Shown here: positions 1 through 47,139 of the stretch, in pieces
Layout: the number at the start of each line of letters is the position of its first letter
Position numbering within the stretch: the stretch's first letter is position 1
Notes under the pieces: model-generated
Told to the model about the DNA's origin: nothing
Databases searched by the model: none
Seen by the model: the letters and a program-made list of their open reading frames with translations, nothing else
Assembly: GCA_947259175.1 (NCBI GenBank)
Contig: CAMYKW010000044.1
Span: forward strand, 1 to 47,139
Direction: 5' to 3'
DNA from: an uncultured Gammaproteobacteria bacterium
GTDB taxonomy: Bacteria; Pseudomonadota; Gammaproteobacteria; Arenicellales; JAANXG01
DNA: 47,139 bases
Translations under genes and position numbers: made by a program

Positions 1-152
1 GTGAAGCGCAAGTGCAGGCGTTCGCGATCGAGCCAGGGCCGCGATAGGCGACCGCCCGGGTACAAAGTGTTACTTAAGCACTCTAACGAATTAGCTATAC
101 CAATCATATTGTTGACGCTGAATTTCGCCGCCTTGGTGCAATATTCGGGCTA
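1..152 (+). repeat. Dispersed inverted-repeat element, copy A (left part cut by window edge)
   Basis: The first 50 bases match internal parts of the copies at 13395-13650 and 36610-36879 (the stretch around GAGCCAGGGCCG). The right end, CCTTGGTGCAATATTCGGGC followed by TA at 131-152, is the family's terminal repeat. The final CTA is the complement of the ntrC stop codon TAG. The central part (50-120) differs from the other copies and lacks the CCAGCTACTATTC arm. It contains no gene. Confidence 0.7.
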
Positions 153-1544
153 CGCCTGATTCACTCCCAGCTCTTTCAGCTTGCGCGCCAGGGTATTGCG
201 CCCCCACCCGAGGCGCTTTGCCGCCTCCTGTTTATGACCGCCGGTGTGTTTGAGTGCCGTTTCCAGCAATACGCGCTCGAAGGCGTTGCCGAGTGTATCG
301 AGGATTCCATTCTCGCCATGACGCAGCTTGCTTTCCACCAGCCGCCGTAACTGGCGCTCCCAATCATCGCCGCGTTGCTCCTCGCTACTGCGATCGCGAA
401 GCTCACTCGGAAGGTCAGGTACCGACACCGTCTGCCCCGGCGCCATCACCGTGATCCATCGGCAGATGTTCTCCAGTTGGCGTACGTTGCCTGGCCAGTC
501 GAATTGCACCAGGTACTGCATGGCATCCGCAGTCAGGTTTTTGCTGTCGACGTTGAGTTCGCGTGCGCATTGATTGAGGAAATAGCGCGCCAACAGCGGG
601 ATATCCTCGTGGCGGTCGCGCAATGCAGGCAATGCGACGCGAATCACATTCAGGCGGTGGAACAAGTCTTCCCTGAATTTCCCCTGCGCCACCAGTTGTT
701 CGAGGTCCTGATTCGTGGCCGCCAGTATGCGCACGTCAACGGTCACCTGGTCGTGACCGCCGACACGGTAGAAACGGCCGTCCGACAGCACGCGCAGCAG
801 CCGGGTCTGCAGCTCGGGGGGCATGTCCCCGATCTCGTCCAGGAACAGGGTGCCGCCGCTGGCCTGCTCGAAGCGGCCGATGCGTTGGCTGTGCGCGCCG
901 GTGAACGCGCCTTTTTCATGCCCGAACAATTCCGACTCCAGCAGTTCCGCCGGTATCGCCGCGGTGTTGATGGCGACGAACGGATTTTGGCAGCGCGGGC
1001 TGTGCTGATGCAGGGCTCGCGCGACCAACTCCTTACCGGTGCCGGACTCGCCCCAGATCAGTACATTGACGTTAGAGCTCGCCAGGCGTCCGATGGCGCG
1101 GAACACCTCCTGCATCGCCGGCGCCTCGCCGATAATGTCGGATATCTCGCCGCTCGATTCCCGCTCCTGGGCCTGCTGCCCGGCGCGCTGTTCGATGGCG
1201 CGTCTGGCAAGCGCCACCGCTTCGTCGACGTCAAACGGTTTCGGCAGGTATTCGAATGCGCCGCCCTGATACGACGCGACCGCGCTTTCCAGGTCGGTGT
1301 GCGCCGTCATTACAATAACGGGTACGTCGGGGGCGGTGTTGTGGATGGCGCGCATCAGTTCCAGGCCGGATAAGCCGGGCATTCTGATGTCGGTGATAAT
1401 CGCATCCGGCTGTTCCCGGGCAAGCCGCTCCGGCACGTTGCTGCCGTCCGCAAACGTGCGCGCCCGGAGGCCGGCGTTTTGAAACGCCTTTTCCAGGACC
1501 CACCGGATCGATGCGTCGTCGTCAACAATCCAAACTTGGTTCAT
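150..1544 (-). CDS. ntrC: Nitrogen regulation response regulator NtrC (GlnG)
   Basis: Sigma54-dependent activator of nitrogen-assimilation genes, phosphorylated by NtrB. The protein is 464 aa, close to the usual ~469. It has a receiver domain (about 3-115; acidic pair in VDDD, phosphoacceptor Asp52 in TDIRMPG, Lys102), an AAA+ domain with Walker A GESGTGKE at 165-172, the sigma54-contact loop GAFTGA at 212-217 and Walker B TLFLDEIGD, and a C-terminal Fis-type helix-turn-helix (HKQEAAKRLGWGRNTLARKL). The reading frame stays open far upstream into ntrB. ATG at 1544 is chosen because homology begins at MNQVWIVDDD and AAAAGG lies just upstream. The start lies 7 bases after the ntrB stop, so the two are co-transcribed. 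The stop TAG is the outer triplet of repeat copy A. Confidence 0.97.
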   Translation of the reverse strand: MNQVWIVDDDASIRWVLEKAFQNAGLRARTFADGSNVPERLAREQPDAIITDIRMPGLSGLELMRAIHNTAPDVPVIVMTAHTDLESAVASYQGGAFEYLPKPFDVDEAVALARRAIEQRAGQQAQERESSGEISDIIGEAPAMQEVFRAIGRLASSNVNVLIWGESGTGKELVARALHQHSPRCQNPFVAINTAAIPAELLESELFGHEKGAFTGAHSQRIGRFEQASGGTLFLDEIGDMPPELQTRLLRVLSDGRFYRVGGHDQVTVDVRILAATNQDLEQLVAQGKFREDLFHRLNVIRVALPALRDRHEDIPLLARYFLNQCARELNVDSKNLTADAMQYLVQFDWPGNVRQLENICRWITVMAPGQTVSVPDLPSELRDRSSEEQRGDDWERQLRRLVESKLRHGENGILDTLGNAFERVLLETALKHTGGHKQEAAKRLGWGRNTLARKLKELGVNQA

Positions 1545-1551
1545 GCATGTG

Positions 1552-2610
1552 TTACCTTTTGGTAAACGGCAGGTACACGGTAAATCGTGTACTGCCGGGC
1601 TCACTGGCGAACTCGACCAAACCGCCGTGTCTACCGATGATATCCTGGGCGATCGATAGGCCCAGCCCGGTGCCGTCAGCGCGGCCGGTGACCATGGGAT
1701 AGAAAATCTGCTCCCGCAACTCATCCGGCACGCCGGGTCCGTCGTCCTCTATGTCGACCCGGATTGCCCGTCGGTGCGACACGTCGCCGATCCTCATGAA
1801 GCGCTTGACCCGGGTGCGTAAAAATATGCGTCCGCGGCCGCCCATGGCCTCTACCGCGTTGCGCACGATGTTCAAAAGCGCCTGAACCAGCTGTTCGCGG
1901 TCGCCGTCCAGCTCCGGCAGACTCGGGTCGTAGTCATGCATTATTGCGAGACCCTCGGGTGTTTCCGCCTGCACCAGCTTGCGCACATGCTCCAGCAATT
2001 CGTGAATGTTTACCGGTTCACTGCGCATCGGCTGGTAGGACCCCATCATGCGGTCAACGAGCTTACGCAGCCGATCCGCCTCGTGAATGATGATGCGGGT
2101 ATACTCGCGGTAACTTCGATCCGGCAGTTCACGGTCCAACAGCTGCGCGGCTCCGCGCAACCCCCCCAGGGGATTTTTGATCTCATGGGCCAGTCCCCGG
2201 ATTACCGCGCGTTTTGCGGCATGGGCGTCGACCAAAGTCTCCTCCCTGGCCAGCCGCAGGAACTGATCTACGCGCACCAGCTCCAGAATCAGCCGTTCCT
2301 CGCCCTCCCAGCGGATCAAGGGTGTTGCGGTGTAGTCGACGTCAATCGCGGTGTCCGGCGTCAGCGTCAAGCGCATGCCGTGCACGGTGACCGGCTGTCC
2401 GCTCTCGATCGCCTTGGTCAGCGGCGCCAGAGATTCCGATTCATTGCCGCAGATCTCGAACAGCGGGCGATTCACCAGATGGTTGGCGCTCAGGCCGAAT
2501 AGCATCTCCCCCGCCGGATTCGTCGACATCACCACCAGATCGCGATTGCAGGTCAGCACCGCGGTATTCAGGCTGTCCAGAATCCGCTGTGCGCGCTGGT
2601 TACCCGGCAT
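1552..2610 (-). CDS. ntrB: Nitrogen regulation sensor kinase NtrB (GlnL)
   Basis: Cytoplasmic histidine kinase/phosphatase that sets NtrC phosphorylation under PII control. 352 aa with no membrane segment. An N-terminal PAS domain (about 8-115) precedes the H box GLAHEIKNPLGG with the phospho-His at 142. The N box (LLNIVRNAVEAM) and the G boxes (DDGPGVPDEL, GTGLGLSIAQ) follow. Length and order are normal for the family. It sits between glnA and ntrC on the same strand, the classical glnALG order. The glnA terminator at 2679-2709 lies about 70 bases ahead of this gene, so expression depends on readthrough or on a promoter between the genes, as is known for E. coli glnL; I do not see a clear one. 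Confidence 0.96.
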   Translation of the reverse strand: MPGNQRAQRILDSLNTAVLTCNRDLVVMSTNPAGEMLFGLSANHLVNRPLFEICGNESESLAPLTKAIESGQPVTVHGMRLTLTPDTAIDVDYTATPLIRWEGEERLILELVRVDQFLRLAREETLVDAHAAKRAVIRGLAHEIKNPLGGLRGAAQLLDRELPDRSYREYTRIIIHEADRLRKLVDRMMGSYQPMRSEPVNIHELLEHVRKLVQAETPEGLAIMHDYDPSLPELDGDREQLVQALLNIVRNAVEAMGGRGRIFLRTRVKRFMRIGDVSHRRAIRVDIEDDGPGVPDELREQIFYPMVTGRADGTGLGLSIAQDIIGRHGGLVEFASEPGSTRFTVYLPFTKR

Positions 2611-2678
2611 GTCGCGTTCCGGGGCGTGAAGTCGAACTCGAGGCGAGCATGTTGCGCGATGATCGGCGTTTGATAGAG

Positions 2679-2709
2679 AAAAAACGCCTCCGCGAGGGAG
2701 GCGTTTTCG
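2679..2709 (-). terminator. Rho-independent terminator of glnA
   Basis: Read on the minus strand, the stem AAAACGCCTCC / GGAGGCGTTTT closes on a short CTCGC loop and runs into a T tract. It starts a few bases after the glnA stop codon (2715) and separates glnA from ntrBC. Confidence 0.85.
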
Positions 2710-2714
2710 CGGCT

Positions 2715-4124
2715 TCAGACGCTGTAGTACATGTCAAATTCAATCGGATGTGTGGTCATGTTCAAGGCGGTGACCTCTTCCATCTTGAGGTCAATGTACG
2801 CGTCGACCGTATCCTCGGTGAATACCCCGCCGGCCAGGAGGAACTCGCGGTCCTGATCCAGGGCCACCAGGGCGCTCTTTAACGAGTCGGCCACGGTCGG
2901 CACCTTGGCCTCCTCCTCGGGAGGCAAATCGTACAGATCCTTGTCAAACGACTCACCGGGGTGGATCTTGTTTTGAATTCCATCGAGACCGGCCATGAGC
3001 ATGGCGGTAAACGTGAAATACGGGTTGCCGGCGGCATCCGGAAACCTTACTTCAACCCGGCGTCCCTTCGGATTCGGGTCGTAGGGAATCCGGCACGAGG
3101 CCGAGCGGTTGCGCGCCGAATAGGCAAGCAGCACCGGCGCCTCGAATCCCGGCACCAGACGTTTATAGCTGTTGGTGGAGGCGTTGGAGAACGCGTTAAT
3201 GGCGCGCGCATGCTTGAAAATTCCCCCAATGTAATACAACGCGGTTTCGCTCAAGCCGCCGTATTGGTCGCCGGAGAAAATATTCTCCCCGTTTTTACCC
3301 AGCGACTGGTGCACGTGCATGCCGTTGCCATTGTCGCCGACCAGAGGCTTGGGCATGAACGTGGCGGTCTTGCCGTTTTGGGCTGCGACATTATGCACGC
3401 AGTATTTGTAAATCTGCAGTTCGTCGGCCTTTCGCACCAGGCTGTTGAAGCGCATCCCGATCTCCCCCTGCCCCGCGGTGGCGACCTCATGATGGTGGAC
3501 TTCGACTAACAGTCCCATCTCCTCCATCGCCCGGCACATCGCGGAGCGGATGTCCTGCAGGGAATCCACCGGGGGCACCGGAAAGTAACCCCCCTTGACT
3601 CCCGGACGGTGGCCGAGGTTCTGCTCTTCGGACAATCGCCCGGTGTTCCATGACGCTTCAATGGAGTCAATCTCGTAGAACGCGCCGCTCATCACGACGT
3701 CCCAACGCACATCGTCAAAGATAAAAAACTCGGCCTCGGGTCCGAAGTAGGCCACGTCGGCGATGCCGGTGGATTTCAAATACGCCTCCGCGCGTTTGGC
3801 GATGGAGCGCGGATCACGCTCGTATCCTTGCATCGTCGTCGGTTCGATGACATCGCAGCGCAACAGCAGGGTGCGGTCTTGCAGAAACGGATCCATCACC
3901 GCCGATGCAGGATCGGGCATCAGGATCATGTCGGACTCATTGATACCCTTCCAGCCGGCGATGCTCGAACCGTCGAACATCTTGCCGTCTTCGAGAAACG
4001 GCTCATCGACCACCCGCGCGGGCACGGTAACGTGCTGCTCCTTGCCTTTGGTGTCGGTAAAACGGAAGTCAACAAAGCTGACGTTGTCTTCCTTAATCAA
4101 TTTGAGGACGTCTGAAGCAGACAT
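2715..4124 (-). CDS. glnA: Glutamine synthetase type I (GSI-beta)
   Basis: ATP-dependent ligation of ammonia to glutamate; the main ammonium-assimilating enzyme. With ATG at 4124 ([10 protein letters not shown], behind AAAGGAG) the protein is 469 aa, the same length as E. coli GlnA; an in-frame start 24 bases upstream is rejected. Diagnostic stretches are present: DGSSIAGW, the metal-binding [19 protein letters not shown] and NRSASCRIP. Tyr398 in [10 protein letters not shown] is the expected adenylylation site, so the enzyme should be switched by GlnE. The upstream region carries a sigma54 promoter and two NtrC-type dyads, and ntrB/ntrC follow downstream, giving a complete local nitrogen-response loop. 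Confidence 0.98.
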
Positions 4125-4213
4125 GAAAAATCTCCTTTGAAATGTCATTTAAGACTTGTTGCCATTGAACGCGGCCGGGGGCCGCGCAGCCAAAACTTGA
4201 AACCTCCACCGTG

Positions 4214-4230
4214 AAGCAGAAATCGTGCCA
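4214..4230 (-). promoter_or_regulatory. Sigma54 (-24/-12) promoter of glnA
   Basis: On the minus strand the sequence is TGGCACGATTTCTGCTT. It has the -24 GG and -12 GC at exact spacing, with one deviation from TGGCAC-N5-TTGCT. It lies about 90 bases ahead of the glnA start codon, so the transcript would begin near 4203. Two NtrC-type dyads lie further upstream. Confidence 0.85.
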
Positions 4231-4292
4231 GCTAGATACGCATGGCAAATGATGGTGTTTTGAACCGAAGCCGTGCGTGCGAGGTAATAGAG

Positions 4293-4309
4293 CGCCCTAT
4301 GATAGTGCG
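4293..4309. promoter_or_regulatory. NtrC binding site, weaker (glnA enhancer)
   Basis: CGCCCTATGATAGTGCG is an imperfect dyad with the same spacing and centre (TATGATA) as the neighbouring perfect site. Its centre is near -97 relative to the predicted sigma54 start, and 30 bases (about three helical turns) from the other site. This resembles the tandem NtrC enhancer of E. coli glnAp2. Confidence 0.72.
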
Positions 4310-4322
4310 CTATGGCGTTAAA

Positions 4323-4339
4323 TGCACTATCATAGTGCA
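4323..4339. promoter_or_regulatory. NtrC binding site, strong (glnA enhancer)
   Basis: TGCACTATCATAGTGCA is palindromic except at its centre base and fits the NtrC half-site rule TGCAC-N7-GTGCA. It lies near -127 relative to the predicted sigma54 start of glnA and 13 bases past the end of the TusA-like gene. Confidence 0.82.
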
Positions 4340-4351
4340 GCTAGGGCGTGC

Positions 4352-4585
4352 TCAATCCAGTTTTTGCACCCGCAGTCGCACCACAATGTCGCCGCTGCGC
4401 TCGGTCGTTTCCACCACCTGGTGGCCGTGGATCCGGCACCACGCGGGGATGTCGTGCAGGGCGCCCGGATCGGTGCACAAGACCTCCAGCTCGTCGCCGC
4501 TGTCGAGGTGTTCGACCTTTTCCTGGGTGCGCACCACCGGTAGCGGGCAGATCAAGTTGCGTGCGTCGAGTGTGAAGCGGGTCAT
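4352..4585 (-). CDS. TusA/SirA-family sulfur carrier
   Basis: 77-aa TusA-like protein. These cytoplasmic carriers pass a persulfide sulfur on a conserved Cys to downstream thiolation enzymes. The family signature is visible as LDARNLICPLPVV (active Cys in CPLP), followed by the usual GDELEVLCTDPGALHDI. ATG at 4585 overlaps the stop of the upstream gene (ATGA), with AGGAG nine bases before it; a GTG three codons earlier is less likely. The overlap with the ThiI-like gene implies translational coupling and a shared pathway. It may be a dedicated sulfur donor for the neighbour rather than the housekeeping TusA. Confidence 0.88.
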   Translation of the reverse strand: MTRFTLDARNLICPLPVVRTQEKVEHLDSGDELEVLCTDPGALHDIPAWCRIHGHQVVETTERSGDIVVRLRVQKLD

Positions 4586-5625
4586 AAATACCACTCCTGA
4601 GGAATCTGCTTCCGGGACAGCGGCTCCACCGACAGCACCTGTTGCCGCCCATCGCGTTGATTGACATTGACCCGTACCCGCCGCGCCTCACGGCCCTGTC
4701 CAAAGCGCGCCGTGATTCTGGCCGCCAGCTCTATTTCGCCGCGGCTTGGTTCGCCGTCAATCAGCGCCAGCGGGCCTGGATGGCTGTCGGTGTAAAGATG
4801 GGTAAAGCGCTTGAGAAATCCACGCAAGAACTGATTTTCCCCCGCGTCGCGCGCAACGATAAGCTTGAAGTTCGGCCGCGGCCGCAGGTGCCGGCCCACC
4901 TTGAGCAGCATGATGTCGTCGAATTCGTAACCCCGCTCGCCGCGCACTCGCCACAGGTCGCGTAGCTTGGCGGAGTAATTGCTGTCGGTGAGAAAGCAAC
5001 ACCCCCCGGCCGGCTGGGCGTAGCCGGTGAATCCATAGCGTTCCGCCATCGCCATTTGCGTTTTTCGGCTGCGTCCGGTGATGCGGCCCAGCTTATCGCG
5101 GTCTACCCAGCCCAGTCGTTCCGGCAAAGTGCGCTCCAGGAGGTGCGCGCTCAAAGGACGCAACAGACGGTCTCCGGCCCCGGACTCCAGGGCAATGACC
5201 GGCAACGCGCGCTTGAGTTGTGACTTCGGGCGTTGTCCGAGGACCTCCCCGGTAATAATAAAATCAAAGCGGCTTCGCTCCATCCACTCCCGGGCCTTTT
5301 GTACCATGAAGCCCTTGCAGTCCAAACAGGGATTGAGATTGGCGCCGTATCCGTGCTTTGGATTGAGCACCACGTGTTTATAGTCTTCGATGACGTCGAT
5401 GATATGCAGCTTGATTCCCAGCTGATCCGCGACCCACAACGCGTTGTTGCGTGTGACTTGGTCACCACGGCGCGCGCGGATGGCGTGGGTATGCCCCTGG
5501 ACGCAGAAACCGGTGAAGAAGTTGACCCCCTCCACGTGCACGCCCTGTTCGAGAATCATTTTTGCGGCCAACATCGAGTCCAGACCGCCGGATATGAGCG
5601 CGACCGCTTTACGTTGTGTGGTCAT
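4582..5625 (-). CDS. ThiI/MnmA-like PP-loop RNA thiolation enzyme with probable NFACT-R-type C-terminus
   Basis: 347 aa. An ATP-binding PP-loop motif SGGLDS lies at 12-17. Candidate sulfur-handling cysteines are Cys41 and a CLDC pair (Cys100/Cys103), and a PAGGCC motif follows at 205-210. These features suit an enzyme that adenylates and thiolates a tRNA uridine. The last ~110 residues (about 230-345; LKVGRHLRPRPNFKLIVARD) resemble the NFACT-R RNA-binding domain that comparative genomics has linked to ThiI-like enzymes. That match is from memory, not a search. Homologues are often labelled as a 2-thiouridylate methyltransferase, which is misleading. ATG at 5625 is chosen over an upstream start because the core begins there. 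The gene is coupled to the TusA-like gene. Confidence 0.78.
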   Translation of the reverse strand: MTTQRKAVALISGGLDSMLAAKMILEQGVHVEGVNFFTGFCVQGHTHAIRARRGDQVTRNNALWVADQLGIKLHIIDVIEDYKHVVLNPKHGYGANLNPCLDCKGFMVQKAREWMERSRFDFIITGEVLGQRPKSQLKRALPVIALESGAGDRLLRPLSAHLLERTLPERLGWVDRDKLGRITGRSRKTQMAMAERYGFTGYAQPAGGCCFLTDSNYSAKLRDLWRVRGERGYEFDDIMLLKVGRHLRPRPNFKLIVARDAGENQFLRGFLKRFTHLYTDSHPGPLALIDGEPSRGEIELAARITARFGQGREARRVRVNVNQRDGRQQVLSVEPLSRKQIPQEWYL

Positions 5626-5670
5626 ATGGACGGTGTAGAACGTGCGTAAGTGATTCCAGGGCGCCCCAAA

Positions 5671-5697
5671 CGAAAGGGCCCCCAATGGGGCCCTTCG
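5671..5697 (-). promoter_or_regulatory. GC-rich hairpin in the leader of the ThiI-like gene
   Basis: The stem AAGGGCCCC/GGGGCCCTT (9 bp, four-base loop) lies about 50 bases upstream of the start codon at 5625. Its 3' arm on the minus strand contains CCCTTTCG. An upstream leader segment, CGAAAGGG (complement of 5751-5758), could pair with that arm instead. The U tract after the hairpin is poor, so a terminator role is doubtful. Confidence 0.45.
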
Positions 5698-5768
5698 ATT
5701 TTATCAACAGGCCAGCGACCTGCTCCTCCTCGGTGACTTGGGCGCGTTGACCCTTTCGAACCCGAAAC

Positions 5769-5796
5769 CTTATACCAATTCCGGGGTATTGTCTAA
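5769..5796 (-). promoter_or_regulatory. Sigma70 promoter of the ThiI-like/TusA operon
   Basis: On the minus strand TTAGAC and TATAAG are separated by 16 bases. The predicted start near 5762 leaves a leader of about 135 bases before the ATG at 5625. Confidence 0.5.
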
Positions 5797-5843
5797 CCAT
5801 TTTACGCACCACTCTGGGACGCCGCTAAGCCGGGTCCGTGGGG

Positions 5844-5849
5844 TATAAT
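5844..5849 (+). promoter_or_regulatory. -10 box upstream of glyQ
   Basis: A perfect TATAAT lies 58 bases ahead of the glyQ GTG. No good -35 is visible at 17 bases. It overlaps the in-frame GTG at 5838, which argues against that longer glyQ start. Confidence 0.5.
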
Positions 5850-5906
5850 GCGCGCCTGCGACGCGCTCTCGAATCTTTTGATATATCAACAACTAAGAAG
5901 GAAGCT

Positions 5907-6791
5907 GTGACGTTCCAAGAAGTCATTCTCACGCTGCAGAAATTCTGGGCCGATCGCGGATGCTTGATCATGCAGCCCTACGACATGGAGGTCGGCGCCG
6001 GCACGTTTCATCCCGCTACTTTTTTGGGGGCGATCGGTCCCGAACCGATCAGCGCCGCCTATGTGCAGCCGTCGCGGCGGCCGACCGACGGTCGCTACGG
6101 CGAAAATCCCAACCGGCTACAGCATTATTTTCAGTACCAGGTGATACTCAAACCGTCGCCCCTGGAGATTCAGGAGCTCTATTTGGACTCGCTGCGTGAA
6201 TTGGGCGTCGATCCGCTGCGCGACGATATCCGTTTCGTGGAAGATGACTGGGAGTCTCCCACCCTAGGCGCCTGGGGACTGGGCTGGGAGGTGTGGCTGA
6301 ATGGCATGGAGGTCACGCAGTTTACCTATTTCCAGCAGGTGGGGGGTCTGGATTGCCAACCGGTCACCGGCGAAATCACCTATGGTTTGGAGCGCATCGC
6401 CATGTACCTGCAGGGAGTCGACAACGTGTTCGAGCTGGTATGGACTCCCGGCTACCGATACCGCGATCTGTATCACCAGAACGAAGTTGAGATGTCGGCG
6501 TTTAACTTTGAACATGCCAGCGTCCCGGATTTGTTCGTGCAGTTCGACGCTTTCGAGAAACAGAGTAACGAGCTGATGGCGCACGGCTTGTCGCTGCCGG
6601 CCTACGAAATGGTGTTGAAGGCGTCCCACGTATTCAACCTGCTCGACGCCCGTCATGCCATCGGGGTGACCGAGCGCGCTCGTTACATAGGTCGCGTTCG
6701 TGCCTTGGCGCGCGCGGTCGCGGAGGCCTACTTTGAGAGCCGCCGCAAACTGGGTTTTCCGCGCGGGCGTAGCCCGGCTCATGCGGCATGA
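5907..6791 (+). CDS. glyQ: Glycine-tRNA ligase alpha subunit
   Basis: Catalytic subunit of the alpha2beta2 bacterial glycyl-tRNA synthetase. 294 aa from GTG at 5907 ([14 protein letters not shown]), behind AAGGAAG; E. coli GlyQ is 303 aa. The start, [20 protein letters not shown], is characteristic, as are the later class II motifs ([19 protein letters not shown] and [23 protein letters not shown]). Earlier in-frame starts overlap the TATAAT box at 5844. glyS follows after an unusually long gap of 147 bases in which I see no gene and no clear regulatory site. Confidence 0.97.
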
Positions 6792-6938
6792 TCATGCGTG
6801 CGGGGGCGTATCTGTCGCATCACATCAGCAACAGGGAACCGAAGCAAGTGACTAAGATGACAAGCTCGACAATCGCGTGCCGCCGCGCTTCGCGTCGGCG
6901 AGCCGTTGTGTGCGGCGATCCACGGCCTGGGACGTCCG

Positions 6939-9053
6939 ATGCCGACCGCTAAGACGCCCGCCAATCTGCTGCTGGAAATCGGCACCGAGGAATTGCCGCC
7001 CAAGGCGTTGTCGCAACTCGGCCGGGCGTTCGCGGACGGATGCCGGCAAGGATTGGCGGAGGCCAATCTGCTCGAAGATGCCGGGGCCGAGCACCGTTGG
7101 TTCGCCTCGCCGCGGCGGCTGGCCGTGTGGATACCGGCGGTTCGCGGCAAACAGCCGGATCAGAAAATAGAGCGCCGCGGCCCTTCGATTGCCGCCGCGT
7201 TCGACCGGGATGGCAAACCGACCAGGGCGGCGAGTGGTTTTGCGCGATCGTGTGGTGTCGAGGTCGAACAGTTACAGCGCACCAGCGGCGCCAAAGGCGA
7301 ATGGCTGGTGCATCGCAGCATTCAGCGGGGCCGCACCGCGGGCAAGTTGATCCCGCAGTGCGTGGAACAGGCAATCAAACAATTGCCGATCCCCAAACGA
7401 ATGCGCTGGGGCAAAGGGAGCGCCGAGTTCGTGCGTCCGGTTCACTGGCTGGTTATTATGCACGGCGCGGCGCTGATCAAGGCCAAGTTGTTGTCAGTGG
7501 ACAGCGGTGCGCACACGCGCGGCCACCGGTTTCATTGCACGCATCCACTGCGTTTGGCGAACGCCGACCAATATGAGAAGACTTTGGTGGACAACGGATT
7601 TGTGATCCCCGATTTCGCAACCCGGCGACGAATTATTCAGCAGAAGGTGCAGACCCTGGCGAAACGCGTGGATGGTACGCCGATGATGGATGATCCGTTG
7701 CTGGACGAAGTGACCGGTCTGGTGGAATGGCCGATTCCGCTACTCGGAGAGTTCGACAAGGGTTTTCTACAGGTGCCGCACGAGGTATTGATCTCATCGA
7801 TGCGCGATCACCAGAAGTATTTTCCGGTCATGAGCCAGCGCGGCCGCTTGCTGCCCTATTTCATTACCGTGAGCAACATCAAGAGCAAGTCCCCGAAAAG
7901 GGTGCGCGAGGGCAACGAACGGGTGCTGCGCGCCCGGCTGTCGGATGCGCAGTTTTTTTGGGAGACGGACTGCAGTAAGCCGCTCGAGACGCGTGTGGAT
8001 GCACTGAAGAGCGTGATGTTTCACAACAAGCTCGGTTCGCTGTTCGACAAAACCAGCCGCGTGCGCGCACTGTCGTCATCGATCGCCGCATTGCTGAACG
8101 TGGACCTGGGTCACAGCGAGCGTGCGGCCTGGCTGGCGAAGGCCGACCTGGTTTCCGACATGGTGGGAGAATTTCCCGAGTTACAGGGGACGATGGGAAA
8201 ATATTACGCCGGCCATGACGGCGAGCCCAAGGCCGTGGCCGCCGCGATCGAGGAGCACTACCGGCCGCGATTCGCCGGCGACTCGCTTCCGGTTGGCGGT
8301 GTCGCCCAGGTGGTGGCGATCGCGGACAAGCTGGATTCCCTGGTCGGCATTTTCGCCGCCGGCGAAGAGCCCACCGGTGACAAGGACCCGTTCGGTCTAC
8401 GCCGCGCCGCGCTGGGTGTATTGCGGATATTGATCGAGAGGCGACTGGACCTCGATCTATTACATTTGATCGCCGAGTGTGCGCGGATCTACGGCGCGCA
8501 GCCGCAATCGATTCCGGTAACGGATGAAGTGGTCGCGCGCGTGTTTGACTTCGTGTTGGAGCGTACGCGCGCGCATTACAGCGCCGCCGGTTTTCAGCCC
8601 GACGAGTTGAACGCAGTCATTACCACGCGGCCGGTCAGTCCGCTTGATTTCGATCACCGACTACGCGCGGTGTCCAAGTTTCGCAGATTACCTCAGGCCG
8701 AAAACCTGGCCGCCGCCAACAAGCGCATCCGCAACATCCTGCGCAAGACCAGCGAGGCCATCCCCGCCCAAGTGGCTCAGGCGTCGCTGACGGAAGAGGC
8801 GGAGAAGCGGCTCTTTCGGGCGGTGCAGCAACTGACCGCGCAGGTGAGCGGTTATTTCGCCGCCGGCGAATACGACCGAGGGTTGAAAAAGCTGGTCACG
8901 TTGCGCGACCCGGTGGACCGCTTCTTCGATGAAGTGCTGGTGATGACGGATGACGAGTCGTTGCGAGGCAATCGTCTGGCTTTGCTGCGACAGATCCATG
9001 ACCTGTTTCTGCAAACCGCGGATATTTCAAAATTGCAGGTGGATGCGGGTTGA
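6939..9053 (+). CDS. glyS: Glycine-tRNA ligase beta subunit
   Basis: tRNA-recognition subunit partnering GlyQ. 704 aa from ATG at 6939 (MPTAKTPANLLLEIGTEELPPKAL); the LLxEIGTEELPPKAL start is diagnostic, and the length matches the family (~690). Further conserved segments include MRWGKGSAEFVRPVHW and GHRFHCTHPL. An HD-like segment with GKYYAGHDGEPKAVAAAIEEHY follows, then the C-terminal anticodon-binding (DALR-like) region. No strong ribosome-binding site precedes the chosen ATG; the frame extends 11 codons further upstream without homology. Confidence 0.97.
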   Translation: MPTAKTPANLLLEIGTEELPPKALSQLGRAFADGCRQGLAEANLLEDAGAEHRWFASPRRLAVWIPAVRGKQPDQKIERRGPSIAAAFDRDGKPTRAASGFARSCGVEVEQLQRTSGAKGEWLVHRSIQRGRTAGKLIPQCVEQAIKQLPIPKRMRWGKGSAEFVRPVHWLVIMHGAALIKAKLLSVDSGAHTRGHRFHCTHPLRLANADQYEKTLVDNGFVIPDFATRRRIIQQKVQTLAKRVDGTPMMDDPLLDEVTGLVEWPIPLLGEFDKGFLQVPHEVLISSMRDHQKYFPVMSQRGRLLPYFITVSNIKSKSPKRVREGNERVLRARLSDAQFFWETDCSKPLETRVDALKSVMFHNKLGSLFDKTSRVRALSSSIAALLNVDLGHSERAAWLAKADLVSDMVGEFPELQGTMGKYYAGHDGEPKAVAAAIEEHYRPRFAGDSLPVGGVAQVVAIADKLDSLVGIFAAGEEPTGDKDPFGLRRAALGVLRILIERRLDLDLLHLIAECARIYGAQPQSIPVTDEVVARVFDFVLERTRAHYSAAGFQPDELNAVITTRPVSPLDFDHRLRAVSKFRRLPQAENLAAANKRIRNILRKTSEAIPAQVAQASLTEEAEKRLFRAVQQLTAQVSGYFAAGEYDRGLKKLVTLRDPVDRFFDEVLVMTDDESLRGNRLALLRQIHDLFLQTADISKLQVDAG

Positions 9054-9098
9054 TCGGTACCAACCCGCAAACTTGCGCTCTCACGGTTTAGCCTTGTA

Positions 9099-9440
9099 AT
9101 GTCAGTAACCGATATGAACACGGATTCCTACGACGCCATGCTCGCTGCGGTCCAGGCGTTTCACGACAAGCATCGCTTCAAAGAGACCGGTGGCGAGGAG
9201 CTGGTGTACCGGGTTGCGCTGATGGCGGAAGAGCTGGGTGAGATCTCGGCATGTGTCAGCAAGGGGAAGGACCGGGAGCAGTTGGCCGAGGAGTGCGCCG
9301 ATCTGATGATACTCGTCCTGGGCACCGCCATTGCCGCCGGTTTCGACCTCAAACAGGCGTTCTGGGACAAGCTGAAACAGCTCGATCGCCGCCGCAGCCG
9401 CTTTGTCGAGGGACGCATCCGCGTGTCCGAATTTGATTAG
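9099..9440 (+). CDS. MazG-like nucleotide pyrophosphohydrolase
   Basis: 113-aa all-alpha NTP-pyrophosphohydrolase of the MazG/dUTPase-like superfamily, which hydrolyses (d)NTPs or modified nucleotides to monophosphates. Metal-binding acidic motifs are visible as EELGE (near residue 50) and EECADLMILV (near 70). It is a short single-domain form, not the two-domain MazG. It lies between glyS and gmhB in the same direction, only 12 bases from gmhB, so it is probably in the same transcript. No clear ribosome-binding site; ATG at 9114 is an alternative start. Substrate cannot be told from sequence. Confidence 0.8.
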   Translation: MSVTDMNTDSYDAMLAAVQAFHDKHRFKETGGEELVYRVALMAEELGEISACVSKGKDREQLAEECADLMILVLGTAIAAGFDLKQAFWDKLKQLDRRRSRFVEGRIRVSEFD

Positions 9441-9452
9441 GATGCACCGCCT

Positions 9453-10040
9453 ATGCGCCTGGTAATTCTCGATCGTGACGGCGTGATCAACCGGGATTCG
9501 GATGAGTACATTAAATCGCCGGAAGAATGGGTGCCGATTCCGGGCAGCCTAGAGGCCATCGCCCGATTGTGCCGGGCGGATTTCAAGGTGGTGGTGGTGA
9601 CCAACCAGTCGGGTGTCGCGCGCGGGTTATTCAGCGTCGATACACTGAACAAGATCAATCTCGTAATGTTGGAGCGGGTGCGGCAAAAGGGAGGACAGCT
9701 GGATGCGATCTTTTTCTGTCCCCACGGTCCGGAGGACGGCTGTGCGTGCCGTAAACCGAAGCCCGGCATGTTCCTGGATCTGGCGGAACGGTTGAAGGTG
9801 AATCTCACCGCGGTGCCCGCGGTAGGGGATTCGCTGCGGGATCTACAGGCCGCCCAGTCGGTGAACGCGTTGCCGGTGTTGGTGCGCACCGGAAAAGGAC
9901 GCCTCACCCTGGACTGTTTACGCGACAGTGATCTGGCTGACACGGCCGTGTACGAAGACCTGTCCACGTTCGTGGACTCGTTACTCAACGGCGAGTTGGA
10001 TGAACGCGTTAACATGCTGTTGCAAGGTAGCGGAAACTGA
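9453..10040 (+). CDS. gmhB: D-glycero-beta-D-manno-heptose 1,7-bisphosphate 7-phosphatase
   Basis: HAD-superfamily phosphatase in ADP-heptose synthesis for the lipopolysaccharide inner core. 195 aa. The nucleophile motif is LDRDGVINRDS (Asp7, Asp9), motif II is VTNQSGVARG, and motif III/IV is GDSLRDLQAA. The Cys/His zinc site typical of GmhB is present as CPHGPEDGCACRKPKPG. The nearby glyQS and plsC genes give the order glyQS-gmhB-plsC known in many beta- and gammaproteobacteria. Confidence 0.93.
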   Translation: MRLVILDRDGVINRDSDEYIKSPEEWVPIPGSLEAIARLCRADFKVVVVTNQSGVARGLFSVDTLNKINLVMLERVRQKGGQLDAIFFCPHGPEDGCACRKPKPGMFLDLAERLKVNLTAVPAVGDSLRDLQAAQSVNALPVLVRTGKGRLTLDCLRDSDLADTAVYEDLSTFVDSLLNGELDERVNMLLQGSGN

Positions 10041-10054
10041 GACGTCTAGCGGCA

Positions 10055-10762
10055 ATGCCGGTTCTGCGCTCGCTGTTGTTCCTGTTGGGGCAGATCGTCA
10101 CCGTGGTACCGTTCAGCCTGCTGGCCATCGCGGTGTTCCCCCTCCCGCCGGTGACCCGCGCACGCGTCATCAGCAGCTGGGCGCATTTCATCGTCTGGTG
10201 GCTGAAGGTCACCTGCGGCATCACCCACGACGTGCGCGGCATGGAACACCTGCCCGCGGAGCCGTGCGTAATCCTGTCCAAACATCAATCGGCGTGGGAA
10301 ACCATCGCCTTTCAGGTCATCTTTCCGCCCCAGACCTGGGTGCTCAAACGGGAGCTGCTGTGGATTCCGCTGTTTGGTTGGGCATTGGCGGCCAGTCGGC
10401 CGATTGCTATCGACCGCAGCGTCGGGGTCAAGGCGCTCGAACGGGTGGCCAGCCAAGGGGTCGACCGGATTCGTGGCGGCCGTTACGTTGTCGTGTTTCC
10501 CGAGGGTACCCGGATGCGCGCCGGCGAACGGGGGCGCTACAACCCGGGCGGCGCAATGTTGGCGGTCAAGGCTGCGGTGCCGGTGGTGCCGGTGGCGCAC
10601 AACGCGGGCAACTATTGGCCGCGGCGCGGGTTCCTAAAACGGCCCGGAGTCATCCAGGTGGTCGTCGGCCCTCCGGTTGCGGCGCGAGGCGCACGTGCGC
10701 GTGCGGTGACCGCACAGGCCGAGTCCTGGATCGAGGCTACGATGGATCAGATCAACGCGTAG
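10055..10762 (+). CDS. plsC: 1-acyl-sn-glycerol-3-phosphate acyltransferase
   Basis: Membrane acyltransferase converting lysophosphatidate to phosphatidate. 235 aa, with an N-terminal hydrophobic segment (about 3-30). Motif I reads KHQSAWE (H-x4-E in place of H-x4-D, typical of the plsC type next to gmhB), and motif III is FPEGTR. It starts 14 bases after gmhB. Its last 11 bases overlap the end of the convergent gene on the other strand. Confidence 0.9.
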   Translation: MPVLRSLLFLLGQIVTVVPFSLLAIAVFPLPPVTRARVISSWAHFIVWWLKVTCGITHDVRGMEHLPAEPCVILSKHQSAWETIAFQVIFPPQTWVLKRELLWIPLFGWALAASRPIAIDRSVGVKALERVASQGVDRIRGGRYVVVFPEGTRMRAGERGRYNPGGAMLAVKAAVPVVPVAHNAGNYWPRRGFLKRPGVIQVVVGPPVAARGARARAVTAQAESWIEATMDQINA

Positions 10763-11390
10763 GCTGCGCCGGGGCGTCGCCCTGGTTGGCGCGCTGGGGA
10801 CGATGGCACAAAGATTCGATCGGGAAATGCACGGTGGCATCGTTGACCGCCTGCAACACCGGGTCACCGGTGAGCTCGTCGATGCGGTACACGATGTCCA
10901 CTTGCTGCTGCGCCCGCTGTTCGACCGCCGGTGCATCGTCATCGAGGGTCACGACGCGGCCGAAGTCCAGATCGACCCCGGTACCGGGCTTGAGACGCAG
11001 CGGTTTGAAGAAAACCGGCGCGCCGCCGTCGGCCACGCGCCCATATACCACGCCGTTTTCGAATAATATATGGGGCGGCTGGTCGGGCAGCGGGTCCGTC
11101 CAATGAAACAGAAATTTGCCGTGCAGGTTGCCGTTGGTGCGGAACACGGCGATTCCCCGGTCGGCGCGGTCAGGGTGCACCTGAAACAGTCCCTTTTGCA
11201 GTTTGTCGTAGTCCTTGCGGCTGATCTGCTGCGTTAGCGTAGCGACGTAGCGGTCCGGTTCTACGAGAAATTGATTGGCCATCAGGTCTTCATACTCGTC
11301 GTAAATGACGCTGCAGTCGAAGTACCCCGCAACCGCGATGCGACAAGCCAAAGCGGTGATGAAGAATGTCGTGATATAGAACCAGCGCAT
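10752..11390 (-). CDS. Exported protein of unknown function
   Basis: 212 aa; not recognised. The N-terminus (MRWFYITTFFITALACRIAVAG) is a signal peptide, with likely cleavage after AVA near residue 21. The mature part begins YFDCSVIYDEYEDLM and looks like a compact, mostly beta periplasmic domain without membrane segments. It follows rsmA on the same strand after a 149-base gap that shows no clear promoter. The coding end overlaps plsC by 11 bases. Codon usage matches the neighbours, so it is very probably a real gene. Confidence 0.65.
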   Translation of the reverse strand: MRWFYITTFFITALACRIAVAGYFDCSVIYDEYEDLMANQFLVEPDRYVATLTQQISRKDYDKLQKGLFQVHPDRADRGIAVFRTNGNLHGKFLFHWTDPLPDQPPHILFENGVVYGRVADGGAPVFFKPLRLKPGTGVDLDFGRVVTLDDDAPAVEQRAQQQVDIVYRIDELTGDPVLQAVNDATVHFPIESLCHRPQRANQGDAPAQPTR

Positions 11391-11539
11391 TGTTATTGCC
11401 GTATATTTTTCGCTCAGAACCCCGGGCGCGCATTATACGTGGGTTACGATCGGCGCGTACACGGATTCGCGGCGGCGCCGCACCGCAGCGCGAATTGTCG
11501 AGCGCCTGTGGCAGCGGTCTTTTCCGGGACCATCCGGTG

Positions 11540-12319
11540 TCAGTCGGTGCCAGCGGCGAGCTGGACGTAGTCGGCCACACTCAATTGTTCGGGGCGCATC
11601 CGCGGATCGATGCCCGCGGCGCGAATCCGCTGCTCTTCGACCACGCCGCTAAGGGCGTTCTTCAGGGTCTTGCGCCGTTTTTGAAACGCGGTGCGCACGA
11701 TAAGCGAAAACGCGGGGTAATTGCTCACCGGATGCGGGGGGGCGCGATAGGGCCGCAGCATCAATACCGCCGACTCGACCTTAGGCGGCGGAGAAAACGC
11801 CCCCGGGGCCACCGTCATGACAGGTAGCGTCTCACATTGTTGCTGCACCATGACACTGAGGCGGCCGTAATCCTTTGATCCCGGTGACGCGCACACGCGT
11901 TGCGCCACTTCCTTTTGCAGCATTACACACAAGTCCTGCATGCATCGGCTGTGCGCAAGTAACCAGAAGATCAGTGGCGTCGAAATGTTATAGGGCAGGT
12001 TGCCTATTACCCGGATGCGGCGGTCAGACGCGGCCAACGCGCAGAAATCGAAGTGTAAGGCGTCCGCCTGGTGGACCACCAATTGTGGGTAGTGCGCAAC
12101 TTGATCCCGCAACAACGCCACCAGCCGGGAGTCCAATTCTATGACGTGCAAAACCGATACCCGCGGCGCGAGCAAAAAGGTGAGCGCACCGGTGCCGGGC
12201 CCGATCTCGACGACCGTCTCGTCCGGTTTTGGGTTGAACGCGGCAACGATTCGGTCGACGACCGATCGCTGATGAAGAAAGTGTTGGCCCAGAGACTTAC
12301 GCGGCGCCGGATTACTCAT
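11540..12319 (-). CDS. rsmA: 16S rRNA adenine(1518)/(1519)-N6 dimethyltransferase
   Basis: Dimethylates the two adjacent adenosines in helix 45 of 16S rRNA (KsgA). 259 aa. Start SLGQHFLHQRSVVDRIV is the family N-terminus; the SAM-binding EIGPGTGALT and catalytic NLPYNIS motifs are intact. Its ATG overlaps the pdxA stop (ATGA), the widely conserved pdxA-rsmA coupling. Confidence 0.97.
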   Translation of the reverse strand: MSNPAPRKSLGQHFLHQRSVVDRIVAAFNPKPDETVVEIGPGTGALTFLLAPRVSVLHVIELDSRLVALLRDQVAHYPQLVVHQADALHFDFCALAASDRRIRVIGNLPYNISTPLIFWLLAHSRCMQDLCVMLQKEVAQRVCASPGSKDYGRLSVMVQQQCETLPVMTVAPGAFSPPPKVESAVLMLRPYRAPPHPVSNYPAFSLIVRTAFQKRRKTLKNALSGVVEEQRIRAAGIDPRMRPEQLSVADYVQLAAGTD

Positions 12320-13335
12320 ACAGGCCCGCCGATCGGTGCAAGCGCCGCGGGTTCGACCGGGCGGCGTTTGGCGATGTCGATCGCGACGGCCACTGCGGCT
12401 TCCAGGCTGCCCAGTTCGATGTCACCGGTGCCGGCGAGCGGCAGGGCGGTTCCGTGGTCCACGGAGGTGCGAATGATCGGCAGCCCCAGGGTGATGTTGA
12501 CCGCGGTGCCGAACCCCGCGTACTTCAATACCGGCAGTCCCTGATCGTGGTACATCGCCAGCACGACATCGAAGTCTTCGAGCTGGCGTGGGGTGAACAC
12601 GGTATCCGCCGGTAACGGGCCGGTGATTCTCATACCCGTTTTCCGGAGCCTGCGCACCACCGGCTCGATTACATCGACTTCTTCGCGGCCCAGGTGTCCG
12701 CCCTCACCGGCGTGGGGGTTGAGACCGCACACAACGATGCGCGGTTGCGGCAAACCCAGCCGGAATTCCAGATCGTGCGCCAGCACCCTGGCCACGCGCT
12801 CCAATCGTTGTTCCGTCAACTGTTGGCTGACCCGGGAAAGGGGCAGATGCGTTGTCACCAGGGCGACCCGCAACGCGTCGGTGGCAAGCAGCATCACCGG
12901 ACAGTCCGCGCCGGTGCGCTGCGCCAGATACTCGGTGTGTCCCGAAAACTGAATTCCGGCGTCATTGATCACGCCTTTGTGCACAGGGCCAGTGACCAGG
13001 GCGTCGAATTGTCCGGCGACACAACCATCCACGGCGCGGTCGAGGCAGGCAAGCACGTAGTCGGCATTAGCCGCGTCGACTTTACCGGCGTGCACCGGCG
13101 TCGCGAGTGTCTGCGGCAGCAGCGCCAGGGTACCGGCCCGATGCGGTTGATCGTGCCAGTCGGTCAGCTCCAGGGCGCGGTTCATCATCACGGCACGCGC
13201 CTGCAACAGGGCGGGATCGGCAATCACCGCCAGGCGGCATGCCAGTTCCTGCTGCGCCAGCAACACCGCGAGGTCCGGGCCGATGCCTGCGGGTTCTCCC
13301 GGCGTGAACACAATGCGTGGCAACTCCTGGGTCAT
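12316..13335 (-). CDS. pdxA: 4-hydroxythreonine-4-phosphate dehydrogenase
   Basis: NAD-dependent, metal-requiring enzyme of DXP-dependent pyridoxal phosphate synthesis. 339 aa. Landmarks are FTPGEPAGIGPDL at the start and the metal-ligand histidines in SGHTEYLAQ, GLNPHAGEGGHLG and MYHDQGLPVLKY. In many gammaproteobacteria surA precedes pdxA. Here surA is not adjacent; a repeat element (about 13395-13650) and the FetAB pair lie upstream instead. Confidence 0.96.
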   Translation of the reverse strand: MTQELPRIVFTPGEPAGIGPDLAVLLAQQELACRLAVIADPALLQARAVMMNRALELTDWHDQPHRAGTLALLPQTLATPVHAGKVDAANADYVLACLDRAVDGCVAGQFDALVTGPVHKGVINDAGIQFSGHTEYLAQRTGADCPVMLLATDALRVALVTTHLPLSRVSQQLTEQRLERVARVLAHDLEFRLGLPQPRIVVCGLNPHAGEGGHLGREEVDVIEPVVRRLRKTGMRITGPLPADTVFTPRQLEDFDVVLAMYHDQGLPVLKYAGFGTAVNITLGLPIIRTSVDHGTALPLAGTGDIELGSLEAAVAVAIDIAKRRPVEPAALAPIGGPV

Positions 13336-13394
13336 GGGCTAATGCAGCGCGAGTCCGGTCACGTTGAAATTGTCTTTGCGATACGAAAGTACAC

Positions 13395-13650
13395 CATAAT
13401 ACCGGCGTCACTAGTGCAGGGACAGACGATTTCCCGAATGGGCGCCTGGAGCGAGAGCCATAGCGAGCTATGGGTCGAGTGAAGGCCCAGCGCAGGTGTG
13501 CGAGAACCAGCCAGGGCCGGGATAGTCCAGCTACTATTCTCAGCAATCCACATCAGGAGTTTAAGCTGTCTCCTCATATAAATGACGTAACGAGTGTTTC
13601 AGCCGCATGCCAGGAATAGTAGCTGGGCGCCTGGTGAGAAATGCGGGCTA
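13395..13650 (+). repeat. Dispersed inverted-repeat element, copy C
   Basis: The right end, CTGGTGAGAAATGCGGGCTA at 13631-13650, is the family terminal repeat; the left end is degenerate, so its border is approximate. The internal hairpin CCATAGC-GA-GCTATGG is at 13458-13473. The core arms are CCAGCTACTATTC at 13527-13539 and GAATAGTAGCTGG at 13614-13626. The segment GCCAGGGCCGGGATAGTCCA (13510-13529) is identical in copy D. It lies between the divergent pdxA and fetA-like genes. Confidence 0.75.
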
Positions 13651-13668
13651 GTCGCTATCATACGAACC

Positions 13669-14307
13669 GTGGCCACGATCCTTGAACTCGAGCGGTTTGC
13701 ATCCCGGCGGCACGATCTTAGCGACGCGCCATTGTCCCGCGTCACCCTAGAGATACGCGCCGGTGAAATCGTGACACTGAGTGGACCCTCGGGTTGCGGC
13801 AAGACCCTGCTGTTGCGTGCCATCGCCGATCTCGATCCAGCGACCGGGACCGCGGTGTTGGATGGAAAACAGCGTGATCAATATTCCGGTCCTGAATGGC
13901 GCCGCCGGGTGGGCTTTGTCGCCACCGAAAGCGCATGGTGGGAGACGTGTGTCGGTGATCATTTTTCCACGCCGCCGGGTAGTGGCGATATTGCGGCCCT
14001 GGCCTTGAGCACTGCGATTCTGGGGCGTGAAGTCGCGGATCTTTCCACCGGCGAACGGCAAAGGCTGGCGTTGCTGCGCAGTCTGGCCAACCAGCCGCGG
14101 GTAATGTTGTTGGATGAACCTACCGCGTCGCTCGACTATGACACCACGCTGCGTTTGGAGGTGATGGTGCGAGACTATGTGGCGTCGTCGCAATGCGGTG
14201 TGTTGTGGGTTTGTCACGATCTCAATCAACGGCGGCGTGTAGCGGACCGCGCCCTGGCCGTGATCGGTGGCGTGGTGCAAACCGCGGACAAAGCGGAACG
14301 ATCATGA
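13669..14307 (+). CDS. ABC transporter ATP-binding protein, FetA/YbbL-like
   Basis: 212-aa ATPase with Walker A GPSGCGKT, signature LSTGERQRLALLR and Walker B VMLLDEP. GTG at 13669 (VATILELERF) is chosen because the longer frame runs into repeat copy C. The partner permease overlaps its stop codon (ATGA). By pairing and size this matches FetAB (YbbLM), an exporter-type pair linked in E. coli to iron homeostasis. The substrate in this organism is not shown by the sequence. Confidence 0.82.
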   Translation: MATILELERFASRRHDLSDAPLSRVTLEIRAGEIVTLSGPSGCGKTLLLRAIADLDPATGTAVLDGKQRDQYSGPEWRRRVGFVATESAWWETCVGDHFSTPPGSGDIAALALSTAILGREVADLSTGERQRLALLRSLANQPRVMLLDEPTASLDYDTTLRLEVMVRDYVASSQCGVLWVCHDLNQRRRVADRALAVIGGVVQTADKAERS

Positions 14308-15104
14308 GTGTCATCCCGTTAACTTATTCTGACTTGCTGCTGGCCGCGACCCTGGTGTTATTGTTGGCCGGGTCGTCGTTCGCGCTGTCCTTGGGGATCA
14401 GCCGCGACCTGCTCATCGGCGCATTGCGCACCGTCATACAACTGTTGCTGGTCGGCCTGGTGCTGAAGGTGCTGTTCGCTCACGCCAGCCTGTTGTGGAT
14501 ATCGGCCATGGCGGCGTTAATGGTGGCGGTGGCGACACGCGAAGTTTACGCCCGCCAGAGCCGGCCGCTGGCCGGCGGCTGGGGCTTGGGTGTAAGCGCG
14601 GTGCCGTTGTTCGTGTCTTCGTTCACGCTCACGGCGATTGCGCTGGTGGTCATCATCAGCCCCCAGCCTTGGTATCTGCCGCAGTATGCGATCCCGTTGT
14701 TGGGTATGGTGCTCGGCAATGCGATGACGGCGGTGGCCTTGGGGCTGGACCGGCTGACGAGCTCGGCGTTCCAGCAGCGCGGTCAGATCGAGGCGCGCCT
14801 CGCCCTGGGACAAACCTGGCGGCAGGCGATGAGTGGTCTTCAGCGCGAAAGCGCGCGGATTGCCCTGGTGCCGGTAATTAATGCCATGGCGGCGGCCGGG
14901 GTGGTCAGCTTGCCGGGCATGATGACCGGTCAGATCCTGTCCGGTACGCCGCCGATGGAGGCGGTTAAGTATCAGATCCTGATCATGTTTTTGATCGCGG
15001 CGGCCACCGGGCTCGCGGCGCTGCTGGCGATTTCGGGCGCCGCCCGGCGGCTGTTCGACGAACGGCAGCGGCTGCGCCTGGATCGGCTGCGCGCGCCGCG
15101 CTGA
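14304..15104 (+). CDS. ABC transporter permease, FetB/YbbM family
   Basis: 266-aa integral membrane protein with several clear hydrophobic helices (for example LLLAATLVLLLAGSSFALSL at the N-terminus). The UPF0014/FetB core is recognisable in the stretches around GMVLGNAMTAVALGLDRL and LPGMMTGQILSGTPPMEAVK. ATG at 14304 overlaps the ATPase stop; upstream in-frame codons are coding only in the ATPase frame. Together with the preceding ATPase it forms a two-gene transporter. Confidence 0.88.
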   Translation: MSVIPLTYSDLLLAATLVLLLAGSSFALSLGISRDLLIGALRTVIQLLLVGLVLKVLFAHASLLWISAMAALMVAVATREVYARQSRPLAGGWGLGVSAVPLFVSSFTLTAIALVVIISPQPWYLPQYAIPLLGMVLGNAMTAVALGLDRLTSSAFQQRGQIEARLALGQTWRQAMSGLQRESARIALVPVINAMAAAGVVSLPGMMTGQILSGTPPMEAVKYQILIMFLIAAATGLAALLAISGAARRLFDERQRLRLDRLRAPR

Positions 15105-15252
15105 ACGAAGCCGCGCGTTCGCCGGACAAACGGCAGGTTAATCCCGATAATTGGCCTATACTGAATAATGTAGGTAACCAGGGGTGTCTGGTGCTGTTCC
15201 GGACATGATTTCGGTCGACCAAGGCTGTTCGGGGTCGGGGGCCCGATATGGC

Positions 15253-17541
15253 ATGGCTATTAACAAAAACGATTTACGAATCACGACGTACGCGATCCGC
15301 GACCTGATTCTGGTGTTGTCCTTTGGTGGCGTCGTTTATCTGGGTGCGGCGGCCCTGGATCTGATTGACTTTATCCAGTTTCACCGGTTGGACGATGTGT
15401 TCATCGTTGTTCCCACTTTCGTTCTCGGACTGATCTGGTTCGCTTATCGCCGCGCGATAGAGGCGCGCGAGCTCGACGCCCACTACCGCATGCTCGTTGA
15501 CCGCAGTTGGGCGTTGATCGGTACCCACGATCTGGAAGGGGTCATGAAATCAATCAACCCCGCGATTGCGGAATCGCTGCGCTACTCCGAGGAAGAGATC
15601 GTCGGAAAGTTTTTCGGCGACTTTTTTCCCGCGTCGAAAAGAAATGAGTTCGTTGGTTATCTCGCGCAAGTAAAGGACAAGGGCAGCGCGGAAGGTCAGT
15701 TCCGGTTGATGACCAAGTGTGGCAAACCGCGGGTGTGGGAGTACCGGAATCTGGTGATCCGCGGGCGCGGCCCGAAGCCCCTGGTGCTGATGCACGCCCT
15801 GGACGTCAGCAAACGGCAGCTTGCCAGAAACGCCCTGAAGCAAAGCGAAGAGCGCTTCAAGCATTTTGCCGAGGCGGCAGCGGACTGGTTGTGGGAGACC
15901 GACGAGAATATGCGCATCGTCTATTTGTCACCGCGGCTCGAAGAAACCACCGGCGTCGCCCCCGACCGTGTACTCGGCCAGACGCTGTTTGAGCTGGCAA
16001 CGTACTGGAACAAAGAACTCACCGGCTGGCGCGAGTTCAAGCAACAGCTCGACAACCGGCAGGGATTTCGTGACTTCGAATTTCCAATGATCAAAATCGA
16101 CGGCGGCTTCTGTGTAATGCATATCAGTGGTACCCCATACAACGACCTGGACGGGCAGTTCGGCGGTTTTCGCGGCACCGGCAAGGACGTCACCCACGAA
16201 CATCAGTTGACGCAGAAACTTGCCTACCAGGCAAACCGGGATCCGTTGACCAAACTATTGAATCGCTCAGCGTTCGAGCACAGAGTCAAGCAGGCGGTCG
16301 ACAGTGCAAAGGCGAAGGGGTCAAGGCATGCGATGTGCTATATCGACCTGGATCAATTCAAAATCGTCAACGACACCGTGGGCCATGCCGCCGGCGATGA
16401 GCTCTTGCGGCAGATCGCCAATTTGTTCCGGCACCACACCCAGGGTCACGATGCGCTTGCCCGCCTCGGTGGCGATGAGTTTGCCATCCTGCTGCTGAAT
16501 CGATCCATGGACAAAGCCACCGAGATAGCCAACAAGATCGTGGAAGATGTGCGCAAGTTCCGTTTTGAGTGGCGCAACAGCGCATTCAGCGTGTCCACGA
16601 GTATCGGCGTGGTCGAGATCATCGCCAATTCTCAGGACGTTGGCGAAGTGATTCGGCAGAGTGACGTCGCCTGCTACATTGCCAAAGAACAGGGCCGCAA
16701 CCGCGTCTATGCCTACCGCCCGGAAGATCGCGCCCTGCGGCGGCACGATGCGGCCATGAATCAGGCGACAGAGTTCGCCGCGGCGTTGGATGACGGTCGC
16801 TTTCGGCTGTACTGCCAGCCGGTGATGGATATCTCGCATACGCCGGCGAAACCCATTATGTATGAGGTGTTGCTGCGCTTGTTGGATAAGGAGAACAACA
16901 TTATCTATCCCCGTGACTTTATTGGCGCGGCGGAGCGTTATGGGTTGATGCCGTCCATCGACCGCTGGGTCATCGGCCGTACGCTGCAGGTAGTTGCCCC
17001 GCGCATTGACTTCCTGTCCGGGGCCGCATTGTCCCTGAATATTTCCGGAACCTCTTTGAACGATTCGCGATTCATAGATTTTCTGCACTCAAAGCTGGAC
17101 AAATCGGAAGTCCCCGCCAATCGCGTCTATTTTGAAATCAAAGAAAGCTCCGCCATATCGTATTCGGAAGAAGCGGCCGAGTTCATGGACAGCCTCAAGA
17201 AGCGCGGCTGCCGATTCGTCCTCGATGACTTTGGCAGCGCGCTGTCTGCATACCACAATCTGAAACGGTTGCCGGTGGATTACTTGAAAATCGACGGCGA
17301 ATTCGTGCGCAAAATGGACCAGGACCCGATTGACGAAGCCATGGTCGCCGCCATCCAGCGCGTCGCCGAATTGATGAGCATCGAGACCATCGCCGAATGC
17401 GCGGAGTCGGAATCCACGCTGCGCCGGCTGCGAGGGATGGGCATCCGCTATGCGCAGGGTAATGTCCTGGATCAGCCGAAACCGTTCACCGCCATTACCA
17501 GCACCGCCCACGAAAACGAGATCAATATCGCCACGGGTTAG
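15253..17541 (+). CDS. Membrane PAS-PAS-GGDEF-EAL cyclic-di-GMP signalling protein
   Basis: 762 aa from ATG 15253. In-frame starts at 15184 (GTG) and 15205 also exist and the choice is uncertain. Two N-terminal membrane helices (about 15-40 and 45-67) are followed by two PAS domains (roughly 75-190 and 200-320), a GGDEF domain with intact GGDEF (codons 16468-16482), and an EAL domain. The EAL signature reads EVL; the downstream residues DDFGSALSAY, LKIDGEF and ETIAECAE are kept, so phosphodiesterase activity is possible. The usual inhibitory RxxD site before GGDEF reads QGHD, lacking the Arg. The stop TAG adjoins degenerate repeat copy F. Confidence 0.88.
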   Translation: MAINKNDLRITTYAIRDLILVLSFGGVVYLGAAALDLIDFIQFHRLDDVFIVVPTFVLGLIWFAYRRAIEARELDAHYRMLVDRSWALIGTHDLEGVMKSINPAIAESLRYSEEEIVGKFFGDFFPASKRNEFVGYLAQVKDKGSAEGQFRLMTKCGKPRVWEYRNLVIRGRGPKPLVLMHALDVSKRQLARNALKQSEERFKHFAEAAADWLWETDENMRIVYLSPRLEETTGVAPDRVLGQTLFELATYWNKELTGWREFKQQLDNRQGFRDFEFPMIKIDGGFCVMHISGTPYNDLDGQFGGFRGTGKDVTHEHQLTQKLAYQANRDPLTKLLNRSAFEHRVKQAVDSAKAKGSRHAMCYIDLDQFKIVNDTVGHAAGDELLRQIANLFRHHTQGHDALARLGGDEFAILLLNRSMDKATEIANKIVEDVRKFRFEWRNSAFSVSTSIGVVEIIANSQDVGEVIRQSDVACYIAKEQGRNRVYAYRPEDRALRRHDAAMNQATEFAAALDDGRFRLYCQPVMDISHTPAKPIMYEVLLRLLDKENNIIYPRDFIGAAERYGLMPSIDRWVIGRTLQVVAPRIDFLSGAALSLNISGTSLNDSRFIDFLHSKLDKSEVPANRVYFEIKESSAISYSEEAAEFMDSLKKRGCRFVLDDFGSALSAYHNLKRLPVDYLKIDGEFVRKMDQDPIDEAMVAAIQRVAELMSIETIAECAESESTLRRLRGMGIRYAQGNVLDQPKPFTAITSTAHENEINIATG

Positions 17542-17839
17542 CCCCGCCTCGTCGGTGCCCGGATCCTGAAGCTCCCGGCTGGAGTCGCGCCGGCAACACT
17601 ACCATCCCTCGTCGCGGTTCTCCCTGGGAGGCAAATATCACCCATAAGGGTGACGAAACGATCCGCGTTGTACGCTAGCCTGGATAGCGCGCCGCGAATG
17701 AAGCGGTCGGGTGCTGCAAACGCCGCCCCGGAGCGAACGCCATGGCCGGCTATAGCTGGAGTTAAGGGCAAGCGCAGGCTTTCGCGATCAAGACGGGCGT
17801 TGTTGGGCGCGCGACGCCGGGTTGGTGTCCGCTCGATCA
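17539..17839 (+). repeat. Dispersed inverted-repeat element, degenerate copy F
   Basis: From the TAG stop of the GGDEF-EAL gene the sequence runs TAGCCCCGCC...GGATCCTGAAGC. This resembles the outer 40 bases of copies B and D (TAGCCCG..., GGATCCCGGAAGC). At about 17731-17790 it matches the family again (GGAGCGAA, CCATGGCCGGCTATAGCTGG, GCAAGCGCAGGCTTTCGCG). The far end coincides with the TGA of the converging response regulator. The middle is unrelated to other copies. No gene is seen here. Confidence 0.45.
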
Positions 17840-18868
17840 GCGGGGAACGATCGCCGGACTGACATTGGCAAACAGGCGCGACAACAAACGCACCAGGTCG
17901 ACTTGCCGGTTGGTGTTGGTTTTGCGATAGATGGATTTCAGGTGTGTGCGCACCGTGTTCACTGATACATGACGGGTTTCACAATACTCATCCACGGTTT
18001 GGCCGTTCAGCAGTGCGGACACCAGGGCGCATTCCTTGGTGGTCAAGCCGTAGAGGCTTTTGAGCAGCGGTTCCGGGGCCGGTGTCGGTTGGCTGGGATC
18101 GATGATCATCACCACCGCCGAGGCCGAGTCGCCGGTCTCGCTGTCAGTCAGCGGCGCGGTCCACATCTGAATACTCCGTCCGCGCGGGTCTTCCAGCGTC
18201 ACGGCACCGACACCCGGTTCGCCATCGCGGCCCAATGCTTGGTCAACGGCGCGGTTGAACTCGTCGCTGCGCTGGTTGGCGGCGGCGCGCAAACAGCCGC
18301 CGCGATTGGCGAGCACGGATTTTTCTGCGATCAAAGATCTGGCGACATGGTTTTGATGAATGATATTGCGATCAACATCCACAATCACCAAACCCAGGGA
18401 AAAGCGCTCGAGCACCGCCTTGATGTGGTCGTTGTCGCTGCCGGATTCCCCAAAGTGCCTGGCGACCCGTTGATTGATGTCACCGAATCGCACCAGTGCG
18501 GTCTCGATGCTGGGAATCAATTGCTCCGCGGAAATCGGTTTGACCAAATAGCCGACGACGCCGCAACCGATGGCTTGATTGACGATCTCCAAGTCGCTGT
18601 GACCGGAGAGAATAATGATCGGGCGGTAACAAGACTCCATCATCCGTGCCGCGAGTTCGGTGCCCATGACATCGGGCAACATGACATCAACGACAGCGAG
18701 ATCGGGTGTGTCGGTCTCAAATTGCGCGAGTGCCGAAGCACCGTCCGTATACCCGTCCACATGATATCCGGCGTTTGTCAGTCCGGCATGCAGGGTGTTG
18801 ATGACAACGGGGTCATCATCCACGAGCAGGAGCCGGCAGCCGTTACGATCAGAATTTTTAGTGTTCAT
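17837..18868 (-). CDS. Response regulator with PAS-like region and LuxR-type HTH
   Basis: 343 aa. Receiver domain at about 10-125 with acidic residues in LLVDDDP, phosphoacceptor Asp61 in VVDVMLPD and Lys110 in LVKP. A middle region (about 140-265; LVIVDVDRNIIHQNHVARSLI) resembles a PAS domain. A C-terminal LuxR/FixJ helix-turn-helix (GLTTKECALVSALLNGQTVDEY...VNTVRTHLKSIYRKT) completes it. It is probably a DNA-binding transcription factor. The divergently placed hybrid kinase (19044-21029) is the obvious candidate partner. No good ribosome-binding site precedes the ATG at 18868. Confidence 0.87.
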   Translation of the reverse strand: MNTKNSDRNGCRLLLVDDDPVVINTLHAGLTNAGYHVDGYTDGASALAQFETDTPDLAVVDVMLPDVMGTELAARMMESCYRPIIILSGHSDLEIVNQAIGCGVVGYLVKPISAEQLIPSIETALVRFGDINQRVARHFGESGSDNDHIKAVLERFSLGLVIVDVDRNIIHQNHVARSLIAEKSVLANRGGCLRAAANQRSDEFNRAVDQALGRDGEPGVGAVTLEDPRGRSIQMWTAPLTDSETGDSASAVVMIIDPSQPTPAPEPLLKSLYGLTTKECALVSALLNGQTVDEYCETRHVSVNTVRTHLKSIYRKTNTNRQVDLVRLLSRLFANVSPAIVPR

Positions 18869-18971
18869 GGGGTGAATTTGACATTATTGTTCACCTTGAA
18901 AGGCAAGCCATAGTATCAAGTGTAAACCATATTAGCTGAATGCCGCATCGCGGGTTTATCGCGGAACAAAA

Positions 18972-18991
18972 CCCCGTGCGTGAGCACGGGG
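18972..18991. promoter_or_regulatory. Perfect hairpin between the divergent regulator and kinase genes
   Basis: CCCCGTGC-GTGA-GCACGGGG is an 8-bp perfect stem with a GNRA-type loop, 52 bases ahead of the kinase start. On the minus strand it is followed by TTTTG, so it could terminate minus-strand readthrough; on the plus strand it would sit in the kinase leader. Confidence 0.5.
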
Positions 18992-19043
18992 AGATTCAAT
19001 TTATGGGACCGGGCTCGGGTAACTGGAACCGGTAGGAACTGCA

Positions 19044-21029
19044 ATGCAAAAAACCAACAAAAAATCCGTAACCAGCCCCCTGAGTCGAAACGCAAATCGC
19101 TGGCAGGCCACCGATGAAATCTATCGTGACCTGTTCGAAAACGCCACAGACATCGTTTTTACCACCGACCTGTCCGGACACTTCCTCGCCGGCAATCGTG
19201 CGGTGGAGCGGTTGTTGGGTTACACCGTCGATCAAGCGAAAGAGCTGACTTGGGACAAGCTCGTCGCGCCGTACGACATGCCCAAGGCCACTATGGTGCT
19301 CAAACGGCATGCCAAAGGCGAACGGCATGTAAACTACGAATTGGACGTGATCACCAGACACGGCGACATTCGCGCGTTCGAAATCGGGTCACGGCCGATA
19401 TTCGCCGCGGAGAAAATTATCGGTTTCCACGGCATTGCGCGCGATATCACCGATCGGAAACGCATCCAGCGTGAACTGATCCAGGCGCGCAGGGAAGCCG
19501 AGCAGGCCAATCGCGCCAAATCTTCGTTTCTCGCCAACATGAGCCACGAAATACGCACGCCCATCAATGGCATACTGGGCTTCTTATCGCTAATGGCGAA
19601 GACCGACCTCACCGCGGAACAGCAGGAGTATCTGCGGCCAGTCGAAGAGTCGGCGCGGGCTCTGATGAAAATCATCGATGACATCCTGGACCTGTCGAAG
19701 ATCGAGGCCGGCCAGTTGATTATCGAGAACGAGAGATTCAACCTCGGTTCGGTGATCGAATCCACCGTCGCCCTGCTCCGGCCTTTGGCACAGGAAAAGG
19801 GTTTGTCGTTATCCGTGCATGTGGATTCCAGCATCGATGAACCGCTGAGAGGCGACGCAACGCGCATCGGACAAATCGTCGCCAATCTGGTCAACAACGC
19901 CATCAAGTTCACGGATCATGGCGGGGTCATGGTCAGCGCAAAACTCAAGCCCGATGACGGCGCGCGGGCAATGGTGGGGATTTGCGTGCTGGACACCGGC
20001 ATCGGGGTGGCTTCCACGGAGAGGCGATCCGTGTTCGAACCGTTCCAACAGTCCGATACCGCCATGAATCGGCGCTATGGGGGTACCGGTCTCGGACTCA
20101 CGATAACCCAGACCCTGGTACAGGCCATGGGCGGGAAGATAGAAATCGACAGCGTGCCCGGGCAATACACCAAGGTATATGTGCGCCTGCCGTTACCGGT
20201 AGCCGGGCACATCGACAGCAAACGCGCCCAGCGCAGCGAGCCGGCGGATTTTGCCGGCGCGGGTATACGCGTGTTGGTCGTTGATGACAACGACATCAAC
20301 CGCCGATTCCTGGGCATGCTGCTGCAGCGTTATCACTGCGAGGTGCACGAGGTCGATTGCGGCCAGCGGGCGCTCCACGCGTGCCGGAGTCAACGATTCG
20401 ACATCGTGATGATGGATGTGCATATGGCGGATATGGACGGCATTGAAACCACCCGACGTCTGAAGCGGGGCGGCGGCGTGAATGCGGCGACACCGGTCAT
20501 TGCGGTTTCCGCGGACGTCCTGGAAACCAGCCGTGCACGGTTTACCGATGCGGGCATCGATGGTTTTCTGCCGAAACCACTGACCGAGGAACTGCTGTTC
20601 GCAGAATTGCGACGTTGGTTTCCACAACGTTGCCGCGGGCCCCAGCCGGAACCGGCGGTTGCGGAGACCGTGTCCGGTCCCGACATGGATGCAGTGCTCA
20701 ACGCCGACGCCGGTGTGCGCATGGCCGCGGGCGATCAAGCGCTGTGGCGCCGTAGTCTCGACGAACTGGTGACCGGTTTGCCGACCCAGTTGCAGGTGGT
20801 GCACAACGCCTTGGAAACCGGATCGTTCGCCGTCGTGCAACAGGTCGCGCATCGCATCGCCGGCGGCGCGGGTTACGTGGCCGCCGTGGCGCTGCACACC
20901 GTGGCCGGGGCGCTGGAAAAGGCATCCCGCGCCAACCGCGGTGACGAGGCGCGCAAGTGGCTGCAAGTACTCGGTTTCGAAGCCGAGCGTCTGCAGGACC
21001 ATGTGCGGCGGGGGCTTGATGGGCAATAA
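19044..21029 (+). CDS. Hybrid sensor histidine kinase (PAS-HisKA-HATPase-REC-HPt)
   Basis: 661 aa, no transmembrane segment, so a cytoplasmic sensor. A PAS domain lies at about 23-138. The H box FLANMSHEIRTPINGILGF has phospho-His168. HATPase motifs are NLVNNAIKFTDHG, DTGIGV and GTGLGLTI. The receiver domain is at about 408-525 (VLVVDDNDINRR; phosphoacceptor in VMMDVHMADMDG). A C-terminal HPt domain has His603 in VAHRIAGGAGYVAA. The architecture supports a His-Asp-His-Asp phosphorelay needing an external response regulator. The adjacent divergent LuxR-type regulator fits that role. Confidence 0.9.
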   Translation: MQKTNKKSVTSPLSRNANRWQATDEIYRDLFENATDIVFTTDLSGHFLAGNRAVERLLGYTVDQAKELTWDKLVAPYDMPKATMVLKRHAKGERHVNYELDVITRHGDIRAFEIGSRPIFAAEKIIGFHGIARDITDRKRIQRELIQARREAEQANRAKSSFLANMSHEIRTPINGILGFLSLMAKTDLTAEQQEYLRPVEESARALMKIIDDILDLSKIEAGQLIIENERFNLGSVIESTVALLRPLAQEKGLSLSVHVDSSIDEPLRGDATRIGQIVANLVNNAIKFTDHGGVMVSAKLKPDDGARAMVGICVLDTGIGVASTERRSVFEPFQQSDTAMNRRYGGTGLGLTITQTLVQAMGGKIEIDSVPGQYTKVYVRLPLPVAGHIDSKRAQRSEPADFAGAGIRVLVVDDNDINRRFLGMLLQRYHCEVHEVDCGQRALHACRSQRFDIVMMDVHMADMDGIETTRRLKRGGGVNAATPVIAVSADVLETSRARFTDAGIDGFLPKPLTEELLFAELRRWFPQRCRGPQPEPAVAETVSGPDMDAVLNADAGVRMAAGDQALWRRSLDELVTGLPTQLQVVHNALETGSFAVVQQVAHRIAGGAGYVAAVALHTVAGALEKASRANRGDEARKWLQVLGFEAERLQDHVRRGLDGQ

Positions 21030-21030
21030 A

Positions 21031-21060
21031 AAGCCCGTGCCCCTTGCGGGACACGGGCTT
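21031..21060 (-). terminator. Terminator hairpin between converging kinase and phaR transcripts
   Basis: The stem AAGCCCGTG/CACGGGCTT encloses CCCCTTGCGGGA. On the minus strand it runs into TTTTTATT, a proper U tract for transcripts coming from phaA-phaB-phaR. On the plus strand it follows the kinase stop directly but lacks a T run. Confidence 0.7.
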
Positions 21061-21277
21061 CAGGTTGCGCCGAAGCGCACCAGAGGGCACTCGTTCGATC
21101 GGCTCTGCAAGCTGCCGATATTCCTTATGAAACTCAAGCAGTTACGCTTGAGCTTTGAATATGCACCGTCTTTGTGCAATGCAACAATGTTGCGATGCAG
21201 CATAGAGGAAATACATTGGGCTGTCAACCCTGAATGGCACTACGCCCGCAGCAAAGCTTCCACCGCCGTGGATCACG
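21061..21277. other. Intergenic region without recognisable gene
   Basis: 217 bases between convergent genes. They contain a small inverted repeat CTCAAGC-AGTTAC-GCTTGAG near 21134-21153 and a dyad GCAACAATGTTGC near 21183-21195. I see no gene. A phasin, sometimes found in PHA loci, is not encoded here. Confidence 0.4.
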
Positions 21278-21772
21278 CTACGCCTTTTTCTTTTCGTCCC
21301 TCTTGGCGCCCTCGTTGACGGTCAAACCGGCGGCGCGGAAAAACTGATTCTGCATGTCTTGCCAGATCTTGAGATTACGCTGAGTCATCTCACTGATCGT
21401 GGAGATGGGCTTACCCTGCATCTCCATGGCGGTGCGCATCTGTTCCTGAAACGCCTGCTGCTGCTGATCGAACAGACTGAGGCTGCGTTCCAGGTAACCA
21501 CTGAACGCGTCCTGCATGGACTCACCGTAAAACCGGATGAAGCGCATTAACACGTCCGTGGTGAACAGTGGTTTACCCCCGCTCTCCTGATCGGCGATGA
21601 TCTGCAACAGAATGTTGCGGGTGATCTCTTTGCCGGAATTGGCGTCACGGACCTCGAAGTTGACGCCGTCGAGCACCAACTGCTGCAAGTCGGCGAGCGT
21701 GATGTAGCGGCTGACTTCGGTGTCGTACAGCCGCCGGTTAGGGTATTTTTTGATGATCCGCGTTTTGGCCAC
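21278..21772 (-). CDS. phaR: Polyhydroxyalkanoate synthesis repressor PhaR
   Basis: 164 aa from GTG at 21772 (VAKTRIIKKYPNRRLYDTEVSRYITL), behind AAAGGGG. The N-terminal PHB/PHA-accumulation regulator domain is a near-perfect family match. The C-terminal part (SLSLFDQQQQAFQEQMRTAM) is helical and may mediate oligomerisation. PhaR proteins bind both PHA granules and DNA, repressing phasin and phaR genes until polymer accumulates. The frame continues upstream through phaB in a different phase; that extension is not coding. It lies 17 bases after phaB in the same operon. Confidence 0.93.
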   Translation of the reverse strand: MAKTRIIKKYPNRRLYDTEVSRYITLADLQQLVLDGVNFEVRDANSGKEITRNILLQIIADQESGGKPLFTTDVLMRFIRFYGESMQDAFSGYLERSLSLFDQQQQAFQEQMRTAMEMQGKPISTISEMTQRNLKIWQDMQNQFFRAAGLTVNEGAKRDEKKKA

Positions 21773-21789
21773 AATCGCCCCTTTCGTTG

Positions 21790-22512
21790 CTAGTACATGT
21801 GCTGTCCGCCATTGATGGACAGCGTGGATCCGGTGATGAATCCGGCGTCTTCGGCGACCAGGAATAATACACTGCGCGCGATCTCGTTCGCCTCTCCCAG
21901 CCGTCCTACCGGAATCGTGGCAATGATTTTTTGCAGGACCTTTTCCGGCACGGCGCGCACCATCTCGGTGGCGATATAACCCGGCGCCACGGCGTTGACG
22001 GTGATGCCTTTGGCGGCGCCTTCGAGCGCCAGGGCCTTGGTGAATCCGTGGATGCCGGACTTGGCGGAGGCGTAGTTGACCTGCCCGTATTGCCCGGCCT
22101 GGCCGTTCACCGACCCGATATTGACGATGCGTCCGAAACCGGCCGTCCGCATGTTTTCGATCACACATCGCGACATATTGAAACACGAGCTCAAATTGGT
22201 GCGGATGACCGCCTCCCACTGCTCGTAACTCATTTTGTGCAATGTGCCGTCGCGGGTGATGCCGGCGTTGTTGACCAGCACCGCCACCGGTCCCAGCGCC
22301 TCCTCGACTTGTTTCACCCCCTGTTGGCACGCGGCGAAGTCGCCGACGTCCCATTTGAAGGCCGGGATTCCGGTGGCGTCGGTGAACTTCGCCGCCGCCT
22401 CGTCGTTCCCGCCGTAATTTGCCGCCACCTTGTAACCCGCGTCCTTAAGGGCCACACAAATCGCTTCCCCGATGCCTCGGGTGCCGCCGGTTACCAGTGC
22501 AACTCTAGCCAT
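21790..22512 (-). CDS. phaB: Acetoacetyl-CoA reductase
   Basis: NADPH-dependent reduction of acetoacetyl-CoA to (R)-3-hydroxybutyryl-CoA. 240 aa, a classical short-chain dehydrogenase: cofactor motif TGGTRGIG near the N-terminus, NNAG, catalytic Ser/Tyr/Lys in NIGSVNGQAGQYGQVNYASAK, and the PhaB-like end GFITGSTLSINGGQHMY. It is in line with phaA upstream and phaR downstream. Confidence 0.96.
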   Translation of the reverse strand: MARVALVTGGTRGIGEAICVALKDAGYKVAANYGGNDEAAAKFTDATGIPAFKWDVGDFAACQQGVKQVEEALGPVAVLVNNAGITRDGTLHKMSYEQWEAVIRTNLSSCFNMSRCVIENMRTAGFGRIVNIGSVNGQAGQYGQVNYASAKSGIHGFTKALALEGAAKGITVNAVAPGYIATEMVRAVPEKVLQKIIATIPVGRLGEANEIARSVLFLVAEDAGFITGSTLSINGGQHMY

Positions 22513-22554
22513 GCCTGCCTCCTCGTTTGATGGTGATCAGTCTAGTTTCTTGGT

Positions 22555-23736
22555 TTAGCGTTCTACCGCAAGCGCCACGCCTTGACCACCGCCGATACAC
22601 AAGGTTGCGAGCCCCTTGCTCGCATCCCGGCGTTTCATCTCGTGCAGCAGGGTCACTAGTATGCGCGCTCCCGAGGCGCCGATGGGATGACCCAGCGCAA
22701 TGGCGCCGCCGTTCACGTTAACTTTACCAGTGTCCCAGCCAAGGTCACAGTCCACCGACATGGCTTGCGCTGCAAACGCCTCATTGGCTTCGATCAAATC
22801 CAGCTCATCGACGCCCCATCCGGCTTTTTGCAGGCAGATCTTCGACGCCGGAATCGGGCCGGTGCCCATGATCGCCGGATCCACGCCGGCGCTGCTGTAG
22901 GCCGCCACTCTCGCCAACGGCGCAAGCCCCAGATCCCGGGCCACGGATTCGCTCATCACCAGCAGCGCCGCCGCACCGTCGTTGATGCCCGACGCGTTGC
23001 CGGCGGTGACGCTGCCGTCCCGGTTGAACGCGGGACGCAGATTGGCCAGCCCTTCCGCAGTGGTGCCGTGGCGTGGAAACTCGTCGCTGTCGCACACGAT
23101 TGGGTCGCCCTTGCGCTGCGGGATCTCGACCGCGACGATCTCATCCTTGAAGCGCCCGGCTTTCTGCGCCGCCTCCGCCTTTTGTTGCGAGGCGGCGGCG
23201 AATTCGTCCTGTTGCTGGCGGTTGAGTTCGTACTTTTGCGCGATGTTTTCCGCGGTCACCCCCATGTGATAGTCATTGAAGGCGTCCCACAGGCCATCGA
23301 CAATCATGCTGTCGATCATTTTCCAGTCGCCCATCTTGACGCCATTGCGCGACTTCGGCAGCACGTGGGGCGCGAGGCTCATGTTTTCCTGTCCCCCGGC
23401 GATTACTACTTGCGCGTCGCCGCAACGAATCGCCTGGGCCGCCAGATGAACCGCCTTCAAGCCGCTGCCGCAAACTTTATTGATGGTCATCGCCGGTACC
23501 GTGTACGGCAGGCCGGCCTCGATCATCGCCTGACGCGCGGGGTTCTGACCGACCCCGGCAGTCAGCACCTGGCCGAGGATGATCTCGTCGACCTGCTCGG
23601 GCTTGACTCCGGTGCGGTCCAGTAAGGCGGTTATCACTTTGGCGCCCAGGGTGCTCGCCGGCAGGCTGGACAGGCCGCCGCCGAAATTGCCGATCGCGGT
23701 GCGTACGGCATCGACAATGACAACGTTATCGGTCAT
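22555..23736 (-). CDS. phaA: Acetyl-CoA C-acetyltransferase (beta-ketothiolase)
   Basis: Condenses two acetyl-CoA to acetoacetyl-CoA, the first step of PHB synthesis. 393 aa, normal family length. Catalytic residues are visible: Cys89 in [11 protein letters not shown], the NEAFAAQ motif, His in [10 protein letters not shown], and Cys in CIGGGQG. A good ribosome-binding site (AAGGAG) precedes ATG 23736. It is transcribed away from phaE across a 222-base control region. Confidence 0.96.
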
Positions 23737-23812
23737 TCTTTGCGTCTCCTTAATAACAGTGTGTGCGTTTATGTGTATTGATTGCCGTGGGGGAGCAAGC
23801 GGCGTTCGGCCT

Positions 23813-23844
23813 ATCGGCCCGCCGGCGTTTCATCGGCCCGCCGG
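23813..23844. repeat. Two 13-bp direct repeats in the divergent pha control region
   Basis: ATCGGCCCGCCGG occurs at 23813-23825 and again at 23832-23844, a 19-base period, just upstream of the phaE -10 box. It could be a regulator-binding site. No known consensus was matched. Confidence 0.6.
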
Positions 23845-23872
23845 ATTTGGAATACGGACAATCGCCATAGGG

Positions 23873-23878
23873 TATAAT
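23873..23878 (+). promoter_or_regulatory. -10 box of phaEC
   Basis: Perfect TATAAT, 80 bases ahead of phaE. The -35 is weak (TTGGAA with a 20-base spacer), which suggests an activator or a non-optimal promoter. An imperfect dyad CTGTTGCGCTGCACAAACAG overlaps the expected start site and could be an operator. Confidence 0.55.
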
Positions 23879-23958
23879 AGTCTGTTGCGCTGCACAAACA
23901 GGCGTACCGCGGCAGCCGCGGGCCGACCGGTCGGCGCGTCCCGCCAAGGATCATCGCA

Positions 23959-25020
23959 ATGACAAACACCGAACACGGTCAATGGTGGGACCAGTGGCTG
24001 CGCAACTGGCAGGCGCTCGCCGCTCCGCAGCGGCCCGCGAATCCGTGGGCGGCGGCGCTGGACGAATGGTCGCGAGCATTCTCGCCACCGACGCCCACCT
24101 ATGCGGATGTCTTCGCGCGCATGCTGGCCCAGGGTAAGTCGTTCTTCGCGTTCGGCGACGCGCTCGGTAAGTCCTTCGAGGCCCGGGACCCGGCGGCGGA
24201 TGCGCAGTCCTTGTTCCTTGGTTCCCTGGAGAGCCTGCAGCGGGGTCTGGACACCGGCGCGTGGCCGGGCGCCGCGGCGCCGGGGGTAAGCGGCCTGTGG
24301 CAGCTTCCGCTGGAAGCCTGGCAACAAACCGCGTCGAGCCTGACGCGGATGCCCCTGGACGTCATGCACGGTGCCGGCGGTGGTGCGCCGAGTTTGCCGT
24401 GGATGCAGCAGCAACTCGAAAAGATGCTGACGACACCCGGTTTGGGTTACACCCGCGAGCACCAGGAACAACTGCAGAAACTCGGCAGCCTGATGGTGGC
24501 CTATCAAAAGGCGTTCAATGAGTACGCGGGCGCATATACGGAGATGGGCAAACAGTCCGTCGAACGGGTCAAGGCGCGGCTCCAACAACGGGAGGCCGCG
24601 GGCGAGCCGCCGATCGACTCGACGAGGGAGTTGTTTGATCTTTGGATCGATTGCAGCGAGGAGGTCTACGCGGAGTTCGTGATGAGCGACGACTACGTGC
24701 GACTGCATGGAGAGTTGACGAACGCGCTGATGGCGCTGAAGAAGCATGAGCGAGGGATGATGGATGACGCCCTGCAGGCGATGCATCTTCCCACGCGCCG
24801 GGAGATGGACACGCTGCTAAGGCGTTTTCAACAGACGCGGCGCAACGAGAAGTCGCTGCTATCCGAGCTGCGCGCGCTGCAGACCGGCCACGACCAGCTC
24901 CGCGCACAGGTCACGGCTCTGCAGCAACGCGCCGCCCCGGGCAAGACCAAGAAACCCAAGGCCAAATCCAAGGCCAAATCCAAGGCCAAAGCCGAAGCCA
25001 GATCCAACAACAGGCGGTAA
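23959..25020 (+). CDS. phaE: Class III PHA synthase subunit PhaE
   Basis: 353 aa. PhaE has no catalytic residues of its own but is needed for PhaC activity in class III synthases. The N-terminus (WWDQWLRNWQAL) and the conserved C-terminal block (QSVERVKARL...STRELFDLWIDCSEEVYAEFVMSDDYVRLHGELTNALMALK) are typical. The tail is a lysine/alanine-rich repeat (KAKSKAKSKAKA), low complexity and probably disordered. AAGGAT precedes the ATG. phaC follows after 14 bases. Confidence 0.93.
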   Translation: MTNTEHGQWWDQWLRNWQALAAPQRPANPWAAALDEWSRAFSPPTPTYADVFARMLAQGKSFFAFGDALGKSFEARDPAADAQSLFLGSLESLQRGLDTGAWPGAAAPGVSGLWQLPLEAWQQTASSLTRMPLDVMHGAGGGAPSLPWMQQQLEKMLTTPGLGYTREHQEQLQKLGSLMVAYQKAFNEYAGAYTEMGKQSVERVKARLQQREAAGEPPIDSTRELFDLWIDCSEEVYAEFVMSDDYVRLHGELTNALMALKKHERGMMDDALQAMHLPTRREMDTLLRRFQQTRRNEKSLLSELRALQTGHDQLRAQVTALQQRAAPGKTKKPKAKSKAKSKAKAEARSNNRR

Positions 25021-25034
25021 TCCGAACGCACGTC

Positions 25035-26105
25035 ATGGCAGCCTTTGAATTTCGACCGGACCACGTCACCCAGGAGATGCTGGACTACGCCAAGAAGTTG
25101 GGTGAGGGTATGGACACGCTGTCCAAACTCGGACCCATAGAAACCGGCGTCACGCCCCGGGACGCGGTGTACGCGGAGGACAAACTGGTCTTGTACCGGT
25201 ATCGGCATCCCGACGGCGGGCGGCCGCTCAATCCGGTGCCGGTGCTCATCGTCTACGCGCTGGTGAACCGGCCGTATATGACCGACCTGCAGGAGAACCG
25301 TTCATTGGTGCGCGGCCTGCTGGATGCCGGCCTGGACGTGTATCTCATCGACTGGGGTTATCCCGATTACGCCGATCGTTATCTGGCCCTGGACGACTAC
25401 ATCAACGGCTATATCGACCGCTGTGTCGACACCATCTGCCGCCAGCACCAACGCGAGCGGATCAACCTCCTGGGTATATGCCAGGGAGGCACGTTCAGCC
25501 TGTGCTACGCCGCCACCCATGTGCGCAAGGTCAGCAACCTGGTCACTATGGTAACGCCGGTCGACTTTCACACCCCGGACAACATGTTGAGCCGCTGGGC
25601 GCAGCAGATCGACGTGGATCTGGCGGTGGATGCGATGGGCAACGTGCCGGGAGAGTTGTTGAACTGGACGTTCCTGACCCTCAAGCCGTTCCGGCTGATG
25701 ACACAGAAGTACGTGGACACCGTCGACGTATTGCGTGATGAAACGGCGGCGAAGAATTTCATGCGCATGGAGAAGTGGATTTTCGACAGTCCGGATCAGG
25801 CGGGGGAGGCGTTCCGCGAATTCGTAAAGCAGTTCTTCCAGGACAATCGTCTGGTCAACGGCACCGCGCGCGTCGGCGATCACGCGGTCAAGCTCGACAA
25901 CCTCACCATGCCGGTGCTGAACGTCTACGCCACCGAGGACCACCTGGTGCCTCCCGCGGCGTCACGGGCGCTCAAGGACCATGTCGGCACCCGGGACTAC
26001 ACCGAGCTGGCGTTTCGCGGCGGCCACATCGGCATCTATGTCAGCGGCAAGGCGCAAAAGCAGGTGCCGCCGGCCATTGGCGCCTGGTTGGACGATCGCA
26101 CCTGA
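25035..26105 (+). CDS. phaC: Class III poly(3-hydroxyalkanoate) synthase subunit PhaC
   Basis: Polymerises (R)-3-hydroxybutyryl-CoA. 356 aa alpha/beta-hydrolase. The lipase-like box GICQGG puts the catalytic Cys at 149, with Asp302 (YATEDH) and His331 (RGGHIG). These three positions equal those of the well-studied Allochromatium vinosum enzyme, strong support for class III. The length of ~355 aa fits. No clear ribosome-binding site, so translation may be coupled to phaE. The stop is followed 25 bases later by repeat copy B. Confidence 0.97.
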   Translation: MAAFEFRPDHVTQEMLDYAKKLGEGMDTLSKLGPIETGVTPRDAVYAEDKLVLYRYRHPDGGRPLNPVPVLIVYALVNRPYMTDLQENRSLVRGLLDAGLDVYLIDWGYPDYADRYLALDDYINGYIDRCVDTICRQHQRERINLLGICQGGTFSLCYAATHVRKVSNLVTMVTPVDFHTPDNMLSRWAQQIDVDLAVDAMGNVPGELLNWTFLTLKPFRLMTQKYVDTVDVLRDETAAKNFMRMEKWIFDSPDQAGEAFREFVKQFFQDNRLVNGTARVGDHAVKLDNLTMPVLNVYATEDHLVPPAASRALKDHVGTRDYTELAFRGGHIGIYVSGKAQKQVPPAIGAWLDDRT

Positions 26106-26130
26106 TCCGCCTCTGCACGCACGGCACGTC

Positions 26131-26290
26131 TAGCCCGCATATTGCATCAGTATCCGGGAAGCTGGCGCAGGACAGGGGCGGCTGAACGCCGGACTGGAAC
26201 GAAAGTCATAGCCGTAGCTATGGCTTGAGATAATCGTTTTCATCGCTTGCCGGGAATAGTAGCTGGGCGACTGGTGCAATATGCGGGCTA
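26131..26290 (+). repeat. Dispersed inverted-repeat element, copy B (complete, short)
   Basis: The 160-base copy has the clearest ends: TAGCCCGCATATTGCATCAG at 26131-26150 and CTGGTGCAATATGCGGGCTA at 26271-26290, an inverted repeat of 20 bases with one mismatch. The internal hairpin CATAGC-CGTA-GCTATG is at 26207-26222, and the single core arm GAATAGTAGCTGG is at 26254-26266. The left core arm and about 70 bases present in copies C and D are missing. It lies between the convergent phaC and speE. Confidence 0.85.
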
Positions 26291-26308
26291 GTGGCAACGG
26301 CATCGACC

Positions 26309-26331
26309 GTGGGAGCGGGATGTAACCGCGA
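26309..26331. repeat. REP-like palindromic repeat, single copy
   Basis: GTGGGAGCGGGATGTAACCGCG followed by A matches, with a degenerate centre, the REP units at 42321-42408 (GTGGGAGCGGTTTGCAACCG). Confidence 0.55.
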
Positions 26332-26395
26332 ACAACGCGCGGTACGAGTAACCGCAACGCAGAAGCTCGCGCTTGAAACGCCCCCCACAACTCGC

Positions 26396-26530
26396 TTTGT
26401 CATTCTGAGCAAAGCGAAGAATCTTGGTCAAGCAGAATTTGAGCTGGGTTAAGATCCTTCGGCCCTGCGGGCCTCAGGATGACAAGGGCACGGCCTCGGG
26501 ATGACAAGGGCACGGCCTCGGGATGACAAG
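26396..26530. repeat. Imperfect long inverted repeat with 22-bp tandem repeats
   Basis: TTGTCATTCTGAG near 26397 pairs with CTCAGGATGACAA near 26474, the common intergenic CATTCTGAGC/GGATGAC type. From 26472 a 22-base unit beginning CCTCGGGATGACAAGGGCAC follows about two and a half times (26472, 26494, 26516), ending near the speE stop. There is no coding potential. Confidence 0.7.
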
Positions 26531-26535
26531 CGTGC

Positions 26536-27393
26536 TCACTGGGGCTTTCGGTCCTGCATGAAGCTCGGCTGCGCCAACGCGGCGCGGTGGATGTCGGCGT
26601 TGTAGTAGCGCGTGGCGAAACTTTGTTCCCTTGCCGCCGCCTCGCGGAAATCCGTGTGTGCACCCGGTCCGCCGGCGAGAGTTGCCGACCACCAGCCCGA
26701 CGGGTAGGTGCACTGCGGAAAGTGCAAAGTGGACACCTGTTGGAACCCGGCCGCGGCCATTTCCGCGCGGATCGCCTGTATCAGCTCGGCGTGAATCAGC
26801 GGCGATTCGCTCTGCACGACCAGCACGCCGGCGTCCCCCAGGGCGCGGCGGCAACTCGCGTAGAACGGTGCCTGGAACAGACGCGCCGCCTGGCCGATGG
26901 GATCGGTGGAGTCGACGATGATTACATCGTAGGCGCCCGCCTCGGACCGCTCGACCCACGCCACGCCATCGGTGAACTGCAGGCCGGCCCGCGGGTCGTC
27001 GTTGGCCGCGCACAGCTCGGGGAAGAATCGCTCGCTGATCCGGGTGACCCGTTCGTCGAGCTCCACCAGCTCCGCGCTAACCACACCGCTGTGTCGCAGC
27101 ACCTCGCGCAGGCAGCCGCAGTCGCCGCCACCGATCACCAGCACCCGCTTGGGATTGGGATGGGTGTACAGCGCCGGATGCGTCATCATCTCGTGATAGA
27201 TAAAATTGTCCCGCGCGCTCAGCATCACAAAGCCGTCGAGGGTGAGCAGGTTGCCGAAATGAGAGGTTTCGAAAACTTCGATGGTTTGATAGCGGGTGCG
27301 CTCGGTATACAGCTTTTTCGTGATCCGTAACGAGAACGCGGAACCGGCCTCGTCGCATACCTCGGTAAACCAGTCGTGGTCTGTCAGTGGCAC
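26536..27393 (-). CDS. speE: Polyamine aminopropyltransferase (spermidine synthase)
   Basis: Transfers the aminopropyl group of decarboxylated SAM to an amine, usually putrescine. 285 aa. Landmarks are VLVIGGGDCGCLREVLRH (cofactor loop), VELDERV, DSTDPIGQA and CTYPSGWWS. It is third in a same-strand cluster after speD and a pyruvoyl arginine decarboxylase. No agmatinase or agmatine deiminase is in the window, so the acceptor could be putrescine made elsewhere or agmatine itself. Confidence 0.93.
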   Translation of the reverse strand: MPLTDHDWFTEVCDEAGSAFSLRITKKLYTERTRYQTIEVFETSHFGNLLTLDGFVMLSARDNFIYHEMMTHPALYTHPNPKRVLVIGGGDCGCLREVLRHSGVVSAELVELDERVTRISERFFPELCAANDDPRAGLQFTDGVAWVERSEAGAYDVIIVDSTDPIGQAARLFQAPFYASCRRALGDAGVLVVQSESPLIHAELIQAIRAEMAAAGFQQVSTLHFPQCTYPSGWWSATLAGGPGAHTDFREAAAREQSFATRYYNADIHRAALAQPSFMQDRKPQ

Positions 27394-27407
27394 CCGCGCG
27401 CTCGGCT

Positions 27408-27935
27408 CTATTCCTGGGATCCGGTGTTTTCAATGAAATCCGCGTCCTCATCCTCCGGTGGGGGGCTCGCCAGCACCACGCCCGCGAACACCGCGCCGAT
27501 CTTGGTCACGCGATGGTCAACGGTGATCGACTGAATGCGGTGCAACCGCCAGCCGCGCGCTTTGAGTCCCTCCTCCGCCATGCGCCGCACGACCGCCTCG
27601 GCGTCCTCGCGGTGACCGTGGGCGGTGTACTCCATGATCAACCCCGGCTTCGCGCTGTCGTCCGACCAAGCGGCGGCGATGGCCGCACAGATGATCGAGC
27701 CGGGGATGTCGGACTCCATGGACGCGTACGCGACGGGCACCAGTGAGCCCGGAGGGAGCACTAATTGCGACACCGGCAGTTCCCGTGAACCCGGCGGAAC
27801 GATGGACGACACCTTAATCAGGTTGGTGTTGCCAATACCGGCATCCAACAGCGCGGCGTCGAACGCGTTGAGGGGTGTGAAGCCCTCGCTGGCACCGGTC
27901 ACAAAGGTGTGGGCGGTGGGGGTGGCGATGATCAC
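27408..27935 (-). CDS. Pyruvoyl-dependent arginine decarboxylase
   Basis: 175 aa, PvlArgDC family. The proenzyme cleaves itself at a Ser-Ser pair to make the pyruvoyl cofactor; the site is visible as LIKVSSIVPPGSRELP. The catalytic C-terminal region includes a conserved Glu in MEYTAHGHRED. It forms agmatine from arginine without pyridoxal phosphate. The start is three bases after the speD stop, implying one transcript. Cofactor chemistry is shared with AdoMet decarboxylase. The family is best known from archaea and chlamydiae but occurs in some proteobacteria. Confidence 0.88.
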   Translation of the reverse strand: MIIATPTAHTFVTGASEGFTPLNAFDAALLDAGIGNTNLIKVSSIVPPGSRELPVSQLVLPPGSLVPVAYASMESDIPGSIICAAIAAAWSDDSAKPGLIMEYTAHGHREDAEAVVRRMAEEGLKARGWRLHRIQSITVDHRVTKIGAVFAGVVLASPPPEDEDADFIENTGSQE

Positions 27936-27938
27936 CGA

Positions 27939-28343
27939 TTACTTGACCAAGGACAGCTGAGCATGCGCCTCTTCTCTGCCGATCGGACGCATCATGTCCA
28001 CTTGTCCGCGATGTATTTCCATCGTGGAGATCTGGCCGGCGGCAAACTGCTCACGCAGGTGATCGAACGCGGCGGCTGCCATGATGTCGTCACCGCAGGT
28101 GAACAGGTCCACCGCGGCGTACTGGTACTCGGGCCAGGTGTGCACCGTTAGATGGCTCTCGGCGATAATCACCGCGCCGGACACGCCGTGGGGCGAGAAG
28201 TGATGAAAGGCCTTTGAAACGATAGTTGCCCCGGCGATTTTCGCGGCGTCTACCATGGCGCGTTGGATAAACTCGACGTCGTCGAGGCGACCGCGGTCGC
28301 AGCCGTAGAATTCGGCAACTATCTGATTGCCAAGTGAGCGCAT
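27939..28343 (-). CDS. speD: S-adenosylmethionine decarboxylase proenzyme
   Basis: 134 aa from ATG 28343 (MRSLGNQIVAEFYGCD); an in-frame start 75 bases upstream lacks homology. The short prokaryotic (SpeH-type) class: the self-cleavage site and pyruvoyl Ser lie in AESHLTVHTWPE, with a catalytic Cys in VDLFTCGD. It supplies the aminopropyl donor for SpeE. A sigma70 promoter lies at 28466-28494, leaving a leader of about 115 bases that holds a small hairpin (GGGGTT-CTAC-AACCCC near 28374-28387). Confidence 0.93.
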   Translation of the reverse strand: MRSLGNQIVAEFYGCDRGRLDDVEFIQRAMVDAAKIAGATIVSKAFHHFSPHGVSGAVIIAESHLTVHTWPEYQYAAVDLFTCGDDIMAAAAFDHLREQFAAGQISTMEIHRGQVDMMRPIGREEAHAQLSLVK

Positions 28344-28465
28344 CGGCAAGTCCCCCAGTTGTTGATGCGGGGTTGTAGAACCCCCGACCAAGTTGAACCA
28401 GTAGTAACTCCCGTGCACCCCCGGACAGCCTGTGCCGCCTTCGGTGCCGTGGAATAGGGCGGCGA

Positions 28466-28494
28466 ACTATAGCGACGTTTTTACGCCGATGCAA
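28466..28494 (-). promoter_or_regulatory. Sigma70 promoter of the speD operon
   Basis: Minus strand: TTGCAT, a 17-base spacer, then TATAGT. It lies in the gap after the SPOR gene and gives a start near 28459. Confidence 0.65.
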
Positions 28495-28518
28495 CGCGCG
28501 TCAACCGCCGGTGCGGCG

Positions 28519-29115
28519 CTACTCTCCGGACAGCCGCAACGGCAGGCTGCGGATTCCAAGTTTGGCCAAACGCTGCCTGTCGTTTTTCATCTTGCGCTTG
28601 CTGGTGTAGGGTCCCAGGCGTACCCGGTACCACACGCCCTTGCCTTCGATCTCCACTTTCTGCACCTTGGGTTCAAACCCGGACAGCGCGAGCTTGGCAG
28701 TGAGGCGGTCGGCGTCTACATAACTCGCATAGGATGCCGCCTGCAGGATGTACACCGCCGGCTTGGTGCCGCGTTTGGGCGCAACCTCGACGTCCTTGAA
28801 GTCATCCGGCATCACCCGTTCGATTTCCGGCAGCACGGTGTAGAAATCGAATTTCGCCGTGGGCGGAGGCCTCTGCGCCGGGACGCTGGGGGTTTTGGGT
28901 TCCCCGATGGCGACGCGGTTGCGGTGTTTCTCGTACAAGGCCTTCAAGCCGCTGCCCATTCGCGTGCTGCCGCCGCTTTGCGCGCCCATGTACAACGCAG
29001 TCAAGATAGCGCCCGATACCAGACCGATGATCAACATGCCCCATCCGGGGGAAGCGTGCGCATGGGGACGACGGCGGCGGGATTTCTTGCGACCTTTTTT
29101 ACGCGCCTGTGCCAT
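28519..29115 (-). CDS. SPOR-domain membrane protein (FtsN-like)
   Basis: 198 aa. A short, very basic cytoplasmic N-terminus (RKKGRKKSRRRR) is followed by one membrane helix (about 25-46; GMLIIGLVSGAILTALYMGA), a proline-rich linker, and a C-terminal SPOR domain (about 115-190; YILQAASYASYVDADRLTAKLALSGF...RVRLGPYTSKRKMKND). SPOR domains bind denuded septal peptidoglycan, so a role in cell division or septal wall metabolism is likely. Position after argS is typical for ftsN-like genes in this group; I do not claim the full FtsN function. The start is three bases after the argS stop. Confidence 0.85.
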   Translation of the reverse strand: MAQARKKGRKKSRRRRPHAHASPGWGMLIIGLVSGAILTALYMGAQSGGSTRMGSGLKALYEKHRNRVAIGEPKTPSVPAQRPPPTAKFDFYTVLPEIERVMPDDFKDVEVAPKRGTKPAVYILQAASYASYVDADRLTAKLALSGFEPKVQKVEIEGKGVWYRVRLGPYTSKRKMKNDRQRLAKLGIRSLPLRLSGE

Positions 29116-29118
29116 GGC

Positions 29119-30861
29119 TCACATCTGTTCCGGTGCGCCCACGCCGATCAGATCGAGACCATTGGCCAGCACCTGGCGTGTCGCGTCGATCAACGCGAGA
29201 CGGGCGCACCGCAGATCCGGCGGGGCGCCGAGAAAGTTGTGCGCGTTGTAGTAGGTGTGAAAATTGTTGGCCAGATTGCGCAGATAGTAGGCCACCTGGT
29301 GCGGCCCATAGTTTGCCGCGGCGTTGTGCACCACCTCGGGAAAGCGCGACAAGGTGTCGACCACCTCGACCTCGTGGGACTCGCCCAGCAGCGACAGGTC
29401 GGCGTTGTCCAGATCGCCGGTGTCGATGTCCTTTTCCGCGGCCTGGCGAAACACGCTGCAGATGCGTGCGTGGGCGTATTGCACGTAGTACACCGGATTT
29501 TCGTTGGACTGCGATTTGGCAAGATCGAGGTCGAAGTCCATGTGTTGCTCGGACTTGCGCTGCACATAGAAGAACCGCGCAGCGTCGGCGCCAACCTCGT
29601 GGCGCAGTTCACGCAAGGTGACAAACTCCCCGGACCGGGTCGACATCGATACCTTTTGGCCGCCGCGATACAAGGCGGCAAATTGCACCAGCAACACCAC
29701 CAGCCGATCAGGTTCGTAGCCCAAGGCCTGGAGCGCGGCTTTCATGCGCGGCATGTAGCCGTGATGATCCGCCCCCCACACGTCGATCAGGCGGTCATAG
29801 CCGCGTTCCAGTTTGTTCAGGTGATAAGCGATGTCGGACGCAAAATACGTCGGTGCGCCGTTTTCCCGCACCACGACGCGATCCTTTTCGTCGCCGAACG
29901 CGGTGGAGCGAAACCACAGCGCGCCGTCGCGCTCGAACACATGGCCGCTCTTCGCCAGGCGCTGGATGGCGGCGTCGACGTGATGATCGGTGACCAGCGA
30001 ACGCTCCGAGAACCAGCGGTCATAGGCGACGTTGAACTGTTCGAGGTCGCCGCGAATGTCGGCGGTGAGGGCATCCAAGCCGACGCCGAGCACGTATTGG
30101 TAGCGCTGCGGCCCCAGCAGCTTGTGCGCACGCTGGATCAGCGCGTCCAGCCGCGACTCGAGATCTTCGGCGTCAATGCCGTCCATCACCGTCTCCGCCG
30201 GGTGGCGGTAACTTTCGCCGCCTTCCCGGTGAATCGTGGCGGCGATGTCGAATATGTAGTCCCCCTGATAGGCGTTGTCGGGAAAAACGACCTGCTCCCC
30301 GCACAGCTCGAGATAACGCAGCCACACGCTGACGGCGAGGATGTCCATCTGCCGCCCGGCGTCGTTGACGTAATACTCAGTGGACACATCGCAGCCTGTG
30401 GCCGCGAGCAGGCGCGCCAGGGAGTCGCCATAGGCAGCGCCGCGGCCGTGTCCGACATGCAACGGGCCGGTGGGATTGGCGGACACGAACTCGATGATCA
30501 CCCTGGATCCGGCGGCCGCCGTGCGGCGGCCGTAACCGGCGCCGGCGTCACGGATTGCGGCGATCACGTGAACCCGGGAATCGGCGGCGAGAAACACGTT
30601 GATGAATCCCGGCCCGGCGATTTCGACCTTGGCGATCTCCGGCGCAGCGGGCAGGGCATCCACGATCAACTGGGCGAGCTCCCGCGGCGCGCGGCCGCAG
30701 GCCTTGGCCAACGACAATGCGATATTGGTGGCGAAGTCGCCGTGTTGCTTCTGACGGGTGCGGTCAAAGCGCACCTCGAGCAGTTGCTCGGGCGCCAGCA
30801 CGCCGTCGCGCCTGAGCTGATCCAGGGATGCGGCGAACAAGGATTGCAATTGTTGTTTCAA
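29119..30861 (-). CDS. argS: Arginine-tRNA ligase
   Basis: 580 aa class I synthetase. It has the N-terminal additional domain, the HIGH signature as PTGPLHVGHGRGA, and a KMSKS-like loop reading GQKVSMSTRSG. The C-terminal DALR anticodon-binding domain ends with LIDATRQVLANGLDLIGVGAPEQM. Length fits the family. It lies in a priA-argS-SPOR series on the same strand, 72 bases after priA. Confidence 0.97.
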   Translation of the reverse strand: MKQQLQSLFAASLDQLRRDGVLAPEQLLEVRFDRTRQKQHGDFATNIALSLAKACGRAPRELAQLIVDALPAAPEIAKVEIAGPGFINVFLAADSRVHVIAAIRDAGAGYGRRTAAAGSRVIIEFVSANPTGPLHVGHGRGAAYGDSLARLLAATGCDVSTEYYVNDAGRQMDILAVSVWLRYLELCGEQVVFPDNAYQGDYIFDIAATIHREGGESYRHPAETVMDGIDAEDLESRLDALIQRAHKLLGPQRYQYVLGVGLDALTADIRGDLEQFNVAYDRWFSERSLVTDHHVDAAIQRLAKSGHVFERDGALWFRSTAFGDEKDRVVVRENGAPTYFASDIAYHLNKLERGYDRLIDVWGADHHGYMPRMKAALQALGYEPDRLVVLLVQFAALYRGGQKVSMSTRSGEFVTLRELRHEVGADAARFFYVQRKSEQHMDFDLDLAKSQSNENPVYYVQYAHARICSVFRQAAEKDIDTGDLDNADLSLLGESHEVEVVDTLSRFPEVVHNAAANYGPHQVAYYLRNLANNFHTYYNAHNFLGAPPDLRCARLALIDATRQVLANGLDLIGVGAPEQM

Positions 30862-30933
30862 GCGGGTTCCCGGTATCGAAAAGGTCGTGATTCTACCCAG
30901 CGACCGTGCCCAGTAGAAGCGGAGAATACCGGG

Positions 30934-33147
<2,214 letters not shown>

Positions 33148-33636
33148 GAAGTGAATCTAACACAGCGGTCGCCGCGGCCCGCCCATCAACTTTGTCGATG
33201 GGTTCAGCTAAGCCTTTGATTGAAAACCCGTTCGTCACTTACTCACAATGTCTGTGGATAACTCTGTGGACAGGAGATCGCGGGCGCACGATTGGCAAGG
33301 GTTTATGCGTCATTCAGGTCCTTTGCGTAAAATTTGAGCATCAAAAATTATTTCGAGAAAACAGATAGTTACAAATCTCCGGTGGAGCGCAGGGTGATAA
33401 GGTCGGCGAGCGCCGCCAGTGGCCGCAGGATGTTTCGCGCTTGTGCATAAGTCGGCCGCGATGAGGAACGAAAATTCAAAGGCTTAGACTGCGATTTTTA
33501 GCCCAAGGCTCAACATCCGCGAGACGCGGCGGCCCGCGGCTGACCGCCGCTGACGGCACGGTGTATAGTCCCCGCCCATGGGCCCCGTGTATACGAACAT
33601 CCAGCGCCCGGGTGTGGAACGGCTCGCCGCGGCGCC
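33148..33636. other. Intergenic segment with DnaA-box-like sequences inside an inverted repeat
   Basis: Between divergent priA and the kinase-like gene. A 12-base inverted repeat, CTAAGCCTTTGA at 33208-33219 and TCAAAGGCTTAG at 33476-33487, bounds a segment that is AT-rich around 33328-33380. It contains TGTGGATAA (33254-33262) and TGTGCATAA (33442-33450), both fitting the TTATNCACA DnaA rule, plus a near match TGTGGACAG at 33266. A small hairpin CCCATC/GATGGG lies at 33182-33202. No gene is seen. Confidence 0.5.
33541..33569 (+). promoter_or_regulatory. Promoter of the fructosamine-kinase-like gene
   Basis: TATAGT at 33564-33569 is preceded by TGACCG at 33541-33546 with a 17-base gap, about 70 bases ahead of the start codon. 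Confidence 0.4.
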
Positions 33637-34518
33637 ATGCTGATTCCCAGCATCTGTCGGCACATCGAGGCCGCGACCGGCGCCGCATTCGCTGCGCCGC
33701 GCCAGCGCACCGCCGGTGGTGGGTGCATCAACAGCGCGATGGTGTTGCACAGCGGCGATCAACGTTACTTCGTCAAGACCAACCGTGCCGCCCTGGCGGC
33801 GATGTTCGAAGCCGAGGCTGCGGGACTCAACGAAATCCGCAATACCGGCACCGTACGCGCGCCGGCGCCGGTGTGTTGGGGCAAAGAAGGCGACAGCGCC
33901 TATCTGGTGCTGGAGTATATTGAGCTCGGCGGCGGCGGTGACGCGGCGTCGCGCCGGCTCGGCGAACAGTTGGCGGCGATGCATCGCGCCACCCGCGCGA
34001 ACTTCGGTTGGGAGCGGGACAACACCATCGGATCGACGCCGCAACTCAACACGCCGGCCGATGACTGGATCGTGTTCTGGCGCGAGCGTCGGTTGGGCGC
34101 GCAGCTCGAACTGGCGGCGAACAACGGTTACCGCGGACGCCTGCAACAACGGGGTGCGCGCCTGATGGCGAGGTTTGACGGGTTGTTTTCCGGCTACCGG
34201 CCGCTTGCCTCGCTGCTCCACGGCGACCTGTGGAGCGGCAATTATGCGGCGGACGCCGCAGGCAATCCGGTCATCTACGATCCGGCACCCTACTATGGGG
34301 ACCGCGAGGCCGACCTGGCGATGACCGAGTTGTTCGGCGGCTTCGGGCGCCCCTTCTACGAAGCCTACCAGCAGGCCTGGCCGCTGGACGACGGCTACGC
34401 CGTGCGCAAGACGCTGTACAACGTCTACCACGTCGTGAACCACCTGAACCTGTTCGGCGGCGGCTATCTCGGCCAGGCCGAGTCGATGATCGATCGCTTG
34501 CTGGCGGAATTAGGCTGA
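33637..34518 (+). CDS. Fructosamine/ketosamine-3-kinase family protein
   Basis: 293 aa, aminoglycoside-phosphotransferase fold. An invariant Lys is seen in RYFVKTNR, the catalytic loop reads LLHGDLWSGNYA, and the metal-binding Asp follows in VIYDPAPYYGDREADLAMTELFGGF; this last block is the family hallmark. Bacterial members phosphorylate ketosamines or ribulosamines on glycated proteins, a protein-repair role. The specific substrate is unknown. The last nine bases overlap the converging MoaD-like gene. Confidence 0.92.
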   Translation: MLIPSICRHIEAATGAAFAAPRQRTAGGGCINSAMVLHSGDQRYFVKTNRAALAAMFEAEAAGLNEIRNTGTVRAPAPVCWGKEGDSAYLVLEYIELGGGGDAASRRLGEQLAAMHRATRANFGWERDNTIGSTPQLNTPADDWIVFWRERRLGAQLELAANNGYRGRLQQRGARLMARFDGLFSGYRPLASLLHGDLWSGNYAADAAGNPVIYDPAPYYGDREADLAMTELFGGFGRPFYEAYQQAWPLDDGYAVRKTLYNVYHVVNHLNLFGGGYLGQAESMIDRLLAELG

Positions 34519-34758
34519 GCCGCGCAGCGGAAAGATTCCTATCTCGTCATCGTCCGCGACCTCGGTGGCGGGGTCGGCAAACTGCTTGTTCACCGTCACC
34601 TGAGTGCGATCGCCGACCATGTGCGACGTCCACGGGTCACCGCGGGCCGCCAACCATGCGAGCAGTTGCTCCACGGTGCGCACGTCGGCGGGCAGGGCGA
34701 CGTCTTCCTGGGATCGTTGCAGGATGTCGACCAGTTGGGCGAAGTACAACAGTTTCAT
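34510..34758 (-). CDS. MoaD/ThiS-family ubiquitin-like protein with non-canonical C-terminus
   Basis: 82 aa. The sequence (MKLLYFAQLVDIL...VTVNKQFADPATEVADDDEIGIFP) has the beta-grasp pattern of MoaD, the small subunit of molybdopterin synthase. Canonical MoaD ends in Gly-Gly, which is adenylated and thiocarboxylated. Here the end is PLRGSA, with only one Gly followed by Ser-Ala. Those last codons lie over the end of the converging kinase-like gene. It may need trimming, be a divergent sulfur carrier, or be inactive. No other molybdopterin gene is in the window. Confidence 0.75.
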   Translation of the reverse strand: MKLLYFAQLVDILQRSQEDVALPADVRTVEQLLAWLAARGDPWTSHMVGDRTQVTVNKQFADPATEVADDDEIGIFPLRGSA

Positions 34759-34838
34759 GGCTGCAATTGTCCGCTATCGGCGAATAGGTCGTTTGCGCGG
34801 TTCGCAAGACTGGTATAGGGCGCTCCACGCTTTGACCC

Positions 34839-34867
34839 TTGTTACCGCTTAGGGGAGGCGCTATGCT
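34839..34867 (+). promoter_or_regulatory. Promoter of the methyltransferase gene
   Basis: TTGTTA and TATGCT are separated by 17 bases; the predicted start lies about 37 bases before the ATG at 34910. Confidence 0.45.
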
Positions 34868-34909
34868 GCGCGCCCTGCTCCCAATGTCATGTTCTCGCGA
34901 GGAAGTTTA

Positions 34910-35767
34910 ATGGCGCCGAAGTCGAAAACCAAACAAAAGAAAAAAGACAAAAAGCAAAAAAAGCGCAAGGTCAAATCGATGGCTGACAAGGCGGACAAGT
35001 ACGAGCTGTACCAGTTGTCCGTGCAATCCCCGGAGGAGGACATCGAATTTCTGGCCAACGTCTATCGCGATCTCCGCGGCCAGAAGGCGCTGCATTTTCG
35101 CGAGGATTTCTGCGGCACCGCGCTGCTCACCGCGCACTGGATCAAGCGCGGCCCGGACTACACCGCCGAGGGCTTTGACATAGACACCGAACCGGTGGAT
35201 TGGGGGATCAAACACAACTTGCGCCCCCTGGGGGATGCCGCCGACCGCGCGGTGCTGCATATCCAGGATGCACGTCTGCCGAGTGACAAACCGCCGGATG
35301 TACGCTGCGCGCAGAATTTTTCCTACTGGGTGTTCAAGACCCGCGCCGAGATGTCGGATTATTTCCGCCGCGCCCACGTCGACCTCGACGACGACGGCAT
35401 CTTCGTCATCGATCTGCACGGTGGGCCGGAGTGCTTCGAGCCGATGGAGGAAGAGACCGAGATGGACGAGGGCTTTACCTACGTATGGGACCAGGACGAA
35501 TACTGGCCGATCCCCAGCGAGGCCAAGTCTTACATCCATTTCCGATTTACCGACGGCAGTGAATTGCATCGTGCGTTCAGTTACGAGTGGCGTGTTTGGG
35601 GGCTCGCCGAGCTGCGAGACATTCTCGAAGACGTCGGGTTCGCGCGCGTCGACTGTTACTGGGAGGGTACCGATGAAGACGGCGAGAGCGGTAACGGCAT
35701 CTTCACTCCCGAGGATAAGGGCGAACACTGCCTGTCCTACGTCGCCTATCTGGTGGCGCAGAAATAA
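34910..35767 (+). CDS. Class I SAM-dependent methyltransferase with lysine-rich N-terminus
   Basis: 285 aa from ATG 34910, behind GAGGAAG. The first ~25 residues are almost all basic (KTKQKKKDKKQKKRKVKS), followed by MADKADKYELYQLSVQSPEEDIEFL. The SAM-binding region reads HFREDFCGTALLTAHW, with an acidic residue after strand 2 (GFDIDTEP). The family is a poorly characterised class often annotated simply as methyltransferase. The substrate is unknown; the basic tail suggests nucleic acid or ribosome binding. ATG 34982 would remove the tail, but the ribosome-binding site favours the long form. Confidence 0.8.
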   Translation: MAPKSKTKQKKKDKKQKKRKVKSMADKADKYELYQLSVQSPEEDIEFLANVYRDLRGQKALHFREDFCGTALLTAHWIKRGPDYTAEGFDIDTEPVDWGIKHNLRPLGDAADRAVLHIQDARLPSDKPPDVRCAQNFSYWVFKTRAEMSDYFRRAHVDLDDDGIFVIDLHGGPECFEPMEEETEMDEGFTYVWDQDEYWPIPSEAKSYIHFRFTDGSELHRAFSYEWRVWGLAELRDILEDVGFARVDCYWEGTDEDGESGNGIFTPEDKGEHCLSYVAYLVAQK

Positions 35768-35799
35768 GCGCGCAACGGTGCGCTGACGGCCCGGCACTG

Positions 35800-36612
35800 A
35801 TGAATCGCCTGCCTGTGGGCGTCGCCTTGAGTGGCGGCACCGCCAAGTCGATGTTTCACATCGGCGCCTTGCGCGCGCTGCGGGAGGCCGAGATTCCCAT
35901 TGATTATCTCGCCGGCACCAGCGGCGGCAGCATCGTCGCGGTGATGGTGGCTTCGGGCATGTCGGTGGCGCACATGGAGCAGCTCGCCCTCGGCATGAGC
36001 TGGTGGAAACTCGCCAGTATCAAGCTCACCAGACTGGGCTTCGTCTCCAGTGAACCCATCGAGTACTACATCGACGACGTGCTGCAGGCGGCTCGCTTCG
36101 AGGATCTTGCGCTTCCCTGCGCGGTGACGGTCACCAACCTGCTCACCGGTCAGAAGGCGGTGATCAAGCGCGGCCCGGTGGCGCCGGTGGTGCGCGCCAG
36201 TTGCAGCATTCCCCAGATCTACCTGCCGGTCGAGCTCGACGGCGAACATTACGTCGACGGCGGTCTGTCGGAGTATCTGCCGGTGGAAACCGTGCGTGAA
36301 TTCGGTGAACAGTTCACCATCGGCATCAACCTGAGCACCAAACGCAGCGTGTACCGGCGCCCGAAACACATCCTGCAGCTGATCATGCAGATCACCAACA
36401 TGATCGCCAAGCAGAACGTCGCCCAGTCCATGCGCCGCGCCGATTTTCTACTGCACCCGGATGTGGACGAGTTCAGCTCGTTCGATTTCGGCAACACCCG
36501 CCAGCTGATGGAGTTGGGCTACCGCTACACCAGCGAGAACATGGACGCGCTGCAGGCCGCATGGCGCGACAAGAGCCGCATGTGGCGCCGGCTGCTGCGC
36601 CGGCTTCAGTAA
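35800..36612 (+). CDS. Patatin-like phospholipase
   Basis: 270 aa. The nucleophile elbow GTSGGS (G-x-S-x-G) lies near residues 39-44, and the catalytic Asp is in DGGLSEYLP. The oxyanion region reads LSGGTAKSMFHIGAL, a variant of the usual GGGxRG. These form the Ser-Asp dyad of bacterial patatin lipases. No signal peptide, so probably cytoplasmic or membrane-associated. The gene begins 32 bases after the methyltransferase. Its TAA stop is at the same time the first triplet of repeat copy D. Confidence 0.9.
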   Translation: MNRLPVGVALSGGTAKSMFHIGALRALREAEIPIDYLAGTSGGSIVAVMVASGMSVAHMEQLALGMSWWKLASIKLTRLGFVSSEPIEYYIDDVLQAARFEDLALPCAVTVTNLLTGQKAVIKRGPVAPVVRASCSIPQIYLPVELDGEHYVDGGLSEYLPVETVREFGEQFTIGINLSTKRSVYRRPKHILQLIMQITNMIAKQNVAQSMRRADFLLHPDVDEFSSFDFGNTRQLMELGYRYTSENMDALQAAWRDKSRMWRRLLRRLQ

Positions 36613-36879
36613 CCCGAACATTGCACCAAGGCGCCCAGCTACTATTCCTGGTAAGCCATAGCAATACTCGCAACGTCAAACTACGAGCAGGAGGCATAAG
36701 ATCTTGGTACGCCTTGCACAGAATAGTAGCTGGACTATCCCGGCCCTGGCTCGATCTCGAACGCCTGCACTTGCACTTCACTCAACCCATAGCTACGGCT
36801 ATGGATTTCGCTCCAGCGCGGCGTTCAGTCGTCCGATCTCTTCGCCAGCTTCCGGGATCCTTGGTGCAATATCCGGTCA
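36610..36879 (-). repeat. Dispersed inverted-repeat element, copy D (stop-to-stop)
   Basis: 270 bases with ends TAACCCGAACATTGCACCAA (from 36610) and, on the minus strand, TGACCGGATATTGCACCAAG (from 36879). The core arms CCAGCTACTATTC (36635-36647) and GAATAGTAGCTGG (36721-36733), and the hairpin CCATAGC-TACG-GCTATGG (36787-36804), are intact. It fills the whole gap between patatin and the AttH-like gene and supplies both stop codons, TAA and TGA. Orientation is opposite to copies B and C. Confidence 0.88.
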
Positions 36880-38037
36880 CTGGTAGCCGGTCAATTCCAC
36901 GTAACCGGTGCCGGACACCGGACGGCCGGCTTCGCGGCCGGTGGCGCTCACCGACCCCTCCCAGTAGCGAAAGGTGGTGTTCATCTCCTGGCGCGGAAGG
37001 CGCGGCGTCACCTCCAGCTCCAGGGCGCGCCGCGGGACGCGAATCCGCCACTTGGCGGGATATGCGACACCGCTGACCGGGCTGGTCCACGCGTCCAGCA
37101 CCTCGATGGCAAAGTCGCCCGGATGCAGGCGGGTGACGCCCCCGTCGGGATCCACGTAGCTGCCGCTGGCGAACTCCGCCAGCGCCGCATCGCGGTTGCG
37201 AAACCGGTACAGCATCAGTTCCGCGGCGCCCGATAACTGCAGCGAGAACCAGTCCCATCCCGTCTGTCCCGCCTCCAGCGCCGAGGTCGACCATTCGTGA
37301 TCGAACCAGCTCAGGCCGCTGACCACATGGGTCTCACCACCGACCCGCAGGGTGCCGGTGGTGGCCATCCGCGTGAGTGAATAGTAATAGGATGCGTTAC
37401 CGGGAGTCGCGCTCTTCTGGCTGAGTCCGTTGTCGCCATGACGCACCGCCGGTTTGGTGCTGGTCAAAGACAGCGCGATGGCGGCGGCGTCACTAGCCGC
37501 CGTTACGCGTAGACTGAGGCAGCCGTCGCAACCGCGTGCCGGCTCGGCGCCGTCCGCGGTCACCCGCCAATCCTCAAGCCACGCGCGGAATGGCGCGCTG
37601 TCGACCCCGGCCAGGCCCAGGGCGCCGCGCGCGACGCGCTCGTCGTGATAAAAGCCGTCCCCGTCGACGTCGGTGACGGCGAAATGCGCCATGTACGCCT
37701 GGTTGGTCGCCCACGCCGAGGCACTCACCGGAGGTTCGGGGGCCACCGCGAAGCGAAACAGGGTGAACTGAAAACCGAAGCGGCGTTCGTCGGCGGTGCT
37801 CAGGTTGCCGGTGAAATACCACCACTCGCTCTTGAAGCCGGGATGCGCGCCGTGGTCGCGGGGGAAGGCGAACGGCGTCGGCGCCATCGCCCGTTGGTAC
37901 CCTTGCGTGTCCGTGCTGCTCAAGGTCTCGACCACCGACTGCACCGGCGGCGCGTTGCCCTGCGGGCCGCCGCAGGCGATCAGCCACAACGCCGCCACCG
38001 CCGGCAGGCTGCGCAAACCGGCGGTCACGCTATTCAT
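36877..38037 (-). CDS. AttH/CrtC-like lipocalin lipoprotein
   Basis: 386 aa from ATG 38037 (MNSVTAGLRSLPAVAALWLIACGG); a lipobox LIAC marks a lipoprotein with the acylated Cys near residue 22. The mature part carries the AttH / carotenoid 1,2-hydratase-like pattern: FPRDHGAHPGFKSEWWYFTGNL, then FGFQFTLFRF, and later GLSWFDHEWSTSALEAGQTGWDWFSLQL. The ATG overlaps the permease stop by eight bases, so the lipoprotein is produced together with the ABC transporter. The function is not established; it probably handles a lipid or other hydrophobic ligand at the cell envelope. A carotenoid hydratase role is less likely in this context. Confidence 0.83.
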   Translation of the reverse strand: MNSVTAGLRSLPAVAALWLIACGGPQGNAPPVQSVVETLSSTDTQGYQRAMAPTPFAFPRDHGAHPGFKSEWWYFTGNLSTADERRFGFQFTLFRFAVAPEPPVSASAWATNQAYMAHFAVTDVDGDGFYHDERVARGALGLAGVDSAPFRAWLEDWRVTADGAEPARGCDGCLSLRVTAASDAAAIALSLTSTKPAVRHGDNGLSQKSATPGNASYYYSLTRMATTGTLRVGGETHVVSGLSWFDHEWSTSALEAGQTGWDWFSLQLSGAAELMLYRFRNRDAALAEFASGSYVDPDGGVTRLHPGDFAIEVLDAWTSPVSGVAYPAKWRIRVPRRALELEVTPRLPRQEMNTTFRYWEGSVSATGREAGRPVSGTGYVELTGYQ

Positions 38038-40543
38038 GCCGCAGGGCGAAGCTCGGCGGCGTGCGCGCCAGGCGCAACGCCGGATACAGGCCCGCCAGCA
38101 GACCGGCGCCCACCGCCAGGGCGAGGCCGAGCACAAAGTGTTCCGGCGTCAGCCACACCTGCATGGTCCAGCCGAACGAGCGCTGGTTGATGATGAAAAT
38201 AAGCGCCAGCGCCAGGAACAGGCCCAGCGGCAGCGCCAGCACCCCGGCGGCGAGACCCAACAGGCCGGTCTCGGTGGTGACCAGCGCCCACAGTTGCCGT
38301 GGGGTGAAGCCGTTGGCGCGCAGCACCGCGAACTCGCGGCCGCGCTCCAATTGAATCGACATCAGCGCGCTGAAGATGCCGATCACCGCGATCACCACCG
38401 TGAGCACCCGCAGCACCTGGGTCACCGCGAAGGTGCGGTCGAAGATGTCCATCGACAGCGCCCGCAGTTGCCGGTTGGACCGCAGCGTCAAACCGCTGCC
38501 GGCGAGCACATCGCGCTCAAGCGCCGCCGCGAAGCGCTCGGCGTCAACGCCGGGATCGAGATACACCGCGAACGAGGAAATCGCCGCGTCCGCCCAATGT
38601 CGCTGGTAGGTGTCGCGGTGCAGGGCGACCACGCCGCGGTCCGAGCCGTAGTCGTAGAACACCCCGGCGATGGCGAATTCGCGCGTCCCCGAATCGGTGC
38701 GCAGCACCACGGTGTCGCCCACGCCGCGCCGATTGTGGTATGCGTACGGCTCGGAGACGATCACCGCTTCGCCGGATTTGAAGCGCGGCCAGGCGCCGGC
38801 GGCGTCGCCGTGTTTGAACTGAAAGTTGGCGAACGCCGCGGCATCCGCGTCCAGCACGAACAACTGGGTGCGGCCGGCGGCGCCGTCAAGCTTCGTCCAG
38901 CGCGCGGTGGTGATGGACGCCACTTCGGGCAGCGCCGCAACGCGGCGGATTACCCCGGGGTCTACGTTCCCGGCGCCGCCCGATGCGGACACATACAGGT
39001 CGGCGCGCAGATAGTTCACCAGCCAGTGCTCGACGGTGGCGCGGAAGCTGGTGATCATGATGCCCACGCCGACGGTGGCCGACACCGCCACCGCCAGGGC
39101 GGCGACGGTGACCCGGGTGCGGCTGAGGCTTTCGGTGACACCCCGCCCGGCCATGCGGCCGATGAGCCCCAGCGCCCGCGACAGGCCGCGGTGGGTGATG
39201 CGCACGATCAGCAACAGCAATGCCGGCGCCAGCAGCGCGAAGCCGAAGATCGCGAAAAACAGGCCGGCGAAACCGGCATACAGATTGCCGCCGGGCAGCG
39301 CCAGCAGCACCGCCGCCGCCGCGCTGGGGGCGAGCGCCCAGCGCGCCAACCGGCCCACCGAGCTGCGCGCCGCGCTCTCCTGGCCGGAGCGGGTGTAGGT
39401 GATCTGTGGCGGCACCCGGCTCGCCTCCAGCGCCGGCGCCAGCGCCGCGAGCACCGTCGCGCCGATGCCCAGGGCGACGCCCTTGGCGAGGCTGAGGGCG
39501 CTGATCGATACCTTTTGCACGTCGAGTCGGAAATACAGATCGTTGATGGTCTGGGCCACCAGCCCCAGCAATTGATGGCTCAGACTGATGCCCAGCGCGA
39601 TTCCGGCGAGCACACCCAGCACGCCGAGGGCCAGGGCCTCGCCGCCGACCGCCAGGAACAGCTCGCGGTCACCGACGCCCAGCGTGCGCAGGGTCGCGAT
39701 CTGCGCATGTCGCTGCAGCACCGACACCGTCATCGTGTTGTAAATCAGGAACATGCCGACCACCAGGGCCAGCAGGCTGAGCGCGGTGAGGTTGATTTCG
39801 AATGCGCGTGTCATTTGTCTAAGGGCGTTGCCGCGCGAGGCGCTGCCCGCCAGTTCCGCTTCCGGCGGCAACAGGCGGCGCACCCGCGCCACCGCCTCGG
39901 GTCCGGCGAGCTCCAGGTCGATGCGGGTGAGGCGCCCGAGCCGGCCGGTGACCACCTGGGCGGTGGCGATGTCGGTGAGTACCACGGCGCGCAGCGCCTG
40001 TTCCTCGAGGGCGCTGCCGGGTTTTCCGGCGGCGGTCACCCGCAGGCGGTGAAGTCCTCCGGCGCCGCGCACTTTGAGTTCACCGGGGATGGCGAGCCCC
40101 AGCCGGCGGGCGGTGGCGTCGGTCAGCAGCGCGGCGTTATCGGTGCTCAACAGCTCAGTGGCGCTCAGGTCGCGGGTGGCGCGGTAAATCGCACTGTTGT
40201 CGGTTTGCGCCAGCGGGTCGATGCCGATGACGCTAAGGCGCTCCGCGTCGTGAGCGACCAACCGCACCGTGCCTTCGACCACCGGCCACAGCTGCCGCAG
40301 GCCGTGTTCCACGCGCAGGTCGCGGTACAGGGTTTCGTCCAGCCCCGCGGGACCGCCGATGATGTGATGCGTGGCCTGCCCGGCAACCATCTCGTTGGAC
40401 AGTTTGAACGCGCGGCGCGCGCTGTCGTTGGTCAGGTCGATGGCGATCACCACCGCCACCCCCAGAGCGATGCCGACCATGGACAGGATTGACTGCCACG
40501 GGTGGCGCAGCAGGTTACGCAGCGAGACGCGGGCGAGCATCAT
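38030..40543 (-). CDS. ABC transporter permease, FtsX/MacB-like, two-unit form
   Basis: 837 aa. An N-terminal membrane helix (SLRNLLRHPWQSILSMVGIALGVAVVIAIDL) precedes a periplasmic domain, then three helices (LTALSLLALVVGMFLIYNTM), and the FtsX-type permease module is repeated in the second half. This is the long form found in lipoprotein or lipid exporters of the AttG/YbbP/LolE kind. It overlaps the ATPase by four bases and the AttH-like gene by eight: one operon. The cargo is unknown. Confidence 0.87.
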   Translation of the reverse strand: MMLARVSLRNLLRHPWQSILSMVGIALGVAVVIAIDLTNDSARRAFKLSNEMVAGQATHHIIGGPAGLDETLYRDLRVEHGLRQLWPVVEGTVRLVAHDAERLSVIGIDPLAQTDNSAIYRATRDLSATELLSTDNAALLTDATARRLGLAIPGELKVRGAGGLHRLRVTAAGKPGSALEEQALRAVVLTDIATAQVVTGRLGRLTRIDLELAGPEAVARVRRLLPPEAELAGSASRGNALRQMTRAFEINLTALSLLALVVGMFLIYNTMTVSVLQRHAQIATLRTLGVGDRELFLAVGGEALALGVLGVLAGIALGISLSHQLLGLVAQTINDLYFRLDVQKVSISALSLAKGVALGIGATVLAALAPALEASRVPPQITYTRSGQESAARSSVGRLARWALAPSAAAAVLLALPGGNLYAGFAGLFFAIFGFALLAPALLLLIVRITHRGLSRALGLIGRMAGRGVTESLSRTRVTVAALAVAVSATVGVGIMITSFRATVEHWLVNYLRADLYVSASGGAGNVDPGVIRRVAALPEVASITTARWTKLDGAAGRTQLFVLDADAAAFANFQFKHGDAAGAWPRFKSGEAVIVSEPYAYHNRRGVGDTVVLRTDSGTREFAIAGVFYDYGSDRGVVALHRDTYQRHWADAAISSFAVYLDPGVDAERFAAALERDVLAGSGLTLRSNRQLRALSMDIFDRTFAVTQVLRVLTVVIAVIGIFSALMSIQLERGREFAVLRANGFTPRQLWALVTTETGLLGLAAGVLALPLGLFLALALIFIINQRSFGWTMQVWLTPEHFVLGLALAVGAGLLAGLYPALRLARTPPSFALRHE

Positions 40544-41232
40544 GACGCCGCTTCGGCGAGCGCGCCGTCCTGCAGGTGCAGGATGCGGTCCGCGCAGCTC
40601 GCCACCTCCGGGCTGTGGGTGGCGGCAATCACCGTGGTGTAGTCGCGCCCGGGCATAGCCCGCAGCAGCGCCAGGACTTGGTGCTCGGTATCGCGGTCGA
40701 GATTGCCGGTCGGCTCGTCGGCCAGCACCAGCGAGGGTTTGTGCGCCACCGCCCGGGCCACCGCGATGCGCTGCTGTTCGCCGCCACTGAGCCGGTCGGG
40801 GAACGCGTCGGCGCGGTCGGACAGGCCGAGCTGAGAGAGCAGTTCTGCGACGCGCTGTTGCGCCCGCGCGCGGTCGATACCGTTGAGGTCGAGGGTGAAC
40901 GCCAGGTTTTCGAATACCGTCAACGTCGGGATCAGGTTGAAGAACTGGAACACGAAGCCGATGTGTTCGCGCCGGAACAGGGTGCGGCGGCGCTCGTCGA
41001 GGGTGGAGATGTTCATCCCGCGGAACAGGATATCGCCGCGCGACGGCAGGTCGATGCCGCCGAGCAGGTTCAGCAGCGTTGACTTGCCCGAACCGCTGCG
41101 CCCGAGTATGGCGACGAATTCGCCGCTGCGGAAACGGGCGTTGATCCCCCGCAGCACAGTGCGCTCGCGCTGGGCGTCGGGATAGATCTTGTGCACGTCA
41201 GATAGTGCGATGATTGGATCGGCGTCGGCCAT
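40540..41232 (-). CDS. ABC transporter ATP-binding protein, LolD/MacB type
   Basis: 230 aa. Walker A is GRSGSGKST, the signature is [14 protein letters not shown], Walker B is LVLADEP, and the TGNLD D-loop is typical of the LolD/MacB/FtsE group. Its stop overlaps the ATG of the FtsX-like permease. It energises the exporter encoded by the next two genes. Confidence 0.93.
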
Positions 41233-41295
41233 GGGTGTCGCTGCGAAACATCAATGCTGACAGCTTAAAGTCTACGCACCCGGGAGTGAAGTGGC

Positions 41296-41396
41296 CCAGC
41301 GACTATTCTCGGCAATATCTATCGGCGATTAATCAACGCCTCTTCGTAGCAGTGTGCTTACAGGCGGTTCCACCGCATACCCGGAATAGTCGCTGG
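41296..41396 (+). repeat. Core of the dispersed element only (copy E)
   Basis: The arms CCAGCGACTATTC (41296-41308) and GAATAGTCGCTGG (41384-41396) are perfectly complementary. Compared with copies C and D the fifth-from-left T is G and its partner A is C, so pairing is kept. Flanking sequence GGCAAT and CCGCAT also matches copy C. Terminal repeats are absent. It lies between the divergent ABC ATPase and the EEP-fold gene. Confidence 0.75.
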
Positions 41397-41451
41397 GGGC
41401 TGATATACTCCCCGCGCGGTTACTCACGAAACAAGTGTCCTGTCACATACG

Positions 41452-42240
41452 TTGAACACACTGCTCCTGGTCCTTGGCTTCGCCCTGATCGTGGCCTTGA
41501 CGTGGTGGGCCGGGTTGCCGCGTCCCAAGCCGGCGGCGCGCGGCGGTGGCATCCACCCGCCGCGGCGCTGGCGCGAAGACGACGCCGAATCGCTGGTGGT
41601 CGCGACCTACAACATTCATGGCGGCAAAGGCGTGGACGGTAGGCGCGATCTGGCGCGCGCCGCAAAAATGTTACGCGACGCCGATGTCGCCGCGCTGCAG
41701 GAGGTGCGCGCCGGCGCCGGCGGCGATCAGGCGGCGGCGATCGCCCGCGTCAACAACAAAGGCTGGTTGTTCGCCCCCACCCTGACCCGCTGGTTTCGCG
41801 ACGTCCGCGGCAATGCCCTGATCAGCGCGTTCCCCGCCGCCGAGTGGCGCCGCGAGCCGCTGGTCAATATCGCCGGTCGCCGCTACCGCAACCTCGCGAT
41901 CGTTAGGCTGCGCGTTGGGCGGCGCGATCTGTGGGTGTTGTTCACCCACCTGCACACCCGCGCCGGTCGCACCGAGCAACTGCGCGCGGTGCTGGCGCGC
42001 TTCGCGCAGTATGAACCGGCGATTCTACTCGGCGACCTCAACACCACCCGCGCCGATCCGCAGCTCGCTGCGGCGCTGAAAGACGGCGCCGTCGATGCGT
42101 TGCGTGAGACGCTCGGCGACGAGGACCGGGACGACCGCGTCGACTGGATTATCACCAGGGGCGTGACCATCGACACCGGCGGCGTGCGCGATGTGGGCGT
42201 GTCCGACCACCCGTATTACTGGGTGCGGGTCGGGTTGTGA
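41452..42240 (+). CDS. Endonuclease/exonuclease/phosphatase (EEP) family hydrolase, membrane-anchored
   Basis: 262 aa. A single N-terminal hydrophobic helix (about 2-22) is followed by the EEP fold: VVATYNIHGGKG, the catalytic Glu in ALQEVRAG, FTHLHTR, LLGDLNTT and the terminal VSDHPYYWVRV. This is a metal-dependent phosphodiesterase or phosphatase; DNA, RNA or lipid substrates are all possible. The best start is a TTG at 41452 with no clear ribosome-binding site, so the N-terminus is uncertain. A TATACT box lies at about 41404. Confidence 0.83.
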   Translation: MNTLLLVLGFALIVALTWWAGLPRPKPAARGGGIHPPRRWREDDAESLVVATYNIHGGKGVDGRRDLARAAKMLRDADVAALQEVRAGAGGDQAAAIARVNNKGWLFAPTLTRWFRDVRGNALISAFPAAEWRREPLVNIAGRRYRNLAIVRLRVGRRDLWVLFTHLHTRAGRTEQLRAVLARFAQYEPAILLGDLNTTRADPQLAAALKDGAVDALRETLGDEDRDDRVDWIITRGVTIDTGGVRDVGVSDHPYYWVRVGL

Positions 42241-42320
42241 CTGCGTAGCAGGAATCGCGTGCCAGGCTCCGAGGTCGGGGCTTTGTAATGGGGACGCTTT
42301 TTCCGCGCGATTGTCATATT

Positions 42321-42408
42321 CGCGGTTGCAAACCGCTCCCACGGGAGTCAGTCGCGGTGGCAGACCGCTCCCACGGGAAGTCTGTCGCGGTTGCAAACCG
42401 CTCCCACT
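42321..42408. repeat. Three tandem REP-like palindromes
   Basis: Units starting at 42321, 42353 and 42386 share CGCGGTTGCAAACCGCTCCC, with the stem GCGGTT-GCA-AACCGC, and are spaced 32-33 bases apart. The sequence type is the REP repeat common between genes of gammaproteobacteria. It lies between the convergent EEP-fold gene and pckG and may act on transcript ends. Confidence 0.8.
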
Positions 42409-42460
42409 ATCATTAATAGAGTCACGCCCCAAAACCGGCCGGGGCCCGACGCTCACAGGA

Positions 42461-44248
42461 CTACAGCGAAGTCTCGAGGCGAGAAATCAGCTTGTCGAGT
42501 TCCTGGCTCAATGCCGCGGGCACCCGGTCGCCGAAGTTGCGGTAGTAATCGCGTACGCTGATCGCTTCGGACAGCCAGCCCTCTAAGTCAACGTGCAACA
42601 GCGCCTCCATGTCGTCGGGCGTGACGTCCACCCCGTTGGTGTCGAGCGCACCGTTGGCCGGTAGGTTGCCGATCACGGTTTCAGTGGCGTCGGCGGTGCC
42701 TTCGCAACGCTCGAAGACCCACTTGAGCACCCGGCTGTTGTCGCCGAAACCCGGCCACAGAAACTTGCCGTCCTCGCTCTTGCGGAACCAGTTCACGTAA
42801 TAGATCTTCGGCAGCTGCGCGCCTTCGCGTTCCTGCAGCGACAGCCAGTGCGCCCAGTAGTCCGCCATGTTGTAGCCGCAGAACGGCAGCATTGCCATCG
42901 GGTCGCGACGCACCATGCCCAGGGCGCCGGTGGCGGCTGCGGTCTTTTCGCTGCCCATCATCGAGCCGATGAACACGCCGTGCTGCCAATCGCGCGCCTC
43001 GTGCACCAGCGGCACCACGGTGGCGCGGCGGCCTCCGAACAGGATGGCGCTGATCGGCACCCCCTTCGGGTCTTCCCATTCCGGGGCAATCACCGGGCAT
43101 TGACGCGCGGGCGCGGTGAACCGCGCGTTGGGGTGGGCGGCCTGCGCCTCGGCGTGGGGGTGCCACTCATGGCCCAGCCAGTTGGTGAGCGTGGCCGGCG
43201 GCTCGTCGGTCATCTCCTCCCACCACACGTCGCCATCTGCGGTCAGCGCACAGTTGGTGAAGATGCAGTTCTCCTTCAGGGCGAGCATCGCGTTCGGGTT
43301 CGACTTCATGCTGGTGCCCGGCGCGACGCCGAAAAAGCCCGCCTCGGGATTGATTGCGTACAACCGCCCGTCGTCGCCGAATTTCATCCACGCGATGTCG
43401 TCGCCGATGGTTTCGCACTTCCAACCGTCCAGGGTCGGATTCATCATCGCCAGGTTGGTTTTACCGCAGGCGCTGGGAAAGGCCGCGGTGACGTAACGCG
43501 ACACCCCTTGTGGATTGGTGAGTTTCAAGATCAGCATGTGTTCGGCGAGCCAGCCCTCGTCGCGGCCCATCACCGAAGCGATGCGCAGCGCGAAGCATTT
43601 CTTGCCGAGCAGGGCATTGCCGCCGTAACCGGAACCGAACGACCAGATCTCCCGGGTCTCGGGGTAGTGCACGATGTATTTATTGTCGGCGTTGCACGGC
43701 CACGGCACGTCTTTCTCGCCATCCGCCAGCGGCGCGCCGACGGAATGCAGGCACGGCACGAAGTCGCCGTCGCCCAGGGTATCCAGGACCTTTTGTCCGA
43801 CGCGGGTCATCATGTGCATATTGGCGACCACGTAGGGGGAGTCGCTGATCTGCACCCCGATGTGGGCGATGGGTGAGCCGACCGGCCCCATGCTGAACGG
43901 GATCACGTACATGGTGCGACCGCGCATCGAGCCGGTAAACAGCTCGCGCAGCGTGTTCTTCATGTCGTCGGGGTTGTGCCAGTTGTTGGTCGGACCGGCG
44001 TCGTCCTCGTTGACGGAGCAGATAAACGTGCGGTCCTCGACCCGCGCGACGTCGGCGGGATCGGACATCACCAGGATGCTGTTCGGGCGTTTGCTGTCAT
44101 TCAGCTTCCGCGCCGTGCCGCTGTCGAGCATGATGCGGATCATTTCGTCGTATTCGGCCGGGGAGCCGTCGCACCAGCGCACCTCTTCAGGCTGACACAG
44201 GTCGCGCACCTCCTCCACCCAGGCCTTGAGCTTGGCATTGTTCGTCAT
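42461..44248 (-). CDS. pckG: Phosphoenolpyruvate carboxykinase (GTP)
   Basis: 595 aa from ATG 44248 ([29 protein letters not shown]), behind GGAGAAAG; a TTG five codons earlier is rejected. It converts oxaloacetate and GTP to phosphoenolpyruvate, CO2 and GDP. The GTP-type P-loop PSACGKTN and the active-site segments [15 protein letters not shown]-like, [21 protein letters not shown] and [18 protein letters not shown] are present, distinct from the ATP form. The gene lies alone on its strand; a dyad GGTGAC-G-GTCACC at 44319-44331 upstream could be an operator. Confidence 0.97.
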
Positions 44249-44263
44249 TACTGCTTTCTCCAA

Positions 44264-44448
44264 TTCTTCATCGGTATGTCATTTGCGTCCGGGCCGGCAC
44301 GGGACGCCATTTTTCCGGGGTGACGGTCACCTGGTCCCGGGCAGGGCGCCCGGGAACGCCAGGCACGGAAGTCTACAACATTCGCTGGGGCCAGACCCCA
44401 ACATTCGGGGAATCAGCGCCCAATTCACGATGGACGCCGGGATCCGGC
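44264..44448. promoter_or_regulatory. pckG upstream region with strong hairpins
   Basis: Between pckG and the next upstream gene. It contains the perfect 13-base dyad GGTGAC-G-GTCACC (44319-44331). A stable hairpin CCCGGGC-AGGGC-GCCCGGG lies at 44336-44354, extended by CCTGG/CCAGG (44330-44363). A short TGGGG-CCAGA-CCCCA stem lies at 44386-44400. None has a T tract; no gene is seen. Confidence 0.45.
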
Positions 44449-45522
44449 TCAACGTTCCGCCGCGTACAACCCCCCGTTGCGGGTGGCCAGGAACGCGTCC
44501 AGCGGAATGTCCTCCTGTTTGACCAAACCCTTGTCCGGCAGCACGCCGGCATCCACCAGCTCGAGCACCGCGCACACCGAGGCGGCGGTGGTCCAGGAGA
44601 TCGCGCGCCACTGCTGCCCGGCAATGGTCTTGGGGTAATACGCGCGCACGAATTCCTCGCGCATCAGGCGTCCGCCGCGGTGTCCCTCGGCGGCGGCGTG
44701 GACGTACACCACGTCTTCGCCCACCGGCGGCTTGGCGTTGACCAGGATCTCTCCAGCCTCCTCGCGCCGGTGCTTCATGTGCAATTCCTGAAAGAAAAAG
44801 CGCATCAGCGCGCAGTGCCCGGGGTAGCGCAGCGTCTTGTAGTTGAGTTCGTGCACGCGGCCGACGTAGCTGTCGCACATTGTGCCCAGTCCGCCCGAGG
44901 TAGTGAATGCCTCGAGTTGGATGCCATGAATAACCACGGTCTCGACCTGGCCCATGGGCGGCACCAGCTTCTTCTCGCCATTAGTGATCACCTCGCAGTC
45001 GTTGAGATATTCGTTGACCACGCCCTCCGGCGACCAGTTGAACGCGTAGCCGAGCAGTCCGCGTGGGTGCTGCGGCAACGCTCCGACACGCAGTTCGATG
45101 CTGCGCAGGGTGTCTAACTTGCGGCTCAACGCGGCGCCGGCGATGGCGATGAAGCCGGGCGCCAATCCGCATTGAGGAGCCATCACCGCGCGCGCATCGC
45201 CGCACAGTTCGATAACATTCTTGGCGGTGGGCACATCTTCGGTGAGGTCGAAATAGTGCACCCCCTGGGTCTGCGCCGCCCGGGCAACATCGAAAATCAG
45301 ATGGTAGGGCAGGCAGGCGACCACCGCGTCCGCCGATTCGAGCAGTTCCGCCAGTTTATTGCCGTCCTCGATATCGACACGGCTGGTGGGCAGGGGAAGA
45401 CCCGGTGTATCCCGGGAGTCCACCCCGTGCACCTCGAACCCGCTTTCGTGCAGCAAGCTGGCGACGAGCGACCCGACCCGCCCCAGGCCCAATACCACCA
45501 CCGATTCGATTCGCTTCGCCAT
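44449..45522 (-). CDS. Saccharopine-dehydrogenase-family oxidoreductase
   Basis: 357 aa. A Rossmann N-terminus (VVVLGLGRVGSLVASLLHESGFEV, an acidic residue following in VDSRD) is followed by the catalytic-like block PQCGLAPGFIAIAG, typical of Lys9/L-lysine-dehydrogenase-like proteins. No clustered lysine or polyamine gene clarifies the substrate. Carboxynorspermidine-type dehydrogenases are relatives, so a link to polyamine or lysine metabolism is possible but unproven. ATG at 45522. A minus-strand promoter lies at 45561-45589. Confidence 0.8.
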   Translation of the reverse strand: MAKRIESVVVLGLGRVGSLVASLLHESGFEVHGVDSRDTPGLPLPTSRVDIEDGNKLAELLESADAVVACLPYHLIFDVARAAQTQGVHYFDLTEDVPTAKNVIELCGDARAVMAPQCGLAPGFIAIAGAALSRKLDTLRSIELRVGALPQHPRGLLGYAFNWSPEGVVNEYLNDCEVITNGEKKLVPPMGQVETVVIHGIQLEAFTTSGGLGTMCDSYVGRVHELNYKTLRYPGHCALMRFFFQELHMKHRREEAGEILVNAKPPVGEDVVYVHAAAEGHRGGRLMREEFVRAYYPKTIAGQQWRAISWTTAASVCAVLELVDAGVLPDKGLVKQEDIPLDAFLATRNGGLYAAER

Positions 45523-45560
45523 GGGTTCGATTCTATGCGTCCGGTTAAGCCAGTTTGAGG

Positions 45561-45589
45561 ATTATATACAAGCGTTCAACGCGTGGTCA
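45561..45589 (-). promoter_or_regulatory. Promoter of the saccharopine-dehydrogenase-like gene
   Basis: Minus strand: TGACCA, a 17-base spacer, then a perfect TATAAT, about 40 bases before the start codon. Confidence 0.55.
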
Positions 45590-45684
45590 GTGGCGGTCAG
45601 TGCAACCTGAAACGCAGCCATTTAGCAGGCCATATTCTTATCATAATTGCGGTATCCCGGGATTCAAAAAATTGAATCACTGTC

Positions 45685-45690
45685 TATAAT
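45685..45690 (+). promoter_or_regulatory. -10 box upstream of the aspartic protease
   Basis: A perfect TATAAT lies in an AT-rich stretch; a good -35 is not evident. It gives a leader of about 100 bases before the ATG at 45797. Confidence 0.4.
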
Positions 45691-45796
45691 TATAAGTAGG
45701 GGGGTCGCCGGTATCGACCGCGAACCGATAGAAAAATCAATTGCTGTCGCGGGCGAAACCAAGATCCGGAATTCATGTCTAGGGGGACATTCGCCC

Positions 45797-46717
45797 ATGC
45801 GGATCTTTGGCAGTCACAGTTTGTTGCAGCGATGCAGTATGCAGACGCCCGCGTGGGCGGCGCTGTTCGTTCTGCTTCTGGGCGCCGCCCCTGCGGCCGA
45901 TGTACGAGGCGCGGACCTCGATCGGAACTGGCAGGACGACACCGCATTCTGGAACTCCCTGTCGTTAGGTATTCTCGAGATGCGAGACGCGTCGCGGCGC
46001 GCACGGCCGGCAATGCCCGCAGCGAAAGCGCGCCGTCCCGCCCCGGTATCCACGGCCCCGGTATCCACGGTGAAAAATCTCGATCTGCTGGTGGTGCACA
46101 GAACGGAAAAGTTGGCGCGCAGCGGTGGCGTACCGCGCCGCGTCACGGTGGCGAAGGCGATGCTGAATATAGACGGCGAACGCCGCGTGCTGGAACAGGG
46201 GCAGTCGAGCCCGGAAGGGGTCACCCTGATCAGCGCCGGTTCTGATCACGCGGTGGTGGAGATCAATGGCCGGCGTGAGACCTTGCGCCTCAGTGTGGGC
46301 GCCGTATTCCCCGCGGCCGCCGACGCCGAGGGCGCACAGGAGGGTGGCGGCGACGCGGTATCGCTCTGGGAGGGTCCCGGTGGATTCTTCTATGCCGACG
46401 GCGCCATCGACGACTACCCGGTTCAGTTTCTGCTGGACACCGGCGCCAACACCATCGTCATCAGTACCGGTCTGGCACGCCGCATCGGCATCGACTACGA
46501 GGGCAAACAGCAGCAAATGGCCAAGACCGTCGGCGGTAAATTGTCCATGGTGCTGGTGAATCTGGAGCGCGTGAGCGTCGGCAACATCACCCTGCACGAC
46601 GTGGCGGCAGGGATCTTCGAAGGTTCCGAAAACGAGAACGTCCTGTTGGGCATGTCGTTTCTCGGTAAGGTCGACATGATGCGCGCCGGCAACCGCATGG
46701 AGCTGCGGCCACGCTAG
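45797..46717 (+). CDS. Exported retropepsin-like aspartic protease (clan AA)
   Basis: 306 aa from ATG 45797 with GGGGGA upstream; ATG 45839 (MQTPAWAALFVLLLGAAPAA) is an alternative, and either gives a signal peptide with cleavage near AAPAADVRG. The C-terminal ~140 residues are the protease domain: active site LLDTGANTIVIS, then GIDYEG, and the second strand pair ending in ENVLLGMSFLGKVDM. This is the bacterial family described as clan AA aspartic protease (TIGR02281 type), working as a dimer. The N-terminal half is proline/alanine-rich (APVSTAPVST) with a beta domain that binds or regulates. The target is unknown. Confidence 0.83.
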   Translation: MRIFGSHSLLQRCSMQTPAWAALFVLLLGAAPAADVRGADLDRNWQDDTAFWNSLSLGILEMRDASRRARPAMPAAKARRPAPVSTAPVSTVKNLDLLVVHRTEKLARSGGVPRRVTVAKAMLNIDGERRVLEQGQSSPEGVTLISAGSDHAVVEINGRRETLRLSVGAVFPAAADAEGAQEGGGDAVSLWEGPGGFFYADGAIDDYPVQFLLDTGANTIVISTGLARRIGIDYEGKQQQMAKTVGGKLSMVLVNLERVSVGNITLHDVAAGIFEGSENENVLLGMSFLGKVDMMRAGNRMELRPR

Positions 46718-46827
46718 CCCGCAAGAAGGGGTCAGTACCCCCTGTCCCATTAAACGCGGATAGAGACGTCTAAATGCATTGTTTTATGGGGCGTTGGTTG
46801 AGCCCTGCACCGTAAGGGACATGAACC

Positions 46828-46917
46828 GGTGGATACATTCCGCGACCCGCCGTTAATCCATCCATGGAGGCTCGGATGCCGCATCCATGCGGCATACGGT
46901 CGCTGAATATATCCACC
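46828..46917. repeat. Nested palindrome with long imperfect arms
   Basis: GGTGGATACATTCCGCGACC (46828-46847) pairs with GGTCGCTGAATATATCCACC (46898-46917) at 17 of 20 positions. Inside lies a perfect 8-bp stem ATGCCGCA-TCCA-TGCGGCAT (46876-46895). A dispersed intergenic repeat of unknown type; only one copy is in the window. Confidence 0.6.
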
Positions 46918-46940
46918 CATTCATGTCGACGCATGGGTTT

Positions 46941-47050
46941 GAGATTATGTGGGACAGCGTTGGGTCAGCACCCTTTTCTGTTTTATGAGTGGGAGATTAT
47001 GTGGGACAGCGTTGGGTCAGCACCCTTTTCTGTTTTATGAGTGGGAGATT
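46941..47050. repeat. 52-bp exact tandem duplication
   Basis: Two identical 52-base units (46941-46992 and 46993-47044), starting GAGATTATGTGGGACAGCGT, are followed by the first six bases of a third (GAGATT at 47045). They lie directly downstream of the IS110-like transposase end and probably derive from that element's edge. Confidence 0.85.
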
Positions 47051-47139
47051 CTATGGGTTCATGCAAGCCTCCGACGGCAGTGTTCGGAAGGTTGTCTGAT
47101 CGCGCATCAGGGCGAAGGCGATGCGCGCCAGTTTTCGTG
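47051..47139 (-). mobile_element. C-terminal end of an IS110-like transposase (partial)
   Basis: 28 codons read inward from the right edge (RKLARIAFALMRDQTTFRTL and eight more) to a TAG at 47051-47053. The pattern ARIAFALMRD is the C-terminus of IS110-family DEDD transposases. Only the tail is in the window, so family assignment rests on a short match. Confidence 0.5.

Follow-up and report, generated by a model that had tools for sequence, protein, structure and literature searches.

A nested, MITE-like inverted repeat with covarying arms and invertible-looking loops in an uncultured gammaproteobacterial genus

The window analysed is a stretch of 47,139 nucleotides, contig C44 of the 4.18-Mb draft genome (G000) of an uncultured gammaproteobacterium. 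It holds copies of a core of ~98-102 nt with 13-bp inverted arms (consensus CC[A/C]GC-NN-CTATTC). Throughout the genus the two arms vary in a matched fashion, the core is mostly nested in a larger element with IS1380-type ends, and its loop is found in both orientations. With modest confidence, we favour the reading that the core is MITE-like and nested, that it needs matching ends to spread, and that arm-to-arm exchange flips its loop. The core would then be a miniature mobile element with the 13-bp arms serving as terminal inverted repeats bound by a transposase, and it would usually sit beside one end of a larger IS1380-type miniature element. Copies that multiply would need two like ends, so that arm changes would become fixed pairwise in propagating lineages, and each inserted copy would then decay, one side after another. 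Exchange between the arms, by recombination or template switching, would invert the loop and might also supply matched changes.

Copies of the core in the window and in the genus

Copy E (41296-41396, 101 nt, listed without strand) lies outside any composite, the term used here for the larger element with the core inside it. Its arms are CCAGCGACTATTC at 41296-41308 and GAATAGTCGCTGG at 41384-41396, with G-C at arm position 6. The cores of copy C (13527-13626, minus strand as matched by model R1; arms at 13527-13539 and 13614-13626) and copy D (36635-36733, plus strand; arms at 36635-36647 and 36721-36733) both lie within composites, share the arms CCAGCTACTATTC and GAATAGTAGCTGG, and have T-A at this position. 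An earlier note on this DNA had described one base changed per arm with complementarity kept, around a diverging loop of ~75 bases. Reading the arms confirmed both points: T-A is replaced by G-C on both sides in copy E, and the divergent loops measure 75 nt (E), 74 nt (C) and 73 nt (D). Seven matches to the arm pattern (≤2 mismatches) were found in the window versus 1.13 expected, and seven was reached by 0 of 100 shuffles.

The composite of copy C carries an outer terminal repeat, CCCGCATTTCTCACCA, at 13632-13647 (minus strand), and no second outer repeat was found nearby at ≤4 mismatches. The composite of copy D is bounded by CCCGAACATTGCACCA on the left (36613-36628, plus strand) and ACCGGATATTGCACCA on the right (36862-36877, minus strand). 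A deletion form of the composite (26134-26287, minus strand) retains a single core arm at 26254-26266 between outer repeats at 26134-26149 and 26272-26287, with CTAG at each side. The absence of outer terminal repeats from copy E, also claimed earlier, was borne out: none lies beside it, and the nearest matches to either outer-end consensus (40574-40589 and 42993-43008) each differ at 4 bases and are ~700 and ~1600 bases away. There is no target duplication at copy E (GTGG/GGCT). Copy E is located between divergent genes, for an ABC transporter ATPase (40540-41232, minus strand) and an endonuclease/exonuclease/phosphatase-family protein (41452-42240, plus strand), and copy D between convergent patatin-like and CrtC-like genes; these placements do not suggest a single fixed regulatory role.

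Other repeats were also observed in the window. An additional outer-type terminal repeat, CCCGAATATTGCACCA, is present on the minus strand at 134-149, close to the window start. At 42320-42420 there are three spaced copies of a short palindrome-like repeat, GCGGT..ACCGCTCCCAC, which we take to resemble the REP-type repeats of pseudomonads. A 52-bp tandem duplication lies near the window end (46933-47036), its second copy 94% identical.

A pattern fixing 11 of the 13 arm positions collected 44 paired cores in G000, and a covariance model built on 42 collected cores matched all six genomes of the genus, often on both strands of one place (G000, 125 matches; G001, 81; G002, 17; G003, 54; G004, 33; G005, 76). 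The first G000 set, with its fixed positions, and much of the genus set, found by a model that rewards pairing, are biased to intact arms. The main set comprised 171 copies, among the matches listed, from these six genomes (G000-G005); two of the 173 unique copies were left out for a core length outside 94-110 nt. Among named assemblies, the arm pattern was found in three uncultured Gammaproteobacteria MAGs. Beyond the genus, one of seven other genomes of the family gave one weak model match (E 5.4e-5), and the exact arm pattern, which demands the arm type of G000, occurred in 0 of 54 non-genus genomes among the matches listed. The composite of copy D gave no match to plasmid and phage sequences, and the titles and abstracts listed by the literature searches made here did not describe this core element.

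The composite and the core as a possible independent unit

The flanks of 119 of the 171 copies strictly fit one place in the larger element, in the order outer end (CCCGCATTTCTCACCAGGCGC or CCCGCATATTGCACCAAGGCGC), core, RCTATCCCGG. In 56 composites, the 4-bp duplications, mostly YTAR, were identical in 16 and matched at ≥3 of 4 bases in 37. The composite ends, CCCGCATTTCTCACCA and CCCGCATATTGCACCA, resemble the ends, CCCGGATATTGCACGA, of a full-length IS1380-family element in G000 (985-1000 and 2588-2603 of locus L124). The transposase of that element matches NF033539 (E 2.8e-121) and is encoded by the one full-length gene of its kind in the genome. IS1380 ends in relatives, CCTGGATTTCTCACCG in G004 and CCCGCATATGTCACCA in G040 (same order), are also like the composite ends. 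In a survey of 41 genomes, 18 had an IS1380 match and 8 passed the curated cut-off; no match was found in G001, G002 or G005. An IS5-family parent, guessed at from the YTAR site, was dropped after the NF033539 match.

By the sequence of its terminal repeats and its 4-bp duplication, the outer composite is classed as a putative IS1380-type MITE. Like IS1380-group MITEs, it has CCCGCAT.. ends and a 4-bp YTAR duplication and is too short for a transposase gene, and its genome and genus also contain full-length IS1380 elements whose ends are similar; it differs in that another inverted-repeat element occupies a constant site inside it. Passages of PMC10813416 describe piggyBac elements as inserting mostly at TTAA, with IS1380 as their outgroup.

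Fresh insertion of the core into standing composites is disfavoured: a search with the exact pattern of a core-free junction gave five matches in the six genomes (control, 1), and at least three of the five look like right-arm remnants. Cores were also observed in other arrangements. Two loci (L076 and L092) hold two-core composites with one core at each of two inner positions, and in four (L074, L077, L208 and L121) cores are flanked by a different repeat, marked by segments like CGGGACCGT and GTGAATAC..AGGCTC and unlike the IS1380-type composite.

The suggestion in the earlier note that the core could be a unit in its own right fared unevenly, with a few non-composite copies in this genome in its favour and copy E itself giving no such support. 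Of the 29 copies not assigned to a composite, 23 are in G000; some of the 29 are array members, some sit in repeats of another kind, and a few belong to degenerate composites. Duplications matching at 4 of 4 bases, all YTAR and located one base beyond the arms, flank five copies from four loci (L064 twice, L079, L119 and L209), and nine match at ≥3 of 4 bases; the mean duplication match over all 29 was 1.79 at that offset versus 0.69-1.24 at three others. A perfect duplication is absent from 24 of the 29, copy E among them. In the 31 IS1380 loci scanned, a subset of the matches, no autonomous element with core-type ends (CC[A/C]GCNNCTATTC) was found, the lone near match to the core ends lying inside a gene. 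Because none of these loci yielded a transposase-bearing element that shares its ends, the core is not classed as a member of IS1380.

ERIC, YPAL and NEMIS are palindromic intergenic repeats, ~100-nt imperfect palindromes scattered between genes. The core resembles them as they are generally described, and differs in its duplications, nesting and loop inversion. An IS200/IS605-type or REP hairpin element would be expected to involve a Y1 transposase and to lack a target duplication; some cores here have a duplication. Head-to-tail cores joined by TGG were seen in two arrays, with two cores in L086 (401-600) and three in L095 (398-690); both lack a target duplication, as though the ends abutted. 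In L064, two head-to-tail cores have common CTAA sites.

Covariation between the arms and the case for a folded structure

Covariation was scored by our own column-pair and shuffle statistics in place of R-scape. When all column pairs of the 171 aligned copies were ranked, arm pairs 6 and 7 outscored all others, with 158 of 171 Watson-Crick at pair 6 (56.1 expected, z 16.3) and 153 of 171 at pair 7 (80.8 expected, z 15.3). The arm diagonal held five of the 12 best column pairs (6, 7, 3, 2 and 8). Relatedness among the copies inflates column statistics: columns 65-98, which have no reason to pair, gave 141 versus 73.2 expected as a result of shared ancestry, near the score of arm pair 3 (154 Watson-Crick versus 77.1 expected).

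A search on the flanks only, blind to the arms, gave 61 matches versus 2 for a reversed-pattern control, and the 60 outside the window were sampled; four judged to be chance matches (L257, L269, L270 and L271) are in the n = 60 counts and are left out of the n = 56 counts and of the arm-blind branch-length comparison. Position 6 was matched in 53 of the 60 (26.7 expected; C-G 32, G-C 20) and position 7 in 48 (19.7 expected; C-G 22, A-T 17, T-A 8), and position 8 had C-G 43, T-A 5 and G-C 2. With n = 56, 625 of 728 cells were matched, where shuffling gave 541 on average and 566 at most, and 16 arm pairs were perfect versus 2.6 in shuffles (maximum 8). The arm covariation is real, and a search artefact was ruled out by this flank-anchored sample. 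Arm substitutions are paired far above chance, as the earlier note would have it, both in the 171 copies and in the arm-blind sample, most clearly at positions 6 and 7.

That note had named selection on a paired structure as a possible cause. We consider it unlikely that the arms are selected to fold, as a hairpin or cruciform, in RNA or in single-stranded DNA, where the fold might for instance mark a processing site or serve as a substrate for recombination. In favour of such a structure, covariation is strong, positions 6 and 7 each showing three types of pair, and the window cores have low-energy folds as single-stranded DNA (plus strand; z of -3.4 for C, -2.7 for D and -5.7 for E, with the copy D fold equalled by 2 of 200 shuffles). 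In alignment A1 (42 cores, mostly from G000), the inner nine pairs of a fitted 22-bp stem had 18 two-sided cells versus 11.2 shuffled, with 3 of 500 shuffles as high, and 70% of cells were paired versus ≤49% when slid; this signal also favours a hairpin, but it is weak, and the 22-bp stem was not retained. On the other side, the strand-specific wobble bias of G-U over A-C is absent, with 43 G-T and 45 A-C cells (36 and 36 in the composite frame). There is no clear excess of pairing outside the arms (66 of 119 paired at offset 1 versus 60.2 expected), the largest excess inward of them, at position 18, is weak (80 versus 62.8; both counts by simple indexing with no alignment), and in the aligned scan of the 171 copies the 40 top-scoring column pairs include none from the inner stem. 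An Rfam cmscan of the window at the gathering threshold returned 0 matches.

The ordinary outer ends also vary in a matched fashion. In 56 composites, the outer repeats were matched at position 5 in 43 (28.8 expected), position 8 in 51 (24.9), position 10 in 42 (23.9) and position 11 in 50 (27.0), counts that share the kinship weakness noted above and are dominated by two end types. Because G-T and A-C mismatches are equal, the inner stem is weak and the outer repeats are matched as well, the arm covariation does not have to reflect RNA folding. Of the structural claim, the predicted arm covariation stood, whereas there is little or no coupling past the 13-bp arm and selection on pairing was not specifically supported. 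Paired substitutions are often read as proof of RNA structure; here strong covariation comes from apparent mobile-element ends, and the core is a cautionary case for covariation tests on repeats.

The favoured reading, in which like ends would be needed for spread, also has evidence against it. Most cores lie inside the composite, with arms that are not its outermost ends, and a terminal-repeat role alone does not explain their continued matching there. Within single genomes, positions 6 and 7 vary freely but stay matched, a pattern that suits pairing or conversion more than reading by a protein.

Loop orientation and the timing of arm changes

The minority loop orientation was found in 34 of the 119 strict composites, the orientation across distant subfamilies being set by similarity and less certain. 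On a tree of the interiors, orientation required at least 16 changes versus 24-34 in 200 label shuffles. The clearest flip was observed in G002, where the interiors of L140 and L135 are 96% identical to that of L146 one way and 49% the other. Two candidates raised by a loose flank classification are absent from the strict flips and were rejected, L154/L147 having the same flanks and the same orientation, and L068 having mixed flanks relative to the others. Since core-free junctions are rare, inversion in place is likelier than re-insertion.

The recurrent inversion could be the work of a putative site-specific recombinase, with the arm blocks as its binding sites and positions 6-7 as an identical overlap; the conserved-variable-conserved layout of the arms, with matching centred on positions 6-7, is in keeping with this. 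We regard it as highly improbable: orientation is passed down along the tree (16 changes versus 24-34 shuffled), so that inversion is not fast, and two or three free bases would make a short overlap for a tyrosine recombinase. It is likewise very unlikely that the core works as an invertible piece of DNA that flips its loop inside the MITE, with the arms as recombination sites whose central bases may vary but have to match, and with flipping tied to spread.

Arm-to-arm template switching is the strongest rival of the end-matching view, or its partner. During replication a nascent strand would switch arms, copy one onto the other and at times invert the loop, and mutational homogenisation of this kind would require no selection on pairing. 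As the sole cause we hold it possible, though doubtful. The opposite loop orientations in like flanks, the G002 pair included, are as it predicts, and the inversion of loops between the arms lends weight to the caveat of the earlier note that gene conversion between arms could produce the paired changes. There are precedents: passages of PMC8604942 describe, in yeast, template switching between short inverted repeats that leads to arm homogenisation and spacer inversion, and passages of PMC8794818 invoke template switching to account for compensatory changes in RNA genes. As described there, such repeats share with the core matched arm changes and spacer inversion; their spacers are 3-5 nt in tabulated examples versus ~75 nt in the core, which is multi-copy and mobile-looking. 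Homogenisation also leaves unexplained that the inner mismatch A/A at position 14 persists in 92 of the 171 copies (simple indexing), and that outer repeats >100 bp apart are matched as well.

Its rate is a further constraint. On the interior-only tree (75 columns, FastTree, one parsimony resolution), 35 of 42 two-sided events were matched versus a null mean of 4.35 (maximum 13 in 2000), two-sided counts being inflated where misplaced leaves multiply inherited two-sided states. The ratio of matched two-sided to one-sided events was 20:13 on internal branches and 15:158 at the tips (Fisher 2e-10). In 39 disjoint close pairs (≥85% identity), 44 differences were confined to one side, and of the two-sided ones 1 was matched and 4 were unmatched. 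With 44 one-sided differences to 1 matched in close pairs and 158 to 15 at the tips, homogenisation would have to be slow. For the end-matching reading, the contrast between internal branches and tips fits decay after insertion together with multiplication that favours copies with like ends.

On longer branches arm mismatches level off, rising from 0.28 to 1.83 versus 0.36 to 9.36 under neutrality, and in the arm-blind sample from 1.09 to 2.67 versus 0.78 to 7.04. Conversion between arms would also yield this plateau, which counts in favour of homogenisation and, like the misplacement of leaves, against the end-matching reading. The core copies form a natural data set on how terminal repeats remain matched; in a recent G000 subfamily with interiors 95-99% identical, the arms are found in the T-A state (L085), a mixed state (L080) and the G-C state (L094 and L078).
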